This document shows positions 1-64,000 of a stretch of DNA of 64,000 nucleotides, piece after piece. The notes beneath the pieces were generated by a model. It had not been told where the DNA came from and ran no database searches. It worked only from the letters and a program-made list of their open reading frames with translations. Source of the DNA: Candidatus Crickella merdequi (GTDB lineage: Bacteria > Bacillota > Clostridia > Peptostreptococcales > Anaerovoracaceae); contig JAGHUT010000045.1 in NCBI GenBank assembly GCA_018064645.1, positions 1 through 64,000 of the forward strand. The letters run 5' to 3'. Each line of letters begins with the position of its first letter. Within the stretch, counting starts at the first letter, position 1. The position numbers and the translations under genes are program-made.

Positions 1-671
1 TTCCTCATCAGCTCGCTTTTCTGCGATTCGTATCCGATGAGGTCGTCAAAGCTTATCTTCTCTGTCGCACGGATTGGTTTGAAACGGAGCTCATCTCCGT
101 CCTCTTCGACAATTCTGAACGCGTCTGTAAAAGAAAAGTCTCCTATTCCCCTTATTTTGTAGTGGTCGTCGAGTACAGCTTTAAAATCTTTGTCGCTGCC
201 TGCGGCTTTAAGCTTGTCTCTAACTTCAACTACCATTCCGCCTGCGCGTCCTGCGTACTCTGATGGCTCATTGTCGTTTCTGAAATCGAGGATTGCTTCA
301 ATCACTGTATCGCTCAGAACTTCTCTGAGGCTCTCGAATTCATAGCTCATCAGAGTCTTAATAATTCGAAAATCTGACAGAGCAAGAGCCGAGAAGGAAT
401 CCTCCTTCGCTTCAGTTCTTTCTCTTGATATTGTATATGCATTCTCGTCCGTAAGAGCGAAGTATACGATATAGTTCTGCCAGAGATTTCCGTCGATTCC
501 CATTCGGGAAGAAAGTGATATTAACTGATTCACTACCGAAAGAACGGAAGCTTCGAGAGCCGCTTTATCTGTGCCCCCGGAGCACCGTTCTTCTGCTTCG
601 ATTAACTCCGACATTATGCTCCCTCTTGCGGGTTTGAAGAATAGCATTTTGCTGACTTCCTCTTTAAGCAT
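1..671 (-). CDS. DUF815-type AAA ATP-binding protein (3' part lies outside the window)
   Basis: Manual minus-strand translation from ATG at 671 stays open to base 1: MLKEEVSKMLFFKPARGSIMSEL...ELRFKPIRATEKISFDDLIGYESQKSELMR. The FDDLIGYESQK segment resembles the DUF815 family. GGAGGC upstream. Not in the ORF track because it runs off the edge. Confidence 0.7.
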   Translation of the reverse strand, partial: MLKEEVSKMLFFKPARGSIMSELIEAEERCSGGTDKAALEASVLSVVNQLISLSSRMGIDGNLWQNYIVYFALTDENAYTISRERTEAKEDSFSALALSDFRIIKTLMSYEFESLREVLSDTVIEAILDFRNDNEPSEYAGRAGGMVVEVRDKLKAAGSDKDFKAVLDDHYKIRGIGDFSFTDAFRIVEEDGDELRFKPIRATEKISFDDLIGYESQKSELMR

Positions 672-704
672 GATGCCTCCTTTATCGATTTAAAAGTTCC
701 ATTA

Positions 705-2369
705 TTATGGCAGGAGGATTGCTCCCTTATCTGCCGATGACACCATCTTTGCATATCTTGCAAGATAGCCTGTCTTGATTCTTGGCTCAGGACATACCCA
801 TGCGGCTCTTCTCTTCTCGAGCTCCTCATCTGAAACATTGAGTACAATGCTGCACTCCGGAATGTTGATTGAGATGATATCTCCCTCCTGTACAAGAGCG
901 ATGTTACCGCCTGATGCTGCCTCCGGACTTACGTGTCCGATTGAAGCGCCTCTTGTAGCACCTGAGAAACGTCCGTCTGTGATAAGAGCAACGCTCTCGC
1001 CAAGACCCATACCTGCGATTGCAGATGTTGGATTGAGCATCTCTCTCATTCCAGGACCGCCCTTAGGACCCTCGTAACGAATTACTACTACATCGCCAGG
1101 ATTGATTTTCTTAGCATAGATTGCCTCAATAGCATCATCCTCGCAGTCGAATACTCTTGCAGGACCTTCGTGCTCCATCATCTCAGGAGCAACTGCAGCT
1201 GCCTTTACAACACATCCGTCTGGAGCAAGGTTACCCTTGAGAACTGCAATTCCGCCTGTTGCCATGAACGGATTATCAATAGGTCTGATAATCTCTTCAT
1301 CTGTGTTCTCTACACCTTCAAGATTCTCTGCTACTGTCTTGCCTGTTGCTGTAATCAGGTCGGTGTGGAGGAGATCCTTCTTTGTGAGCTCCTTCATTAC
1401 TGCATATACTCCACCAGCCAGATCAAGATCCTCCATATAAGTCGATCCTGCAGGAGCAAGATGGCAAAGGTTAGGTGTTCTTCTGCTGATTTCGTTTGAC
1501 TTGTCGAGATCAATCTCTACTCCAGCCTCGTGTGCAATTGCAGGAAGGTGAAGCATTGTATTTGTTGAGCAGCCAAGCGCCATATCTACAGTCTCAGCGT
1601 TGTCAAAAGCCTTCGCTGTCATAATATCTCTTGGCTTGATATCTTTCTCAACAAGCTCCATAATCTTCATTCCTGTGTGCTTAGCAAGTCTTAATCTTGC
1701 TGAATATACTGCAGGAATAGTTCCGTTGCCAGGAAGTGACATTCCGATTGCCTCTGTAAGGCAGTTCATTGAGTTAGCTGTGTACATTCCAGAGCAGCTT
1801 CCACATGTAGGACATGCATTTTCTGTCATCTCTGCTACGCCGGCTTCATCAAGTGTTCCAGCCTTGTACGCACCTACAGCCTCAAACATGTGGCTGAGGC
1901 ATGTTCTCTTTCCATCCTTCAGCTTACCTGCGAGCATTGGTCCGCCTGATACAAAAATTGAAGGAATGTTCAGTCTTGCTGCTGCCATCAGAAGTCCAGG
2001 TACGTTCTTGTCGCAGTTAGGAATCATTACAAGTCCGTCGAACTGGTGAGCTGCTACCATTGACTCTGTTGAATCGGCAATAAGGACTATAGTTACAAGA
2101 GATTACTTCATTCCTGTATGGCCCATTGCGATACCATCACATACTGCGATAGCAGGGAACATAATAGGAGTACCGCCTGCCGCGCGAACGCCGGCTTTTA
2201 CGGCCTCAGCAATCTTGTCGATATTCATGTGGCCTGGAACGATCTCATTATATGAGCTTACGATTCCGATAAGAGGGCGCTCGATTTCCTCATCTGTGTA
2301 ACCGAGAGCGTAAAGAAGACTCTTGTTAGGAGTTCTTTCTACGCCTTTTTTGATTGCATCTGAACGCAT
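705..2369 (-). pseudogene. ilvD: Dihydroxy-acid dehydratase, interrupted by an in-frame TAA (2103-2105)
   Basis: ORF 2103..2369 ([24 protein letters not shown]...[12 protein letters not shown]) and ORF 705..2060 ([22 protein letters not shown]...) are N- and C-terminal parts of one IlvD. They lie in the same frame, separated by the stop and 14 codons ([14 protein letters not shown]). Confidence 0.85.
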
Positions 2370-2396
2370 TTATAATTCTCCTTATAACTTCTAAAG

Positions 2397-2424
2397 GGAT
2401 TCCGGCCGAAAACGGCCGAAATCC
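2397..2424. other. Intercistronic hairpin between ilvC and ilvD
   Basis: GGATTcCGGCCG-AAAA-CGGCCGaAATCC, an 11-bp stem with one mismatch and no U-tract. Confidence 0.6.
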
Positions 2425-2459
2425 TCTGTTCTAACAAGTATTAACTAAGTCCGTGGGAA

Positions 2460-3488
2460 TTAGTTTGAAGCGCTGTCGAGACCCTCGTCTCCGCCCTGTG
2501 TATCCTTCCAGAGCATGTTGTTTCTGAGCTCTGCTCCAACAACCTCCATCTGGTGCTTAGCAAGGTTGTTTCTCTTTGAGTTGAAGAATGTTCTTCCATT
2601 CTTGTTCTCAGCAATCCATCTGCCGGCAAAAGTTCCGTCCTGAATGTCTGCAAGAACCTTTCTCATGTTAGCCTTAACCTCGTCATGTGGAAGTACTCTT
2701 GGTCCTGATACGTACTCACCGAACTCAGCTGTATCTGAAATTGAGTAGTTCATAGCTGCAACTCCACCCTTGTTGATGAGGTCGATGATGAGCTTCATCT
2801 CGTGAATGCACTCGAAGTATGCGTTCTCTGGCTGATATCCAGCCTCTACGAGAACCTCGAAACCGCACTGCATGAGGTCTACAACTCCACCACAGAGAAC
2901 TGTCTGCTCTCCGAAGAGGTCTGTCTCTGTCTCCTCGTACATTGTTGTCTCCATTACTCCAGCTCTATCTCCACCGATTCCAGCGATGTAAGCAAGTGCG
3001 ATATCCATGCACTTTCCTGTTGCATCCTGCTCGCATGCTACGAGGCAAGGAACACCTTTTCCAGCAACATACTGCGATCTTACAGTGTGTCCAGGTCCCT
3101 TAGGCGCTGCCATGAATACGTCGATGTTTGCAGCAGGCTGAATCTGCTGATATCTGATATTAAATCCGTGAGCAAATGCAAGTGCAGCGCCATCCTTGAG
3201 GTTAGCTGCTACTGACTCCTTGTAGATGTCAGCTGCTCTCTCGTCGTTAACGAGCATCATTACGATGTCGGCCTTTGCTGTAGCCTCAGCAACTGTATAA
3301 ACCTCAAAACCGTCCTTTGTAGCCTTGTCCCAGCTCTTTCCTGGACGAAGTCCCATAATAACGTTGCATCCTGAATCTCTCAGGTTCATTGCGTGTGCGT
3401 GACCCTGTGATCCGTAACCGATAATTGCGATAGTCTTTCCGTTAAGTACGTTAAGATCACAGTCCTTCTCATAATACATTTTTGCCAT
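2460..3488 (-). CDS. ilvC: Ketol-acid reductoisomerase
   Basis: [40 protein letters not shown]; start moved inward to the ATG at 3488, which has a good SD. Confidence 0.95.
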
Positions 3489-4020
3489 AGTCGAATTCTC
3501 CCTTCTCCTTTGTGTCCTCGTCAATTGTACTTGTTCCTCTCTCGAGGGCCACAATACCCGTTCTAACTAATTCCATAATATTTAAATGCTCAAGCAGATT
3601 CTCGAAAGCATGATTCTTCTCATTGTCTCCAATAATCGCCAGAGTTATTGACTCAGTTGATACATCGATTACAGATGCTCTGAAGATGTTTGCAATCTGC
3701 ATAACTTCGTTTCTCTCGATGCTGTCAGCTGTTGCAATCTTTATGAGCAGAAGCTCTCTCTTTATTGCACTTTCACTTGAAAGCAGCTTTACAGAATGAA
3801 CCGGCAGCAGTTTTCTGAGCTGGTTGCATGTGAGCTCTGCTTTTTCCTGTGTGGTCAGAAGCTCAATTGTCATTCTTGAAATTGCTGGATTATGAGTGGT
3901 TCCTACTGCAAGGGACTCAATGTTGTATCCTTTTCTCGAAAACATTCTCGATACCTGTGACAGTACTCCTGCCTCGTTATCTACAAGGACAGATATTGTG
4001 TGGATAGTTTCTCTATTCAT
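3469..4020 (-). CDS. ilvN: Acetolactate synthase small (regulatory) subunit
   Basis: ACT-domain start [40 protein letters not shown]; overlaps the ilvC start by 20 nt. Confidence 0.93.
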
Positions 4021-4031
4021 ATCTTTCCTCC

Positions 4032-5735
4032 TTAGTCTACGATAAAGTTAGTAATAGCTCTTCCGCCTGGTACCATTGGACGAACCAGTTCGTCAATGTC
4101 GATTGGACACTCGATTACAGCACTCTTGCCACTTTCGAGAGCTGCCTGAAGAGCTGCCTCGAGTTCAATCTTAGTTGTGCATCTCATTCCCATGATTCCA
4201 AAAGCCTCAGCCAGCTTAACAAAATCAGGACCTCTATCCATGTATGTCTGTGAGTATCTGTGATCATACATAAGAGTCTGCCACTGTCTTACCATTCCAA
4301 GAGCTGAGTTGTTGAAAAGTACTGTGATTACAGGAATGTCGTACTTCTGCTCTGTGCAGAGCTCTGCGAAGTTCATTCTGAAACTTCCGTCTCCAGTGAT
4401 ATGACATACGCACTGGTCAGGATTACCAACCTTCGCACCGATAGCAGCTCCAAGACCGAAGCCCATAGCACCGAATCCGCCTGATGTGATCAGCTGACCC
4501 GGATAGGTGAAATGGAGGTGCTGAATTGCCCACATCTGATGCTGTCCTACATCAGTTGCTACGATTGTCTTCTCTGGCAGAATCTTTGCGATTGCCTCTG
4601 TAATCTGCTTAGGTGTCAGTGTATCTCCACCTGACTCGTACTCCTGCTCCTTAGGGAACTGGAATACATACTCTTTCCAAGGTGTGTGATCCTGCTGCTT
4701 AAGCTTCTTGTTGGCAATCTCAAGAACTCTTTTGGCATCGCCTACGATGTGATGGTCTGTCTTAACATTCTTGTCAATCTCAGAACGGTCAATGTCAATG
4801 TGGACAATCTTTGCATTTCTTGCAAAATGCTTTACATCAAGAGTTACTCTTTCGTTGAATCTGCAGCCTACAGAAATCAGAAGGTCGCAAGCATCGATTC
4901 CTCTGTTGGAAGCCTGTGAACCGTGCATTCCTATCATATTTGTTGAGAGTGGATTTGATCCGTCAAAGCCGCCGGCACCCATGATTGTAATTGCTACAGG
5001 TGCGTCTGCCTTTTCTACAAACTCGAGGAACTCAGCCTGTGCTCTACCTCTTACAACTCCGCCTCCGCAGATTACCATTGGCTTCTCTGATGCTTCAATC
5101 ATCTCGATGAGCTTGTCGATATCGCCTTCTGGCTCATGTGGCTTGAGGTTATGTGTTGGTCTGTTCTTAAGAGTTGCAAGCTTTCCTGACTCATAGTGCT
5201 TGTCGAGATCTACTTTCTCATACTCAGCTTCCTGGCCGCTGATGTTAGTCAGAATATCAATAACAACAGGACCTGGGCGACCTGATCTAGCCATTGCAAA
5301 AGCCGCTCTTACTGTGCTTGCAATCTCGTTAACATCCTTAACGAGGTAGTTGCACTTTGTGATAGGCATTGTGATACCGACTGTATCGCACTCCTGGAAT
5401 GAATCCTTTCCAATGAACGCCTCGCCTACGTTACATGTGATGAATACAACAGGAGATGAATCCATAAATGCTGTCGCAATTCCTGTTGTCAGGTTAGTTG
5501 CTCCCGGACCTGATGTAGCAATACAAACTCCAACCTTACCGGTGCTTCTTGCATATCCGTCAGCAGCATGTGATGCGCCTTGCTCGTGAGCTGTAAGAAT
5601 GTGCTTGATCTTATCTCCATACTTGTAGATAGAATCATACAGATTGATTACAGTTCCACCTGGATAGCCGAAGATTGTATCAACGCCCTGCTCCAGAAGA
5701 CATTCCATTAAGATGTCTGATCCTTTGAGTTTCAT
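4032..5735 (-). CDS. ilvB: Acetolactate synthase large subunit
   Basis: MKLKGSDILMECLLEQGVDTIFGYPGGT...; TPP-enzyme motifs. ATG at 5735 preferred over the upstream TTG because of the SD. Confidence 0.95.
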   Translation of the reverse strand: MKLKGSDILMECLLEQGVDTIFGYPGGTVINLYDSIYKYGDKIKHILTAHEQGASHAADGYARSTGKVGVCIATSGPGATNLTTGIATAFMDSSPVVFITCNVGEAFIGKDSFQECDTVGITMPITKCNYLVKDVNEIASTVRAAFAMARSGRPGPVVIDILTNISGQEAEYEKVDLDKHYESGKLATLKNRPTHNLKPHEPEGDIDKLIEMIEASEKPMVICGGGVVRGRAQAEFLEFVEKADAPVAITIMGAGGFDGSNPLSTNMIGMHGSQASNRGIDACDLLISVGCRFNERVTLDVKHFARNAKIVHIDIDRSEIDKNVKTDHHIVGDAKRVLEIANKKLKQQDHTPWKEYVFQFPKEQEYESGGDTLTPKQITEAIAKILPEKTIVATDVGQHQMWAIQHLHFTYPGQLITSGGFGAMGFGLGAAIGAKVGNPDQCVCHITGDGSFRMNFAELCTEQKYDIPVITVLFNNSALGMVRQWQTLMYDHRYSQTYMDRGPDFVKLAEAFGIMGMRCTTKIELEAALQAALESGKSAVIECPIDIDELVRPMVPGGRAITNFIVD

Positions 5736-5771
5736 ATCTTCACCTTTCTCCAAAATATAATTAACTAAAGT

Positions 5772-6842
5772 CTATAAATAACTGATAATAGTGTCTGTCA
5801 TCTCAGTGCAGCTGAGTGCTCCCTCTGCACCGCCGGCAATATCAGCAGTTCTGTATCCTGCATCAAGAACCTTGTTGACAGCCTCTTCAATAGCATCAGC
5901 CTCCTCTGTAAGATCGAAGGAGTATCTCAGCATCATTGCTGCTGAAAGTATTGTTGCGATTGGGTTAGCTTTGCCTGTTCCTGCGATGTCAGGTGCTGAG
6001 CCGTGGATTGGCTCATACAGACCTCTCTTGGTATTACCGAGAGATGCTGATGCAAGCATTCCGATTGAACCGGTAATCTGAGATGCCTCATCTGAGAGAA
6101 TATCTCCGAACATGTTGCTTGTTACCACTACATCGAACTGACCCGGATTTCTGACAAGCTGCATTGCTGCGTTGTCTACCAGCATGTCCTTGCATGTGAC
6201 CTCTGGATACTGCTCGCCGATTCTGTGAACGACTTCTCTCCAGAGTCTTGATGTCTCAAGTACATTTGCCTTGTCAACACTGATGAGATTCTTGCCTCTC
6301 TTCATTGCTGTCTGGTAAGCGACATGTGCGATTCTCTCAATCTCCATGACGCTGTATGCCTCGGTGTCGTAAGCCTCTTTGCCGTATTTGCCTTCACGGT
6401 AGCCTCTTTCACCGAAGTAGATGCCTCCTGTCAGCTCTCTGAGAATCATAATGTCAGAACCTTTTGCAACGATGTCAGCTCTGGGCGGGCTGTCATCCTT
6501 AAGCCCTCCGTAGAGCTTTGCAGGTCTTAAGTTAGTGAAAAGTTCCAGCGCCTGTCTCAGTCTCAGAAGTCCCTTCTCTGGTCTTGCATCTCCGCTGAGG
6601 CCATCCCACTTAGGTCCGCCTACTGCTCCGAAAAGCACGCTGTCGCTTGCGAGACATCCCTTAACTGACTCTTCAGGAAGTGGATCTCCGCAGGCATCGA
6701 TAGCTGCACCACCTGCAAGGTACTCATTGAATTCAAAACTGTGTCCGTACTTCTCTCCGATAACTTCAAGAACTCTTACAGCACTGTCTACGATCTCCGG
6801 ACCGATACCATCACCTTTAACTAATGCAATCTTATAATTCAT
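5772..6842 (-). CDS. leuB: 3-isopropylmalate dehydrogenase
   Basis: MNYKIALVKGDGIGPEIVDSAVRVLE...ETSRLWREVV...DNAAMQLVRNPGQFDVVVTSNMFGDILSDEASQI. Confidence 0.95.
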   Translation of the reverse strand: MNYKIALVKGDGIGPEIVDSAVRVLEVIGEKYGHSFEFNEYLAGGAAIDACGDPLPEESVKGCLASDSVLFGAVGGPKWDGLSGDARPEKGLLRLRQALELFTNLRPAKLYGGLKDDSPPRADIVAKGSDIMILRELTGGIYFGERGYREGKYGKEAYDTEAYSVMEIERIAHVAYQTAMKRGKNLISVDKANVLETSRLWREVVHRIGEQYPEVTCKDMLVDNAAMQLVRNPGQFDVVVTSNMFGDILSDEASQITGSIGMLASASLGNTKRGLYEPIHGSAPDIAGTGKANPIATILSAAMMLRYSFDLTEEADAIEEAVNKVLDAGYRTADIAGGAEGALSCTEMTDTIISYL

Positions 6843-6847
6843 ATGCC

Positions 6848-7330
6848 CTATGCCTTCTTTCTGTAGTTAATCAGTCCGCCAGCTTCGATAATTGCCTGAA
6901 TGAATGGAGGGAATGCTGCTGCCTGGAAGCTCTCGCCAGTTGTCTCATCCTTGATAACTCCTGTCTCGAAGTCCACGCTTACAGTATCTCCGTTAGCAAT
7001 TGCCTCTGCTGCCTCTGGGCATTCAAGAATCGGAAAACCAATATTGATTGCATTTCTGTAGAAAATTCTTGCGAAGCTTGCTGCAATTACACATGATACT
7101 CCGCAAGCCTTGATTGACACAGGTGCATGCTCTCTTGATGAGCCGCATCCGAAGTTCCATCCGCCAACCATAATGTCACCTGTATGATCAACCTTTGGGA
7201 ACTCTGGATCGATGTCCTCCATGCAGTGTCTTGCCATATTCTCAAGAGATGGATCATTGAGATATCTTGCAGGGATGATTACGTCAGTGTTAACGTCATC
7301 ACCGAATTTGTAAACTTTACCTTTTACCAT
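6848..7330 (-). CDS. leuD: 3-isopropylmalate dehydratase small subunit
   Basis: [25 protein letters not shown]...[11 protein letters not shown]; internal ATG at 7330 chosen. Confidence 0.93.
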
Positions 7331-7340
7331 GATGACCTCC

Positions 7341-8603
7341 TTACATAATATCTTCCGGACCTGCCACGTAACCTGCAACAGCAGAAGCTGCAGCTACAGC
7401 AGGACTTGCAAGAATGATTTCACTCTCTACGTGACCCATTCTACCTACAAAATTTCTGTTTGTTGTTGAGATTGTTCTTTCTCCTTCGCACATTACTCCC
7501 ATGTGGCCACCCATACATGGGCCGCAGCTTGGAGTATTAACTGCGCATCCGGCCTCGATGAAAATCTTCATTATGCCTTCCTCGATGCACTGGAGATAGA
7601 TATCCTGAGTTGCAGGAACGATATTGACTCTGATGCCCTTTGCAACTTTTCTGTCCTTGAAAATCTCTGCTGCGATTCTCATATCCTCCATACGGCCGTT
7701 AGTGCAGGAACCGATTACGACTGAGTCGATGTGAGTTCCCTTGACCTCATCAACAGTTCTTGTGTTTGATGGGAGATGTGGAAGTGATACTGTATTCTTC
7801 AGCTCACTGAGGTTAATCTCAACGACTCTTTCGTACTCAGCATCCTCATCAGCTTCGTAAACATTGTATGGTCTGTCGACTCTGCCCTTGATGTACTCAA
7901 GAGTTTTCTCGTCTACAGGGAAAATTCCGTTCTTTCCGCCGGCCTCAATAGCCATGTTGGAAATTGTGAATCTGTCATCCATGCTCAGCTCTGCAACACC
8001 AGGGCCTGCAAACTCGATTGATTTGTAAAGAGCCCCGTCTACACCGATCTCTCCAATGAGGTGAAGGATTACATCTTTACCTGTTACCCACTTTGAAGGC
8101 TTGCCTGTCAGCATTACCTTGATTGCTGAAGGAACCTTGAACCAGCTCTGGCCTGATGCCCAGCTTGCTGCAAGATCTGTTGAGCCAACGCCTGTTGAGA
8201 AAGCTCCAAGAGCTCCGTATGTACATGTGTGTGAATCGGCTCCAATGATAATCTCGCCTGGAGCAGCAAGACCTTTTTCAGGTACAAGCGCATGCTCGAT
8301 TCCTACAACGCCTGTGTCATAGAAATGTGTGAGATCCTGCTTCTTTGCAAACTCTCTTGCCTTCTTTGAGAGTCTTGCTGAATCAATATCCTTGCAAGGT
8401 GTGTAGTGATCGAGGATGATTGCTACCTTATCCTTGTCGAAAACCTTGTCAAAGCCTGCCTGCTCGAAAATGTCTGCAGATACAGGTGATGTAATGTCAT
8501 TACTCATGCACAGATCGAGTCTTGCTTCTACAAGCTCGCCTGCCTTAACGCTTTCCACTCCCACGTGTGCCGCAAGAATCTTCTGCGTCATAGTCATGCC
8601 CAT
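7341..8603 (-). CDS. leuC: 3-isopropylmalate dehydratase large subunit
   Basis: [26 protein letters not shown]...[17 protein letters not shown]...[10 protein letters not shown]. Confidence 0.94.
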
Positions 8604-8630
8604 AATCTATATCCTCCTGTTACTATCTGA

Positions 8631-10163
8631 TTAGTTAGCAGCTTCTTCTCTCTGCTTAATCAGCTTGTTAACTGACTGAATGTATGCAACGATTGATGAC
8701 TCGATAACGTCTGTAGAAAGACCGTGACCTGTGTAAGTCTTGTTCTCGTTAGTCAGCTTGATTGTTGCGTCTCCGATTGTATCCTTGCCCTCTGAAATTG
8801 AGAAGATTGAGAAGTCTGCAAATGTATGCTCTCCTGGCTTAGCAATCTTGTTGATAGCTCCGAATGCTGCATCAAGAGGGCCATCTCCGAGGCATACTGC
8901 TTCGTAATTCTTACCGTTCTTCTCAAGGTTGATTGTGCATGTAGCTGTTGTGAAGTTGCTTGTGTTAACAGAGAACCAGTTGAGCTTGTAGCCACCCTCT
9001 TCATCCTTGATCACACTGTGGTTAACGATAGCCTCAAGATCGCTGTCGTTTACTGTCTTCTTCTTGTCGCAGATTACCTTGAACTCCTCGAAGCAAGCCA
9101 GCAGCTCTTCCTTGGACAGCTCGTATCCAAGCTCCTTGAGACGAGTCTCAAAGGCATGCTTTCCTGAATGCTTACCAAGTACCAGATTATTGGCTGTGAT
9201 ACCAACTGACTCTGGAGTCATAATCTCATATGTTGCCTTGTTAGCAAGTACTCCATGCTGGTGAATTCCAGCCTCGTGAGCAAATGCGTTCTTGCCGACA
9301 ATCGGCTTGTTAAGAGGTGCTGACTGTCCGATGATGTTATATACAGTCTTAGAAGCCTTGCTGATCTGTGTTGTGTCGATTCTTGGCTGTGATGCAAAGA
9401 TGTCCGGACGAGTGCGCATTGCCATTACTACTTCCTCAAGTGAAGTGTTGCCGGCTCTCTCTCCAAGACCATTGATTGTACACTCAATCTGTCTAGCTCC
9501 TCCAAGTACTCCTCCAAGAGAGTTAGCTGTAGCCATACCCAGGTCATTGTGGCAGTGTACAGAGAAAATTACATCCTCTGGATTGTCGATATGACTCTGA
9601 ACGTATGAAATGAGGTTTCTCATCTCGTCTGGAGTTGTATATCCAACTGTGTCTGGGAGGTTGATTGTTGTGGCACCGTTAGCAACTACTGCATTAACAA
9701 CCTTTACCATGAAATCGTAATCACTTCTTGTAGCATCCTCACAGGAGAACTCAATATTTGAGCAGAGGCTTCTTGCATACTTTACAGCAGCTGCTGCATT
9801 CTCAATAACCTGATCTTCTGTCATCTTGAGCTTATATTCCATGTGAAGTGGTGATGTTGCCAGGAAGACGTGGATTCTTGGATCTACTGCACCCTTAACA
9901 GCATTGTATGCTGCATCAATGTCCTTCTGTACTGATCTTGAAAGTGAAGCAACTGTACAATCCTTAACTGTCTCAGCAACTGTCTTTACTGACTCGAAAT
10001 CTCCAGGAGAGGAAATAGCAAAACCAGCCTCGATGATATCAACCTTAAGTCGTTCTAGACACTTTGCTACCTCAATCTTCTCCTTGAGGTTCATGCTGCA
10101 GCCAGGGGCCTGCTCGCCATCGCGAAGTGTTGTGTCGAAAATCTTAATGTCGTTAATCATCAC
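8631..10163 (-). CDS. leuA: 2-isopropylmalate synthase
   Basis: IKIFDTTLRDGEQAPGCSMN...HCHNDLGMATANSLGGVLGGARQIECTINGLGERAGN. Confidence 0.95.
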   Translation of the reverse strand: MMINDIKIFDTTLRDGEQAPGCSMNLKEKIEVAKCLERLKVDIIEAGFAISSPGDFESVKTVAETVKDCTVASLSRSVQKDIDAAYNAVKGAVDPRIHVFLATSPLHMEYKLKMTEDQVIENAAAAVKYARSLCSNIEFSCEDATRSDYDFMVKVVNAVVANGATTINLPDTVGYTTPDEMRNLISYVQSHIDNPEDVIFSVHCHNDLGMATANSLGGVLGGARQIECTINGLGERAGNTSLEEVVMAMRTRPDIFASQPRIDTTQISKASKTVYNIIGQSAPLNKPIVGKNAFAHEAGIHQHGVLANKATYEIMTPESVGITANNLVLGKHSGKHAFETRLKELGYELSKEELLACFEEFKVICDKKKTVNDSDLEAIVNHSVIKDEEGGYKLNWFSVNTSNFTTATCTINLEKNGKNYEAVCLGDGPLDAAFGAINKIAKPGEHTFADFSIFSISEGKDTIGDATIKLTNENKTYTGHGLSTDVIESSIVAYIQSVNKLIKQREEAAN

Positions 10164-10213
10164 TGTTATCTCCTTTGTCTTAAAAAATTTAAAAATAGTC
10201 TATAAAATATTAA

Positions 10214-10248
10214 AAGCCGAATGACCTGCGTTAAAAGTCATCCGGCTT
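10214..10248 (-). terminator. Attenuator terminator hairpin upstream of leuA
   Basis: Minus strand AAGCCGgATGACttttaacgcagGTCATtCGGCTT followed by TTAATATTTTATA. Confidence 0.85.
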
Positions 10249-10289
10249 ATAATCTGATTTAAATCCGCGCGTAAAGCGCGTAACAGTTA

Positions 10290-10397
10290 CTAGCAGTTTG
10301 TGGCATGACTTTTAACGCTGTTTCCATCGACTAGAAGTAGTCCAAGAACAGCGCTAATAATAAGAATGCTAATCACTACTGCGAAAGTTGCCTGCAT
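10290..10397 (-). CDS. Branched-chain amino acid-rich leader peptide, 35 aa
   Basis: Minus-strand ATG at 10397: MQATFAVVISILIISAVLGLLLVDGNSVKSHATNC*; SD AGGAAA upstream; dense run of Val/Ile/Leu codons. Confidence 0.8.
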   Translation of the reverse strand: MQATFAVVISILIISAVLGLLLVDGNSVKSHATNC

Positions 10398-10430
10398 GTA
10401 ACTGTTTCCTTTCTTGTATTCATTAGGAAT

Positions 10431-10459
10431 ATTTTACTCTCAACAGTATGCAAAGTCAA
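10431..10459 (-). promoter_or_regulatory. Sigma-70-type promoter of the leu leader
   Basis: Minus strand TTGACT (10459-10454), 17-nt spacer, TAAAAT (10436-10431). Confidence 0.75.
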
Positions 10460-10474
10460 CAATTTAGAGCTTAA

Positions 10475-10497
10475 ATTTTGTATTTTTACTACAAAAT
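10475..10497. repeat. AT-rich inverted repeat between the LysR gene and the leu promoter
   Basis: ATTTTGTA-N7-TACAAAAT, perfect 8-bp arms; could be an operator or a weak terminator. Confidence 0.5.
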
Positions 10498-10501
10498 TCA
10501 T

Positions 10502-11488
10502 TTATTTTTGAGACTCTTTACTGAGAATGTTTCTTTTGTTAGCTTCTATCAGGTCGTTGTAGGTCCACACATCCATTTCAACGAATTCGTTCCACATCAC
10601 ATCCTTCTCTATTGCGGCCGCAACACCGGCAACAAACTGCTTTATCATCGGATTCTGTCTGTTTGATTCAAGAACAATATAGCCCAGCTCACGCATTACA
10701 TTGTCTTCCATCCTGACGACTTTTGGAAAGAACTTGGAACCGATTCGCGTCATTCCACTGTCTATAAGCATGCTTGCCGGCATTATTGTCGACCCCATGC
10801 CAAGAGCAATGCTTTTGACAATCAGTGTATTGCTGATTTTATCAGGGTAATATACAGGGGTAACATTCCTGCTCCTGAGATATGTTATGGAATTCCTGTC
10901 CTCGCCGTAATCTGCCACGAAGAACTCCCTGTTATGGAACGCCTCAAAGGGACAAGGTGCTGTAATATTCTCTTTGCTGTATAACACTCCGTAATACGGA
11001 TCCTTTGTAAGCTCTCCCCAGTAGAAATCTCTTGAAGCCCACGCATGCTCTGTAAAACCCAGGTCAATTACGCCTTCCTCAAGCCATCTGTTTATTTCGA
11101 AAGGATTGCCTTTGACAATATCGAAATGGAAGCCTGTGTAGTTATCCATCATGTAGTGCATGGCATCGGCAAACCATCTTGTCGCAATAGTATCAATGGC
11201 GCCGATGTGAAGCGTAAGGCTCGTATTGTTCTTTCGACCTGCAATTGCAAAGCGAAAGCTGTCAGCTGCGTGAACCGCCCTGCAAACCTCCGGATACAGT
11301 GCAATTCCATCCTCACTTAGTCTTATGCCATTATAATTTCTTTCAACAAGTTGAAGTTCAAGTTCCTCTTCCAGGCTCTTTATGACATAAGATACGCCTG
11401 CCTGCGTATAGCCGAGAACCTCTGCAGCCCTTGAAAAACTGCCTGTTTCAGCTACTTTAAGAAACACCCTGAGTTTATCTGAATCCAT
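10502..11488 (-). CDS. LysR family transcriptional regulator
   Basis: MDSDKLRVFLKVAETGSFSRAAEVLGYTQAGVSYVIKSLEEELELQLVERN. Confidence 0.92.
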   Translation of the reverse strand: MDSDKLRVFLKVAETGSFSRAAEVLGYTQAGVSYVIKSLEEELELQLVERNYNGIRLSEDGIALYPEVCRAVHAADSFRFAIAGRKNNTSLTLHIGAIDTIATRWFADAMHYMMDNYTGFHFDIVKGNPFEINRWLEEGVIDLGFTEHAWASRDFYWGELTKDPYYGVLYSKENITAPCPFEAFHNREFFVADYGEDRNSITYLRSRNVTPVYYPDKISNTLIVKSIALGMGSTIMPASMLIDSGMTRIGSKFFPKVVRMEDNVMRELGYIVLESNRQNPMIKQFVAGVAAAIEKDVMWNEFVEMDVWTYNDLIEANKRNILSKESQK

Positions 11489-11647
11489 ATTATCTCCTCA
11501 CTTACAGGTATAAGAATCTCTTGTACCATATTATATTTTCTCACTTCTCAAAGGTCAACAAAACTTATATATTATGTGTAATTTCTAAGCAGGTTTTGTT
11601 AAGCGTTTCTACACGCATAGCATTTACCTATATATAACCCCCCAAGT

Positions 11648-11675
11648 AAAAAAGATGCCGTGAGGCATCTTTTTT
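11648..11675. terminator. Bidirectional Rho-independent terminator
   Basis: AAAAAAGATGCCgtgaGGCATCTTTTTT. Confidence 0.85.
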
Positions 11676-11685
11676 ACATTTCATA

Positions 11686-13467
11686 TTATTCTGTCGCTTC
11701 CTCTGAAGCCTTTGCCGCTTCAATCTTGGCAAGCTCTTCCTCTTCCAGAACTCTGTAAGCTACTTTGCCGACAAGAGTCTTAGGAAGGCTGTCTCTGAAC
11801 TCGATATCATATGGCATTGCGTACTTTGCGATGTTCTTGCGTGCATATGCCATAAGCTCTTCTTTAGTTTCGTCATTCTTAGGTACACCTTCTGCAGGCA
11901 TTACGAAGACCTTAACCTTCTCCATCTTGTAATCATCAGGAACTCCGATTACGCAGCTCATATGAACCTTGTCATGAGCATCAAAGATGTTCTCAAGCTG
12001 TGCCGGATAAATGTTGTAGCCTGAAGAAATAATCATTCTCTTTGCTCTGCCCTTGAAGTGGATGAAGCCTTCATTATCCATAATGCCAAGGTCACCGGTA
12101 TGAACCCATGTAAGTCCGTCGCTATGAGTTCTGAGAGTATCGGCTGTTTCCTCCGGCATATCGAGATAGCCCTTCATTACCGATGGTCCAGCAAGTACAA
12201 TTTCTCCTTCCTCACCGTATGGGAGCTTCTCATCTGTGCCCGGCTTGACAATCTTATAGTATGTATCAGCGAAAGGAATTCCTATGCTTCCCTCCTTGAA
12301 CTTAAGCGGCGGTGTCAGGCAGGATGCTGTAACACACTCTGTTGTTCCATAGCCTTCTCTGATCTGAATAGATGCCTTGTGGTCATACAGGAATTTGTCA
12401 AACTTCTTCTTGAGCTCAACGGAGAGTGAGTCACCTCCACTAAATACACCTTTGAGGCAGGAAAGATCTGCTTTTTCCATTGAAGGAAGTCTCAGGAGTG
12501 CCTCGTAGAGAGTTGGAACTCCTGCAATGAAATTGCATCTGTGCTTGGTAATCAGCTTTGCATAGCTCTTTGCTGTGAATCTTGGAACGAGAATGCATGA
12601 GCCTCCCTGGGAGAGCATTGTGTGAATGCAGACACCAAGGCCAAAACCATGGAAGAGCGGCATTGCAGCCAGCATCTTGTCTCCAACACGGAACATTGGA
12701 TTAGCAGCTACTACCTGTTCGCTCAGGGCATTGAAATTAAGGTTAGTCAGCTCAATTCCTTTGGTTGTTCCTGTTGTTCCGCCTGAATACAGAATTGCCG
12801 CAACATCCTCTGGCTTTCTCTTAACTTTATAATTCCAGCTGCAGGCTTTTCCGAGCTTAATAAACTGAGGCCACTGAATAACCGGTGCATCGTAAGGAAT
12901 CTTCTGAATCTTGCGACCATCGGTCAGCATATATCCAGCCTTGATTGGCTTGCTGAGCTCGTCCTTGATTCTTGCAATAATAACATTAACAATACTTGTG
13001 TTCTCTCTAATAGCTTCAATCTTATTGTAGAACTGGTCCAGCGTAACTACAGTTACACTCTTGGACATATTAAGATAGTTCTCAATCTCCTTCTCTGCCG
13101 AGAGAGGATGAATCATGTTGGCAACGGCGCCTACAAGATTGACTGCATAAAGCATATATATGGCCTGAGGGCAGTTCGGCATCGCGATGGTGACTCTGTC
13201 GTTCTCTCTTGTGCCGATTGTCTTAAGTGCTTTGGCGCAGTCGTTAATATTGCGAATCAGCTGTCTGTATGTTGTGTTCCTGCCCATAAAGCTGAATGCA
13301 ACATTGTTAGGATACTTCTCTGCAACAGCTTCAAGCTTCTCATATATTGTGCCATTGGTATATTCAAGAGTCAGAGGAAGCTCTCCCAGCTGGCTCTTCC
13401 ATGGAATATCCACACCCTCCGGAATCGGAAATACGATATTGCCATTCTCATTTATATTATAATTCAT
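11686..13467 (-). CDS. AMP-dependent acyl-CoA synthetase / ligase
   Basis: Motifs ILYSGGTTGTTKGIELTNLN, YGTTECVTASC and VHTGDLGIMDNEGFIHFKGRAKRMIISSGYNIYP; internal ATG at 13467 chosen. Confidence 0.88.
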   Translation of the reverse strand: MNYNINENGNIVFPIPEGVDIPWKSQLGELPLTLEYTNGTIYEKLEAVAEKYPNNVAFSFMGRNTTYRQLIRNINDCAKALKTIGTRENDRVTIAMPNCPQAIYMLYAVNLVGAVANMIHPLSAEKEIENYLNMSKSVTVVTLDQFYNKIEAIRENTSIVNVIIARIKDELSKPIKAGYMLTDGRKIQKIPYDAPVIQWPQFIKLGKACSWNYKVKRKPEDVAAILYSGGTTGTTKGIELTNLNFNALSEQVVAANPMFRVGDKMLAAMPLFHGFGLGVCIHTMLSQGGSCILVPRFTAKSYAKLITKHRCNFIAGVPTLYEALLRLPSMEKADLSCLKGVFSGGDSLSVELKKKFDKFLYDHKASIQIREGYGTTECVTASCLTPPLKFKEGSIGIPFADTYYKIVKPGTDEKLPYGEEGEIVLAGPSVMKGYLDMPEETADTLRTHSDGLTWVHTGDLGIMDNEGFIHFKGRAKRMIISSGYNIYPAQLENIFDAHDKVHMSCVIGVPDDYKMEKVKVFVMPAEGVPKNDETKEELMAYARKNIAKYAMPYDIEFRDSLPKTLVGKVAYRVLEEEELAKIEAAKASEEATE

Positions 13468-13591
13468 TTGCTTTCTCCTTCTTTTGTGAAAACCATCTTT
13501 ATTATCATAACACATTTTCCTGTCGTTAGGCTCGCAGACTTCAAAAATTGCAGTGTTTCTATTGATTGATACTTTTGGTTATTATAAAATT

Positions 13592-13623
13592 TTTCTGTTA
13601 AGGTTAACCCATTTTAACAGAAA
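13592..13623. repeat. Inverted repeat upstream of the fchA-like gene
   Basis: TTTCTGTTAA-N12-TTAACAGAAA, perfect 10-bp arms in the divergent intergenic region. Confidence 0.6.
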
Positions 13624-13651
13624 TAAATCATTATACGAAAAGAGGTGCTAC

Positions 13652-14263
13652 ATGTTAGTAGATAAGACCGTTACTGAGTTTACCGAAGTTCTTGCTTCAA
13701 AGGAGCCTGTTCCAGGCGGCGGTGGTGCAGCTGCCCTCATCGGTTCAATAGGAATTTCCCTTGGAGATATGGTTGGTGAACTCACAACAGGCAAGAAGAA
13801 GTATGCCGATGTTGAGGAGGATATCCAGAGACTTATGGCAAAGTCTCAGGAGCTGAGAGTGAAGTTCCTTGAACTGGTTGACGGAGATGCAGAGGCATTT
13901 GCCCCACTTGCAAAGGCGTACAGCATCCCTAAGGATGATCCGACTAGAGATGAGGTTATGGAGGCAGCACTCAGAGTTGGCTGCTCCGTTCCAATGGATA
14001 TTATGAGAACCTGTGCAGAAGCGCTCGATGTAGTTGCAGAATTTGCCGCAAAAGGTTCAAAGCTGGCTATTTCCGATGCAGGCTGCGCTGCGGTAGCATG
14101 CAAAGCGGCAATTCAGGCTGCGTCTCTCAATGTTTTTATCAACACAAAGTCGATGAAAGACAGAGACTATGCAGAAGCTCTTAACAATGAGGCTCACGGC
14201 CTTCTGGCTAAGTATGAGCCAATGGCAGATGATATCTACAAGATGGTAGCAGACAAATTCTAA
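13652..14263 (+). CDS. Cyclodeaminase/cyclohydrolase family protein (FchA-like)
   Basis: MLVDKTVTEFTEVLASKEPVPGGGGAAALIGSIGISLGDMVGELT; GGGG motif typical of FTCD_C. Confidence 0.88.
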   Translation: MLVDKTVTEFTEVLASKEPVPGGGGAAALIGSIGISLGDMVGELTTGKKKYADVEEDIQRLMAKSQELRVKFLELVDGDAEAFAPLAKAYSIPKDDPTRDEVMEAALRVGCSVPMDIMRTCAEALDVVAEFAAKGSKLAISDAGCAAVACKAAIQAASLNVFINTKSMKDRDYAEALNNEAHGLLAKYEPMADDIYKMVADKF

Positions 14264-14276
14264 TAGAGGTGACAAT

Positions 14277-15131
14277 ATGGCAGAAGTATTACTTGGCGCA
14301 CCTGTAACAGAGGCGCTTAATGCAAAGATGATTGCTGATGTTGAAGAGCTGAGAAGCAAGGGAATCGACCCTACACTCTGCATCTTCAGAGTCGGCGAGA
14401 GACCGGATGACCTTTCATACGAGAAGGGTGCAACAAAGAGATGCGAGAAGATCGGCGTTACAGTTAAGAACGTTGTTCTCCCTGCAGATGTTGATCAGGA
14501 GACATTCGACAAGACTCTCACAGAGATCAACGAGGACCCTGCAATCCATGGAATCCTTATGTTCAGACCACTTCCTAAGCAGCTGGACAACGAGAAGGCT
14601 CGTCAGATGCTGAATCCTGCTAAAGATGTGGACGGCTGCACAGACGGTTCACTGGCAGGCGTATTCACTAACACAAAGACAGGCTTCCCTCCATGCACAG
14701 CTCAGGCTGCAATGGAGATTCTCAAATTCTATGAGGTTCCAATGAGAGGTAAGTCGGCTGCAGTAATCGGCAGATCACTGGTAGTTGGAAGACCTGTATC
14801 AATGATGCTTATGCACGAGAACGCTACCGTTACGACATGCCACACAAAGACTCCTGACCCTGCAGCAGTTGCAAGAGAAGCAGATATTCTTATCTGTGCA
14901 GCAGGTCAGCTTCACTCAGTAACACCTGAGTTCACTAACCCTGACCAGGTTATCATCGATGTTGGCATCAACTGGGATGAGACAAAAGGCGGAATCTCCG
15001 GTGACGTTGATTTTGAAGCAGTAGAGCCTTGCTGCAAGGCACTCACACCAGTTCCTCGCGGAGTAGGAACAGTAACAACAAGCGTACTAGTTTCACACGT
15101 AGTAGAGGCCGCAAAGAGAACTCTTGCATAG
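14277..15131 (+). CDS. folD: Bifunctional methylene-THF dehydrogenase/methenyl-THF cyclohydrolase
   Basis: HGILMFRPLPKQLD...NPAKDVDGC...GRSLVVGRPVSMMLMHENATVTTCHTKT. Confidence 0.93.
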   Translation: MAEVLLGAPVTEALNAKMIADVEELRSKGIDPTLCIFRVGERPDDLSYEKGATKRCEKIGVTVKNVVLPADVDQETFDKTLTEINEDPAIHGILMFRPLPKQLDNEKARQMLNPAKDVDGCTDGSLAGVFTNTKTGFPPCTAQAAMEILKFYEVPMRGKSAAVIGRSLVVGRPVSMMLMHENATVTTCHTKTPDPAAVAREADILICAAGQLHSVTPEFTNPDQVIIDVGINWDETKGGISGDVDFEAVEPCCKALTPVPRGVGTVTTSVLVSHVVEAAKRTLA

Positions 15132-15224
15132 CGAAAGATTCTTCATTACTCCACACAACTGGGATTCTTTGTGTTAGAATCTGTTATACACAGGGGATAA
15201 ATTTTTAAAAAAGGGAGTGTAATA

Positions 15225-16112
15225 ATGACAGTAGAAATGAAGCCTATCAAAGAAGGTAAAGTTAGAGAGATATATGATAACGGAGATTCTCTGATTCTTG
15301 TTGCAACAGACAGAATCAGCTGCTTCGACGTTATTCTGAACAATCAGGTTACTAAGAAGGGAACTGTTCTTACACAGATTTCAAAGTTCTGGTTTGACTT
15401 CACACAGGACATCCTTCCTAACCACATGATTTCAACAGATGTTAAGGACATGCCTGAATTCTTCCAGCAGCCTAAGTATGATGGCAACAGCATGATGGTT
15501 AAGAAGCTTGAGATGATGCCTGTTGAGTGCATCGTTAGAGGTTACATCACAGGAAGTGGCTGGGCAAGCTACCAGAAGACTGGTGAGGTATGCGGAATCA
15601 AGCTCCATGAGGGTCTTAAGGAGTCAGACAAGCTCCCTGAGCCAATCTACACACCATCAACAAAGGCTGAGATCGACGATCACGATGAGAACATCAGCTT
15701 CGAGCAGAGCATCGAGCACCTTGAGAAGAGCTTCCCTGGAAAGGGCGAGGAGCTGGCTACTGCACTTCGTGACAACACAATTGCACTCTATAAGAAGTGT
15801 GCTGATTATGCTCTTTCAAAGGGTATCATCATCGCTGATACAAAGTTTGAGTTCGGAATCGATGAGGATGGCGTTCTCTATATTGGAGATGAGATGCTCA
15901 CACCAGACAGCTCAAGATTCTGGCCGGCAGACACATATGAGCCAGGCCACGGTCAGCCTTCATTTGACAAGCAGTTCGCAAGAGACTGGCTCAAGGCTAA
16001 CCCTGATAACGACCACAACAACTGGACACTTCCACAGGAGGTTGTTGACAAGACAATCGAGAAGTATCTTCAGGCTTATGAGATGCTGACAGGAAGTCCT
16101 CTCGAAGCATAA
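15225..16112 (+). CDS. purC: SAICAR synthase
   Basis: KEGKVREIYDNGDSLILVATDRISCFDVIL...VECIVRGYITGSGWASYQKTG. Confidence 0.94.
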   Translation: MTVEMKPIKEGKVREIYDNGDSLILVATDRISCFDVILNNQVTKKGTVLTQISKFWFDFTQDILPNHMISTDVKDMPEFFQQPKYDGNSMMVKKLEMMPVECIVRGYITGSGWASYQKTGEVCGIKLHEGLKESDKLPEPIYTPSTKAEIDDHDENISFEQSIEHLEKSFPGKGEELATALRDNTIALYKKCADYALSKGIIIADTKFEFGIDEDGVLYIGDEMLTPDSSRFWPADTYEPGHGQPSFDKQFARDWLKANPDNDHNNWTLPQEVVDKTIEKYLQAYEMLTGSPLEA

Positions 16113-16131
16113 TCGAACAGTGCGATACAAC

Positions 16132-16156
16132 AAAGGAACCCTTAGGGGTTCCTTTT
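16132..16156 (+). terminator. Rho-independent terminator after purC
   Basis: AAAGGAACCCttagGGGTTCCTTTTT. Confidence 0.85.
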
Positions 16157-16174
16157 TCTCGCCTGTATTTTTTC

Positions 16175-17077
16175 CTATATCTCACTATTCATAAATGCCA
16201 CAAGCATGGTCTGTGTCAGTGTTCTGCAGTCAGCGTCCTGAAGTTCCTCTGCGAGGACCTCCCTCGGAGTCCACTCTGCAATCGCCAGTTCCTCTTCATC
16301 GATATGAACTTCTGTAGATCCATCCACATCACAGTAATATCCGAAGAGCAGATCCGACTCAACGCCCCACGGCTGGCTTGCATAATATGTAATGTTTTTT
16401 ACCTTAAGACCAACCTCTTCCATGACCTCGCGTGCAACTGTCTCCTCTGCAGTCTCGCCGATCTCACAGAAGCCTGCCAGCAGCGCGCGTCCGCGATATG
16501 CTCTTCCGGCGTATCGTGAAGTAATAACAGTATCTCCGTTCCTTACTGCAATTATGCAGGCTGGGCAGATCTTCGGGAAAACCATGTTACCGCAGCCACA
16601 GGTGCACCTCATTGCTCTCTCTTTTGCATCGTGCACCATTCTGCCGCCGCATCTTCCGCAGAACTGATTAATTCTGTACCAGTCAAAGAGATGATAAGCA
16701 GTAATTGCAGCCATACCAAGTTCCATCGGCTCTGTCTTTGTAAGAGTTCTTGTTCCTGCGAATTCGTAGCCGTCTTCACCCTCTGTCAGTATTTCAAGGC
16801 CCTCCAGCGCTTCAGAATATCTGTCAAGAAGGAAGTATCTCCTGTCTTCTATAGCGAAGAGATAGATAAAATCCTCCTCTGCATACCCACACTGGCATAC
16901 TTCGCCTACAGTCGGAAGCCATGCTCTGTCAGGGGCATCCCCATTCCACTCAAGTCTGGCAAGAATCGAGTCATCTCTCTTGCAGGTCCCCTGAAATACG
17001 ATTGCCGTGTCCCCTGGTTTCGCTTTCACGTTTCTGTACTGGTTGTCAAATCTTCCAGTTCCAATATCCTGAATCAT
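16175..17077 (-). CDS. nudC: NUDIX hydrolase, NAD+ diphosphatase type
   Basis: Zinc ribbon CGRCGGRM...CTCGCGNMVFPKICPACI and Nudix box GFCEIGETAEETVAREVMEEVGL. Confidence 0.85.
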   Translation of the reverse strand: MIQDIGTGRFDNQYRNVKAKPGDTAIVFQGTCKRDDSILARLEWNGDAPDRAWLPTVGEVCQCGYAEEDFIYLFAIEDRRYFLLDRYSEALEGLEILTEGEDGYEFAGTRTLTKTEPMELGMAAITAYHLFDWYRINQFCGRCGGRMVHDAKERAMRCTCGCGNMVFPKICPACIIAVRNGDTVITSRYAGRAYRGRALLAGFCEIGETAEETVAREVMEEVGLKVKNITYYASQPWGVESDLLFGYYCDVDGSTEVHIDEEELAIAEWTPREVLAEELQDADCRTLTQTMLVAFMNSEI

Positions 17078-17086
17078 TTCGTGCTC

Positions 17087-17671
17087 CTATATGAATGATT
17101 TGATGAAAATCTCAAGTCCGATACCGATAAGTATCACTCCTCCGAGAATTGAAGCTTTGCCGGCAAGACGTGTTCCCGCCTTCTTTCCTATTGTCAGACC
17201 AAAAGTACAGATAATAAAAGTTGCAAAACCGATAATCAGTCCACAGATGAGAGCCGAAAGCACGTCATAGTTTGCAATGGTAAAGCCTACTGACAGAGCA
17301 TCGATTGAAGTCGCAATTCCCTGCAGCATCAGCCCTCCGAAGGTCACCCTTGTGATTGTCTCCTCCGTACTGCCTCCTCTGATTCCTTCCAGGAGCATTT
17401 TGCCTCCGATAAAGCCGAGAAGCGCCAGAGCAATCCAAGGTATGAACTGCTGAAAAGCTTCAAAAGTCTTTGCGATTGTGTGAATGCAGAGCCAGCCAAT
17501 CATAGGCATAGCAAACTGGAAAAAAGCAAAGACTCCCGCGATTATTGCCATTCTGGACTTCTTCATTGCCGGCTCATTAAGACCGTTAGCCAGAGATACC
17601 GAAAACGCGTCCATTGCAAGTCCTATACCAAGGAGCCCACTATTCAAAACAAAAAGAACTGTTATTACCAT
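17087..17671 (-). CDS. MntP/YtaF-type manganese efflux pump family protein
   Basis: GIGLAMDAFSVSLANGL...GIATSIDALSVGFTIA; start adjusted to the ATG at 17671. Confidence 0.85.
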   Translation of the reverse strand: MVITVLFVLNSGLLGIGLAMDAFSVSLANGLNEPAMKKSRMAIIAGVFAFFQFAMPMIGWLCIHTIAKTFEAFQQFIPWIALALLGFIGGKMLLEGIRGGSTEETITRVTFGGLMLQGIATSIDALSVGFTIANYDVLSALICGLIIGFATFIICTFGLTIGKKAGTRLAGKASILGGVILIGIGLEIFIKSFI

Positions 17672-17731
17672 AATACCTTCCACCAAACACTCGGCTCGAG
17701 CTGTGCCCGAGCCGTTTTTTTACATATTAAA

Positions 17732-18856
17732 TTACTTATCGAGAGACTTCTCGAGATCCTCAATTGCAGCAAGAAGCTTGTGGAAATCCTTCGCCTGTGG
17801 AAGTCTGATTCTTGCTGATGACTTGTCAAGGCTCTGGAATGAAGCTCCGGATACTACCAGCGCACCTCTCTTGTAAAGCTCTTCCTTCATATCCACATTC
17901 TCATCATCTGCATAAAGAAGAATGAGTGAGCATGTTGGAAGAGTCTCTGCGATGTGAAGGTTCTTGCCTACCACCTTAGCAATTTCTTCCTTCATCTTTG
18001 CGAATGCGGCCTTGTGGTCTTCAATCTGAGCGCCTTCTCTAAGTGCTGCTCCAGCAATCTCTCTTCCAAGCTCTGAGATGTTATAAGGGTTGTTCATCTT
18101 GTTCATATATCTGATGAAGTCCTTATTTGAAATGATATATCCCATTCTCATTCCTGCAAGACCGAAGCCCTTTGACATTGTCTTGATTACGATGAGGTTG
18201 AGATACTGGTTGAAGATGTTAACTGCTGAATTTGACTTGTCCATGAACTCACCATAAGCCTCATCTACGATTACGATGATTCCATATTCTGCAGCCTTCT
18301 CTACAATCTTAACGATATCCTCAAGTGCAACAGCCTGACCTGTTGGGTTGTTAGGATTATCGATATATACATAGTTGTATCTGTCATCGATTCTGTCGAT
18401 AAAGTCCTGCACATCCAGCTTGAAGTTGTTCTCCTTCTTGAGAACTACCGGGTCATATGTGATGCCCTGCATCTGAGCATTCTCATAGTAGTCAGCGAAC
18501 TGAGGTGAAATACCGAGAACCTTTGAGTCATGTGCATCGAAAATATTGTTGATTGAGTAGATAGCATTGATGCTTCCATCTGCGTAAAGAACGTTCTCCT
18601 TCTCTACATCAACTACATCTTCCCAGTACTCGTGAATTGCATCGAAGAATGCTGTGCTGTGTGGATATGGTCCAAGTCTGTTAACGTCAAAATTCTTAAC
18701 AACATCGAAAACCACCTCAGGGAATCCGTAAGGATTGCAGCCCTCAAAGCAATCAACACCATTCTCAGGAAGATCGATATGATCTGATGCGTAGCTTACC
18801 TTATCCTTTGCCAGGAGTGTAGGTTTAATCTTCATTTTGTAATTAATCTCTGCCAT
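17732..18856 (-). CDS. Pyridoxal-phosphate aminotransferase, histidinol-phosphate aminotransferase-like
   Basis: DNPNNPTGQAV...IIVIVDEAYGEF...VIKTMSKGFGLAGMRMGYI; start moved to MAEINYKMK. Confidence 0.85.
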   Translation of the reverse strand: MAEINYKMKIKPTLLAKDKVSYASDHIDLPENGVDCFEGCNPYGFPEVVFDVVKNFDVNRLGPYPHSTAFFDAIHEYWEDVVDVEKENVLYADGSINAIYSINNIFDAHDSKVLGISPQFADYYENAQMQGITYDPVVLKKENNFKLDVQDFIDRIDDRYNYVYIDNPNNPTGQAVALEDIVKIVEKAAEYGIIVIVDEAYGEFMDKSNSAVNIFNQYLNLIVIKTMSKGFGLAGMRMGYIISNKDFIRYMNKMNNPYNISELGREIAGAALREGAQIEDHKAAFAKMKEEIAKVVGKNLHIAETLPTCSLILLYADDENVDMKEELYKRGALVVSGASFQSLDKSSARIRLPQAKDFHKLLAAIEDLEKSLDK

Positions 18857-18898
18857 TTGTAGTTCCCTTTCTTTTGTGTAGAATGTATTCTTTAACAC

Positions 18899-19840
18899 TT
18901 AGAACAAGCCCATTGTCTTAAGTGCGAAAAGCCATATTGGTAAAGTGAAGCAGGATACCATTGTCGAGAAGACTACTGCGTTTCCTGCTATCTCGCCGTT
19001 GCCTCCCATAGATGATGCCATTGCAAAGGATGCAAGCGCTGTAGGCGTTGCAAACATAAGAACTACTGCGATGAGTTCTACTCCTGTAAAACCAAGCATC
19101 ACCGCTCCCACTATTCCGAATGCCGGTACGATAATGAGTTTGCCGATAACGCTGACTGCAACTCGCCTGCTCTCGTTTCTCATGCCCTCCATATTAAGAG
19201 ATGCACCAAGCAGAACCATAGCAATCGGAGTTGTCGAATCTGACAGCGCCACCACCGGCTGCATGATAATCTCCGGAACCTGAATTCCAAGAGCCATCAC
19301 AACAAGGGCTGCAATCGCTCCATCAATAAGAGGGTTGGTGAGAACCCCTTTAATCATTTTGCGTACATCGGCTTTGCCTCTTCGGAATTTCTCAAAAATT
19401 ATTACAGATACGACATTGTATGTCGGCGCTGCAAAGAGCAGCACAACTGCAACAGCGGCGACATTGCTTTTTCCAAAAAGATTAATTCCGATAGGCAGTC
19501 CCATCAGTACAATATTGCTTCTGAAGATTGCCTGAATCATTGCGCCTCTGTTGTAGTCATTCTTCTCATACCTGCACACCAGCAGCCACGTCACAAGAAT
19601 CACTACAGCCAGATATCCCATGCAGTAGCCCACAAGCAGCCAGTTCATGTTCTGACCGATGTTCCTGCCGTAAATGTTGTCGAACATAAGGAACGGATAA
19701 AGCGCAATGAAGGTCAGGTGCGTGAACTTCTTCACATCGTCTGGCTTCGCCACCTTGAACTTCCTGAGAAGAACTCCGACAATCAGATATGTAGCGGAAG
19801 GAATGACCGCATTGACACAAATAATAAAATTCTGAAGCAT
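18899..19840 (-). CDS. AEC family (auxin efflux carrier-type) transporter
   Basis: Multi-TM protein: VNAVIPSATYLIVGVLLRKFKVAKPDDVKKFTHL...STTPIAMVLLGASLNM. Confidence 0.85.
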   Translation of the reverse strand: MLQNFIICVNAVIPSATYLIVGVLLRKFKVAKPDDVKKFTHLTFIALYPFLMFDNIYGRNIGQNMNWLLVGYCMGYLAVVILVTWLLVCRYEKNDYNRGAMIQAIFRSNIVLMGLPIGINLFGKSNVAAVAVVLLFAAPTYNVVSVIIFEKFRRGKADVRKMIKGVLTNPLIDGAIAALVVMALGIQVPEIIMQPVVALSDSTTPIAMVLLGASLNMEGMRNESRRVAVSVIGKLIIVPAFGIVGAVMLGFTGVELIAVVLMFATPTALASFAMASSMGGNGEIAGNAVVFSTMVSCFTLPIWLFALKTMGLF

Positions 19841-19943
19841 ATTGTTAAGTATAACACAAATTGAAGGTGGTGAGATTTAAAGTTTTTGTGTCTTGCGCCA
19901 AAAGCCTTTGGAGTTGGAGGCTTGGCGCTATAGATTTTGGAGG

Positions 19944-20141
19944 CTTGGCGCTATAGCGTCAAGCCTTCTCTTTGAGACCCGGTGTTTCATCAAAAAAAGC
20001 CTCACTCTTCATTGGAAACGTCTCTATAGAAGAGCAGGGTCTCTTTCGAGACCCGTTTTTTGTGCAAAACCAGCCCAAACAGCATTGATTTGCCACAACC
20101 ATCGGGTCTCAAAGCAGAGTCTAACCGCCTATACGCCAGAA
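19944..20141. repeat. Structured dispersed repeat, copy A (MITE-like or ncRNA-like)
   Basis: Ends TTGGCGcTATA / TATACGCCAGAA; nested stems GAGACCCGGTG...CATCGGGTCTC and GGGTCTCtttcGAGACCCGTTTTTT; aligns with copy B at 38149-38333. Confidence 0.6.
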
Positions 20142-20283
20142 ACAAATTGTGAAGACCGTGTCGAATATTCACGAACACTCGATTTCTGTGCTATAGAGGG
20201 ATAGCCTCTCATCCGGGCCCCATCAAAAGATTGTTTCACGCCCAAAAAAAAGAAACTGACCGCTAAGCGATCAGTTTTATTCA

Positions 20284-21450
20284 TTAAAGATTATTCACGA
20301 CTTCTGCTGCGAACTCTGCACAGGTACCGCCATCGGCAAGTCCTGTCATTCTTGCGCCCAGCTTTGCATCCGCCGCCGCAACAGCAGCCTCCAGCTTGTC
20401 CGCCTCTGCAGAATAACCGATATGTCTGAGAAGCATTACTGCCGCAGTCATCAGACTTGCCGGATTAGCTCTGTCTGCGATTCCCTCTTCTACCATTCTT
20501 GGCGCACTACCATGAATTGCTTCAAAAATCGCATAGTCGCTTCCGATGTTAGCGCTTCCAGCAGTTCCTACACCACCCTGAATCTGAGCAGCCTCATCTG
20601 TGATGATGTCGCCATACAGATTAGGCAGAACAAAAACCTGGAATCCTGATCTGATATCTGTGTTGACCAGGTTGGCCGCCATTATGTCAACGAACCAGGT
20701 GTCAGCCTTGATCTCCGGATACTCCTTTGCAACATCGAGGCAGATTCCCTGAAAATCTCCGTCTGTTTTCTTCATGATATTGGCTTTTGTAACAATGGAT
20801 ACTCTGTCTTTGCCGTTGGCTCTTGCGAAATCAAAGGCCGCCTTCGCGATGCGCTTGCTTCCCTCTGCAGTCGTTACCTTGAAATCCATTGAGAAACTGT
20901 CGCCGACTCTGATGCCCTTGCTACCGAGTGCGTACTCACCCTCTGTATTCTCGCGGAAAAAAGTCCAGTCTATTCCCTCCGCTGGAAGGCATACAGGGCG
21001 AACATTAGCGTAGAGGTCGAAGTGTTTTCTGAGAAAAACATTCGCGCTCTCCAGATTCTTTCCACCCATTGCTGCGTTAGGTGTTGTTGTAGGTCCCTTG
21101 AGGAGAACATTGCAGCTCTCCATCTCTGCAAGAACCTCTGCAGGAACAGTCTCGCCCTTATCAAGCCTGTTCTCAATAGTGAAACCTTCGATGTCCTTGA
21201 GAGCGATTTTGCCCGACCCGATTGCATCAGCGAGAAGCGTCTTTAGCACTGCCCTGGTTTCATCCATAATGATTGGACCGATACCGTCTCCAGGCGCAAG
21301 ACCGATTGTGATACAGTCAGCATCGCCGGAAACAATCTCGCTTCTCTCTGCAATTCTCTTATTTCTTTCGTACTGCTCAATGAGCATCGCCTCGAAGGCC
21401 TCCTTGGCAGCTTCGATATCTTTGATAATTTCCTGTGGATAGTCTTTCAT
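20284..21450 (-). CDS. Isocitrate/isopropylmalate dehydrogenase family, probable isocitrate dehydrogenase
   Basis: GLAPGDGIGPIIMDETRAVL...FRENTEGEYALGSKG...NLYGDIITDEAAQIQGG; located beside aconitase and (Re)-citrate synthase. Confidence 0.85.
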   Translation of the reverse strand: MKDYPQEIIKDIEAAKEAFEAMLIEQYERNKRIAERSEIVSGDADCITIGLAPGDGIGPIIMDETRAVLKTLLADAIGSGKIALKDIEGFTIENRLDKGETVPAEVLAEMESCNVLLKGPTTTPNAAMGGKNLESANVFLRKHFDLYANVRPVCLPAEGIDWTFFRENTEGEYALGSKGIRVGDSFSMDFKVTTAEGSKRIAKAAFDFARANGKDRVSIVTKANIMKKTDGDFQGICLDVAKEYPEIKADTWFVDIMAANLVNTDIRSGFQVFVLPNLYGDIITDEAAQIQGGVGTAGSANIGSDYAIFEAIHGSAPRMVEEGIADRANPASLMTAAVMLLRHIGYSAEADKLEAAVAAADAKLGARMTGLADGGTCAEFAAEVVNNL

Positions 21451-21497
21451 TGTAATACCCCTGGTTAGTTTTTTGTGATGACAAAGCTCACGACAAT

Positions 21498-23417
21498 TTA
21501 TTGAGCCGCTGTGTATTTGAGGAGGCCTCCGGCAAGCAGCATAGCCTTCTGTCTCTCTGCAAGCTCCATCCTAAGCGAAATCTCTTCTCCGTCCACCATC
21601 AGAATCACCTTATCTTCCTTAAGTCCGGAGTGAACATTCTTCATCTCAACCTTGCTTCCCTGCTGGATCTTCTCATAATCATCTGGATTCTCGAAGATGA
21701 GCGGAAGAATTCCCGCATTGACAAGGTTCGCTGCGTGAATTCTTGCGAAACTCTTTGCAACTACAGCTCTGATTCCAAGATAGAGAGGTGCAAGAGCTGC
21801 ATGCTCTCTTGATGAACCCTGACCGTAATTTGAGCCACCTACGATAATTCCACTGCCTGCAGCCTTTGCGCGCGCTGAGAAAGTTGGATCTACAACCTCA
21901 AAGCAGAACTCTGATATTTTTGGCACATTGGAGCGGTAAGGAAGAACCTTGGCTCCGGCAGGCATGATATGGTCTGTTGTGATATTGTCCTCAACCTTGA
22001 GAATAACCTCTGCTGAAATATTGTCCTCAAGTGGATGTGTCTCTGGGAAAGGCTTGATATTTGGTCCCTTAAGAACCTCTGCCTCCGCTGCCTCATCTCC
22101 CTCGAGAGGTGCAATGATTCCGCTGTCATTGATTCTGAATGATTCAGGCATTGCATACGGCTCAACGTCCTCAAGAACCATTGGGTCTGTGATATATCCT
22201 GTGAGTGCTGCTGCAACTGCTGTCTCAGGGCTTACAAGATATACCTGTCCATCTTTAGTTCCAGATCTTCCAAGGAAGTTCCTGTTAAAAGTCCTGAGGG
22301 ACACTCCTGCCGAGTTAGGTGAGAAACCCATTCCTATACATGGTCCGCAGGCACACTCAAGAACTCTTGCTCCTGCATCAATCATGTCAGTCAGCGCACC
22401 GCACTCTGCCAGCATTGAGAAAACCTGTCTTGAACCAGGCGAGATTGAAAGGCTTACAGAGTCATCGATTTTGCGACCCTTAAGCATTGCTGCTACAGTG
22501 AGCATGTCTGAAAGTGACGAATTTGTGCATGATCCGATGCAGACCTGGTCAACCTTGATTTCCTCAAGGTCTGCAACCTTCTTGATATTGTCAGGGCTGT
22601 GAGGGCAGGCTGCCAGCGGCACAAGCTCCGACAGATTGATATCTATTTCCTGTGCATATTCAGCATCAGCATCGCTGGAAAGCTCTGTCCAGTCTTCCTC
22701 TCTTCCTTCAGCCTTGAGGAATGCTTTTGTCATCTCATCTGAAGGGAAAATCGATGATGTTGCTCCAAGCTCCGCTCCCATATTCGTAATTGTACATCTT
22801 TGAGGAACTGTGAGAGTCTTAACTCCCGGACCGGCGTACTCCACGATGGCACCAACGCCTCCTTTTACCGAAAGAATGCGAAGAACCTCGAGAATGATGT
22901 CCTTTGCACTTACATTAGGTCTAAGCTCCCCTGTCAGATTAACCCTGATCATCCTTGGCATTGGGATATAGTATGCGCCGCCACCCATAGCAACAGCAAC
23001 ATCCATTCCACCGGCACCGATTGCAAGCATTCCGATACCGCCGCCTGTTGGAGTATGTGAATCCGAACCAATGAGAGTCTTGCCCGGTTTGCCGAATCTC
23101 TCGTAATGAACCTGGTGACAGATTCCATTGCCCGGTCTTGAGAAATACACACCATGCTTAGCGCATACACTCTGAATGTATCTGTGATCGTCTGCATTCT
23201 CGAATCCTGACTGCAGCGTGTTGTGGTCAATATATGCAACAGACTTCTCCGTCTTGACACGTGGAATACCCATAGATTCGAACTCCAGATATGCCATTGT
23301 TCCTGTTGCATCCTGAGTAAGAGTCTGGTCAATGCGAATGCCAATCTCTTCTCCAGTAATCATCTCACCGCTTACCAGGTGAGCCGAAATGATTTTCTCT
23401 GCTATTGTCTTGCCCAT
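21498..23417 (-). CDS. acn: Aconitate hydratase
   Basis: MGKTIAEKIISAHLVSGEM...GSCTNSSLSDM...CGPCIGMGFSPNSAGVSLRTFNRNFLGRSGTKDGQVYLVSPETAVAAALTG. Confidence 0.9.
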   Translation of the reverse strand: MGKTIAEKIISAHLVSGEMITGEEIGIRIDQTLTQDATGTMAYLEFESMGIPRVKTEKSVAYIDHNTLQSGFENADDHRYIQSVCAKHGVYFSRPGNGICHQVHYERFGKPGKTLIGSDSHTPTGGGIGMLAIGAGGMDVAVAMGGGAYYIPMPRMIRVNLTGELRPNVSAKDIILEVLRILSVKGGVGAIVEYAGPGVKTLTVPQRCTITNMGAELGATSSIFPSDEMTKAFLKAEGREEDWTELSSDADAEYAQEIDINLSELVPLAACPHSPDNIKKVADLEEIKVDQVCIGSCTNSSLSDMLTVAAMLKGRKIDDSVSLSISPGSRQVFSMLAECGALTDMIDAGARVLECACGPCIGMGFSPNSAGVSLRTFNRNFLGRSGTKDGQVYLVSPETAVAAALTGYITDPMVLEDVEPYAMPESFRINDSGIIAPLEGDEAAEAEVLKGPNIKPFPETHPLEDNISAEVILKVEDNITTDHIMPAGAKVLPYRSNVPKISEFCFEVVDPTFSARAKAAGSGIIVGGSNYGQGSSREHAALAPLYLGIRAVVAKSFARIHAANLVNAGILPLIFENPDDYEKIQQGSKVEMKNVHSGLKEDKVILMVDGEEISLRMELAERQKAMLLAGGLLKYTAAQ

Positions 23418-23442
23418 ATCTTTTCCTCTTCCAATCTGTTTT

Positions 23443-24831
23443 CTACCATGTGCCCTTAAGGTACTCATCTGATGTAATGAACTCATCGACCTTCTGTCTT
23501 ATCTCAGAACCGCCAATGGCCGAAACTCTGCCCTTTGCGTATTCCTCATCGATCCAGCGCTTAACAAAGATAACAACCTCGCTTTTCTTATCAACAACAC
23601 GGTCTCCTTCAAGGCCATAGTTGTCATTGATCCATTTAGCTACGCCGGCGAAGCCCGAGCTCTGATTGATCGTAACTGTAGGTGGTCTCTTTAAGAATTT
23701 CTTTGTATCGAAAATATTATAGATTTCCTCGTTCTTAAGGAGTCCATCCGCATGGATTCCAGCCTTTGTTACGTTGAAATTCTCGCCAACGAAAGGTGTC
23801 TGCTCAGGAAGCTTATATCCAATCACTCTCTCATAGTATCTTGCAAGATCGGTGATAACCGTTGTATCCATTCCATCAAGAGTTCCCTTGAGCTGTGCAT
23901 ATTCGAAAACCATAGCCTCAAGAGGAACATTTCCTGTTCTCTCTCCAATTCCAAAAAGTGTTGTGCTTACTGCGGAGCATCCATAGAGCCATGCTGTTGC
24001 TGCATTTGTTACTGCTTTATAGAAATCATTGTGTCCGTGCCACTCGAGCATCTCGCTTGGAACGTCTGCATACTGCTGCAGTCCGTAAATGATTCCCGGA
24101 ACTGATCTTGGAAGCGCTACTCCGTTATATGGAATGCCGTATCCGAGAGTATCGCATGCTCTGATCTTGGCTGGAATACCGGCCTGCTGCGACAGATCCT
24201 GAATTGCTTTTACGAAAGGTACTACAAAGCCGTAGAAATCTGCTCTTGTAATATCCTCGAGATGACAGCGAGGCATAACCCCTGCTTCGAAGGCGTCACT
24301 TATTACTGAGAGATAATGGTCCATAGCCTGCTTTCTTGTCATGCCCAGCTTGTTGAAAATATGATAATCTGAGCAGCTTACGAGAATTCCTGTCTCCTTG
24401 ACGCCGATATCATGAACAAGCTTGAAGTCTTCCTTCTTGGCACGAATCCATGTAGTAATTTCAGGAAACTCCAGGCCAAGGTCCTGGCATCTCTTGATAG
24501 CCTCTCTGTCCTTATCGCTATATACAAAGAACTCTGTCTGCCTGATGATTCCATTTGGGCCGGAAAGCTTTGACATCATCTTATATATATCTACAATCTG
24601 CCTAACTGTATAAGGCTCTCGTGACTGCTGACCATCACGGAAGGTTGTATCTGTTATCCAGATGTTCTCAGGCATTCCGTAAGGGCTGTTACGGAAGTTA
24701 AAATGGACCTTAGGTACTTCTGTGTATTCGAAGACCTCTCTGAAGAGATTAGGATTCTCGACATCCTGAATTTCGTATGTATATGCTTCTGTCTCCAGAA
24801 GATTTGATTTGCTTTTGATGTGATTTGTCAT
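23443..24831 (-). CDS. Probable (Re)-citrate synthase (homocitrate/isopropylmalate synthase fold)
   Basis: ITDTTFRDGQQSREPYTVRQIVDIYKMM...GPNGIIRQTEFFVYSDKDREAI...EWHGHNDFYKAVTNA; resembles the clostridial Re-citrate synthase group; clustered with acn and idh. Confidence 0.8.
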   Translation of the reverse strand: MTNHIKSKSNLLETEAYTYEIQDVENPNLFREVFEYTEVPKVHFNFRNSPYGMPENIWITDTTFRDGQQSREPYTVRQIVDIYKMMSKLSGPNGIIRQTEFFVYSDKDREAIKRCQDLGLEFPEITTWIRAKKEDFKLVHDIGVKETGILVSCSDYHIFNKLGMTRKQAMDHYLSVISDAFEAGVMPRCHLEDITRADFYGFVVPFVKAIQDLSQQAGIPAKIRACDTLGYGIPYNGVALPRSVPGIIYGLQQYADVPSEMLEWHGHNDFYKAVTNAATAWLYGCSAVSTTLFGIGERTGNVPLEAMVFEYAQLKGTLDGMDTTVITDLARYYERVIGYKLPEQTPFVGENFNVTKAGIHADGLLKNEEIYNIFDTKKFLKRPPTVTINQSSGFAGVAKWINDNYGLEGDRVVDKKSEVVIFVKRWIDEEYAKGRVSAIGGSEIRQKVDEFITSDEYLKGTW

Positions 24832-24985
24832 ATTCTACTCCTTTATGGATTGTATACATGTATTCTAATACGCATTTTTTTGTATGTCAATTAATACATC
24901 GATATTTCTTCTTTTAATTTGTGTGTATATAGAAAAAGGAGTGGCTCCTTCTCCACTCCCCTGCATGTCTATACTATATATTGTA

Positions 24986-25612
24986 TCAGATGAACCACTC
25001 CGGCTCTTTGCGTTTGATTCTGCCAACAACTGCAATTGCAACTGTTCTCTTACCTCTTCCAATTGTCAGCGGTGCTGGCTTAACCTGCATCAGTTCAACA
25101 TCACAACCACCGAGACGCCTTATCTTGCGGCCCGAAATCTTGCCGAAGGTTGTCATCATGTCAAAATCTCTGGCATCTGGTCTGCTCTCAATAACCTTCT
25201 TCCACACGCCTCCAATCTCAACTCTGGCAACAAAAGCTGCTGCACTGATTACTTTGAAGCCTCTCATCTCTGTAAATGTATACAAATCCTTCAAGGCTCT
25301 GCCATAAGTTGTGCCGGCATATGTTACAACGACAATCGCCATTGTATCGTTGCCCTCAAGAAGCTGCATCAGTTTAAGGCATGGCATAGGAATCTTGCCA
25401 TTAACGGCAGGCGCACCAATAACGACGATGGACTCATTATCAAAAATCATTCCATCGTTCATCAGAATAGCTCCAAAGTCATAGAACTCGCAGTGTACAT
25501 CACAGCAGTCCTCTTCGTTAAGCTTTGCAGCTACTTCTTCAGCTATGCTCTCTATTACCTGAATGGATTCCTCCACCGGGCTAAAATATAATCCAATAAC
25601 CTTCTTTATCAT
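24986..25612 (-). CDS. Flavodoxin-like fold protein
   Basis: MIKKVIGLYFSPVEESIQVIESIAEEVAAKL...IVVIGAPAVNGKIPMPCLKLMQLLEGNDTMAIVVVTYAGTTYGRALKDL. Confidence 0.65.
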   Translation of the reverse strand: MIKKVIGLYFSPVEESIQVIESIAEEVAAKLNEEDCCDVHCEFYDFGAILMNDGMIFDNESIVVIGAPAVNGKIPMPCLKLMQLLEGNDTMAIVVVTYAGTTYGRALKDLYTFTEMRGFKVISAAAFVARVEIGGVWKKVIESRPDARDFDMMTTFGKISGRKIRRLGGCDVELMQVKPAPLTIGRGKRTVAIAVVGRIKRKEPEWFI

Positions 25613-25691
25613 AGTAAAAAAATTGTAGCACCAGAAGGCGCTACAATTTAGTCGATTTTGTGAACAATTGGCGATTTATTGTGGATTTTGA

Positions 25692-26264
25692 CTATTTTTG
25701 CACTATATACAATTCTTCTTCTGATATTACAGCGTCCATTCTTACATCATAATCATCCACCGGAAGTTCGTCTGACAGAAGAACTTCAAAGCAGAGCGCC
25801 ACAACCGGACAATCTGTTCTGGCAAGATACCTGTCATAATATCCTGCGCCGTGGCCCATTCTATAGCCATCTCTTGTGCATGATACACATGGCGCAACAA
25901 CGAGATCTATATCCCCTGGCGCTACCTCCGGTGCATCTGCCTTTGGTTCCATAATGCCATAGGCACCAGGAACAAGTTCTGTTGCGTTGTCGTACTCCTT
26001 CGCCACCATCAGGTGTGCCTCTTTGTCGACGCACAGCGGAATGCATACATTCTTGCCATCCGCAAGCATTTCTTCAATCATTCTATCTGTGGCTGGTTCC
26101 CCATTCATGCTGAGATAGCACATGATTGTTTCGGCCTTTGTGTAAGCTTCACTGGCGAGAAAAGCATCGCAGATAGCTTCACTTGCGCGTTTCCTGTAGC
26201 CTTCGCTTAAACTGGCTGATTTTTTCCTGATCGCAGCTCTTTTCTGGTTCTTCATTCCATCCAT
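25692..26264 (-). CDS. 5-formyltetrahydrofolate cyclo-ligase family protein
   Basis: VVAPCVSCTRDGYRMGHGAGYYDRYLARTDCPVVALCFE. Confidence 0.9.
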   Translation of the reverse strand: MDGMKNQKRAAIRKKSASLSEGYRKRASEAICDAFLASEAYTKAETIMCYLSMNGEPATDRMIEEMLADGKNVCIPLCVDKEAHLMVAKEYDNATELVPGAYGIMEPKADAPEVAPGDIDLVVAPCVSCTRDGYRMGHGAGYYDRYLARTDCPVVALCFEVLLSDELPVDDYDVRMDAVISEEELYIVQK

Positions 26265-26303
26265 TACATTACCCCACTACACTACATTGAAATTAGATAC
26301 CAA

Positions 26304-27704
26304 TTAGATTCTGCTTATAATCTTTTTTCTTATTCTCTTTGTATACATAATAGACACTCCTGTTCCTACTATTTCGGCAATCGGGAATGCCCACCATACC
26401 ATATTAACATTGCCTGTCAGTGACAGCAGATATGCGCAAGGTAGCAGCACGACAAGCTGTCTTGCAATTGAGATGTTCATACTGTAAACGCTCTTGCCGA
26501 GAGCCTGATAAATTGCTCCTCTCATAATGCAGTAGCCTGCGAATGGGAAGTTGATAGCGATTACTCTAAGAGCAACTCTTCCTATGCTTATCATTTCAGG
26601 CGATGCACTGAAGATTGAAATCAGCTGATCCGGGAACGCCCAGAAAATAAGTGTTCCTACCGACATAATCGCAATTGCGTACTTTGCGCTTATGCTCATT
26701 ACCTCTTCAAGTCTTTCTCTCTTGCGCGCGCCGTAATTGTATGCCGCAATTGGTACTACTCCGCTGTTCAGACCGAAGATCGGCATGAAGATGAAGCTCT
26801 GCAGCTTGAAGTATGCACCGAAGGTTGCAACGGCTGTTGAAGAGAAGCTGAAAAGAATCTTGTTAAGAGCAAAATTCATTACCGAGCCTACGGACTGCAT
26901 TATTATTGAAGGGATTCCGATTCTGTATATCTCCTTAATCATGTGCAGATCCGGCTTAAGAGATGCAAGACGAAGTCTGATCTCTTTGTTCTTCTTTATA
27001 TTAAAGAAGATAGCCATTGCAGCTCCAACAACCTGGCCGAAGATCGTGGCGCAGGCAGCTCCTTTGATTCCCATTGCCGGGAAGCCCAGCAGTCCGAAGA
27101 TGAGGATTGGATCCATAATCATATTGATTACTGCGCCAACTCCCTGACAGAAGAATACATACTTGGTCTTTCCTGTTCCCTGCAGCATTCTCTCGAAGGT
27201 AATCTGTATCATTACTCCGATTGAAAGCCAGCATACATAACTGAGATAAGTTGTTCCGTACTCGATGATCCTTGGATTGTCTGTCTGCATTCTCATGAAA
27301 GGTCCTGCAAGGAAACCTACCCCGAAGAAAATCGCATAATTTACAAAAGCAAGAAGAAGTCCATTGTGAGCTACTTTATTTACCTTTTCATACATTCCTG
27401 CACCGAGGAATCTCGACAGAAGTGCGCTCATACCTATTGATGTTCCGATTGCAAAAGCAATGATAAGCATCTGAACCGGGAAAGCTGCGGTAACAGCTGT
27501 GAGTGCGTCCTCGTTAATCTTCGCTACGAAAAAACTATCTACAATATTGTATAAAGCCTGAACAAGATTGGAAACCATCAGAGGAATTGACAATGTAATC
27601 AGAAGCTTCTTTACAGGCTCGTAACCCATTCTGTTGTCGTCTTCCTTCTCGACCTCCATTATTTCTTCGACTTTATCATTATTCTTTATTTCTTTTTCTG
27701 ACAT
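26304..27704 (-). CDS. MATE family efflux transporter
   Basis: GYEPVKKLLITLSIPLMVSNLVQALYNIVDSFFVAKINEDALTAVTAAFPVQMLI. Confidence 0.9.
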   Translation of the reverse strand: MSEKEIKNNDKVEEIMEVEKEDDNRMGYEPVKKLLITLSIPLMVSNLVQALYNIVDSFFVAKINEDALTAVTAAFPVQMLIIAFAIGTSIGMSALLSRFLGAGMYEKVNKVAHNGLLLAFVNYAIFFGVGFLAGPFMRMQTDNPRIIEYGTTYLSYVCWLSIGVMIQITFERMLQGTGKTKYVFFCQGVGAVINMIMDPILIFGLLGFPAMGIKGAACATIFGQVVGAAMAIFFNIKKNKEIRLRLASLKPDLHMIKEIYRIGIPSIIMQSVGSVMNFALNKILFSFSSTAVATFGAYFKLQSFIFMPIFGLNSGVVPIAAYNYGARKRERLEEVMSISAKYAIAIMSVGTLIFWAFPDQLISIFSASPEMISIGRVALRVIAINFPFAGYCIMRGAIYQALGKSVYSMNISIARQLVVLLPCAYLLSLTGNVNMVWWAFPIAEIVGTGVSIMYTKRIRKKIISRI

Positions 27705-27898
27705 TCTATAATCCTGCTTCCTTTCTTTCGCGGCAATCTATTCCGCGATCTGCGTAGTCGTTCATTTTTTGCCGTAAAATTATATCATTTTTGAGGTGTA
27801 TTGACCACATAGTTAAAAGTCTCACAGCTTATGGGCGCTACTATACAAGCGCAACTTATCACCATAAAAAGTAACACTAATATTTGTGTTCATACAAC

Positions 27899-27936
27899 CA
27901 AATTCGTTTGACATTGCTCTACCGAATTTGTATTAT
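27899..27936 (+). promoter_or_regulatory. Near-consensus promoter with overlapping inverted repeat, upstream of the AGCS transporter
   Basis: TTGACA (27908-27913), 17-nt spacer, TATTAT (27931-27936); CAAATTCG (27899-27906) / CGAATTTG (27923-27930). Confidence 0.75.
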
Positions 27937-28021
27937 TAGCACATATTCACTGAGAATTCAATGGAAATTCTCACAAAACATATGGCATTAATTACATAAA
28001 CTAGGAAGGAGAATTTTAAAA

Positions 28022-29464
28022 ATGGATGGCTTTACAGCGTGGTTAGACAAAGTTGACGGAATGGTCTGGGGCGTTCCTATGATGATACTTCTCATGGGTC
28101 TTGGACTTCTTCTCTCAATCAGAATGGGTTTCTTCCAGTTCAGAAAACTGGGTAAGGCTCTTAAGTACATGGTTCACAATGAGGAAGGTGCTGCAGGAGA
28201 GGTTTCAAGTTTCGGAGCTCTCGCTACTGCTCTTGCCGCTACAGTAGGTACTGGTAACATCGTAGGAGTTGCCACAGCTATTATGGCAGGTGGACCTGGA
28301 GCACTATTCTGGATGCTGATCGCCGCCTGCCTCGGAATGGCAACAAAATATGCCGAGGGTCTCCTCGCTATTAAGTATAGAGTTCTTGATGAGAACAATC
28401 ACGCACTTGGCGGACCATTCTACTACATCGAGAATGGTATGGGAGCTAACTGGAAGTGGCTTGCTAAGATGTTCGCTTTCTTCGGCGCTTGCGCAGGAGC
28501 AATGGGTATCGGAACAATCACACAGGTTAACTCAATCACATCAGCTTGCAACTCACTCTTCGATGCAGAGGCTGCTCACATCGCTTTCTCAATCGGAAGC
28601 AACTCATACACTTGGGCTACTGTAATTTCTGCTGTTGTTGTTACAGCTTGCGCTGCACTTGTAATCATCGGCGGAATCAAGAGAATTGCTAATGTTGCAT
28701 CAAAGATCGTTCCTGCAATGATGGTAATCTATGTAGTAGTTACTGTTGCACTGCTTCTCTTCAACATCACAAAGCTTCCACATGCTATCGTAGTAATCGT
28801 TGAGAGCGCATTTGGTGTAAGAGCCGCTGCAGGTGGAGCTCTTGGAGCAATGATGATCGCAATGCAGAAGGGTGTTGCTAGAGGTATCTTCTCAAACGAG
28901 GCTGGTCTTGGATCAGCTCCAATCGCTGCAGCTGCTGCTCAGACAAATGAGCCAGTAAGACAGGGACTCGTTACAATGACAGGTACATTCCTTGACACAA
29001 TCGTTATCTGTACAATGACAGGACTTTCAATCGTTCTTACAGGAGCTAACGAGCAGGGTCTCGAGGGCGTTAACGTAACAATGTACGCATTCGGTTCAGG
29101 TCTCCCTTGGGGAATGATGGCTGGTAAGATCGTTCTTACTGTATGCCTCTCACTCTTCGCATTCACAACTATCCTTGGATGGGACTACTATGCAGAGAGA
29201 TGTCTTGAGTACTTCACTAACAGAAACCAGACAGCAGTTAAGGTATACAGATGGATCTACATCGGTGCTGTACTTATCGGACCTTTCCTGACACTGTCAT
29301 TCGTATGGACACTTGCAGACATCTTCAACGGTCTGATGGCATTCCCTAACCTTATCGCTCTGCTGGCACTCAACGGCGTTGTTGTTAAGGAGACAAAGGA
29401 TTACTTCAGAAGACTTGCTGCAGGCGAGGTTAACGAGGGTAACCTTTCATTCAAGAAGAAATAG
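28022..29464 (+). CDS. Alanine/glycine:cation symporter (AGCS) family
   Basis: ALAATVGTGNIVGVATAIMAGGPGALFWM...GIFSNEAGLGSAPIAAAAAQTNEPVRQGLV. Confidence 0.92.
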   Translation: MDGFTAWLDKVDGMVWGVPMMILLMGLGLLLSIRMGFFQFRKLGKALKYMVHNEEGAAGEVSSFGALATALAATVGTGNIVGVATAIMAGGPGALFWMLIAACLGMATKYAEGLLAIKYRVLDENNHALGGPFYYIENGMGANWKWLAKMFAFFGACAGAMGIGTITQVNSITSACNSLFDAEAAHIAFSIGSNSYTWATVISAVVVTACAALVIIGGIKRIANVASKIVPAMMVIYVVVTVALLLFNITKLPHAIVVIVESAFGVRAAAGGALGAMMIAMQKGVARGIFSNEAGLGSAPIAAAAAQTNEPVRQGLVTMTGTFLDTIVICTMTGLSIVLTGANEQGLEGVNVTMYAFGSGLPWGMMAGKIVLTVCLSLFAFTTILGWDYYAERCLEYFTNRNQTAVKVYRWIYIGAVLIGPFLTLSFVWTLADIFNGLMAFPNLIALLALNGVVVKETKDYFRRLAAGEVNEGNLSFKKK

Positions 29465-29506
29465 AATAAGCTTAAAGGTCTTTACCGACTTAAGTCTATA
29501 AAAGGG

Positions 29507-29537
29507 AAAAACCTCAGTGGGTTACCACTGAGGTTTT
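29507..29537. terminator. Bidirectional terminator
   Basis: AAAAACCTCAGTGGgttaCCACTGAGGTTTTT. Confidence 0.85.
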
Positions 29538-29560
29538 TCTTATATATTCATGCTTTGCAG

Positions 29561-30223
29561 TTATTCCCAGCTCGTTCTTCCGTCGCCGGTTATTGGAATC
29601 TTCTCTCCGAGGAAGGTCGGCTTGACCCTGAATAAAGCCTGAACGAAATCCTTCTCTCTGGCAAGGAATTCTCTTATCACCAGTGCTTCAGTGTCTGCAC
29701 TCTGAACAGGTGCTGCCGAGTAGCCCTGACACCTCATTCCAAGGGTGTTGCCTATGAAAAGCGCCCTATACTCATGGAACTCCTGAGTTACCACAATTGC
29801 ACGCTCAACACAGAATACCTCCTCCGCCCTTATCATTGACTCATAGGTTGAGAAGCCTGCATAGTCAAGGAAGATGTCATCTGCTGGAACACCTGCCTGA
29901 AGTGCATAATTCTTCATCGACCTCACTTCATTGTAGGTTACCTGCCCGTTATCACCGGACAAAAGCAGCTTATCGCCATACCCGCTCCAGTAAAGATTTA
30001 TGGCTGTATCCAGCCTTTCCCTTAGGTAAGGGCCTGGAGTTCCGTCGAAGTTAAGGCCGGCGCCAAGGACCAGAATACAGTCCGCGTGATCAAGCTTTGC
30101 CGGATCCGTCTTCAGATTGAACCGCCCGACCCCAAGGACTGCAAGCTGCACAATGAGAATGAGCCCTATCACAAGAAGGACAAGTTTAATTAAATTTTTA
30201 ATCAGCTTAAATATCGCTTTCAT
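29561..30223 (-). CDS. YdcF/SanA/ElyC family (DUF218) protein
   Basis: DCILVLGAGLNFDGTPGPYLRERLDTAINLYWSGYGDKLLLSGDNG...NEVRSMKNYALQAGVPADDIFLDYAGFSTYESM. Confidence 0.85.
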   Translation of the reverse strand: MKAIFKLIKNLIKLVLLVIGLILIVQLAVLGVGRFNLKTDPAKLDHADCILVLGAGLNFDGTPGPYLRERLDTAINLYWSGYGDKLLLSGDNGQVTYNEVRSMKNYALQAGVPADDIFLDYAGFSTYESMIRAEEVFCVERAIVVTQEFHEYRALFIGNTLGMRCQGYSAAPVQSADTEALVIREFLAREKDFVQALFRVKPTFLGEKIPITGDGRTSWE

Positions 30224-30388
30224 CTTTGCCTTTCATCTGCTCTATAACGAGCCGACCTACATTGTACTACATCAAAGTGAAAATGCTATGATTTTTTTGC
30301 TAAAAACAGTTTAATGCATCCTTGCGAAAGAAAAATCCCGAGCGAAGCCCGGGACTGATTCTTAATAATTTTTGCAGAAACTCCGCAA

Positions 30389-30757
30389 TTACTCTTCTAC
30401 GATATCTGCATCCACTGCATTCTTCTTAACTGACTCGATGCCATTGCTGCATGCAGCCATTGTTGTGTATCCCTCTGATGTAGCGATTACCTGGCCATTT
30501 CCTGCCTTAAGACGGAATCTGAACTCGCCCTTCTTGTCCTTGTAAACCTCAAACTTTGGGCACTTCTCTGCAGCATAACCCTCTTTAGTCTGATCCTCAA
30601 CAGGAGCGATAGGAGCATTCTTCATTACGCTTGCGATTCCGTTCTTGCACGCATCCATTGAACTGTAAATCTCTGAAGTAGCAATTACCTGACCATTTCC
30701 TGCCTTAAGATTGAACATTGGGCCTGTCTTAGCCTGCTTAATTACAAATTTTCCCAT
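30389..30757 (-). CDS. YegP/DUF1508 family protein with two internal repeats
   Basis: Duplicated module ...F(N/R)LKAGNGQVIATSE.Y(S/T)(S/T)M.AC.NGI.SV.KNA.... Confidence 0.88.
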   Translation of the reverse strand: MGKFVIKQAKTGPMFNLKAGNGQVIATSEIYSSMDACKNGIASVMKNAPIAPVEDQTKEGYAAEKCPKFEVYKDKKGEFRFRLKAGNGQVIATSEGYTTMAACSNGIESVKKNAVDADIVEE

Positions 30758-30862
30758 GGTCGAACCCTCTCTTTCGTACTATAAAACCAATAGAAACTTA
30801 TGTAACAATAATACTTTAATCCGTTGCTTATGCGCAAGAACTAATGGCTTTTGTGTAGACTG

Positions 30863-31387
30863 TTATTCTTCTCTGTCAAGATTCTTCCAGCCAAATCTAA
30901 TAATTGAGATGATGATTGAAGCTTCTGTTACCACTTCATCAAGAATGCCTGCCCAGGAACCGACTATAATATCGTATATTATCCATAGTGGCGAATTAAC
31001 AAACATACCAGCAGCTCTGACCTTCTGAGCGTTGTGTGTATAGCCTCCGATTGTGGAACCTATATTGGCCGCAACAGGAAGTATTGAAACCCATCCCGAC
31101 CAGGTCACTGCAAGAATCACAAGCTGAAGGCTGCAGATGATCCAGCACATAGCCTTACTGTTGCCGAACTTCCACTCACTTCCCAGGCAGAAGGATCTGA
31201 ATGTATTCAGAATATAGCTGACTCCGCCGGTAATTGCGCCGAGAAGAAGCAGATGTATAACATAGAACAGATACGACAAAAGCTGAACCCTGAACAGGTT
31301 CTTATTGCTTTTACACTGGAACGAAACAAAGAACAGCATCGTCCCAACGAACCCTATTATCTGTATCAGCAAATAATTCAGTGTCAT
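30863..31387 (-). CDS. YgjV-like integral membrane protein
   Basis: MTLNYLLIQIIGFVGTMLFFVSFQCKSNKNLFRVQLLSYLFYVIHLLLLGAITGG. Confidence 0.7.
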   Translation of the reverse strand: MTLNYLLIQIIGFVGTMLFFVSFQCKSNKNLFRVQLLSYLFYVIHLLLLGAITGGVSYILNTFRSFCLGSEWKFGNSKAMCWIICSLQLVILAVTWSGWVSILPVAANIGSTIGGYTHNAQKVRAAGMFVNSPLWIIYDIIVGSWAGILDEVVTEASIIISIIRFGWKNLDREE

Positions 31388-31446
31388 TACGTCTTCCACT
31401 TCTCAATATCTTCGTCAGTAAATATCCGTGTGCAGATATTATACCA

Positions 31447-31473
31447 AAGAAAAAACCACCTCTAAAGAGGTGA
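31447..31473 (-). terminator. Rho-independent terminator after the 36-aa ORF
   Basis: Minus strand ATCACCTCtttaGAGGTGGTTTTTTCTTT. Confidence 0.8.
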
Positions 31474-31519
31474 TTCATTCCGATAAAAATGCGTAAATAG
31501 TAACTTGAAAGTGTATTGA

Positions 31520-31630
31520 TTATTTGTCGAGGCCTATTACACAACCATATGCAACTGCTCCGAAGCAATATACTCCGATTGAGCCAAGACCTACTACTGC
31601 TAATGTTGATACTGCCACTGCTAATGTCAT
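31520..31630 (-). CDS. Small hydrophobic peptide, 36 aa, function unknown
   Basis: Strong SD AGGAGGTATCACC-ATG; MTLAVAVSTLAVVGLGSIGVYCFGAVAYGCVIGLDK*; followed by its own terminator. Not in the ORF track, possibly because of its length. Confidence 0.7.
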   Translation of the reverse strand: MTLAVAVSTLAVVGLGSIGVYCFGAVAYGCVIGLDK

Positions 31631-31805
31631 GGTGATACCTCCTGTATATATGAATCAAATTGTTTTCTTATTTCGGTATCTAGATAGTAACAGCATTTTT
31701 TACAAAAGTAAAACTGGACAATCTAATATTTGTGATAGCAAACGCTTATCATTCATGATATACTACTTCACAACAGAATATACCATCTAGAGAGGAGAAC
31801 ATTAT

Positions 31806-32684
31806 ATGGATCGCAGCAGTGTCGAAGTATTCCTGACCGTTGCTCAGGAGGGAAGTTTCCGTAAAGCAGCAAACAAGCTTGGCTATACGCAGGCAGGCAT
31901 CAGCTATATTATTCACAGCATTGAGGAAGATCTGGGTCTTACTCTCTTTATACGCGAAAGAAGCGGTGTTACACTTTCACCTGAAGGTCGTGCCCTTCTT
32001 CCTCAGATCAAGAAGATTGACAACGATGCGCGTGCCCTCAGACAGAGTGTTAACGATCTCAAAGGTCTTGAACAGGGATCTATCACGGTTCAGGTGTTTG
32101 ACAGCGTTTCAATTCACTGGCTGCCTAGCATCATCAAAGAGTTCAAGAGGGACTTCCCGGGCGTTCAGGTGCTTTTCACCTCCGAGGAGGACAGTGCCAA
32201 GGCTGAAGAACGAGTTATGACAGGTGAGGTTGACTGCAGCTTCTTTATGACAGATGTTTCCAGCGACCTGGATGTTTTCCCTCTTAAGAAAGACAGCCTT
32301 CTTGCCATCGTTGCACCTGACTGCAAGACTATAAAAGGCAACGTATTCCCAGTGGATCAGCTTGGCAAGATTCCATACATCGCGATGAAATACGACAGTA
32401 ACACCGGCATGCGAAATGTTTTCTCACGTAACAACGCTACACCTGATATTGCTTATCACATGGATAACGACCACGCCGCAATCGCCATGGCCTCCAAGGG
32501 TCTTGGCTACTGCATTTTCCCTGAGCTGCTTGTAAGGAACACTCCTTTCGATGTCAGAGTTCTGGAGCTTGATAAGCCGCAGTACAGAACCATCAGCATT
32601 GGAACACGCTCAATGGCTACAGCCTCAAAGGCATGCCTGAAGTTTATCGAGTATACAAGAAGATGGGTAGAAGAAAACGAATAG
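31806..32684 (+). CDS. LysR family transcriptional regulator
   Basis: MDRSSVEVFLTVAQEGSFRKAANKLGYTQAGISYIIHSIEEDLGLTLFIRERSGVTLSPEGRALLP. Confidence 0.92.
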   Translation: MDRSSVEVFLTVAQEGSFRKAANKLGYTQAGISYIIHSIEEDLGLTLFIRERSGVTLSPEGRALLPQIKKIDNDARALRQSVNDLKGLEQGSITVQVFDSVSIHWLPSIIKEFKRDFPGVQVLFTSEEDSAKAEERVMTGEVDCSFFMTDVSSDLDVFPLKKDSLLAIVAPDCKTIKGNVFPVDQLGKIPYIAMKYDSNTGMRNVFSRNNATPDIAYHMDNDHAAIAMASKGLGYCIFPELLVRNTPFDVRVLELDKPQYRTISIGTRSMATASKACLKFIEYTRRWVEENE

Positions 32685-32774
32685 TTCGGGCGAGCCCGGA
32701 CTAACTACCAACACAAATTCAGGCAAAACAAAGAGCAGCAGCCACCCTGTGACTACTGCTCTATTTTCATGCTT

Positions 32775-33026
32775 CTAATACTCTCGCAGCACCAGCTCTG
32801 TTATTCCCGGATTACTTCCTCCGATTACTCGCACCACTTTAGGATTCCGGCCTCTGTCTATTTCATCATAAAGAGCTCGCTGTATATTGTTACCGCGATG
32901 ATATCCATGTATCACTCTGATGCGATATGTTCCAGAATCACACTTCGCAATCAGGGCTTCAATTTGTCTAATCGCCTGGTCTACAGTCAGGCCGTGGGCA
33001 TCAAACTCTATAATCGGCTGGGACAT
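32775..33026 (-). CDS. Small Smr-domain protein
   Basis: IEFDAHGLTVDQAIRQIEALIAKCDSGTYRIRVIHGYHRGNNIQRAL. Confidence 0.75.
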   Translation of the reverse strand: MSQPIIEFDAHGLTVDQAIRQIEALIAKCDSGTYRIRVIHGYHRGNNIQRALYDEIDRGRNPKVVRVIGGSNPGITELVLREY

Positions 33027-33028
33027 AA

Positions 33029-33526
33029 TTATTCCTCAACATACTGTGGTGCTGTGTCAGGCAGTGAGGCTTTGCCTGTAACATGCTCCATCTCAATAAC
33101 AATAATATCCATAGGGAACTTGCCTTCACGTACTGCGCCCATGCAAGGGCGGAAAGGTTTGCCGACAAGAGCATCAGTGTAACGACTGATGTAACTGAAT
33201 TTTGCCTCGTTGTCCTCTACAATCTTTGCCTTGCCGTAAACAATAACGCTTCTGTAATAATTTGTTACACCTTCTACGCTCAGTTCATCGTAATCTACGA
33301 TTGTGAGGCAAACACGCGGATCAGCCTTGATACAATCAATCTTCTGACCTTCCGTCGCACTGTGGATAATGATGTTGCCATCAAGAATCGCATATGTCAT
33401 TGGAACGCCATACGGATAGCCGCTTGAATCATTCAGCGAAAGTATGCAGCGATGATTGCGCGCAAGGATTTCATTACACTCATCTGCAGTAAGCGCAGCA
33501 CTTGATCTTCTCATCTCTCTAAACAT
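33029..33526 (-). CDS. Pyridoxamine 5'-phosphate oxidase family protein
   Basis: FREMRRSSAALTADECNEILARNHRCILSLNDSSGYPYGVPMTYAILDGNIIIHSATEGQKIDCI. Confidence 0.85.
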   Translation of the reverse strand: MFREMRRSSAALTADECNEILARNHRCILSLNDSSGYPYGVPMTYAILDGNIIIHSATEGQKIDCIKADPRVCLTIVDYDELSVEGVTNYYRSVIVYGKAKIVEDNEAKFSYISRYTDALVGKPFRPCMGAVREGKFPMDIIVIEMEHVTGKASLPDTAPQYVEE

Positions 33527-33588
33527 CTCTATACCTAATCCCTTTCTTTTTGTGAGATATTACACACATTATATTAGCTTTTGCTGCT

Positions 33589-33749
33589 TTATTCCATACC
33601 GCCCTTACGGGCCTCCGGCTCTTTAGTCAGCGCACCAGTTGGGCATGCATTCACGCATGAAGCCGTACCACACTGCCTGCAATGCCCACATGCATCGGCA
33701 TATCGCAGAAACCTTTGATTTCTTCAACAACAATCCTCAAATCATACAA
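33589..33749 (-). pseudogene. Possible decayed TIGR04076-like / 4Fe-4S ferredoxin gene
   Basis: SD AGGAGG then TTG: (M)YDLRIVVEEIKGFCDMPMHVG in one frame; shifted frame gives YADACGHCRQCGTASCVNACPTGALTKEPEARKGGME*. Confidence 0.45.
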
Positions 33750-33811
33750 ATTCTTTTTCCTCCTATGCGAATGCTGCTTATATTCGACTACTCCTGTACG
33801 CTTTTTAAAAC

Positions 33812-33840
33812 AAAAACTCCGGACCTGCGTCCGGAGCTTA
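33812..33840 (-). terminator. Terminator after the ybaK-like gene
   Basis: CTCCGGACctgcGTCCGGAG with a T-tract on the minus strand. Confidence 0.8.
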
Positions 33841-33859
33841 TTCTATCTACACTATGAGG

Positions 33860-34327
33860 CTACTTGATAAGTGGCATCAGCTCGTAAGGCAGCACCTTTG
33901 CGAACTCATCAAGTGTCAGCTCAACCAGGTATCCACCACCGCCGCCGTTGATGATAACAGCAGGCATGTCGCCGGCACACTGATCAAAAATAACTCTGTA
34001 CTGATTCTTCATTCCAAGTGGAGATGTTCCGCCGTGAACATATCCTGTCAGCTTCTTAAGCTCAATCGGCTTAATCATCTCAAGAGCATGCTCTCCGAGA
34101 GCCTTTGCTGTAGCCTTCTGTGAAAGCTTAGCAAGTGCAGGTACAACGAACACATAAATGCTCTGTGTTGTATCGCCCTTCATTACCAGTGTCTTAAAAA
34201 GTCTTGCCGCCTTCTCAGCGCCAATTGCCTTTGAATAGTCCTCTCCGCTGATTGCGCCAGGCGCCTCAAGGCACTCGTAGCTTGCATTAACAGCATCCAG
34301 AGCTTCTGTTGCAGGTGATGTAAACAT
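33860..34327 (-). CDS. ybaK: YbaK/EbsC Cys-tRNA(Pro) deacylase family
   Basis: FKTLVMKGDTTQSIYVFVVPALAKLSQKATAKALGEHALEMIKPIELKKLTGYVHGGTSPLGMKN. Confidence 0.9.
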   Translation of the reverse strand: MFTSPATEALDAVNASYECLEAPGAISGEDYSKAIGAEKAARLFKTLVMKGDTTQSIYVFVVPALAKLSQKATAKALGEHALEMIKPIELKKLTGYVHGGTSPLGMKNQYRVIFDQCAGDMPAVIINGGGGGYLVELTLDEFAKVLPYELMPLIK

Positions 34328-34340
34328 AATCTAGTCCTCC

Positions 34341-34493
34341 TTAGTCTTCATCGATATAGTCATCAGCATACCACAGTTCTATCAGCTCTTCCTTGTTCTC
34401 CTCCCATCCAGCAGCAGGATTCCTTCCGGCAGGAGGTCTTACAAGCCAGCGCAGCAATAAAAATACAGCTATAACTAATAGTATGCCCTTCAT
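34341..34493 (-). CDS. Small putative membrane protein
   Basis: MKGILLVIAVFLLLRWLVRPPAGRNPAAGWEENKEELIELWYADDYIDED; one TM helix followed by an acidic tail. Confidence 0.4.
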   Translation of the reverse strand: MKGILLVIAVFLLLRWLVRPPAGRNPAAGWEENKEELIELWYADDYIDED

Positions 34494-34589
34494 TAGTCTC
34501 CTCCAGCAGAACACCTCAGCAGCCAACGCTGCTATCGCCCGTTCCGCACCATTATTAGTTTACTCCTGTAACATCAGCGACACAAGGGA

Positions 34590-35165
34590 TTATATTATTC
34601 CCTGCCACATAAGATCTATCGCTATTGCTGCAATATCGGGGTCAAACTGTTTGCCACTGCCTTCTTCTAATTCTCTGTGAATCTCTGCTTTTGTTTTCGG
34701 AACTGCATAGTGCCTTCCATTCTTCATAACATCGTAGGAATCTGCCACGCTTATTATTCTGGCGAGCATTGGAATAGTCTCTCCCTTTATGCCTTTCGGG
34801 TATCCCAAGCCATCGTATCTTTCGTGATGATGCAGTATCGCTTCTACGATTTCTTTTTTTCCTATAAAAGACTCTATATATTTTGCGCCAAGCTCACTGT
34901 GTCTGACGATTATGTTTCTTTCGTCTTTGGTCAGTCCTGTTGTTTTGTCCAGAATGGTTTTCGGTATAAACCATTTGCCCACATCATGAAGCAAAGCTGC
35001 GGACAGAAGAATATCCATCATAGTTTTGTCCTCTAAATACATTTCGCCTAGGGCTTTGCAGTATTCAGTTACTCGCTTGCTATGTTCATTCCTGACAGCA
35101 GCTTTGAGAATCATGTTTCTTTCTCTGCGTTTTTTAAATTTTTCAATTAATGATTGTATTGTCAT
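34590..35165 (-). CDS. HD-domain phosphohydrolase
   Basis: AALLHDVGKWFIPKTILDKTTGLTKDERNIIVRHSELGAKYIESF...HHERYDGLGYPKGIKGETIPMLARIISVADSYDVM. Confidence 0.88.
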   Translation of the reverse strand: MTIQSLIEKFKKRRERNMILKAAVRNEHSKRVTEYCKALGEMYLEDKTMMDILLSAALLHDVGKWFIPKTILDKTTGLTKDERNIIVRHSELGAKYIESFIGKKEIVEAILHHHERYDGLGYPKGIKGETIPMLARIISVADSYDVMKNGRHYAVPKTKAEIHRELEEGSGKQFDPDIAAIAIDLMWQGII

Positions 35166-35245
35166 ATCATCCTCTTAAATATGTGTACTTACTTTGGATG
35201 TGTAAGTATTACATATTCGTCAGGACAGACTCTGCTAATCAGTGA

Positions 35246-36793
35246 CTAAAGCGTGACAAGGTTTGCTCCAACATATTCACTCCAGCTGTAGTCAGGCAGC
35301 AGCGGTTCATTTGGTTCAAACTTGCCGTTGATGTAATCGTAATAATCGCACTTTATGTGATGCGGTACGATTCGCTTATGGCCGCCATCGGATTCGACAA
35401 GGTAGCCGATGCCCAGTTCATTAAGCTCTGCAAGAAGTCTCGATGTAGTCTTGCGGTATCTTGCACTTGACTGCGGCGTAGGTGTCTCCTCCCAAAGACA
35501 GCCGATAGCCTCGCGACTGCTTAGAAAAGCTCCGTTTTTAACAATAAGCAGAGCAAGCAGCTCCTGTGCTTTGCCACTTCGCAGCCTTACACTCTTACCA
35601 TTAACAACCATGCGGAAGGATCCGAACAGGTTTACTGCAACATCCTTGAGCACCATCATGTGGTCGCTTTTGATAGCAGGAGAATGCAGCTCTGTGTAAT
35701 CGAAGCACATAAAGAACTTGCCCTTTGATATAGGTACTGCTGTAAGAAGAACATTGTTATAGCTGATAGCGTTCTTGCTTAACGAAAAGCCTATTCTCGA
35801 AAAAGCCTCGAAATCCGATCCTACTGAATCCGCTATAATCTTCATAACGTACTTCTTCACCCCTGCTCTGTCGCTTTCCACGGTGTAGCCAAGCAGCGCT
35901 TCAAGAGTATCCGTCAGATTCATTCGAATGTTCAGAGGAGTTGTAAAAGGCGAATATTCCATCAGGTTAATGCAGGTTACTGTCTCCCCGATCGTATCCA
36001 CCTCGTATACATCTTCCGCAAATTGTTTGAGCAGACTCCTTCCGTAATTAATGCTTTTTTCGGCACTCTCTCTTTTGCCGTCTTCGATTCTGAACGAACA
36101 AATAAAGCGGCACTCATCTTCCCCGCTTTCGTTGATTCTTTCGATCCAAAGCTCCGCCGGTAAAGAGACACCACTTGGGTTTACCACAGTGCAGTGAACC
36201 TTTCCGGAAAACTCTGCACGATACGCCTTATATATTGCTTTTTTTACCTTATTGCGATCATTTATCGCAATATACTCCATCACCGATGTCTGTCTGACCG
36301 CGGCCCCGAAATATCGCTCTGCATAACCATTGGTTCCGATAATGCGTCCCTCTTTAGTACCTTCCACCTTGATCTGCGCTATAGGCCTGTTGTCAATGCG
36401 CTGTGCTGATAATTTCGCAACTGCATCTGAGATATCGCAGATAATCGCAAAACCTCGCAGATGTTTATCTTCGGACCTTTTGGAGGCCATTGTCTCGGCT
36501 ACATATATGCTTTCACCATCTTTATTCAGCATTCGATATGTAATGCTGTCACAGCGCTCCCTGTCCATGAAGCCAGAAAAAAATCTATTATATTCCTCAG
36601 TATCCTCTGGATGAACCAGGCACGTGTACTTGCTTTCAATTGTTTCTGTCAGCTCCCATGCTCTATAGCCAATCATGCTGCAGAGATTATCATTTGCAAA
36701 CTCCATATGGACAGGTTTATCGAGATAGCATCTGCGATATCCGCCCACATAATTCTCTAGTATGTTCTCAGTCGTCTCTTCGTATCGTTCCAT
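35246..36793 (-). CDS. PAS-domain protein with C-terminal winged-helix (SARP/OmpR-like) DNA-binding region
   Basis: PAS-like N-terminus (FANDNLCSMIGYRAWELTETIESKYTCLVHPED); C-terminus NLFGSFRMVVNGKSVRLRSGKAQELLALLIVKNGAFLSSREAIGCLWEE. Confidence 0.7.
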   Translation of the reverse strand: MERYEETTENILENYVGGYRRCYLDKPVHMEFANDNLCSMIGYRAWELTETIESKYTCLVHPEDTEEYNRFFSGFMDRERCDSITYRMLNKDGESIYVAETMASKRSEDKHLRGFAIICDISDAVAKLSAQRIDNRPIAQIKVEGTKEGRIIGTNGYAERYFGAAVRQTSVMEYIAINDRNKVKKAIYKAYRAEFSGKVHCTVVNPSGVSLPAELWIERINESGEDECRFICSFRIEDGKRESAEKSINYGRSLLKQFAEDVYEVDTIGETVTCINLMEYSPFTTPLNIRMNLTDTLEALLGYTVESDRAGVKKYVMKIIADSVGSDFEAFSRIGFSLSKNAISYNNVLLTAVPISKGKFFMCFDYTELHSPAIKSDHMMVLKDVAVNLFGSFRMVVNGKSVRLRSGKAQELLALLIVKNGAFLSSREAIGCLWEETPTPQSSARYRKTTSRLLAELNELGIGYLVESDGGHKRIVPHHIKCDYYDYINGKFEPNEPLLPDYSWSEYVGANLVTL

Positions 36794-37269
36794 TTTTTCA
36801 CCTCTGCAGTATTGTAGCACAAATTTGCATCAGTTCAATTTGTCGATGCATCTCTGTTACATTTTTGCCGAGATGCTATCGTTGAAGGAAAGCTGGTCCT
36901 CTGCCAAGTCTATATTATATGCCGTTGGTGAGAGGGCACGGTTTGAGCAACTGTTTGATGCAATAAGGGTAGCTTAAAAACATTTTTGTACTATGGGGAT
37001 TTGCTGTCATTCATCATCAAAAGTGCTTAGCAATGTATGTTGAAACAAAGGACCAATTTCCTGCTGTTATACTACCTTACTCCCCGTCCATCTTTTCGTA
37101 AAAAGTGACAAATCTGTGACTCCTCCCATCCCTTGCCCATCTGCCCCCGTCCAACAAAGCGTGCCGCCGGATTTTCAAGCCTTATATCCAGGCGATGTAT
37201 TGTGGATATACATAGCAGATTCTTCATTTGGGCTATATTCGCATTTTCGAAAATCGCGCACCAAAAAAT

Positions 37270-37436
37270 TGGTGCTCTTTTTTCACTTTTCCCCGTATAT
37301 GCCCAAACACATGGTGCGCATTTTTCATTTTTCCCATATATGCCCAAACACATGGTGCACATTTTTCACTTTCCCCCATATATGCCCAAACACATGGTGC
37401 ACATTTTTCATTTTTCCCGTATATGCCCAAACACAA
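37270..37436. repeat. Tandem repeat, period 41-42 bp, about 4 copies
   Basis: TATATGCCCAAACACATGGTGCaCATTTTTCatTTTTCCC; GCCC anchors at 37301, 37342, 37384, 37425. Confidence 0.9.
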
Positions 37437-37644
37437 AAAAGGCGCTATCTCCCCGCCGCAAACAAAAAAAGGAAGCCATTTGGTTGTCGGTGAGACTGAG
37501 CAGCAATTACTCAGCAGCCGCAACTATGGCTTCTCTATCTTTTGCCGCAGGTTGTCCCACGCAGAAGATATCATCAAAAGCGCAGGGCATTTCCCGATTT
37601 TTTCCACACCTTGCGCAAACTTCATCAATGCTATACAATAAAAA

Positions 37645-37674
37645 AAGCGACTTGATAAGCTAGTCGCTTATCAA
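37645..37674. other. Two overlapping, mutually exclusive hairpins upstream of tRNA-Thr
   Basis: AAGCGACT(37645-37652)/AGTCGCTT(37662-37669) and TTGATAAGC(37652-37660)/GCTTATCAA(37666-37674). Confidence 0.6.
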
Positions 37675-37685
37675 TCAAATAATTT

Positions 37686-37760
37686 GCTGGTGTGGCTCAA
37701 AGGTAGAGCAACGCATTCGTAATGCGTGGGCTGCGGGTTCGATTCCCGCCACCAGCTCCA
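37686..37760 (+). tRNA. tRNA-Thr (anticodon CGT), CCA encoded
   Basis: Acceptor GCTGGTG/CACCAGC, D stem GCTC/GAGC, anticodon arm ACGCA-TTCGTAA-TGCGT, T arm GCGGG-TTCGATT-CCCGC, T-CCA. Confidence 0.95.
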
Positions 37761-37767
37761 GCGAAAA

Positions 37768-37796
37768 AGAGGAGAAGCCATGCTTCTCTTCTTTTG
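37768..37796 (+). terminator. Terminator after tRNA-Thr
   Basis: AAGAGGAGAAGCcatGCTTCTCTTCTTTT. Confidence 0.8.
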
Positions 37797-38148
37797 TTAT
37801 GCAAGAAGATATTCTTGATCTGCAATAGAATTTTGCTTGACAATAGGTGAACTGTATCCTAAACTCCTATTAAGATTACTGATGGATTTGGCATGAGAAA
37901 CAATTCTCTGACCGATATTGCCATCGGTAATTTTTTATGTTTGTAATATCATAGAAACAATCACCCTTTGCAATTCTTTTGATTGAACGATACACCGCTT
38001 TTGGCAGATCGTTCAACCAAGCCAAGGTCTTTTGCGGGAATACTGTCAGCGTAACTCGCAATGTTTTCGATGTTTTCCTATCTACAGATATGGATAGATG
38101 TCCCTGGGAGAACAATTTTGATAAGTATTAGTTCTTCACAAAGCGAAG

Positions 38149-38333
38149 TTGGCGTATACGGGCGTAAGGTCTCTTTTGGGACCCGGTGAAAACGCGGCAA
38201 AGCCGCTTCTCTAGAACGTAAACGTCACTATAGAAGAGTAGGGTCTCTTTTGAGACCCGTTTTTTACCCAAAACACTTTAATTTAGGGTTAATACCGGGT
38301 CCTGACAAAGAGGTTAATCGCATATACGCCAGA
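38149..38333. repeat. Structured dispersed repeat, copy B
   Basis: TTGGCGTATA...TATACGCCAGAA; shares AACGTCaCTATAGAAGAGtAGGGTCTCTTttGAGACCCGTTTTTT and the outer GGACCCGGT/ACCGGGTCC stem with copy A. Confidence 0.6.
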
Positions 38334-38598
38334 AATGAATTTATTCTTCGGTTGTAAAGTCTTTCTTTGACGCTGCTTCAATTTGAACGAGTCGTCTGGA
38401 ACACGGTTTTTTCCCTATGGGAGCCTCACCCTCGATATTACATCCATGATATTGCATCAACAACAGAATATACTTAAGCTTTTTTGCAAAAATTTTCCCT
38501 ATATTAACTGAGCCATTCAATTTACATCCCTCGGAAGCCGGTTAGCTGGTTCGAAATGGATGTAAATATGCGGGCGAGCGGCGTATTGGGAAGAATCG

Positions 38599-38670
38599 GC
38601 TGTCCCGCCGACTGCCGATGTCCTGGACCAACACGAGCTGTCCCGCCGACGTCGATGTCCTGGACCAACA
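38599..38670. repeat. Direct repeat, 2 copies, period 38 bp
   Basis: GCTGTCCCGCCGACtgcCGATGTCCTGGACCAACA / GCTGTCCCGCCGACgtCGATGTCCTGGACCAACA. Confidence 0.85.
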
Positions 38671-38700
38671 GAAAAGGGCTCGCTTATGCGAACCCTTTTT
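38671..38700. terminator. Terminator next to the hydrogenase gene 3' end
   Basis: AAAAGGGcTCGCttatGCGAaCCCTTTTT. Confidence 0.75.
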
Positions 38701-38731
38701 GCTTACCTATTCATTTACGCATTCTGCCAGC

Positions 38732-40456
38732 CTACAGACTCCACTTTGTCTGGTCTGTATGAAGCAGATGATGTGACTTCTCTGACAGTGGCTCGCCGAA
38801 GTACTCTTCGTACATTGCAGCGACCTCCTTGTTCTCGTGAGAATAACGGATTGCGTTGCTCTCATCAAGGGCATTCAGGATATCACCTCTGTCATGTGCC
38901 AGTTCAAGGCCATCGTGGATAGGCTGACCGCCACCACCGGCACATCCGCCTGGGCAGGCCATGATTTCAACGAAATCAACATCAGTCTTGCCCTTGAGAA
39001 TTGACTGGATGAGCGCATCTGCATTTGCAAGACCGCTGGCTACAGCTGTTCTGACTGTTGTGCCGCCAACCTCGTAGCTGGCTTCAGACCACGCCTGTCC
39101 CGGATTGTCGTATTTTTTGAATGCTGCAGGATCTGGATTCTTTCCCTCTACCAGGAATGCCGCACTTCTGAGGGCTGCCTCCATAACGCCGCCTGTTCCT
39201 CCGAAGATTACAGCGGCACCGGTGCCGGAGCCGAGAGGTGAATCGAAAGGAATCTCCTCGAGGGATGCAATATCAACAGGTCTCAGAAGTCTTGTAAGTT
39301 CACGGGTTGTGAGAACAAGGTCAACATCCTTGATTCCGCCTTCAGCATCAACATCCTGAACCTCAGGAACATCACACTCATACTTCTTAGCTGTACAAGG
39401 CATGATCGAAATGCAGAAAATCTTCGACGGATCTACACCGTTTTTCTCTGCGAAATAACTCTTTGTTACTGCACCGAACATCTGCTGTGGTGACTTAGCT
39501 GATGAGAGCTGTCCAACCAGCTCTGGATACTTGATTTTTATGAATCTTACCCAGCCTGGGCAGCATGAAGTGAACATTGGAAGCTTTGCATCTTTGTCGC
39601 CCAGCTTCTTAAGAAGCTCTGAACCCTCTTCCATGATTGTGAGGTCGGCAGTGAAGTTTGTATCGAATACGTAGTCGACGCCAAGGGACTTGATTGCCGC
39701 AGCCATTCTGCCCTCTGTTGCCAGCTCTGCCGGCAGGCCAGCAGCCTCGCCGTATGCTGAACGTACAGCAGGCGCAACCTGAACAACTGTAATCATGTCA
39801 GGATCCTCTACTGCATCGTAGAATTTCTTTGTGTCATCTCTTACATAGAGCGCACCAGTTGGACAGTGAGTGATGCACTGGCCGCAAAGTGCGCAAATCT
39901 CCAGAAAATGCTTCTTGGCCGGATTGATTCCCACCTTCGCGTTTTTTCCTGTTCCCAGGAGATCCCACACATTCATGCCCTGGACTCTATCGCATACGTT
40001 GATGCAGCGGAAGCACTGAATGCACTTTGAGTTATCTCTCTCAAGGATTCTGCTTGACTTCCATCTGTTAGGTCTTGCATCAACCTCCTCGATGTGGCGG
40101 GTCATGTTGAGTTCCTTCGCAACCTCCTGAAGCTGGCAGTTGCCGTCTCTTACGCATGAGAGACAGTCTGTCTTGTGCTGCGAGAAGATAAGTTCAAGAT
40201 TAATTCTTCTAGCGTATCTTGTGCTCTTTGTATCTGTGTGAACAACCATGCCCTCCTCGCACTCTGTGTTGCAGGAAGCCATCAGCTTGTCCACGCCTTC
40301 AATCTCCACGAGACAGATTCTGCACGCAGCAACCTCGTTGAGCTCCTTGAGGTAGCACAGTGTAGGAATGTGAATTCCATTAGCTCTTGCCGCCTCGAGA
40401 ATCGTTGTATGTTCTTCTACCGCAATCTGCTTGCCGTTAATTGTAAGATTTACCAT
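38732..40456 (-). CDS. [FeFe]-hydrogenase catalytic subunit (group A type)
   Basis: N-terminal 2Fe-2S, CxxCxxCx3C clusters and H-cluster motifs TSCCPGWVRFIKIKYPEL, MPCTAKKYE, MACPGGCAGGGGQP. Confidence 0.92.
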   Translation of the reverse strand: MVNLTINGKQIAVEEHTTILEAARANGIHIPTLCYLKELNEVAACRICLVEIEGVDKLMASCNTECEEGMVVHTDTKSTRYARRINLELIFSQHKTDCLSCVRDGNCQLQEVAKELNMTRHIEEVDARPNRWKSSRILERDNSKCIQCFRCINVCDRVQGMNVWDLLGTGKNAKVGINPAKKHFLEICALCGQCITHCPTGALYVRDDTKKFYDAVEDPDMITVVQVAPAVRSAYGEAAGLPAELATEGRMAAAIKSLGVDYVFDTNFTADLTIMEEGSELLKKLGDKDAKLPMFTSCCPGWVRFIKIKYPELVGQLSSAKSPQQMFGAVTKSYFAEKNGVDPSKIFCISIMPCTAKKYECDVPEVQDVDAEGGIKDVDLVLTTRELTRLLRPVDIASLEEIPFDSPLGSGTGAAVIFGGTGGVMEAALRSAAFLVEGKNPDPAAFKKYDNPGQAWSEASYEVGGTTVRTAVASGLANADALIQSILKGKTDVDFVEIMACPGGCAGGGGQPIHDGLELAHDRGDILNALDESNAIRYSHENKEVAAMYEEYFGEPLSEKSHHLLHTDQTKWSL

Positions 40457-42273
40457 GATGTACGACCTCCTTTGACAGCTCCCATTCCGTGATGATCGCA
40501 GCGCAGGCATCTGCCGCACTCCTGCTTAAGCTCCTGACAAGTCATGTTCTGCTCGATAAGGGTAAAATCAGATTTTCTCTCTGCTGCTTCTCTCTCCGGC
40601 AGATCGATACGTCCTGTCTTGCCGAGGATTCCAACACCCGGTGCAGGAATCTCAACATCTCTTGCTATCTCATGATGGAAGCCTAGAGCCTCGTCGATAT
40701 TTGCTGCAGCAGTCTTGCCGGCTTCGATAGCTCTGATGATTGTTGCAGGACCATCTACACAGTCTCCGCCTGAGAAAATCATTCCGCTGTCGCCGATGAG
40801 TGTGTTGAAGCCTGCAAGGATTTTTCCTCTGTTAGTAGGAACGCCGGCCTGAGCGAAATCGCCTGAATCGATAGCCTGTCCAATGGCAGCGATAACATAA
40901 TCGCACTCGAGAGTAACTTCAGGCTTGTCAGCCTTAACAGGCTTTGGACGACCTCTGTCATAAGCACCTGGAATCTGAGGCTGAACTACAAGAGCTTTTA
41001 CTTTGCCCTCTTCGTCTGTCTCAATGCGAACAGGAGCCATCATTGGCATTACTTCGCAGGTCTCAGCGATTGCGCCTTCAACCTCTTCAGGAAGAGCTGT
41101 CATATCGCTGATTCTACGACGGTATACGCATGTAACCTTCTCTGCGCCAAGACGCATTGCGGTTCTTGTGCAGTCCATAGCTACGTTGCCGCCGCCGATG
41201 ATTGCAACCTTCTTGCCCTTGAAGTCAGGACGGTTGCCGTCTCCCATTGCTCTTAGAAGGGCTACAGCGGAGAGCACGTTCTCAGCATTCTCTCCCTCGA
41301 TGCCCAGTGTGTTAGCTGCGTGAGCACCGATTGAAAGGTAGATTGCGTCGTACTCCTCCTTCATCTTAGCGAACTTCTCACTGTCGATAGCGTAATCAGT
41401 CTTTGCAACGACACCGGTCTTGAGAATTGCGTTGATATCGGCATCAAGATACTCATTAGGAAGTCTGTATCTTGGAATTCCATATCTCATCATTCCGCCA
41501 AGCTGAGATCTTTTATCAAAAACATCTACCTGGTGTCCCATAAGCTGCAGGAAGTACGCAGTAGTAAGGCCTGAGGGACCTCCGCCGACAACGGCAATTT
41601 TCTTGCCTGTTGAAGGCATACACTCTGGTGGCGCAACCTCGCCGGCACCCTCAACTACAGCTCTCTTGATTCCGCGAATATTAACTGATGCGTCCACGAT
41701 ATTTCTTCTGCATACATGCTCACATGGGTGCTCACATACGAGAGCGCAGGCAGCAGGAAAAGGATTGTCGTAGCGGATAACCCTAACGGCATCCTCATAT
41801 CTTCCTTCCTTAGCCAGAGCAATGTAGCCTGGAATATCAACATGTGCAGGGCATCCTGCAACACATGGAATCGGTTTAAAGGAAGCGATACACTTGCCCT
41901 TTTTGACATGTGACTCAATGTCATCCATAATTGCTTCAATTGAATTGAAAATCGCCTCTGCTGACGCAGAACCGATTGCGCAGTCAGCACTGATCTTAAT
42001 GCTCTCAAGAAGATCCTTGAGTTCTTTGATGTCTGACTCCTGGCCATCACCAACCTCAATTCTCTCGAGCATCTCGGCTGCCCTTGCAAGACCAATTCTG
42101 CAAGGTACGCACTTACCACAGCTCTGTGCGAGGCACTGTCTGGCATATGCCGCACACTGGCTTACCGGACAGTTACCAGCGGCCGCAACATTGCTTCCTC
42201 TGATACCAATCTGGTGAAGATCCTTCATGGAAATTTCCATGCTTGAATCACGTAGAATCTGTTGTCTACTCAT
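40450..42273 (-). CDS. NuoF-C-terminal/GltD-like FAD- and NAD(P)-binding Fe-S oxidoreductase
   Basis: SCGKCVPCRIGLARAAEML (NuoF-like SLBB/4Fe-4S tail), CVAGCPAHVDIPGYI, VVGGGPSGLTTAYFLQLMGHQVDVFD, IIGGGNVAMDCTRTAMRLGAEKVTCVYRR. Confidence 0.87.
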   Translation of the reverse strand: MSRQQILRDSSMEISMKDLHQIGIRGSNVAAAGNCPVSQCAAYARQCLAQSCGKCVPCRIGLARAAEMLERIEVGDGQESDIKELKDLLESIKISADCAIGSASAEAIFNSIEAIMDDIESHVKKGKCIASFKPIPCVAGCPAHVDIPGYIALAKEGRYEDAVRVIRYDNPFPAACALVCEHPCEHVCRRNIVDASVNIRGIKRAVVEGAGEVAPPECMPSTGKKIAVVGGGPSGLTTAYFLQLMGHQVDVFDKRSQLGGMMRYGIPRYRLPNEYLDADINAILKTGVVAKTDYAIDSEKFAKMKEEYDAIYLSIGAHAANTLGIEGENAENVLSAVALLRAMGDGNRPDFKGKKVAIIGGGNVAMDCTRTAMRLGAEKVTCVYRRRISDMTALPEEVEGAIAETCEVMPMMAPVRIETDEEGKVKALVVQPQIPGAYDRGRPKPVKADKPEVTLECDYVIAAIGQAIDSGDFAQAGVPTNRGKILAGFNTLIGDSGMIFSGGDCVDGPATIIRAIEAGKTAAANIDEALGFHHEIARDVEIPAPGVGILGKTGRIDLPEREAAERKSDFTLIEQNMTCQELKQECGRCLRCDHHGMGAVKGGRTSW

Positions 42274-42401
42274 TTTTATCCCTCTAATACATTTCCAAAC
42301 ATTATCGTACAATGCTTCTTCAGCACAAAAGAAAAAGCATCACAATAATTGTAATGCTTTTTTGTGTTTCAATCTATAATCGTTACTTCTCTAACAGTAT
42401 A

Positions 42402-43160
42402 TTAATTGTCTTTTTTGTGTACATGGTTAATCATTCCAGCCAGATATCCGGCACCGAAGCCGTTGTCAATATTAACCACCGAAACACCGCTGGCACAGGA
42501 GTTCAGCATTGAAAGAAGAGCAGACAGGCCCTCAAAAGCCGCGCCATAGCCAACACTTGTCGGCACCGCAATGACAGGACAATCCGCCATGCCCCCAACA
42601 ACGCTGGCAAGAGCTCCCTCCATACCTGCAATAGCAATAATTACAGTCGCATCCATAATAAGTTCTCTGTGGGCCATCAGCCTGTGAATTCCTGCAACGC
42701 CCACATCATACAGCCTTACGACTTCATTACCGTGGAACTCTGCCGTAACAGCTGCCTCCTCAGCCACAGGGATGTCGCTGGTGCCTCCTGTAGCGATGAC
42801 AATTTTGCCAAGCCCGCCAGGCGCTCTGCACTCACCCACATATCCAATGCGACCCTCTTTGTTATATTTGAGCTCCACCGCCGCTGCAACAGTCGCAGCC
42901 TTGTCCTCACTCATTCTTGTTATCAGCACATTCTTCTGCCCATTGCTCATCAGCGTTCTGACAATGCCGACAATCTGCTCCGCCGTCTTGCCCTCGCCGT
43001 AAACAACCTCAGAAGCCCCCTGCATCTTCTCTCGATGAAGATCAACCTTTGCGTATCCAATATCCTCGAAAGCTTTTCCCTTCAGCTTAAGCGCAGCCTC
43101 ATCCACAGAGACCTCTCCGCGCTTAACCGATTCAAGAAGCATTATAAGATCTGTTTCCAT
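42402..43160 (-). CDS. larB: LarB-like (PurE-related) nickel-pincer cofactor biosynthesis protein
   Basis: GYVGECRAPGGLGKIVIATGGTSDIPVAEEAAVTAEFHGNEVVRLYDVGVAGIHRLMAHRE...GMEGALASVVGGMADCPVIAVPTSVGYGA. Confidence 0.88.
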   Translation of the reverse strand: METDLIMLLESVKRGEVSVDEAALKLKGKAFEDIGYAKVDLHREKMQGASEVVYGEGKTAEQIVGIVRTLMSNGQKNVLITRMSEDKAATVAAAVELKYNKEGRIGYVGECRAPGGLGKIVIATGGTSDIPVAEEAAVTAEFHGNEVVRLYDVGVAGIHRLMAHRELIMDATVIIAIAGMEGALASVVGGMADCPVIAVPTSVGYGAAFEGLSALLSMLNSCASGVSVVNIDNGFGAGYLAGMINHVHKKDN

Positions 43161-43205
43161 AGCAACCTCCGTTTTAACTTCTCTATTGTATGATATAATC
43201 TCTCC

Positions 43206-43844
43206 ATGAACAATATCAAACCTGTTAAATATCTTGCTGCCTCCGCTCCTTTGGAGCTTGCAGCTTATTTGGAAAAAAACGGCTTCGCCGTCAGGCGTGT
43301 GGCGCCACTTTCCCATCTCGTCGGAGGAATCTGTGATCATCCAGACCTTCGTTACTGCCGCATGGGACTGGGTTCAGATGCGCCTGTAATTGAAGCTCCA
43401 GATGTTAAATCAGGATATCCCGAAGAAGTTGCTTTTAACGCCGCCTGCACAGGCCGTTATCTCATTTGTAACCCCCGGTATACAGCGCCTGAAATCCTTG
43501 ATTTCGACATGGAGCTTGTTGATGTGGCGCAGGGATATGCCAAATGCTCAATTGTCATAGTAGATGAGAACTCCATAATCACATACGATGATGGAATTGC
43601 CAGAAAAGCTCGCGCTCATGGTCTCGATGTTCTGACAGTGTCACCGGGCCACGTGCATCTCGACGGATATAAGACTGGTTTTATCGGAGGAGCATCCGGA
43701 CGAGTCAACGACCAGATAGTCTTCAATGGCGACTTAACTGCACATCCCGATTATGAAAGAATTAAAGATTTTATAGAGAGCAGAGGCCTTAGATGCATAT
43801 GGTTCGAAGGCTGGCCTCTCACAGACATAGGAAGCATAGTATGA
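43206..43844 (+). CDS. Conserved hypothetical protein (DUF6873-like)
   Basis: MNNIKPVKYLAASAPLELAAYLEKNGFAVRRVAP...; ATGA overlap with the next gene. Confidence 0.6.
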   Translation: MNNIKPVKYLAASAPLELAAYLEKNGFAVRRVAPLSHLVGGICDHPDLRYCRMGLGSDAPVIEAPDVKSGYPEEVAFNAACTGRYLICNPRYTAPEILDFDMELVDVAQGYAKCSIVIVDENSIITYDDGIARKARAHGLDVLTVSPGHVHLDGYKTGFIGGASGRVNDQIVFNGDLTAHPDYERIKDFIESRGLRCIWFEGWPLTDIGSIV

Positions 43845-44878
43845 AAAAACACGCAATTATTCCAATATTCATTCCTCATCTTGGGTGCCCCAACGATTGT
43901 GTTTTCTGTAATCAGCGGAAGATAACAGCTCGCACCGAAGTTCCAAGTGAGGATGATGTGCGCATGACAATTGAAGAATGGCTCACTACACTTAAGCCCG
44001 AAGAGACTGAGATTGAGATTGCTTTCTATGGCGGAAGCTTTACAGGCCTTCCAATTGATGAGCAGTCATCTTATCTATCTGTTGCGAAGGAATATCTCGA
44101 TGCGGGGATTATAACCGGAATTCATCTGTCCACAAGACCTGACTATATATCAGCAGAGATTCTTGATAACCTAAAAGCTCACGGCGTCACCACCATTGAG
44201 CTTGGTGTTCAGTCCTTTGATGATTCAGTTCTTGCCGCATCCAACCGCGGCCACGACTCATCTGTAGTCTATAAAGCCTGTGATTTAATTAAATCCTACG
44301 GGTTCAGACTTGGTATTCAGCTGATGATTGGTCTCCCTGGAGATACTCTTGAGACCTGCCTTTACTCTGCAAAGGAGACCGCAAAGCTAAGACCGGATCT
44401 GGCTCGCCTCTATCCAACAATTGTTCTCGATGACACCGAGCTTCTATCCATGTACGAGCGAGGCGCATATCAGGCTCTGACAAGAGAAGAAGCCGTCCTT
44501 CGCACCAAAGAGATGTACAAGATTCTTGACGAGACTGGCATTTACATCATGCGCGTTGGTCTTAAGAGCACAGATATAATTGGTGATGGCGGCGCAATCA
44601 ACGGTGGCACCTACCACCCGGCATTCAGGCAGCTGGTTGAATCGGCGATTATAAGAGACAAGCTGGAGCCCCAGCTTCTTAACCTTGCCAGCAGCGGAGC
44701 TGCGAGGGTAAATGTCTTCACCAACTCGGCCTGGTTCTCCAATCTGATTGGCAACAACAAGGAGAACAAGGTGTATTTTGCAGAGAAGTTCCCTTCGCTC
44801 AGTATTCGTTATGGTGTTGATAATTCCCTTAAAGATGGAGAGGTGAAGGCCAGGACATCAGCATTGACAACCCTGTAA
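43841..44878 (+). CDS. Radical SAM protein (Elp3/MiaB-type)
   Basis: MKKHAIIPIFIPHLGCPNDCVFCNQRKITAR (CxxxxxCxxC variant: CPNDCVFC); GLPGDTLETCLYSAKE. The C-terminal end may be altered by a junction near 44840. Confidence 0.85.
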   Translation: MKKHAIIPIFIPHLGCPNDCVFCNQRKITARTEVPSEDDVRMTIEEWLTTLKPEETEIEIAFYGGSFTGLPIDEQSSYLSVAKEYLDAGIITGIHLSTRPDYISAEILDNLKAHGVTTIELGVQSFDDSVLAASNRGHDSSVVYKACDLIKSYGFRLGIQLMIGLPGDTLETCLYSAKETAKLRPDLARLYPTIVLDDTELLSMYERGAYQALTREEAVLRTKEMYKILDETGIYIMRVGLKSTDIIGDGGAINGGTYHPAFRQLVESAIIRDKLEPQLLNLASSGAARVNVFTNSAWFSNLIGNNKENKVYFAEKFPSLSIRYGVDNSLKDGEVKARTSALTTL

Positions 44879-45075
44879 TCAAGGGATACAAGACTGATTC
44901 AGCTAAGTTTGAAATGAAGAATGTAACTTCAAACGACTACGTTGAGGTTGTATATACAAAGGACAGCGGAAGGCAGCCTGCTACAGATGACAATTCCCCT
45001 CTCGCTATGATGTTTGGTCTTTTCTTAGCATCATGTGCAGGAATCTACAGCCTGAGAAAGAGAAGTTTTAGATAA
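44842..45075 (+). pseudogene. Orphan 3' fragment of a cell-surface protein with C-terminal sorting-signal-like tail
   Basis: Open frame without start: GEGQDISIDNPVIKGYKTDSAKFEMKNVTSNDYVEVVYTKDSGRQPATDDNSPLAMMFGLFLASCAGIYSLRKRSFR*. Confidence 0.65.
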
Positions 45076-45131
45076 AGCTTCATACAATCAACTATTTAGG
45101 ACTAACTAGAATTGCAGCATATTGCACATGC

Positions 45132-45163
45132 AAAACGGCACCCGGAACGGGTGCCGTTTTTTA
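45132..45163. terminator. Bidirectional terminator
   Basis: AAAACGGCACCCGgaaCGGGTGCCGTTTTTT. Confidence 0.88.
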
Positions 45164-45172
45164 TAAACACAA

Positions 45173-46057
45173 TTAGTCCTTAAGTGGCTTCAGCAGCGTT
45201 ACGAAGGATGCGCTTATGAGAAGCACAATTCCTATTATAGTGTTCCACATTATGGTCTCGTGAAGTACAACAATCGCAACAAAAGGGGCAATTGCCGGCT
45301 TAATAAAGAATACCAGAGATCCCGTAGTCGCATCTGAATACTTGATTGCCAGGAAGTAGGCCAGGTAGCCAACACCCGTAACAAGAATACCCAGATATGC
45401 AATCAGCCATGGATGGTCCGCAACACCGGCAAACACAGGTCTATCTGTAGCCAGCATTATTACCAGCAGTACCGCCGAGCCGAGAATGAAGCTTGCTGCA
45501 GTCTGTGTGAACAGACCAACTCTTGCCAGCGACTGTTTTCCCATAACCGTATAAACACCGAAGGCACTTGAAGCCACAACCATCATTACGAGACCAAAGA
45601 TTGTATTGCCTTCCTGCACATCCCATGGTCTGATCATAAAGAACAGTGCTACGAACCCCATGATTACTGCAAGTCCTTTGTTCCTGTCCAGCTTCTCGCT
45701 TGTAAAAAGGTGAGCTACAAGCATCGTAAATACTGTATTAAGACATATGATCGATGCTGCAGTCGAAGCATTGCAGCCCTTGATTCCTATCTGAAAAGCC
45801 AGCATGCTTATTGGAATGCACATAACGCCGACCAGGGTCAGCCAGCCCCAGTCCTTCAGGCTAAGCTTTTCTCCCCTGGCTGTGAACTTGTCTCTATACT
45901 CTTTGATGGCAAAAGGCACAAGTACAGCTCCTCCTATTATAAATCGAAGAAATGTGAGCTGCAGAGAATCGAAGCTTGCGCCACCGATCTTCAGTGCAAC
46001 CTCCATCGTTCCGAAAAGGAACGCAGGAATGAGAATGCAAATTATTACTTTTTTCAT
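45173..46057 (-). CDS. EamA/DMT family transporter
   Basis: Multi-TM: FLFGTMEVALKIGGASFDSLQLTFLRFIIGGAVLVPFAIKEYRD. Confidence 0.85.
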   Translation of the reverse strand: MKKVIICILIPAFLFGTMEVALKIGGASFDSLQLTFLRFIIGGAVLVPFAIKEYRDKFTARGEKLSLKDWGWLTLVGVMCIPISMLAFQIGIKGCNASTAASIICLNTVFTMLVAHLFTSEKLDRNKGLAVIMGFVALFFMIRPWDVQEGNTIFGLVMMVVASSAFGVYTVMGKQSLARVGLFTQTAASFILGSAVLLVIMLATDRPVFAGVADHPWLIAYLGILVTGVGYLAYFLAIKYSDATTGSLVFFIKPAIAPFVAIVVLHETIMWNTIIGIVLLISASFVTLLKPLKD

Positions 46058-46074
46058 TAATCTATCTATACCTC

Positions 46075-47220
46075 CTACTCTATATTATTGTCCTCTTCTC
46101 TTTTCAGAAAATCCGGAACCATCTCGTCGAAGGCTGCTCTGAAGAGAGACTTGACCAATCCATCGACGATATCTCTTGTGTCCTCATCAAGGCCCTGAAT
46201 TGCATCTCTCAGCGCCTTAATCTGTCTAGGTCTCATATTACGCATATCCTGTACCGTATGTATGCCCTGACTCTTTAAGAATCCGAACAGCAACCCTACA
46301 GCCAGTTCCTTCTCTTCATCTGTTGATGACTTGAGCCACTGTGTAAGTGTTCCATCGATAAAACGACTGCTCTCTGACACGTCATCTACCTCAACGAATG
46401 CATCGCCCTCAATCTCCCAGGTAAAGGCGGCATGCTGCATAATGCCCACAGCAGAGGCCTTAACTACGGTACAAGGAATCTGGCTTTTTAGGAGCATTCC
46501 AACCACTGAAGCATGAGGAATCTGCCTGCAGATTGCAACAGGCTTCTCCTTGAGTCTTTCCTCAATCTCATGCATCGTTTCTGAGCGGAAGCCCGGTCCG
46601 TCGTGACTGTATATCTTAACAACCCTTCTGCGAATGCTGTCACAGCACATTATTCCGCCGAACACAGCCAGGTTGCCGCCCTTTGAGTGACCACCGATAA
46701 TCAGCTTCTTTGTCTCTCCCTCTGTTCCTGGACCATAGAAATGCTCTATGTATCTGACAGCCGACTTCTGCGAAGGGATTACACTCTTATATGCCAGGTC
46801 GAAGTCTTCCTCCCAGCCCAGCATATCTCCATCAGTTCCTCTGTAGCATACATAATCTGTTTCATCATCTATCTCAAAGGCTACAGCGGCAAACTGCTTG
46901 GCAGCATCATCATTATTGTTCGTATCGTTATACAGATTCTTGACCTTGATATCTCTGTATCTTCTGCTTGCATAACAGACAGTACTTAACTCTTTGTTTT
47001 TCTCATCGGTAATGCTGTCATTAAACATCGAACCGAAATACTCAGCCTTATTGAAATCCTTTACTGTGTAACCGGTCTCCGTTCTGGAAAGACCTTCTCC
47101 ATCAAGAACATCTTCCATCTTCGCATAGAAAAGCTGACAGAGAATCAGGCTGTCAATATCGCCGAAAGGCTTCTCTGCGAAAGTATTATGGTTCTGAGCT
47201 GCATATTCTATTATGTTCAT
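46075..47220 (-). CDS. DUF2974 (Mbeg1-like) lipase-like hydrolase
   Basis: VCYRGTDGDMLGWEEDFDLAYKSVIPSQKSAVRYIE...LIIGGHSKGGNLAVFGGIMC...SHDGPGF. Confidence 0.85.
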   Translation of the reverse strand: MNIIEYAAQNHNTFAEKPFGDIDSLILCQLFYAKMEDVLDGEGLSRTETGYTVKDFNKAEYFGSMFNDSITDEKNKELSTVCYASRRYRDIKVKNLYNDTNNNDDAAKQFAAVAFEIDDETDYVCYRGTDGDMLGWEEDFDLAYKSVIPSQKSAVRYIEHFYGPGTEGETKKLIIGGHSKGGNLAVFGGIMCCDSIRRRVVKIYSHDGPGFRSETMHEIEERLKEKPVAICRQIPHASVVGMLLKSQIPCTVVKASAVGIMQHAAFTWEIEGDAFVEVDDVSESSRFIDGTLTQWLKSSTDEEKELAVGLLFGFLKSQGIHTVQDMRNMRPRQIKALRDAIQGLDEDTRDIVDGLVKSLFRAAFDEMVPDFLKREEDNNIE

Positions 47221-48824
47221 ATCCGCACCTCGCACTTCTCCTGAATAACTGCTACAGCATCGTCAATATCCGCCTTGCGGCACAATATCTCTATATGATC
47301 TCCCGCATGGAGCTTCGTTGCACCACTCGGAATAATTTCCATATTGTTGCGAATTACAGCCACGATAAGGCATCCATCGGGAAGTTCCATGTCTTCAACT
47401 CTTCCGCCATCCATAAGTGCGCCAACGTGTATGTCCGCCTTAAGAACAACTCTTTCCCCGGCCGCTCTCGGTGCCGAATTATCTGGAGAAGTATCCTTTC
47501 CCTCAGCTCTGAGTCTTTTCTCAAGAAGCTGTTCATATACCGGGTCTGCCCCGCAAAGATCAGAAACAATAAAAGCCATCAGCGATACAATTACCAGAGC
47601 AAGCAGACTGCTGAAATCTGCAGTCATCTCTGTAATAAGTATAATCCCCGTAGTTGGAGCTTTAACAATTGCCGTAAAGAAGCCTGCCATGCCCACAATT
47701 ACAAAGGATGTTATGTACATCTGGTCAACACCAATTAGTCCCAGCAGCCTGCAGTAAAGACCTCCTGCAACAGCTCCAAGCACAAGAAGCGGCAGGAATA
47801 TTCCGCCGGGAGCCCCTGAGCCGAAACAGCCTGTTGAATATATAAGCTTAACCACAAGGAGCACAGCAAGAGCTTTAAGCGCCAACTCCCCTGCACTTAT
47901 ATCCGTAACAAGCCAGGCACCGCTGCCAAGGGCTGTCGGATATACAAAAAACATCAGATAAGAAAGAGCAACTGCCGCCGCCAGCTTTGTGAACTTAACA
48001 AGTTTTCCTCCGGCAAGGGCCTCTGCAAAGCCCCCGATTTTCGCAAAAACATCCTGCTGAACATCGAGGAGCTTATTATACATCGCTCCAAAGACTCCAA
48101 GAACGGCCCCGAACACAACAAGGGTCCAGTACAACCTGAGCGGAATAGCGTGTACAACCTCGATATTGAAAACCGGTGCCAGCCCCACAATATTAGCCGC
48201 AACATAATCTGCCACAGCCGCCGAAGCCATAGTAGTAATCAGTACAAGAACTGAGAAATTCTTGTGAAGCTCCTCCAGTGCAAAAATTGCTCCCGCAAGT
48301 GGTGCGCCAAAGGCTGCCGAAAGTCCCGCACCAGCTCCGCAGGTGATGAGAAGTCTCTCTTCGGTGAGAAGTCTCTTATTTGTTCTGGCGAAGCCTTTTC
48401 CAACCATTGAGCCAAGCTGAACGCATGGGCCCTCTCTTCCAAGAGCAAGACCTCCCCCGATAGAAAGAACACAGCCTGCAAACTTGGCCGCAAGAACTTT
48501 CCACCAGTTCATATCAATGAGTCCTCTCATCTCTCCCTCAACCTGAGGAATTCCAGAACCTGTGCATTCAGGCTCCCACACAAGAAGCAGCGCAACAGCC
48601 ACTGCAATTAGGGCGAGAACGGCCGCCGCTACAAGCGCGCCAGTCATGCCGCTGTGGGCGTATTCCACAAGCTGATTTCTCAGCTCATCAGCCCTGATCA
48701 GCGCCAGTCTGAAAAGCGCAACAAGAACGCCTGTTATCGCTCCGATAACCAGACCCTCTGCCAGAAGTGCATATTTAAAAGTTCTGCGCCTTCTAAGGTT
48801 GCGCACTGCGTTGCTTTCTTTCAT
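47217..48824 (-). CDS. ClC family chloride channel/transporter with TrkA-C domain
   Basis: GSGIPQVEGEMRGLI, GGLALGREGPCVQLGSMVG, GSGAPGGIFLPLLVLGA; C-terminal RCK_C-like region. Confidence 0.92.
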   Translation of the reverse strand: MKESNAVRNLRRRRTFKYALLAEGLVIGAITGVLVALFRLALIRADELRNQLVEYAHSGMTGALVAAAVLALIAVAVALLLVWEPECTGSGIPQVEGEMRGLIDMNWWKVLAAKFAGCVLSIGGGLALGREGPCVQLGSMVGKGFARTNKRLLTEERLLITCGAGAGLSAAFGAPLAGAIFALEELHKNFSVLVLITTMASAAVADYVAANIVGLAPVFNIEVVHAIPLRLYWTLVVFGAVLGVFGAMYNKLLDVQQDVFAKIGGFAEALAGGKLVKFTKLAAAVALSYLMFFVYPTALGSGAWLVTDISAGELALKALAVLLVVKLIYSTGCFGSGAPGGIFLPLLVLGAVAGGLYCRLLGLIGVDQMYITSFVIVGMAGFFTAIVKAPTTGIILITEMTADFSSLLALVIVSLMAFIVSDLCGADPVYEQLLEKRLRAEGKDTSPDNSAPRAAGERVVLKADIHVGALMDGGRVEDMELPDGCLIVAVIRNNMEIIPSGATKLHAGDHIEILCRKADIDDAVAVIQEKCEVRI

Positions 48825-48888
48825 GTTCTATGTCTTTCGTGCAAAAAGGTCTTGAGATTCTGTGAACCCCAAGACCCATAATTCTATA

Positions 48889-50403
48889 TTACATTGAGTA
48901 CAGGTTGTTGTTTGAGAACTCTGGATTTGTTGTGATATCAATTCCGAGAGCCTTCAGTGCCTGCTCGTCCTTCTCACTTAAGATAGCTGTGCAGTGAGCG
49001 ATGCAGCCGCGAAGATTAGGCAGCTCTCTGAGAGCAAGCTCAGCAAGAGGGTTTGTCATCTTTGTAAGTGTCAGAGCCATAATTACCTCTTCAAGGTTAA
49101 GGCTTGACTTGTCATGGAAGATTCCAGTCTTAGTATTACCAAGCGCCTCAAGAATTGTTGGTGAGATAATCATTGCATTATCCTGAATTCCAGCAAGCTT
49201 CTTGATTGCATTGAGTACCATTGCCGCTGTTGCAACCATTCTTCTGCTGCTTCTTCCTGTAACAATGCTTCCATCAGGGAGCTCCATAGCACTTACGATT
49301 ACGTTCTCATAACGCTCCGGATTCTGCTGTCTCTTAAGCTCAGCATAATCCTCTGCAGGCTTAACTACAACTCTGTCATAACGAGTAGCACCGACTTCCT
49401 CCATAAGAAGCTTTGTTCTCTCAAGAACAGACTCATCAATCTTACCCTTCTTGTATGAGCACTCTGCAATGAGGTATCTTCTGATAATCTCCTGAACAGC
49501 AGCCTCTCTGCATGCCTCATCATCGATTATGGCAAAACCAGCTCTGTTAACACCCATATCTGTAGGCGACTTGTATCCATCCTCACTTCCTGTGATTTTG
49601 TGGAGAATTCTCTTGAGTACTGGGAAAGCCTCAAGGTCTCTGTTGTAGTTAACAGCTGTCTCACCATATGCCTCAAGGTGGAAGTAGTCGATCATGTTAA
49701 CATCCTTGAGGTCTGCTGTAGCTGCCTCATATGCGATGTTAACAGGGTGCTTCAGAGGAATGCTCCAGATTGGGAATGTCTCGAACTTAGCGTAACGAGC
49801 AGTGTTGCCCCTCTTGTACTCGTGGTATACCTGTGAAAGTGATGTTGCCAGCTTTCCTGAACCACCGCCAGGACCTGTTACTACAACGATTGGCTTAGTA
49901 ACCTCAATGTATGGGTTAGCGCCGTAGCCCTCATCACTTACAATTGTCTCTACATCTGTTGGGTATCCCTTAGTGAACATGTGCTTGTAGGTCTTGATTC
50001 CTCTTCTCTCAAGCTTGTTGATGAACATGTTTACAGATGGAGTGTTCTCGTATCTTGTAACAACTACAGAGTTGATCTCGAGATCATAGCTTCTGAAAGA
50101 GTCGATAAGTCTCATTACCTCAAGATCATAAGTGATTCCAAAGTCCTGTCTTGTCTTGCTTGTGATGATGTCTCCCGCATAAATGCAGATAATAATCTCT
50201 GCATCGTCCTTGAGTGACTGAAGCAGTTTAATCTTTGCATTCTCATCAAAGCCCGGCAGAACTCTCATTGCATGCTTGTCCTGTACAAGCTTGCCACCGA
50301 ACTCAAGATAAAGTCTGTCGCTCTCTCCTCCTTCAATTCTCTCGCGGATATATTTAGTCTGCTGCTCAATATACTTCTCCGCACTAAAGCCTACTCTGTT
50401 CAT
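48889..50403 (-). CDS. DUF1846 family protein
   Basis: IGFSAEKY-like start [23 protein letters not shown]...[23 protein letters not shown]. Confidence 0.88.
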
Positions 50404-50433
50404 TGTCGCCTCCCTTTTGAATAATCTTCCAGC

Positions 50434-50907
50434 CTAACTAGGTCTAACTTCTACTTCTAATTTAGTTCTTCTTGAATAAAACTCATCGAATTTAATCTTG
50501 TAATCAACATCTATTGTTCCAAAACCGTCATCGTCAAGATCCTTGGAAAGAGAATGTGTATATACTTCAAGGTCCATTGTTCCGACCATTGGAATCTTAT
50601 ATCTTGTGATGTTGAGGATGCCCTGCTCCAGAGTCATGTCCATGTTGGTATCATCACCCTCTCCATATCGCAGAATCTGCAGAGCATTATCTGACACCTT
50701 AAGCAGCGTCTTTGTATTCTGAAGACCTGCTTCCTCAGCCTCATCGTAGGCGATATATGTCGCATTCTTCTTTGCGTAGACGGTACCTTCGGTGAGAATC
50801 TCCAGCGAGTCCTCAAGCTGAAGACTTTTCTTAAAAGCTTCCCCGCTTGGCTCAAGACTCTCTATATACTGTTTACTTGTAATTTTCAATGTAACATTCT
50901 TCTTCAT
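50434..50907 (-). CDS. DUF1934 family protein
   Basis: ILTEGTVYAKKNATYIAYDEAEEAGLQNTKTLLKVSDNALQILRYGE...GTIDVDYKIKFDEFYSRRTKLEVEV. Confidence 0.75.
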   Translation of the reverse strand: MKKNVTLKITSKQYIESLEPSGEAFKKSLQLEDSLEILTEGTVYAKKNATYIAYDEAEEAGLQNTKTLLKVSDNALQILRYGEGDDTNMDMTLEQGILNITRYKIPMVGTMDLEVYTHSLSKDLDDDGFGTIDVDYKIKFDEFYSRRTKLEVEVRPS

Positions 50908-51039
50908 AACTTGTTTATTATATCGTTTTTTTGGGTAATAGCCAACGGTTTATGTCGCATCTGTTTTTCTTTTTTTCACATTTACGACAATTTGCGATAT
51001 TATAATATAGACACATGATTAATAAGGGGGACTGCCGCC

Positions 51040-52260
51040 ATGTATGACAATGATGATCACAATATTTTTGAAAACGAGGATGTAACTATTATCAACCCGC
51101 CTCGAGAGAAAGCTGCCAAAAGCTTCGACGGAGATATTTTTTCAAAAAACCCTCTCGGTGAGCCTGCAAGAGGCCGCGGATACAGCGAAGCATATCTGAC
51201 AAGAAGGTTTGTTGTAATCATGATGATTATTACCATGATTGTGTCGTCGGCACTGAGTGCTTTTATCGCGACCAGGGTTGCTTCATCTTCACACGCAAAC
51301 AAGAACCTGACATATGGAACTCTTGAGAAGGCTACAGGAAGCAAACTTACCGTTGCACAGATTATTGCTAAGAACGAGAATTCTGTTGTTGAGATTTCTA
51401 CCAAGTCTTCAGCGACTAATATGCTTGGCCGCACTGTTATTTCACAGGGTGCAGGAAGCGGTGTAATTGTCAGAGAGGATGGTTATATCGCGACTAACAA
51501 CCATGTTATCGATGGTGCAAGCTCAATTGTTGTTAAGCTTCACAATGGACAGGAATATTCTGCAACGCTGATTGGAACTGATCCTGATAATGATATTGCT
51601 GTAATCAAGATTGCCGCTGAAGGCCTTAATGTTGCAGTTATAGGTGACAGTGCTGCTCTTAATGTGGGAGATCTCACTATTGCTATCGGCAATCCTCTAG
51701 GAAGCCTTGGCGGAACAGCTACCACGGGAATTGTAAGCGCTCTTGAGAGAAGACTTGTAATTGATAACAGAACTCTTACTCTGATTCAGACGGATGCGGC
51801 AATTAATCCAGGTAACTCGGGAGGCGGACTGTTCAATGGTGCCGGCGAGCTGATAGGCATTGTTGTTGCAAAAAGTTCAGGCACAGGCATTGAGGGCCTC
51901 GGCTTTGCAATTCCAATCAACACTGCCGCTGATATTATTGATGAGCTCATAACCAGGGGGAAGATAAGCACCAAGCCTGTCATCGGAATCACCGTCACAG
52001 ATGTTTCTTCCGATCAGGCAGAAGCAAGTGGCGTTAAGACCCCGGGCACATACATCACTGAAGTAACAAGTGTAGAGGCAGATGCTGCCGGACTTAAAAC
52101 GGGCGACAGAATCGTAAGCATCGACGGCAAGAAGATAACAAGCTCCAGTGATTTAATCGCAAGAGTGCGCGAACATAAGATAGGCGACGGCATCGAACTT
52201 GTAATCGATAGAGACGGCAAAGAGATTACAGTCCAAACGAAGCTGATACCTTCCAATTAA
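51040..52260 (+). CDS. HtrA/DegP-like S1C serine protease with PDZ domain
   Basis: GSGVIVREDGYIATNNHVIDGA...DNDIAVIKI...QTDAAINPGNSGGGLFNGAGELIGI. Confidence 0.92.
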   Translation: MYDNDDHNIFENEDVTIINPPREKAAKSFDGDIFSKNPLGEPARGRGYSEAYLTRRFVVIMMIITMIVSSALSAFIATRVASSSHANKNLTYGTLEKATGSKLTVAQIIAKNENSVVEISTKSSATNMLGRTVISQGAGSGVIVREDGYIATNNHVIDGASSIVVKLHNGQEYSATLIGTDPDNDIAVIKIAAEGLNVAVIGDSAALNVGDLTIAIGNPLGSLGGTATTGIVSALERRLVIDNRTLTLIQTDAAINPGNSGGGLFNGAGELIGIVVAKSSGTGIEGLGFAIPINTAADIIDELITRGKISTKPVIGITVTDVSSDQAEASGVKTPGTYITEVTSVEADAAGLKTGDRIVSIDGKKITSSSDLIARVREHKIGDGIELVIDRDGKEITVQTKLIPSN

Positions 52261-52266
52261 TGAAGA

Positions 52267-52292
52267 CGGCTGACCGAAAGGTCGGCCTTTTT
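52267..52292 (+). terminator. Terminator after the HtrA-like gene
   Basis: GGCtGACCgaaaGGTCgGCCTTTTTT. Confidence 0.75.
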
Positions 52293-52362
52293 TCTTGAAA
52301 CCAATACGCTAAAAAGAATATAATTGAACTGATATACAACAGTAATCTGAAGGAGGATTAAC

Positions 52363-52821
52363 ATGGTTAAAGAAGTTAATATCACAGAGATGAAGGCTTA
52401 TCTCAAGGAGGACTTTACAACAGGTTTCATGTGCTCAGAGAGCGTGCTTGACACTCTGAACAAGTTCTATGACCTGGGTATTGGCGAGGAAGCGATTGCG
52501 CTCAGTACTGGATTCCCTTATGGATTTGGTAATGGCGGCAATCTCTGCGGAGGAGTTGCCGGAGCAACAATGGCCCTTGGTAAGGTTTTTGGAAGAACCG
52601 TTAAGGGTGACCCGGCATATCAGAAGTGCATCGACATCGTAAGAGAGCTTAACGATGATGTAGCTGCAGCGTACAAGACAAGCATTTGTCCTGATCTGAT
52701 TGCAGACTATGATTTCAAAGATCCGGAGAGAAAGACTCACTGCACTAATATTCTTTACGTAATTGTTGAATCATTTGCAAAGATTATGGAACGCGAGTGC
52801 GGCGTTGCAATAGTTGAATAA
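52363..52821 (+). CDS. C-GCAxxG-C-C family protein
   Basis: FMCSESVLDTLNKFYDLGIGEEAIALSTGFPYGFGNGGNLCGGVAGATMALGKVFGR. Confidence 0.8.
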   Translation: MVKEVNITEMKAYLKEDFTTGFMCSESVLDTLNKFYDLGIGEEAIALSTGFPYGFGNGGNLCGGVAGATMALGKVFGRTVKGDPAYQKCIDIVRELNDDVAAAYKTSICPDLIADYDFKDPERKTHCTNILYVIVESFAKIMERECGVAIVE

Positions 52822-52841
52822 TAACAAAGGGGACGAAAGAT

Positions 52842-54026
52842 ATGAATAATTTTGTATGGCAGAACAGAACTAAGGTTTATTTTGGCGAGAAGGTTGTTGA
52901 CAAGCATCTTTCATCACTTATCAAAGAGCATATGACACCAGGCAAGAACAAGATTCTTCTTGGCTATGGTGGCGGCTCTGTTAAAAAGAACGGTTCTTAC
53001 GATGATGTTATGGCTGCTATCGCAGAGACAGGCTTTGAGGTAATCGAGTTCGGCGGAATCATGTCCAACCCTACTCTCGACAAAATGCTGGAGGGAGTTG
53101 AGATTGTTAAAGCCAACGACGTTGGTCTTATTCTTGCTGTTGGCGGCGGCTCTGCTATGGACTGCTGCAAGGCTATGGCTGTTCAGGCTGCTTATGACGG
53201 CGATGCATGGCAGGATTTCTGGATGGACGGCAAGGAGATGCTTATTGACCCAATGCCATGTGGTGTTGTTGTAACAATGCCTGCTACAGGTTCTGAGCTC
53301 AACCCATGCGCTGTACTTACAAATACAGAGACTAATATTAAGTGCGACAGAGGATACCCTAAGATTAATCCTCTCTTTGCAGTAATGGATCCTGCATATA
53401 CTCTTACAATGCCTCTTCGTCAGATTAAGGCTGGTACATTTGATATTCTCTCACATGTTATGGAGGGCTACTTCAGTGATCCTGCCGGCTACTGGGCAAC
53501 AGATGACATGATGGAGGGTCTGATGCATGGAATCATCAGAGACCTCAGAGCTGCAGTTAAGGACCCTACTAACCTTGAGGTTAGAACAAGCATTATGTGG
53601 GCTGGTTCACTGGCTGAGAACGGCTTCCCTAAGACAGGTAAGAAGCTTGATTTCCAGGCACACAACATGGAGCACCAGCTGAGCGCATTCTCAAACTGCA
53701 ATCACGGTGAGGGCCTTGCTGTAATTCACCCAACATATTACAGACACATATATAAGGATGGTCTCCCTAAGTTCGTAAGCTTTGCTAAAGAGGTATGGAG
53801 ACTTAATCCTGCAGATTATGAGAGCGATGAAGCTCTTGCTCTTGCAGGAATTGACGCTCTTGATGATTTCATCACTGAGCTTGGAATGCCTAAGACACTC
53901 AGAGAGCTTGGCTTCGAGGACAAGAGCCAGCTCAAGGAGATTGCAGATTCATGCTTCATCTCAGAGGGCGCATTCAGACCTATGACAGCGGAAGAGATTT
54001 TAGAGATTTACGAGGAATGCTTCTAG
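52842..54026 (+). CDS. Iron-containing alcohol dehydrogenase (butanol dehydrogenase type)
   Basis: MNNFVWQNRTKVYFGEKVVDKHLSSLIKEH...LAVGGGSAMDCCKAMAVQA...NHGEGLAVIHPTYYRH. Confidence 0.9.
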   Translation: MNNFVWQNRTKVYFGEKVVDKHLSSLIKEHMTPGKNKILLGYGGGSVKKNGSYDDVMAAIAETGFEVIEFGGIMSNPTLDKMLEGVEIVKANDVGLILAVGGGSAMDCCKAMAVQAAYDGDAWQDFWMDGKEMLIDPMPCGVVVTMPATGSELNPCAVLTNTETNIKCDRGYPKINPLFAVMDPAYTLTMPLRQIKAGTFDILSHVMEGYFSDPAGYWATDDMMEGLMHGIIRDLRAAVKDPTNLEVRTSIMWAGSLAENGFPKTGKKLDFQAHNMEHQLSAFSNCNHGEGLAVIHPTYYRHIYKDGLPKFVSFAKEVWRLNPADYESDEALALAGIDALDDFITELGMPKTLRELGFEDKSQLKEIADSCFISEGAFRPMTAEEILEIYEECF

Positions 54027-54027
54027 A

Positions 54028-54660
54028 ATGATTCTCGATTTAATAGTAGTTGGAATTCTCCTGATAGCGACCGTTCGAGGTAAAGTCTGCGGTTTTCTTG
54101 AGACTGTCATACGTTTCCTTGCACTCATAGGAGCTCTTGTTCTCGGTGTAATGTTCACACCACAGACTGCACAGCTTCTGTATGCAACCAGAATAGATGA
54201 ACATCTGATGGACAGGCTCAACGCCATTGCAGAAGATGGCATTATTGACTTTGCCAATTATATCCCTGAGGTGCTGTCCAACACCTTCGGAGCGATTGAA
54301 GACATTTCGCTTAGAGTAACTGTTCTTCATTTTACCAACGTTGCCATTACCATATTTGCTTTTATGCTCATCGTAATCGGTGTGTGGATAATTGCTACGC
54401 TCCTTATTAAAAAAATTCGCAAAAGCAAGCGTGAGAAGGGTGTTATCGGCTCTGTTGATTCCAGTGTCGGTCTTCTCATCGGGGCAATCAAAGGCATCAT
54501 TCTTGTCTTCCTCTTTCTGGCATTTCTCTTCCCTCTTGCGGGAATATTCATGCCGGAGCAGATACAGACAATCAATGAGCAGCTGAACAATTCTTTTGTT
54601 GCAGGAATGCTGTACGATATTAATCCGCTTCTGATTTTTATGAAAAAGCTCGCACTTTAG
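54028..54660 (+). CDS. CvpA family membrane protein
   Basis: MILDLIVVGILLIATVRGKVCGFLETVIRFLALIGALVLGVMFTPQTAQLL. Confidence 0.75.
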   Translation: MILDLIVVGILLIATVRGKVCGFLETVIRFLALIGALVLGVMFTPQTAQLLYATRIDEHLMDRLNAIAEDGIIDFANYIPEVLSNTFGAIEDISLRVTVLHFTNVAITIFAFMLIVIGVWIIATLLIKKIRKSKREKGVIGSVDSSVGLLIGAIKGIILVFLFLAFLFPLAGIFMPEQIQTINEQLNNSFVAGMLYDINPLLIFMKKLAL

Positions 54661-54728
54661 CTTCAAGGTGTTTCGAAATAGCTGAAAGCCTTGAAATAAC
54701 AACGCTTATGTGATAGAATCTATCAGCT

Positions 54729-55256
54729 ATGGATTTGATTAAAAACAAAGCGTTAAGCGAAGAAGAGTTCTACATGGCAGAGGCTCTCAAGGAAGCCGAG
54801 GCCGCAGCTGAGATAGGCGAAGTTCCTGTAGGCGCCGTTGTAGTGTACGATGGCGAGATTATAGCAAGAGCTCATAATATGGTTGAGACCAACGGTCGTT
54901 CCAAGGAACATGCCGAAATGCTTGCTCTTGAGAAGGCAGAGGCATATCTTGGAAGGAAGTGGCTGAGTGGCTGCGATCTCTATGTAACCCTTGAACCCTG
55001 TGCAATGTGTGCAGGCGCCATGGTTCTTGCAAGAATCGACAGTCTCTATATTGGAACAATGGATCCAAAGAACGGAATGTGCGGCTCCATTTACAATGTC
55101 GCATGCAACGATAAGCTTAATCACAGAATCCATGTAGAACGAGGCATTCTCCAGGAGGAATGCAGCAGTATACTGAAGACATTCTTCAGGGAGATGCGAA
55201 TCTATAAATCTGCGCTTAAGCGCAACAATAATACATCGGAGGACACAGATAGATGA
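54729..55256 (+). CDS. tadA: tRNA-specific adenosine deaminase
   Basis: YMAEALKEAEAAAEIGEVPVGAVVVYDGEIIARAHN...HAEMLALEKAE...VTLEPCAMCAGAMVLARI. Confidence 0.92.
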   Translation: MDLIKNKALSEEEFYMAEALKEAEAAAEIGEVPVGAVVVYDGEIIARAHNMVETNGRSKEHAEMLALEKAEAYLGRKWLSGCDLYVTLEPCAMCAGAMVLARIDSLYIGTMDPKNGMCGSIYNVACNDKLNHRIHVERGILQEECSSILKTFFREMRIYKSALKRNNNTSEDTDR

Positions 55257-56065
55257 AAAGAAAGGGATTAGTAGCGATTCTCGCAGCAATCATGGTTATG
55301 GCAAGCTCAGCTTTCTGTTTTGCAGATACAGGCAGCCTTAAGCTTGAGTCAACATATCCGGAGAACGGACAGAAGAACACTTCTATCGAGAACGTTGGCG
55401 TTAAGCTCTACTTCAACAATACAATTTCAACCAAAGAGGCAATGAAGGCAGACGAGAAGCTCGTTAAGATCGTTGACTCAAAGGGTAAGAAGATCGATAC
55501 AATTGTACTCTTCAAAGACAATCTTGTTCTTGTAGTTGCCGACAACACACAGAAGGCTCAGAGAATTTCTAACAGTGAGACATATACACTCGTTATCGAC
55601 CCTTCCTTCGTTGATGATCAGGGTAACACTCTTGGCGAGAAGACAACTGTTGAGTTCACAACATATAATCAGAAGCTCAACAACATCATCAATATGGCGA
55701 TGATGTTCGTAATGTTCGGCGGTATCATGTTTGTAACAATCAAGCAGCAGAAAGATCAGGCTGCAGAGAAGGCCGCTGCTCAGCAGGATAAGGCAGGCAA
55801 CAACTTCAACCCATACAGAGAAGCAAAGAGAACCGGCAAGACTGTTGAAGAGGTTATGGCTGAAGAGGCTAAGCGCCAGGAGAAGCTCAACAAGAAGAAA
55901 GGCAAGAAGAAGGAGCAGAAGGCAGACTCCAAGCATGTTAAGATTGAGAACTGCGCTGACTATCTGAACAACGTATATCGTGTTCAGGCTCCACGCCCAA
56001 TCAAGAAGAAGGCAACAGCTGCACCAGCTACACCTGCTAAGAAGGGCAAGAGTGGCAAGAGATAA
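55253..56065 (+). CDS. Signal-peptide plus Ig-like domain protein with TM and Lys-rich C-terminal tail
   Basis: MKRKGLVAILAAIMVMASSAFCFADTGSLKLESTYPENGQKNTSIENVGVKLYFNNTIS...INMAMMFVMFGGIMFVTIKQQK...; ATGA overlap with tadA. Confidence 0.75.
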   Translation: MKRKGLVAILAAIMVMASSAFCFADTGSLKLESTYPENGQKNTSIENVGVKLYFNNTISTKEAMKADEKLVKIVDSKGKKIDTIVLFKDNLVLVVADNTQKAQRISNSETYTLVIDPSFVDDQGNTLGEKTTVEFTTYNQKLNNIINMAMMFVMFGGIMFVTIKQQKDQAAEKAAAQQDKAGNNFNPYREAKRTGKTVEEVMAEEAKRQEKLNKKKGKKKEQKADSKHVKIENCADYLNNVYRVQAPRPIKKKATAAPATPAKKGKSGKR

Positions 56066-56124
56066 GTACGACTTCCAAGGCGCCCGATAAGGGCGTCTTT
56101 TGTTTCAGTAAGCAAGAGGATAAG

Positions 56125-57111
56125 ATGGAATATATAAGGCTTAACACTTATGCCAAGATTAACCTTTCTCTTGATGTTATCAGTCGAAGAGATGACGGTT
56201 ATCACAATATCGACTCTTTAATGCAGGCTGTCAATATGTGTGACGAAATGATTATTGCTATCGGCGACATGTCTCCTGAATCAGTTGCAGACTTCACCTG
56301 CCAGGAAGCCAGCATAGAAGACCTTACTGTGAGACTGTACATTAACTCAGATACGCTTCCGCCGGCAGAAGATAATCTGGCATATAAAGGAATCAGACGA
56401 TACGTAGAGGCTCTTAACGGGCTGTCTCTTAACGGAGTTGTATCTGTTCTTATAGACAAACGTCTTCCGGTGGCAGCTGGTATTGCCGGTGGTAGCGGTA
56501 ATGCAGCAGGGGCTATGCTTGGTCTGAATGCTCTTATCGGATATCCACTTACACTGGATGAGCTGATGACTGCCGGATGCAAGGCAGGTGCTGACGTACC
56601 TTTTTCACTCCTGATGAATGCTGCAATGAACAGAAATGTTCTTAAGGAGCTGGACGGCATCGAGATAGCAGGAACAGCAGCTCAGGTATCTGGTATCGGT
56701 CAGTACGTTGAACCTGTATCACCTGTTACGAGATACGTTATCATTGCAAATCCCGGAATCGGTGTTTCTACCAGGGAGGTGTATGAGGCCATAGATTCGC
56801 TGCCGGAGGAACAGCGTCAACCGAAAGGTCTCTGGAACAATATTATGGAGAGATATACCCTTGAGGCATATCCGGAAGCTAAAGAGCTTAAAGAACTGTT
56901 AAACTCGCTCAACGCAGAGCATGTTCTGATGAGCGGAAGCGGCCCTACCATGGTCGCATATTATACAACTGCAGAAGCTGCAGACACTGACTTTAGAATG
57001 TTAACGGGGGGAATCGGTAAAGACAGGACAAATTGGCGGTTCTGGCTGACCGAAACAGGAAAGGAGTCGAACAATGATGGATTTTCAGTTAAAGGTGCAG
57101 AAACCACTTAA
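56125..57111 (+). CDS. ispE: 4-diphosphocytidyl-2-C-methyl-D-erythritol kinase
   Basis: LNTYAKINLSLDVISRRDDGYHNIDSLMQAV...LPVAAGIAGGSGNAAGAMLGLN...MSGSGPTMVAYY. Confidence 0.92.
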   Translation: MEYIRLNTYAKINLSLDVISRRDDGYHNIDSLMQAVNMCDEMIIAIGDMSPESVADFTCQEASIEDLTVRLYINSDTLPPAEDNLAYKGIRRYVEALNGLSLNGVVSVLIDKRLPVAAGIAGGSGNAAGAMLGLNALIGYPLTLDELMTAGCKAGADVPFSLLMNAAMNRNVLKELDGIEIAGTAAQVSGIGQYVEPVSPVTRYVIIANPGIGVSTREVYEAIDSLPEEQRQPKGLWNNIMERYTLEAYPEAKELKELLNSLNAEHVLMSGSGPTMVAYYTTAEAADTDFRMLTGGIGKDRTNWRFWLTETGKESNNDGFSVKGAETT

Positions 57112-57751
57112 GGAGCTTGTGTATCTGGAACTGAAGCACAAGATTCTTACTGGCGAGATCGGTTCGCAGACAAGACTTATGGAGATCGATCTGGCAGAAA
57201 AGATGAACGTAAGCAGAACTCCGATAAGAGAAGCTATCAGGAGACTTGCTGACGACGGACTTGTTAAAGTCGAGCCTAGACGAGGCGCATATGTTGCAAA
57301 TATTTCTATCAAGGATATGCTGGATGTTTTTGAAGTAAGAGAAGATATGGAAGGCTTTACAGCATACCTTGCAGCGCAGAGAATCACCGAAGACCAGAAG
57401 GTTGAACTTAGAAGAATCGCTGAAGAATATGAGAAGGCTACTGAGATAGAAGACAAGGAAGCCGTAATTGCGCTTGATGAGGAATTCCACAATTTCGTAG
57501 TGTCATGCTGCAACAACGAAACTTTGACAGAGCTTGTCAAGTATGTCCAGGAGCTTTCCCTCAGATTCAGATATCTCTACTATGAGAAGGTTGATTTGTA
57601 CAGACAGACGGCAAAGCAGCACACGGCAATAATGGAGGCAATCAACTCAGGCAATGCAGAGCTTGCAAGAAAAGAAGGAGACCTGCACGTAAAGACTCTT
57701 AAAGAGTTTGTCTTCGAACTGGGACAGAAACTTCATAACGCTGATAAATAA
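57074..57751 (+). CDS. GntR (FadR/FCD subfamily) transcriptional regulator
   Basis: LKHKILTGEIGSQTRLMEIDLAEKMNVSRTPIREAIRRLADDGLVKVEPRRGAYVANIS; overlaps the ispE 3' end. Confidence 0.92.
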   Translation: MMDFQLKVQKPLKELVYLELKHKILTGEIGSQTRLMEIDLAEKMNVSRTPIREAIRRLADDGLVKVEPRRGAYVANISIKDMLDVFEVREDMEGFTAYLAAQRITEDQKVELRRIAEEYEKATEIEDKEAVIALDEEFHNFVVSCCNNETLTELVKYVQELSLRFRYLYYEKVDLYRQTAKQHTAIMEAINSGNAELARKEGDLHVKTLKEFVFELGQKLHNADK

Positions 57752-57786
57752 CAGCGAAACTTTAAATGAGACCCACTCTGATATGT

Positions 57787-57825
57787 ACCCTCTTTACTGG
57801 ACAAACCAGTAAGGAGGGTGTTTTT
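57787..57825 (+). terminator. Terminator after the GntR gene
   Basis: ACCCTCtTTACTGGacaaACCAGTAAgGAGGGTGTTTTT. Confidence 0.8.
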
Positions 57826-57835
57826 GTGCCCTTGA

Positions 57836-57867
57836 AAAAAAGCACCGCTTCCTGCGAAGCGGTGCTT
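57836..57867 (-). terminator. Terminator after tyrS
   Basis: AAAAAGCACCGCTTcctgcGAAGCGGTGCTT with a T-tract on the minus strand. Confidence 0.85.
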
Positions 57868-57883
57868 ATGATTATTATTCGAA

Positions 57884-59218
57884 CTAGAGCTCGATCTTGT
57901 GGAACTTCTTCTTACCCTTCTGCAGGATGCAAACGCCATCCTCGAAATTGTCGAGTGTTACTGCGAACTTCTTGTCTGTAATCTGCTCGCCGTTAACTCT
58001 TGCTCCACCACCCTGGATTGTTCTGAATGCCTCTGAAGTTGATGGCTCAAGACCAACTTCCTTCATAAGTGCTGCAAGACCGAAGCCTTCTCCCTCGAAC
58101 TGTGCCTTGTCCATCTTTGTTGAAGGCATATTCTCTGATACGCCAGCACCGGCAAATACTGCTCTTGAAGCCTCGAGAGCCTGCTTAGCCTTCTCCTCAC
58201 CGTGGATGAACTTAGTGATCTCGTAAGCAGCAATCTCCTTAGCCTCGTTGATTGCTGAACCCTCAAGTGCGCTGAGTCTGTTAACCTCATCCATTGGAAG
58301 GAATGTCAGCATACGGAGTACCATGTTAACATCAGCATCGTCGATGTTTCTCCAGTACTGGAAGAAGTCATATACAGATACTCTTGACTCATCAAGCCAG
58401 AGAGCACCAGATGCTGTCTTACCCATCTTCTGACCGTCAGCCTTTGTGAGAAGGTTGGTTGTGAGACCATATACCTCGATGTTATCAAGCTTTCTAGCCA
58501 TATCGATACCAGCGATAATATTTGACCACTGGTCGTTGCCGCCGAACTGCATCTTGAGACCGAAGTCTCTTGCCATTACATAGAAGTCATAGCCCTGCAT
58601 GAGCATGTAGTTGAACTCGAAGAATGAAAGTCCGCCTTCCTCAGCTCTCTTCTTGAAGCACTCTGCTCTGAGCATTTCCTTAACGTTGAACTTTGAACCA
58701 ACCTCTCTTACGAAATCTACATAGTTGAGAGGTCTCAGCCAGTGTGCGTTGTTAACGTGTACGCAGCAGCCAGGCTCTGGTGTCTTTGTCTCGTGACCAG
58801 GAACATATACTCCCTCGTTGCCAACATACTTCCACTCTTCATCGAAAGGAAGGAATCTGTCGAACAGATTCTTGAACTGCATGCAGTTATTATCAATCTC
58901 CTCAACAGTCATGATTCTTCTGATATCACTTCTGCCTGAAGGGTCTCCTACCATTCCTGTACCACCACCGATAAGTGCTACTGGTGTATGTCCGTACTTA
59001 AGCATGTAAAGGAATACGATAACCTGAATCATATGTCCTACGTGCAGGCAGTCTGCTGTAGGGTCGAATCCGATATAGAACTTAATCTTCTCTTCTCCGA
59101 GAAGCTTTCTAACAGCCTCAGGATTTGTGCACTGTGCAGTGAATCCTCTCTCTTCAAGTACGTCATAAACGTTAGTAAACTTACTGATATTATCAGGAAT
59201 TGGATTTACAAAAGCCAT
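57884..59218 (-). CDS. tyrS: Tyrosyl-tRNA synthetase
   Basis: KFYIGFDPTADCLHVGHMIQVIVFLYMLKYGHTPVALIGGGTGMVGDPSGRSDIR...FGGNDQWSNIIAGIDMARK; C-terminal S4-like domain. Confidence 0.94.
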   Translation of the reverse strand: MAFVNPIPDNISKFTNVYDVLEERGFTAQCTNPEAVRKLLGEEKIKFYIGFDPTADCLHVGHMIQVIVFLYMLKYGHTPVALIGGGTGMVGDPSGRSDIRRIMTVEEIDNNCMQFKNLFDRFLPFDEEWKYVGNEGVYVPGHETKTPEPGCCVHVNNAHWLRPLNYVDFVREVGSKFNVKEMLRAECFKKRAEEGGLSFFEFNYMLMQGYDFYVMARDFGLKMQFGGNDQWSNIIAGIDMARKLDNIEVYGLTTNLLTKADGQKMGKTASGALWLDESRVSVYDFFQYWRNIDDADVNMVLRMLTFLPMDEVNRLSALEGSAINEAKEIAAYEITKFIHGEEKAKQALEASRAVFAGAGVSENMPSTKMDKAQFEGEGFGLAALMKEVGLEPSTSEAFRTIQGGGARVNGEQITDKKFAVTLDNFEDGVCILQKGKKKFHKIEL

Positions 59219-59323
59219 AACTATAGCCCCTTTCTTTTTTTGTTTAACGATTGTCTTTAACGAATGATGTCTCCCTCATCAAACGCCATATATCAAAGGT
59301 TTTATTTAAATTGCTTAAATAAC

Positions 59324-59956
59324 TTATTTAGTTCCGAAGAGTCTGTCTCCGGCATCTCCGAGACCAGGAACGATATATGCATTCTCGTTCAGGCACTCAT
59401 CCTCTGCAGCGATGAAAATATCAACATCAGGATGCGCCTCCGAAAGTGCCTTGATTCCCTCTGGTGCAGCGATAAGGAACATGCAGCAGATGTCCTTGCC
59501 GCCCTTTGACTTGATAAGATCGATTGCCGAAATTGCACTTCCGCCTGTTGCAAGCATTGGGTCTACAACAACGATTCTTCTCTTATCTATATCCTCAGGA
59601 AGCTTGCAATAGTACTCAATAGCCTCGTGAGTATCTGGATCTCTGTACATTCCCACATGGCCAACCTTTGCATTTGGGTAAAGGTCAAGCATTCCATCTA
59701 CAAAGCCAAGTCCTGCTCTGAGAATTGGAATGATTGCGATGTCCTCACCCTTCAGCATCTTAACTGTTGCTGGACATATAGGGGTCTCAATCTCAACATC
59801 CTTAAGTGGAAGTGATCTTGTTACCTCATATCCCATCAGCAGGCCAACCTCTTTAACAAGGTGTCTGAAGTCCTTGCTGGTTGTCTCCTTCATTCTGAGT
59901 AATGAAATCTTGTGCTGAATCAGTGGATGGTCAAAAACCATAATTCTACTTTCCAT
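59324..59956 (-). CDS. upp: Uracil phosphoribosyltransferase
   Basis: [46 protein letters not shown]...[23 protein letters not shown]. Confidence 0.94.
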
Positions 59957-60008
59957 TATACTTCCTCCGCTTTTCTGTAGTTTGAATACTCTGTCCCTTG
60001 ACTTGTCG

Positions 60009-60437
60009 CTAGTCTTCTATCATATTGATTCTGCGCAGGTGCTTGCCACCCTCAAACTCTGTCTCGAGCCAGGTATCAACCATTGCAAAAGCAAGATCTT
60101 TCTCAATCATTCTTGCTCCCATAGCAATTACATTGGCATCGTTGTGTCTTCTGCACATCTCAGCCATCTCAACTGATGTACAGAGCGCGCATCTGATTCC
60201 CTTTACCTTGTTGCAGGCAATTGAGATTCCAATACCGGATCCGCAGATTACTATTCCTCTCTCTGCCTCACCATTAGCCACAGCCTCACCAACAGCTCTT
60301 CCATAAATTGGATAATCCACAGATTCTGCCGAGTAAGTACCTACGTCTACAATCTCGTGGCCCTCACCTAGCAGTTTCTGCTTAACTTCCTCCTTAAGCG
60401 GGAAACCTGCGTGGTCACACCCCATTACAATCTTCAT
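60009..60437 (-). CDS. rpiB: Ribose-5-phosphate isomerase B
   Basis: [43 protein letters not shown]...[26 protein letters not shown]. Confidence 0.93.
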
Positions 60438-60462
60438 AGTGATATCCTTTCTTCTGATAGTG

Positions 60463-61464
60463 TTATTGTATAACATCATAGCCTGCGCTCTTGAGCATTC
60501 GGTTCATTATTGCAAAACCGAGCCCCCGCTCTTCCAGTGCGCAAACCAGGATCAGCTCTGTTCCCTGGCGGTCAAGTTCTCTAAGATCTGCGAAAAATCT
60601 ATGTGCCGCCTCTTCGCAGTTCTCACTGTAGTCGAGAACCGCTGTCTTTATTCCGTCAGCTTCTGCTTCAGCTCTTACAGCCGCTGCATCTCCGGCAACT
60701 ATCTGCACCTTCGCCTTAGGTGAATAGTGTTTGTATTTCATTCCCGGTGACTTTGGCTTAAAGGTTTCTGTATCTGCCGCTCCATCTTCAGGATCCAGAA
60801 CCTCTGCAGGCTTCTCGAGAAGATGTGCATCATAGCTTACCTCTCTGCCTAGAACCTTCTCCAGTCTCTCTGGAGTAACAAATCCAGGTCTGAGAATTGC
60901 CGGAGCATCGCCTGTGCAGTCGAGAACGGTGGATTCAATTCCCACCTTGCAGTCCTCGCCCATAATTACCGCTTCTATTCTGCCCTCCATGTCCTCAAGG
61001 ACATCCATTGCAGTTGTCGGGCTCGGTCTTCCGGATATATTTGCACTTGGCGCCGCCACTGGCCTTCCAGAAGACCTTATCAGCTTAAGCGCCACCTCGC
61101 TTGCAGGCATCCTTACGGCGACAGTATCAAGACCGCCCGTAGTGACGTCAGGAACGAGGGATTTTTTCTTAAGGACAAAAGTTATAGGACCCGGCCATAA
61201 CTCCGCCATAAGGGCCTTTATTTCGTCGCTGACAGCCTCTGCAAGCTCATCAAGTTCCTCCATGGATGCAATGTGAACTATCATCGGGTTATCGCTTGGA
61301 CGACCCTTTGCTGTGTATATGGATTTGACCGCATCGCCGTTAAGGGCATCTGCTCCAAGGCCATATACAGTCTCCGTAGGGAAAGCCACCAGGCCTCCGG
61401 CTCTTATTATCTCGCCGGCCTTCTCTATATCCTTATCTGTAGTATCAAGTCTGAGAGTTTCCAT
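60463..61464 (-). CDS. L-threonylcarbamoyladenylate synthase (Sua5/TsaC family)
   Basis: IIRAGGLVAFPTETVYGLGADALNGDAVKSIYTAKGRPSDNPMIVHIASMEEL...AAPSANISGRPSPT. Confidence 0.92.
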   Translation of the reverse strand: METLRLDTTDKDIEKAGEIIRAGGLVAFPTETVYGLGADALNGDAVKSIYTAKGRPSDNPMIVHIASMEELDELAEAVSDEIKALMAELWPGPITFVLKKKSLVPDVTTGGLDTVAVRMPASEVALKLIRSSGRPVAAPSANISGRPSPTTAMDVLEDMEGRIEAVIMGEDCKVGIESTVLDCTGDAPAILRPGFVTPERLEKVLGREVSYDAHLLEKPAEVLDPEDGAADTETFKPKSPGMKYKHYSPKAKVQIVAGDAAAVRAEAEADGIKTAVLDYSENCEEAAHRFFADLRELDRQGTELILVCALEERGLGFAIMNRMLKSAGYDVIQ

Positions 61465-61477
61465 CTTTACCCTCTGA

Positions 61478-62554
61478 TTATGCCTCTGCTCCGAATTCCT
61501 TCATCTTCTCAGCCTGATCAGCTGTGATGAGTCCATCGATTGCCTCATCGATATCTCCATCAAGGAACTGGTCCAGCTTGTACATTGTAAGGTTGATTCT
61601 GTGGTCAGTGATTCTGCCCTGAGGGAAGTTGTAAGTTCTGATTCTCTCTGATCTGTCTCCGGAACCGATCTGGCTCTTTCTGTCAGCAGAAATCTTGTCG
61701 TTCTGCTCCTGGAGCATCATATCGTAAAGTCTTGCCTTCAGAACTCTCATAGCTTTCTCTCTGTTCTGAATCTGTGACTTCTCGTCCTGGCAAGTTACTA
61801 CGAGACCTGTAGGAATGTGTGTCATTCTTACAGCTGAGTCTGTAGTATTAACGCACTGTCCACCGTTACCGGAAGCTCTGTATACGTCTACTCTTACATC
61901 GTTAGGGTCAACCTTAACCTCTACGTCATCTACCTCCGGCAGAACAGCAATTGTCGCTGCTGAAGTGTGAATTCTTCCAGATGACTCTGTTGCAGGTACT
62001 CTCTGTACTCTGTGAACGCCGCTCTCGTACTTGAGTCTTGAATAAGCGCCCTTACCCTTAATCATTACTGTAGCTTCCTTAACGCCGCCGATTCCTGTAT
62101 CATTCATCTCAATGATCTCAGTCTTCCAGCGATGTCTCTCTGCGTATCTGAGATACATTCTGAGAAGGTCTCCTCCGAAAAGCGCCGCCTCGTCTCCACC
62201 TGTTCCTGCTCTAACTTCGAGAATAACATTCTTCTCATCGTTAGGGTCCTTTGGTAAAAGAAGAACCTTAAGCTTTTCTTCTGAATCCTCAATGCCGCTC
62301 TCAAGCTCCTTCATCTCTTCCTTTGCCATCTCGATGAGCTCTTCGTCATCTTCAAGCTCGAGAATCTCCTTAGCCTCTGCAAGAGCTTCCTTTGACTTCT
62401 TGTAGGCCTCGTACTCCTTAACGATTGGCTCAATCTCATTCATCTCCTTCATGTACTTCTGCCAGTTAGTCTGGTCGGCAATTACATCCGGATCAGAAAC
62501 CTTCAATGATAACTCATTATATTTCTCAAGTATAAAGTCTAGTCTGTCAAACAT
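61478..62554 (-). CDS. prfA: Peptide chain release factor 1
   Basis: [28 protein letters not shown]...[27 protein letters not shown]...[25 protein letters not shown]. Confidence 0.95.
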
Positions 62555-62641
62555 GTACTATCTCCTTATATAAAATCCTATTCCTTGAATTTAGATTATA
62601 CCATACTTTACCTGGTTCTTTCATTAGATACTTTAAAAAAA

Positions 62642-62658
62642 CGGCGCCTTTGGCGCCG
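62642..62658 (-). terminator. GC-rich hairpin, possible second terminator after rpmE
   Basis: CGGCGCCtttGGCGCCG preceded on the plus strand by an A-tract (U-tract on minus). Confidence 0.6.
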
Positions 62659-62704
62659 CTGTAGTTGTTCGTGCTTATGCTTTTATGACAGCAAAAAACA
62701 AAAC

Positions 62705-62726
62705 AGCGCTTTCTTGCGAAAGCGCT
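62705..62726 (-). terminator. Terminator after rpmE
   Basis: AGCGCTTTCttGCGAAAGCGCT followed on minus by GTTTTGTTTTTT. Confidence 0.75.
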
Positions 62727-62735
62727 TCTTTACTA

Positions 62736-62933
62736 TTACAGGTTGTACTTGTTCTTGAACTTCTCAACACGACCACCACGGTTAGCAAACTTCTGCTGAC
62801 CAGTGAAGAATGGGTGGCACTCTGAACAAATGTCTACTCTCATCTCTGGAGCGTTTGACTTTGTTGTAAAAGTGTTACCACATGCGCAAGTAACTTTACA
62901 TTCCTGATAGTTAGGATGGATTCCTTCCTTCAT
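62736..62933 (-). CDS. rpmE: 50S ribosomal protein L31
   Basis: [65 protein letters not shown] (zinc-binding C+ form). Confidence 0.95.
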
Positions 62934-63143
62934 GCGTTTGTCCTCTTTCTTTAAAGTCTATGCTAAAGAAGTCGCCTTCTTAGAACACAGCGCATAGATT
63001 ATATCAACAGCATAGGCAAAAAGCAAGAAGTATTCTTGCATACATTCCTTAAAACACAAGATTTTATCTGGTGGGAGTGTTATTATATATAGGCATCAAA
63101 TCATTATGTGATATGAGTGTACGAATCATTAACGGAGGACTCA

Positions 63144-64000
63144 ATGTTAGATTCAAACGACAACTCAATTAAAAAGATAATTCTGAGGCTGATACTCCTC
63201 TCTTTTGCCGCATTTCTAATTGCATTCAACATCAAGGCATTCCTTAACAACGGAGGTCTGGTGCCAGGCGGATTCTCAGGAGTAACCATTCTTCTTCAAA
63301 GAATTTTTGACACTTATATGGGTGTGCAGGTGCCCTATACAGTACTTTATATTCCTCTGAACCTTTTTAGTTTTTATCTGGGCTTCAGGTATATCGGAAA
63401 AAAGTTCACCCTGTATTCACTTTATGTCATCGTGCTTTCATCCATTCTCACAGATATGCTGCCAAATATTCCTGTAACATATGATGTTCTGCTTATTGCT
63501 CTTTTCGGTGCGATTGTGAATGGAATTGCCATGACGATCTGCCTTCAGGCTGGTGCTTGCTCCGGTGGAACTGATTTCATTTCCATCTATGCCTCAGAGA
63601 AACGCGGTGTCGATGCATGGAACTATATATTTATGGCAAACGTTGTAATCCTTGTAATCGCCGGAATTCTTTTCGGTTTTGACAAGGCGCTGTATTCCAT
63701 CGTATATCAGTTTACTCAGACTCAGCTTCTGAACACGCTCAATAAGCGCTACCAGAAGCATACTCTTTGGATTATCACAAGCAAGCCCGATGAAGTGTAC
63801 CAAATCATTCATGATATGACCAATCACGGAGCAACCCTTTTCAAGGGCACCGGCTTCTACAGGCAACAGGAAACAGAAATGGTTTACTCAGTTGTCGGAA
63901 GCGATGATGTAGCAAAGATTCTTAAGGCAGTTACAGATATCGACGAGCATGCTTTTGTCAACGTCCAGAAAACAGACCTTGTAAGCGGCAACTTCTACCG
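63144..64000 (+). CDS. YitT family (DUF161/DUF2179) membrane protein, truncated at the window end
   Basis: SD GGAGGA then ATG at 63144: MLDSNDNSIKKIILRLILLSFAAFLIAFNIKAFLNNGGLVPGGFSGVTILLQRIFDTYMGVQVPYTVLYIPLN...; not in the ORF track because it runs off the edge. Confidence 0.85.
   Translation, partial: MLDSNDNSIKKIILRLILLSFAAFLIAFNIKAFLNNGGLVPGGFSGVTILLQRIFDTYMGVQVPYTVLYIPLNLFSFYLGFRYIGKKFTLYSLYVIVLSSILTDMLPNIPVTYDVLLIALFGAIVNGIAMTICLQAGACSGGTDFISIYASEKRGVDAWNYIFMANVVILVIAGILFGFDKALYSIVYQFTQTQLLNTLNKRYQKHTLWIITSKPDEVYQIIHDMTNHGATLFKGTGFYRQQETEMVYSVVGSDDVAKILKAVTDIDEHAFVNVQKTDLVSGNFY

Follow-up and report, generated by a model that had tools for sequence, protein, structure and literature searches.

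The minus strand of the window (the whole stretch of 64,000 nucleotides that was analysed) contains, between a LysR gene (10502-11488) and leuA, a leader element that is very probably a ribosome-mediated transcription attenuator of the classical 1:2 / 2:3 / 3:4 type. It would control leuACDB-ilvBNCD, which from the gene layout are presumed to be read as one operon. In this gut bacterium the RNA appears to read the supply of branched-chain amino acids (BCAA) through a ribosome on a Val/Ile/Leu-rich peptide. The same element also lies ahead of a 2-oxoacid:ferredoxin oxidoreductase operon in this genome, which was outside the view of the original prediction for this DNA. Two of the usual branched-chain sensors of Firmicutes, T-boxes and CodY, are for the most part or entirely absent from this lineage of the class Clostridia, and a peptide-leader attenuator would take their place. 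The copy of the leader on a second operon has an altered codon mix, from which the product of that operon can be predicted in a form open to test.

Leader layout and proposed mechanism

Promoter, ribosome-binding site, 35-codon ORF with its Val/Ile/Leu run, pause hairpin and intrinsic terminator follow each other in this order from 10459 to 10205 on the minus strand (Table 1); a small CG-rich hairpin is placed between the leader ORF and the terminator. The promoter, the 35-codon BCAA-rich ORF, and the terminator hairpin with U-tract ahead of leuA had all been predicted and were recovered at the stated places; the Shine-Dalgarno motif and the 1:2 pause hairpin are additions to that list. The run occupies codons 7-23 of the ORF, which has 14 Ile, Leu or Val codons in total. 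Similar promoters are visible by eye ahead of the leaders of relatives, e.g. TTGACA-17-TATAAT in sister species G032. Further downstream, ilvD contains an in-frame TAA at 2103-2105 (minus strand), and the residues right after it are unlike those of relatives; either the gene is broken or an error arose in sequencing or assembly.

Table 1. Parts of the leader and genes behind it, with positions in the window
Feature	Position	Strand	Basis
Sigma-70-type promoter TTGACT-17-TAAAAT	10431..10459	-	10/12 consensus bases
Shine-Dalgarno-like AAAGGA	10407..10412	-	Sequence; 9 nt 5' of leader ATG
Leader ORF MQATFAVVISILIISAVLGLLLVDGNSVKSHATNC, 35 codons, stop TAG	10290..10397	-	Sequence and homologous leaders in relatives
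Segment 1 TTAGCGCTGTT, 5' arm of 1:2 pause hairpin, within BCAA run	10347..10357	-	Minimum-energy fold
3' arm of 1:2 hairpin AACAGCGTTAA, overlaps segment 2	10312..10322	-	Minimum-energy fold and alignment of 7 leaders
Segment 2 GCGTTAAAAGTCAT, antiterminator 5' arm, ORF codons 27-31	10305..10318	-	14-nt complement, covariation
Segment 3 ATGACTTTTAACGC, antiterminator 3' arm = terminator 5' arm and loop	10228..10241	-	14-nt complement, covariation
Intrinsic terminator hairpin (3:4), 14 pairs	10214..10248	-	Stem and compensatory changes in 7 leaders
U-rich terminator tail TTTTAATATTTT	10205..10216	-	Sequence
leuA, 2-isopropylmalate synthase, first structural gene after the attenuator	8631..10163	-	NCBIfam TIGR00973, 670 bits vs cut-off 599
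Presumed remainder of operon: leuC, leuD, leuB, ilvB, ilvN, ilvC, ilvD	705..8603	-	ORFs and identity with operons of relatives

The perfect 14-nt complement between segments 2 and 3 had been predicted and is exact. None of 2000 dinucleotide shuffles reached this length (maximum 10, mean 5.6). The folding z-score of the 251-nt leader is -6.5, and its minimum-energy structure has both the 1:2 hairpin and the terminator. A generic descriptor, a BCAA-dense short ORF 5-85 nt upstream of a terminator, was applied to both strands of the window (128 kb of sequence) and gave two matches, one being this leader and the other apparently the last part of a longer protein-coding gene. The BCAA share of the leader peptide is 41% (binomial p = 0.009); since this enrichment in a single peptide is modest when taken alone, the case for an attenuator rests on conservation.

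In the proposed mechanism, a ribosome would translate the 35-codon peptide as RNA polymerase synthesises the leader. With plentiful charged tRNAs for Val, Ile and Leu the ribosome would reach the stop codon and cover segment 2, so that segment 3 would pair with segment 4 and transcription would end at the U-tract. If any of the three were scarce, the ribosome would stall at codons ~11-23, break the 1:2 hairpin and leave segment 2 free, so that 2:3 would pair before segment 4 is made and polymerase would read into leuA. In the absence of translation, the 1:2 hairpin would form and lead to the terminator. The switch would be a kinetic one, the terminator being the more stable fold once segment 4 exists. 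We infer translation of the ORF, stalling, read-through and the dominant amino acid among Val, Ile and Leu.

Folding under ribosome masking was in line with the predicted roles of a stalled ribosome, which frees segment 2, and of a ribosome at the stop, which masks it. Before segment 4 is present, P(2:3) is 0.07 without a ribosome, 0.85-1.0 with the A site at codons 11-23, at most 0.08 at codons 25-35, and 0.14 at the stop. In the full-length RNA at equilibrium the terminator is preferred nearly throughout, regardless of the ribosome position; the decision for antitermination must therefore be kinetic and co-transcriptional. This locus has a short ORF with a ribosome-binding site and a run of end-product codons, an intrinsic terminator between leader ORF and first structural gene, and a mutually exclusive antiterminator that uses the terminator 5' arm (from pairing, covariation and the cognate-partner test, see below). 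The ribosome geometry is given by constrained folding for this leader and for the second leader of the same genome, which behaves in the same way; the G032 leader is less clean.

Homologous leaders and alternative explanations

The comparison covered 47 species genomes of the source genus (Mogibacterium-like, Anaerovoracaceae). Homologous leaders were found ahead of leuA in three sister species (G005, G032, G035) and ahead of ilvB in nine members of the genus (G044, G010, G015, G040, G017, G036, G008, G030, G023), where the operon order is ilvB-ilvN-ilvC-ilvD-leuA. Covariance models, as suggested in the original prediction, connect these groups: the model R1 of the leuA/por type finds three ilvB leaders (E 4e-6 to 9e-4), and R2, built from ilvB leaders only, finds the por and leuA leaders (E 5e-8 to 2e-5). 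These reciprocal matches identify the two groups as homologous. About half of the genus genomes in which the region upstream of ilvB could be read are without a recognisable leader there. The two of these that were looked at in detail, L166 and L181 (G027, G009), have a second ilvB/ilvN-like pair directly upstream. A search (R3) of 398 other genomes of the phylum, run with strict filters, gave no convincing match, the only one with E <= 0.003 being partial; on these sequences the leader family looks narrow.

Four loci of more distant MAGs in which leuA is first in the operon (L053, L059, L061, L066) carry a BCAA-rich leader peptide and a terminator before leuA. L061 (4606-4956, Clostridiales MAG bin54) apparently has two BCAA-rich leader peptides in tandem before leuA, each with a terminator. 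The leader of L066 (2730-2890), from a diverged MAG with a LeuA 60% identical, reads MIVSFISVNVLLTAVALLVRESGDLRCLRTD, and its 2:3 pairing with the terminator amounts to -21.9 kcal/mol. A match on C48 of G035 was considered as a por leader and rejected, as it belongs to the leuA leader, which a contig end cuts in two. The leuA of G035 (L006) has an in-frame TAG; this genome is otherwise similar.

The helices were examined in a MAFFT alignment of seven leaders (A2). Helix 2:3 is paired in 90.5% of cases vs 33-42% when slid, with two pairs changed on both sides. Helix 3:4 is paired in 91.7%, with five compensated pairs and a covariation score reached by none of 500 shuffles. Helix 1:2 is paired in 88% of cells vs 36-51% in slid controls and has one compensatory pair (GC in the window leader, AU elsewhere); its covariation in these seven leaders is not above that of shuffles. 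The segment 2 of each leader was also paired with the terminator of every leader. Cognate 2:3 pairs have a mean of -19.9 kcal/mol, pairs across the two groups about -12, and the preference for the cognate partner is significant by permutation, with p = 5e-5 for all leaders together and 0.008 and 0.002 when each group is taken by itself. In G044 and G015, segments 2 and 3 pair weakly or do not exceed the shuffles. The original prediction, that an antiterminator can form, is borne out by this conserved and co-varying helix with preferred cognate partners, and both the leader ORF and the 14-nt pairing, on whose conservation in relatives it had been made to depend, are conserved.

The ORF might alternatively encode a functional small membrane peptide, with the hairpin acting merely as a terminator. 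The 35-residue product is hydrophobic with one such stretch and could form a transmembrane helix, in which richness in Val, Ile and Leu is expected. The leuA leader of G005 speaks against this: a +2 shift places the stop inside segment 2 (GCGTTATAAG) and the conserved end SVKSHATNC is lost, whereas the nucleotides of segment 2 are kept and still pair. That the RNA segment survives where the peptide end does not points to selection on the RNA rather than to a functional peptide. The hydrophobic residues are moreover mostly Ile, Leu and Val, with Ile but without Leu in the por leaders, and the pairing with the terminator co-varies. A membrane peptide is therefore considered very unlikely.

Control by a T-box or another ligand-sensing riboswitch, with an incidental short ORF, would fit the relatives, as T-boxes lie directly before leuA in other genera of the same family (G058, G053, G056, G052) and other families of the order also use a T-box ahead of leuA. 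The comparison with Rfam, likewise proposed beforehand, gave no leader family above the gathering threshold, including the Leu leader RF00512 and the other curated amino-acid leaders. Matches with E up to 10 are at chance level and include no T-box, and nothing in the window matches the T-box model RF00230. In addition, 17 leaders share the BCAA-dense ORF and the geometry of masking, which makes a riboswitch extremely improbable. Equally hard to credit is a hairpin that only terminates the LysR transcript, with ORF and pairing accidental: the LysR gene does end just upstream on the same strand, but the promoter sits between it and the ORF, other copies of the element have unrelated genes upstream (in the case of por, an elongation-factor-like gene), and helices 2:3 and 3:4 co-vary.

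Codon content and the leader of the por operon

The regulatory codons of the attenuator leaders follow the gene. Within the genus, leuA leaders contain 4-8 Ile, 5-6 Leu and 2-5 Val codons, ilvB leaders 6-8 Ile, 3-7 Leu and 0-2 Val, and por leaders 10-12 Ile, no Leu and 1-2 Val; that is, Ile, Leu and Val for leuA, Ile and Leu for ilvB, and Ile without Leu for por. The second homologous leader of the window's genome is located at G000:C42:32797-32953 on the minus strand (L002 1371-1551, L133). Its peptide, MFNTFAIIISIIIISAISCIICQPDSVKSCAVNCE, is rich in Ile and free of Leu. It is followed by a porGDAB-like operon with the gamma subunit, of the pyruvate/2-ketoisovalerate family (TIGR02175, 199 bits vs cut-off 81), and then ferredoxin-like delta, alpha and beta subunits. 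G005 has the same Ile leader and four-subunit arrangement on C22. The region upstream of por in G032 reads N, and G044 has a 175-bit PorC homologue with other neighbours. A PorC-like domain is also present elsewhere, inside an open frame of ~1190 aa (C58 of the window's genome; C23 of G005), which we infer to be a single-chain pyruvate:ferredoxin oxidoreductase. Because of this frame the four-subunit enzyme is probably not the sole pyruvate enzyme.

The Ile codons of this putative attenuator suggest that the 2-oxoacid:ferredoxin oxidoreductase serves isoleucine synthesis and would run towards biosynthesis. According to work cited in PMC7476758, anaerobes have an established source of isoleucine carbon in the ferredoxin-dependent carboxylation of propionyl-CoA to 2-oxobutyrate. 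In G005 (99% complete) no gene passes the cut-off for threonine deaminase of the ilvA_1Cterm family (TIGR01127), and citramalate synthase exceeded the cut-off in none of nine genomes; the window's own genome has an ilvA-type gene on C6. We regard as evenly balanced the reading that the por enzyme is anabolic and induced by Ile starvation, converting propionyl-CoA to 2-oxobutyrate or 2-methylbutyryl-CoA to the keto-acid precursor of isoleucine, and that in G005 it replaces the threonine deaminase and citramalate routes. Should this hold, the codons of a duplicated leader would tell which substrate an otherwise ambiguous enzyme uses, and in which direction. The por leader would then point to a ferredoxin-dependent isoleucine route in this lineage, which includes MAGs from ruminant guts.

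An IPMS-like paralogue in the window (23443-24831) was considered as citramalate synthase and rejected. It misses the CimA cut-off and adjoins genes for aconitase and isocitrate dehydrogenase, so that a Re-citrate synthase is likelier. The stretch 20284-24831 on the minus strand, with this paralogue followed by the aconitase and isocitrate dehydrogenase genes, is probably a Re-citrate synthase glutamate-branch operon.

Probable regulator replacement and known systems

T-boxes number 0-3 per genome in the source genus vs 7-26 in 24 genomes of the other families of the order; the window's genome has a single one, on another contig. CodY was detected in 0 of 36 genus genomes vs 21 of 24 genomes from the other families; the window's genome is 92% complete. 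With T-boxes rare, CodY undetected in the genus and no Rfam match, the suggestion of a lineage-specific leader class in place of T-box or CodY control has held up. In a LeuA tree, the LeuA of the genus groups with other Clostridia MAGs, apart from that of the other genera of the family. The simplest reading of this one gene tree is that the leu-ilv operon and its attenuator were acquired horizontally and that the T-box version was lost. Locus L054 is labelled Flexilinea (Chloroflexota), and in the tree the LeuA of its leu-ilv operon falls with this genus of Anaerovoracaceae; the record is likely misbinned or mislabelled.

The original prediction had noted that T-box or CodY control is more commonly described for leu/ilv operons in Firmicutes. 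Both are indeed common in the rest of the order, but peptide attenuators were already known in Bacilli (PMC5794164, PMC5864092), as they are in Proteobacteria and Actinobacteria (PMC5864092, PMC5794164, PMC1262725). The literature that was searched yielded no description of a BCAA peptide attenuator for this lineage, nor of one on a ferredoxin oxidoreductase.

Rli60 of Listeria monocytogenes (PMC5864092) also has a short peptide with BCAA codons, a terminator and an antiterminator upstream of an ilv-leu operon, and its attenuation was reported there from start-codon, RBS and terminator mutants. It differs, according to the same account, in its 13-aa peptide, its host in the class Bacilli and its control by CodY, which was undetected here; a second copy on a ferredoxin oxidoreductase, as here, was not found described for Rli60 in the available part of that source. 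The ilvD attenuator of Staphylococcus aureus (PMC5794164) replaces a T-box, with a 26-aa Ile/Leu-rich peptide and a terminator 52 nt past the stop, but the antiterminator proposed for it uses the poly-U tail as pairing partner, CodY takes part in its regulation and the gene order is another. Within Firmicutes, replacement of a T-box by a peptide leader was noted for the histidine leaders of hisS paralogs in bacilli (PMC2965389), which concern another amino acid, other genes and another lineage. The Proteobacterial leu/ilv leaders (RF00512 and others) share the 1:2 / 2:3 / 3:4 logic and the BCAA regulatory codons, whereas the leaders described here match no Rfam family and have segment 2 inside the ORF in the leuA and por types. 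The mechanism appears to be classical, the family of leader sequences previously undescribed and the target gene new.

Follow-up and report, generated by a model that had tools for sequence, protein, structure and literature searches.

A family of fold-back repeats with a central intrinsic-terminator hairpin in Candidatus Crickella merdequi

Small interspersed intergenic repeats confined to one or two species are exemplified by BOX, RUP and SPRITE of Streptococcus pneumoniae (PMC3049150): BOX is modular with paired ends, SPRITE is Rho-independent-terminator-like, lies near gene 3' ends and has no clear target-site duplication (TSD), whereas RUP and BOX give TSDs. The ERIC and Correia (NEMIS) MITEs are intergenic imperfect palindromes of 100-220 bp with terminal inverted repeats (TIRs), which fold as long hairpins when transcribed (PMC10969869). 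REPINs, defined as inverted REP doublets, are non-autonomous and fold back, with a short module inverted around a variable spacer (PMC3116915). A systematic survey of structured repeat families has been published (PMC2267715).

The repeat described here resembles the pneumococcal families in its small size, intergenic dispersal and narrow host range, BOX in its modular build with paired ends, and SPRITE in its terminator, its position near gene 3' ends and the lack of a clear TSD. It differs from them in that the terminator is nested in a palindromic modular element and only seven copies exist, and from RUP and BOX in that no TSD was seen. With ERIC and Correia it has length, imperfect palindrome, TIRs, intergenic sites and folding as a long hairpin in common, unlike them in its ends, its host phylum, its lower copy number, its internal terminator and the absence of a visible TSD. 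The inverted module, variable spacer and fold-back structure recall REPINs, from which it departs by a 35-nt bipartite module of fixed spacing in place of a REP, by its few copies, and by the different repeats of the RAYT-like gene in this genome. No sequence relation to BOX, RUP or SPRITE was recognised, these being compared by description. Our verdict is a new family of a known kind; as the comparison is by description, membership of no named family is claimed.

The window, by which we mean the whole stretch of 64,000 nt that was analysed, contains two related copies at 19935-20155 (copy A) and 38133-38347 (copy B). The original prediction had named two loci sharing an ordered set of modules; both copies and all modules listed are present and the loci are correct, but the extents given (19944-20141 and 38149-38333) fall short of the true element. 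Further copies, on whose existence that prediction depended, were retrieved from other contigs by searching the genome, a draft MAG, with either window copy. A covariance model (R1) built on the seven aligned copies then returned exactly seven full-length matches in the genome and no others, located on the window contig (C10, at 19.9 kb and 38.1 kb) and on contigs C21, C38, C60, C8 and C75. A match on C76 was rejected as a copy, being just an ordinary terminator hairpin. Each copy measures about 217 bp (214-221 bp as trimmed) and is non-coding. Within the window, the terminator motif and the motif AACGTCNCTATAGAAGAGNAGGGTCTC each occur exactly twice, with 0 occurrences expected by shuffling. 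The features of the two window copies, which make up two of the seven, are:

19935..20155, + strand: copy A, whole (covariance model 192.8 bits at 19929-20155)
19946..19980, + strand: copy A, left 35-nt module TGGCGCTATA...TTTGAGACCC
20037..20061, + strand: copy A, intrinsic-terminator hairpin GGGTCTC-TTTC-GAGACCC-GTTTTTT
20104..20138, - strand: copy A, right 35-nt module, inverted, TGGCGTATA...TTTGAGACCC
20145..20155, - strand: copy A, right outer end TCTTCACAATT, read on the - strand
38034..38132, + strand: decayed Imp-YgjV-like gene end left of copy B (the same gene end abuts the C60 copy)
38133..38347, + strand: copy B, whole (its flanks are remnants of the genes flanking the C60 copy)
38133..38141, + strand: copy B, left outer end TCTTCACAA
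38150..38184, + strand: copy B, left 35-nt module TGGCGTATA...TTTGGGACCC
38241..38265, + strand: copy B, intrinsic-terminator hairpin GGGTCTC-TTTT-GAGACCC-GTTTTTT
38297..38331, - strand: copy B, right 35-nt module, inverted, degenerate, with the outer TTGTGAAGA lost
38341..38383, - strand: xanthine/uracil-permease gene-end remnant on the other side of copy B, as at C60

The right end of copy A is intact; its left outermost end is eroded and partly duplicated. At window positions 19914-19957, TTGGAGGCTTGGCGCTATAG is tandemly duplicated at this left end, in place of the usual outer end.

Every copy forms an imperfect palindrome: its left and right modules are inverted, and its outer stem is long. 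Intact ends on both sides read TCTTCACAATTNNTTTC inward, followed by a bipartite module TGGCGNATA-N16-TTTGAGACCC whose length is 35 nt without exception in the 16 instances examined, both blocks being conserved and the middle largely variable. The elements end in TIRs, as had been proposed, which consist of TCTTCACAATT...AATTGTGAAGA and the inverted 35-nt modules; the outer ends prove longer than first described. The centre is occupied by an intrinsic-terminator hairpin, GGGTCTC-N4-GAGACCC-GTTTTTT, with the terminator on one strand only. The C8 and C75 copies have a third module (TTTCTGGCGAATA...GAGACCC), repeated directly in the middle, with this terminator as its second half; in the other five copies GGCGA alone is absent there, a difference that would follow if the element now needs no modules beyond those at its ends. 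The simplest history would start from a three-module ancestor, in which the middle module was stripped of its end motif while its terminator persisted. Fold-back strength relative to shuffled sequences reaches z scores of -2.8 to -10 across the seven copies (-6.9 and -6.7 for the window copies). An antiterminator formed between the left arm and the terminator arm was considered and rejected, as conservation among the copies does not extend to the alternative left hairpin.

All seven copies are intergenic and, with the exception of copy B and C60, lie in unrelated surroundings without clear flanking sequence in common. Copy B and C60 both retain remnants of the same two flanking genes (Imp-YgjV-like and xanthine/uracil permease), decayed at copy B, and therefore share their locus by duplication; judged by these remnants, copy B is not an independent insertion, so the family of seven copies represents about six. 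Empty sites, which the original prediction had suggested looking for, were seen in the closest relative found (G005): at the copy-A site its spacer measures 71 bp compared to about 446 bp and the element is absent, and it is likewise absent at the C60 site. These are the two empty sites seen directly, in spacers too diverged to define exact junctions; for the other sites, flank searches in G005, whose whole genome lacks the element, gave no clean joined sites. TSDs, also suggested at the time, did not emerge: no direct repeat exceeded chance at any of the seven copies, as judged by a control in which cross-locus pairs gave longer matches than true pairs. Compared with MITEs in general, the unit is non-coding, multi-copy and within 50-500 bp, and has TIRs and empty sites; the TSDs expected on (young) copies were not found at the seven copies. 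According to a MITE review, direct repeats decay over time (PMC10969869).

Outside the host genome, the covariance model detected no convincing copy in 46 other species of the genus or elsewhere among the 395 genomes sampled from the order; one congener (G013) gave a weak match (20.5 bits, E 0.07), which was put down to chance. Plasmid and phage records yielded no match, and neither the core pattern nor the module pattern occurred in viral contigs. A scan of species genomes and viral contigs with the end pattern gave 11 matches, all 11 without the element and in unrelated sequence. Searches of Rfam at gathering and relaxed thresholds produced chance-level matches only, none of them at the gathering score, and the match to an Rfam family or known repeat that would have spoken against a new element was not found. 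The repeat is restricted to this species among those searched.

Between copies A and B, the outer stem changes from GAGACCCG/CGGGTCTC to GGGACCCG/CGGGTCCT, a single A-U to G-C pair change, for which C60, a near-duplicate of copy B, carries the G-U intermediate. A second clean double pair change, U-A to C-G, is found in the terminator stem of C75. The pair change behind the initial claim of outer-stem covariation is real, but concerns one pair only, and overall covariation is weak compared to shuffles: the full structure has 5 double-changed pairs versus 2.1 in shuffles (8/500 shuffles reach 5), and its covariation score of 0.120 lies within the shuffled range (0.110; 80/500). Stable folding, the conserved terminator and the two double pair changes could be accounted for by a small structured RNA gene family, an sRNA ending at the internal terminator that multiplied in this species. 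We consider this improbable in view of the covariation score, the lack of a promoter-like site above chance in copies A and B, the missing Rfam match and copies in relatives, and the inverted half beyond the terminator, which would lie outside such an RNA and is as conserved as the rest. With weak covariation, and with no Rfam family and no copy in the relatives searched, neither the proposed ncRNA ending at the internal terminator nor the view of preserved pairing as selection on RNA structure could be upheld. The evidence for a selected RNA is poor; seven related palindrome copies cannot separate RNA selection from shared ancestry, and paired variation in the stems of a palindromic repeat, from one copy to another, does not have to imply that an RNA is under selection. 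The fixed 35-nt spacing fits a constraint on DNA ends better than an RNA gene, and its presence at both ends, together with the equal conservation beyond the terminator, favours recognition of the ends as DNA.

Inverted modules around a spacer, hairpin potential and the lack of a TSD would agree with a REPIN-like element whose mover is a REP-associated tyrosine transposase (RAYT, Y1), and the genome encodes both an IS200 TnpA and a RAYT-like Y1 protein. However, the RAYT-like gene lies between inverted repeats of its own that are unrelated to the element (GGACGGTCC...GGTACCGACTC), the modules of the element are absent from both Y1 loci, the end module does not have the form of a simple REP hairpin, and the copy number is far below that of typical REPs, which leaves this reading very improbable. 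Both enzymes were rejected as the mover, RAYT because the repeats flanking its gene are unrelated and no element module is found there, and IS200 because its locus has other hairpins, no element module and unlike ends. At 5/6 independent sites the terminator runs in the direction of the gene immediately upstream. This would suit a terminator cassette that was distributed through recombination or segmental duplication and kept because it terminates upstream genes, and segmental duplication is indeed how copy B and C60 spread. Yet the orientation bias falls short of significance (about 0.11 one-sided), copy A runs antisense to the genes on both sides, the terminal ends, well away from the terminator, are conserved too, and the remaining copies have no clear common flanks, so that a cassette of this kind is unlikely.

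The two Y1 loci are of separate interest. The RAYT-like Y1 transposase gene (L124, G000:C18, 1462-2211) is flanked by long inverted REP-like repeats (GGACGGTCC...GGACCATTTGGTCC...GGTACCGACTC) near 1268-1310 and 2213-2258; the locus is probably a REP/RAYT system of its own within this clostridial genome. The second locus (L123, G000:C67, 1465-1935) is an apparently intact IS200-type element with a 156-aa TnpA and terminal hairpins.

We favour a non-autonomous, fold-back interspersed repeat of the MITE/ERIC/BOX-like kind, which we regard as likely. The MITE-like dispersed repeat envisaged at the outset is borne out by seven copies with TIRs at unrelated intergenic sites, by the empty sites in G005 and by absence from 46 congeners; the observations themselves comprise the six or so independent insertions, the fixed geometry of the inverted ends and the empty sites. 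Counting against a mobile repeat are the low copy number and the lack of two signs that transposition should leave, TSDs and a transposase with the same ends, along with the draft state of the host MAG and there being no more than two directly observed empty sites. The two inverted ends (TCTTCACAATTNNTTTC with TGGCGNATA-N16-TTTGAGACCC) are probably recognised as DNA by a recombinase or transposase acting in trans, and past mobility would be due to an enzyme that has since been lost or that the MAG does not include. With up to 3 mismatches allowed, neither the host genome nor the genus yielded a transposase sharing these ends, although repeated IS copies are often absent from MAGs; the extra matches of an end-pattern search for an autonomous parent were unpaired and did not exceed the level of controls. 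The central terminator, which probably started as the latter half of a third module, may now be a passenger or an insulator, and would stop read-through transcription coming from the left. As the element lies downstream of a same-strand gene in 5/6 insertions, it may serve as the 3' terminator of the upstream gene. It is doubtful that the family exemplifies a new tri-modular class of mobile DNA in Clostridia, with three 35-nt bipartite recognition modules (two direct, one inverted), a middle module turned terminator and TSD-free movement. The repeat adds a family to a clostridial lineage in which no match had turned up, and illustrates one route by which a fold-back element can come to contain a terminator; each insertion of such an element could rewire the transcription of its neighbours.

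Further along the window, at 38599-38670, two direct repeats (GCTGTCCCGCCGAC...CGATGTCCTGGACCAACA) with a spacing of 37-38 are located just past the 3' end of the [FeFe] hydrogenase gene.
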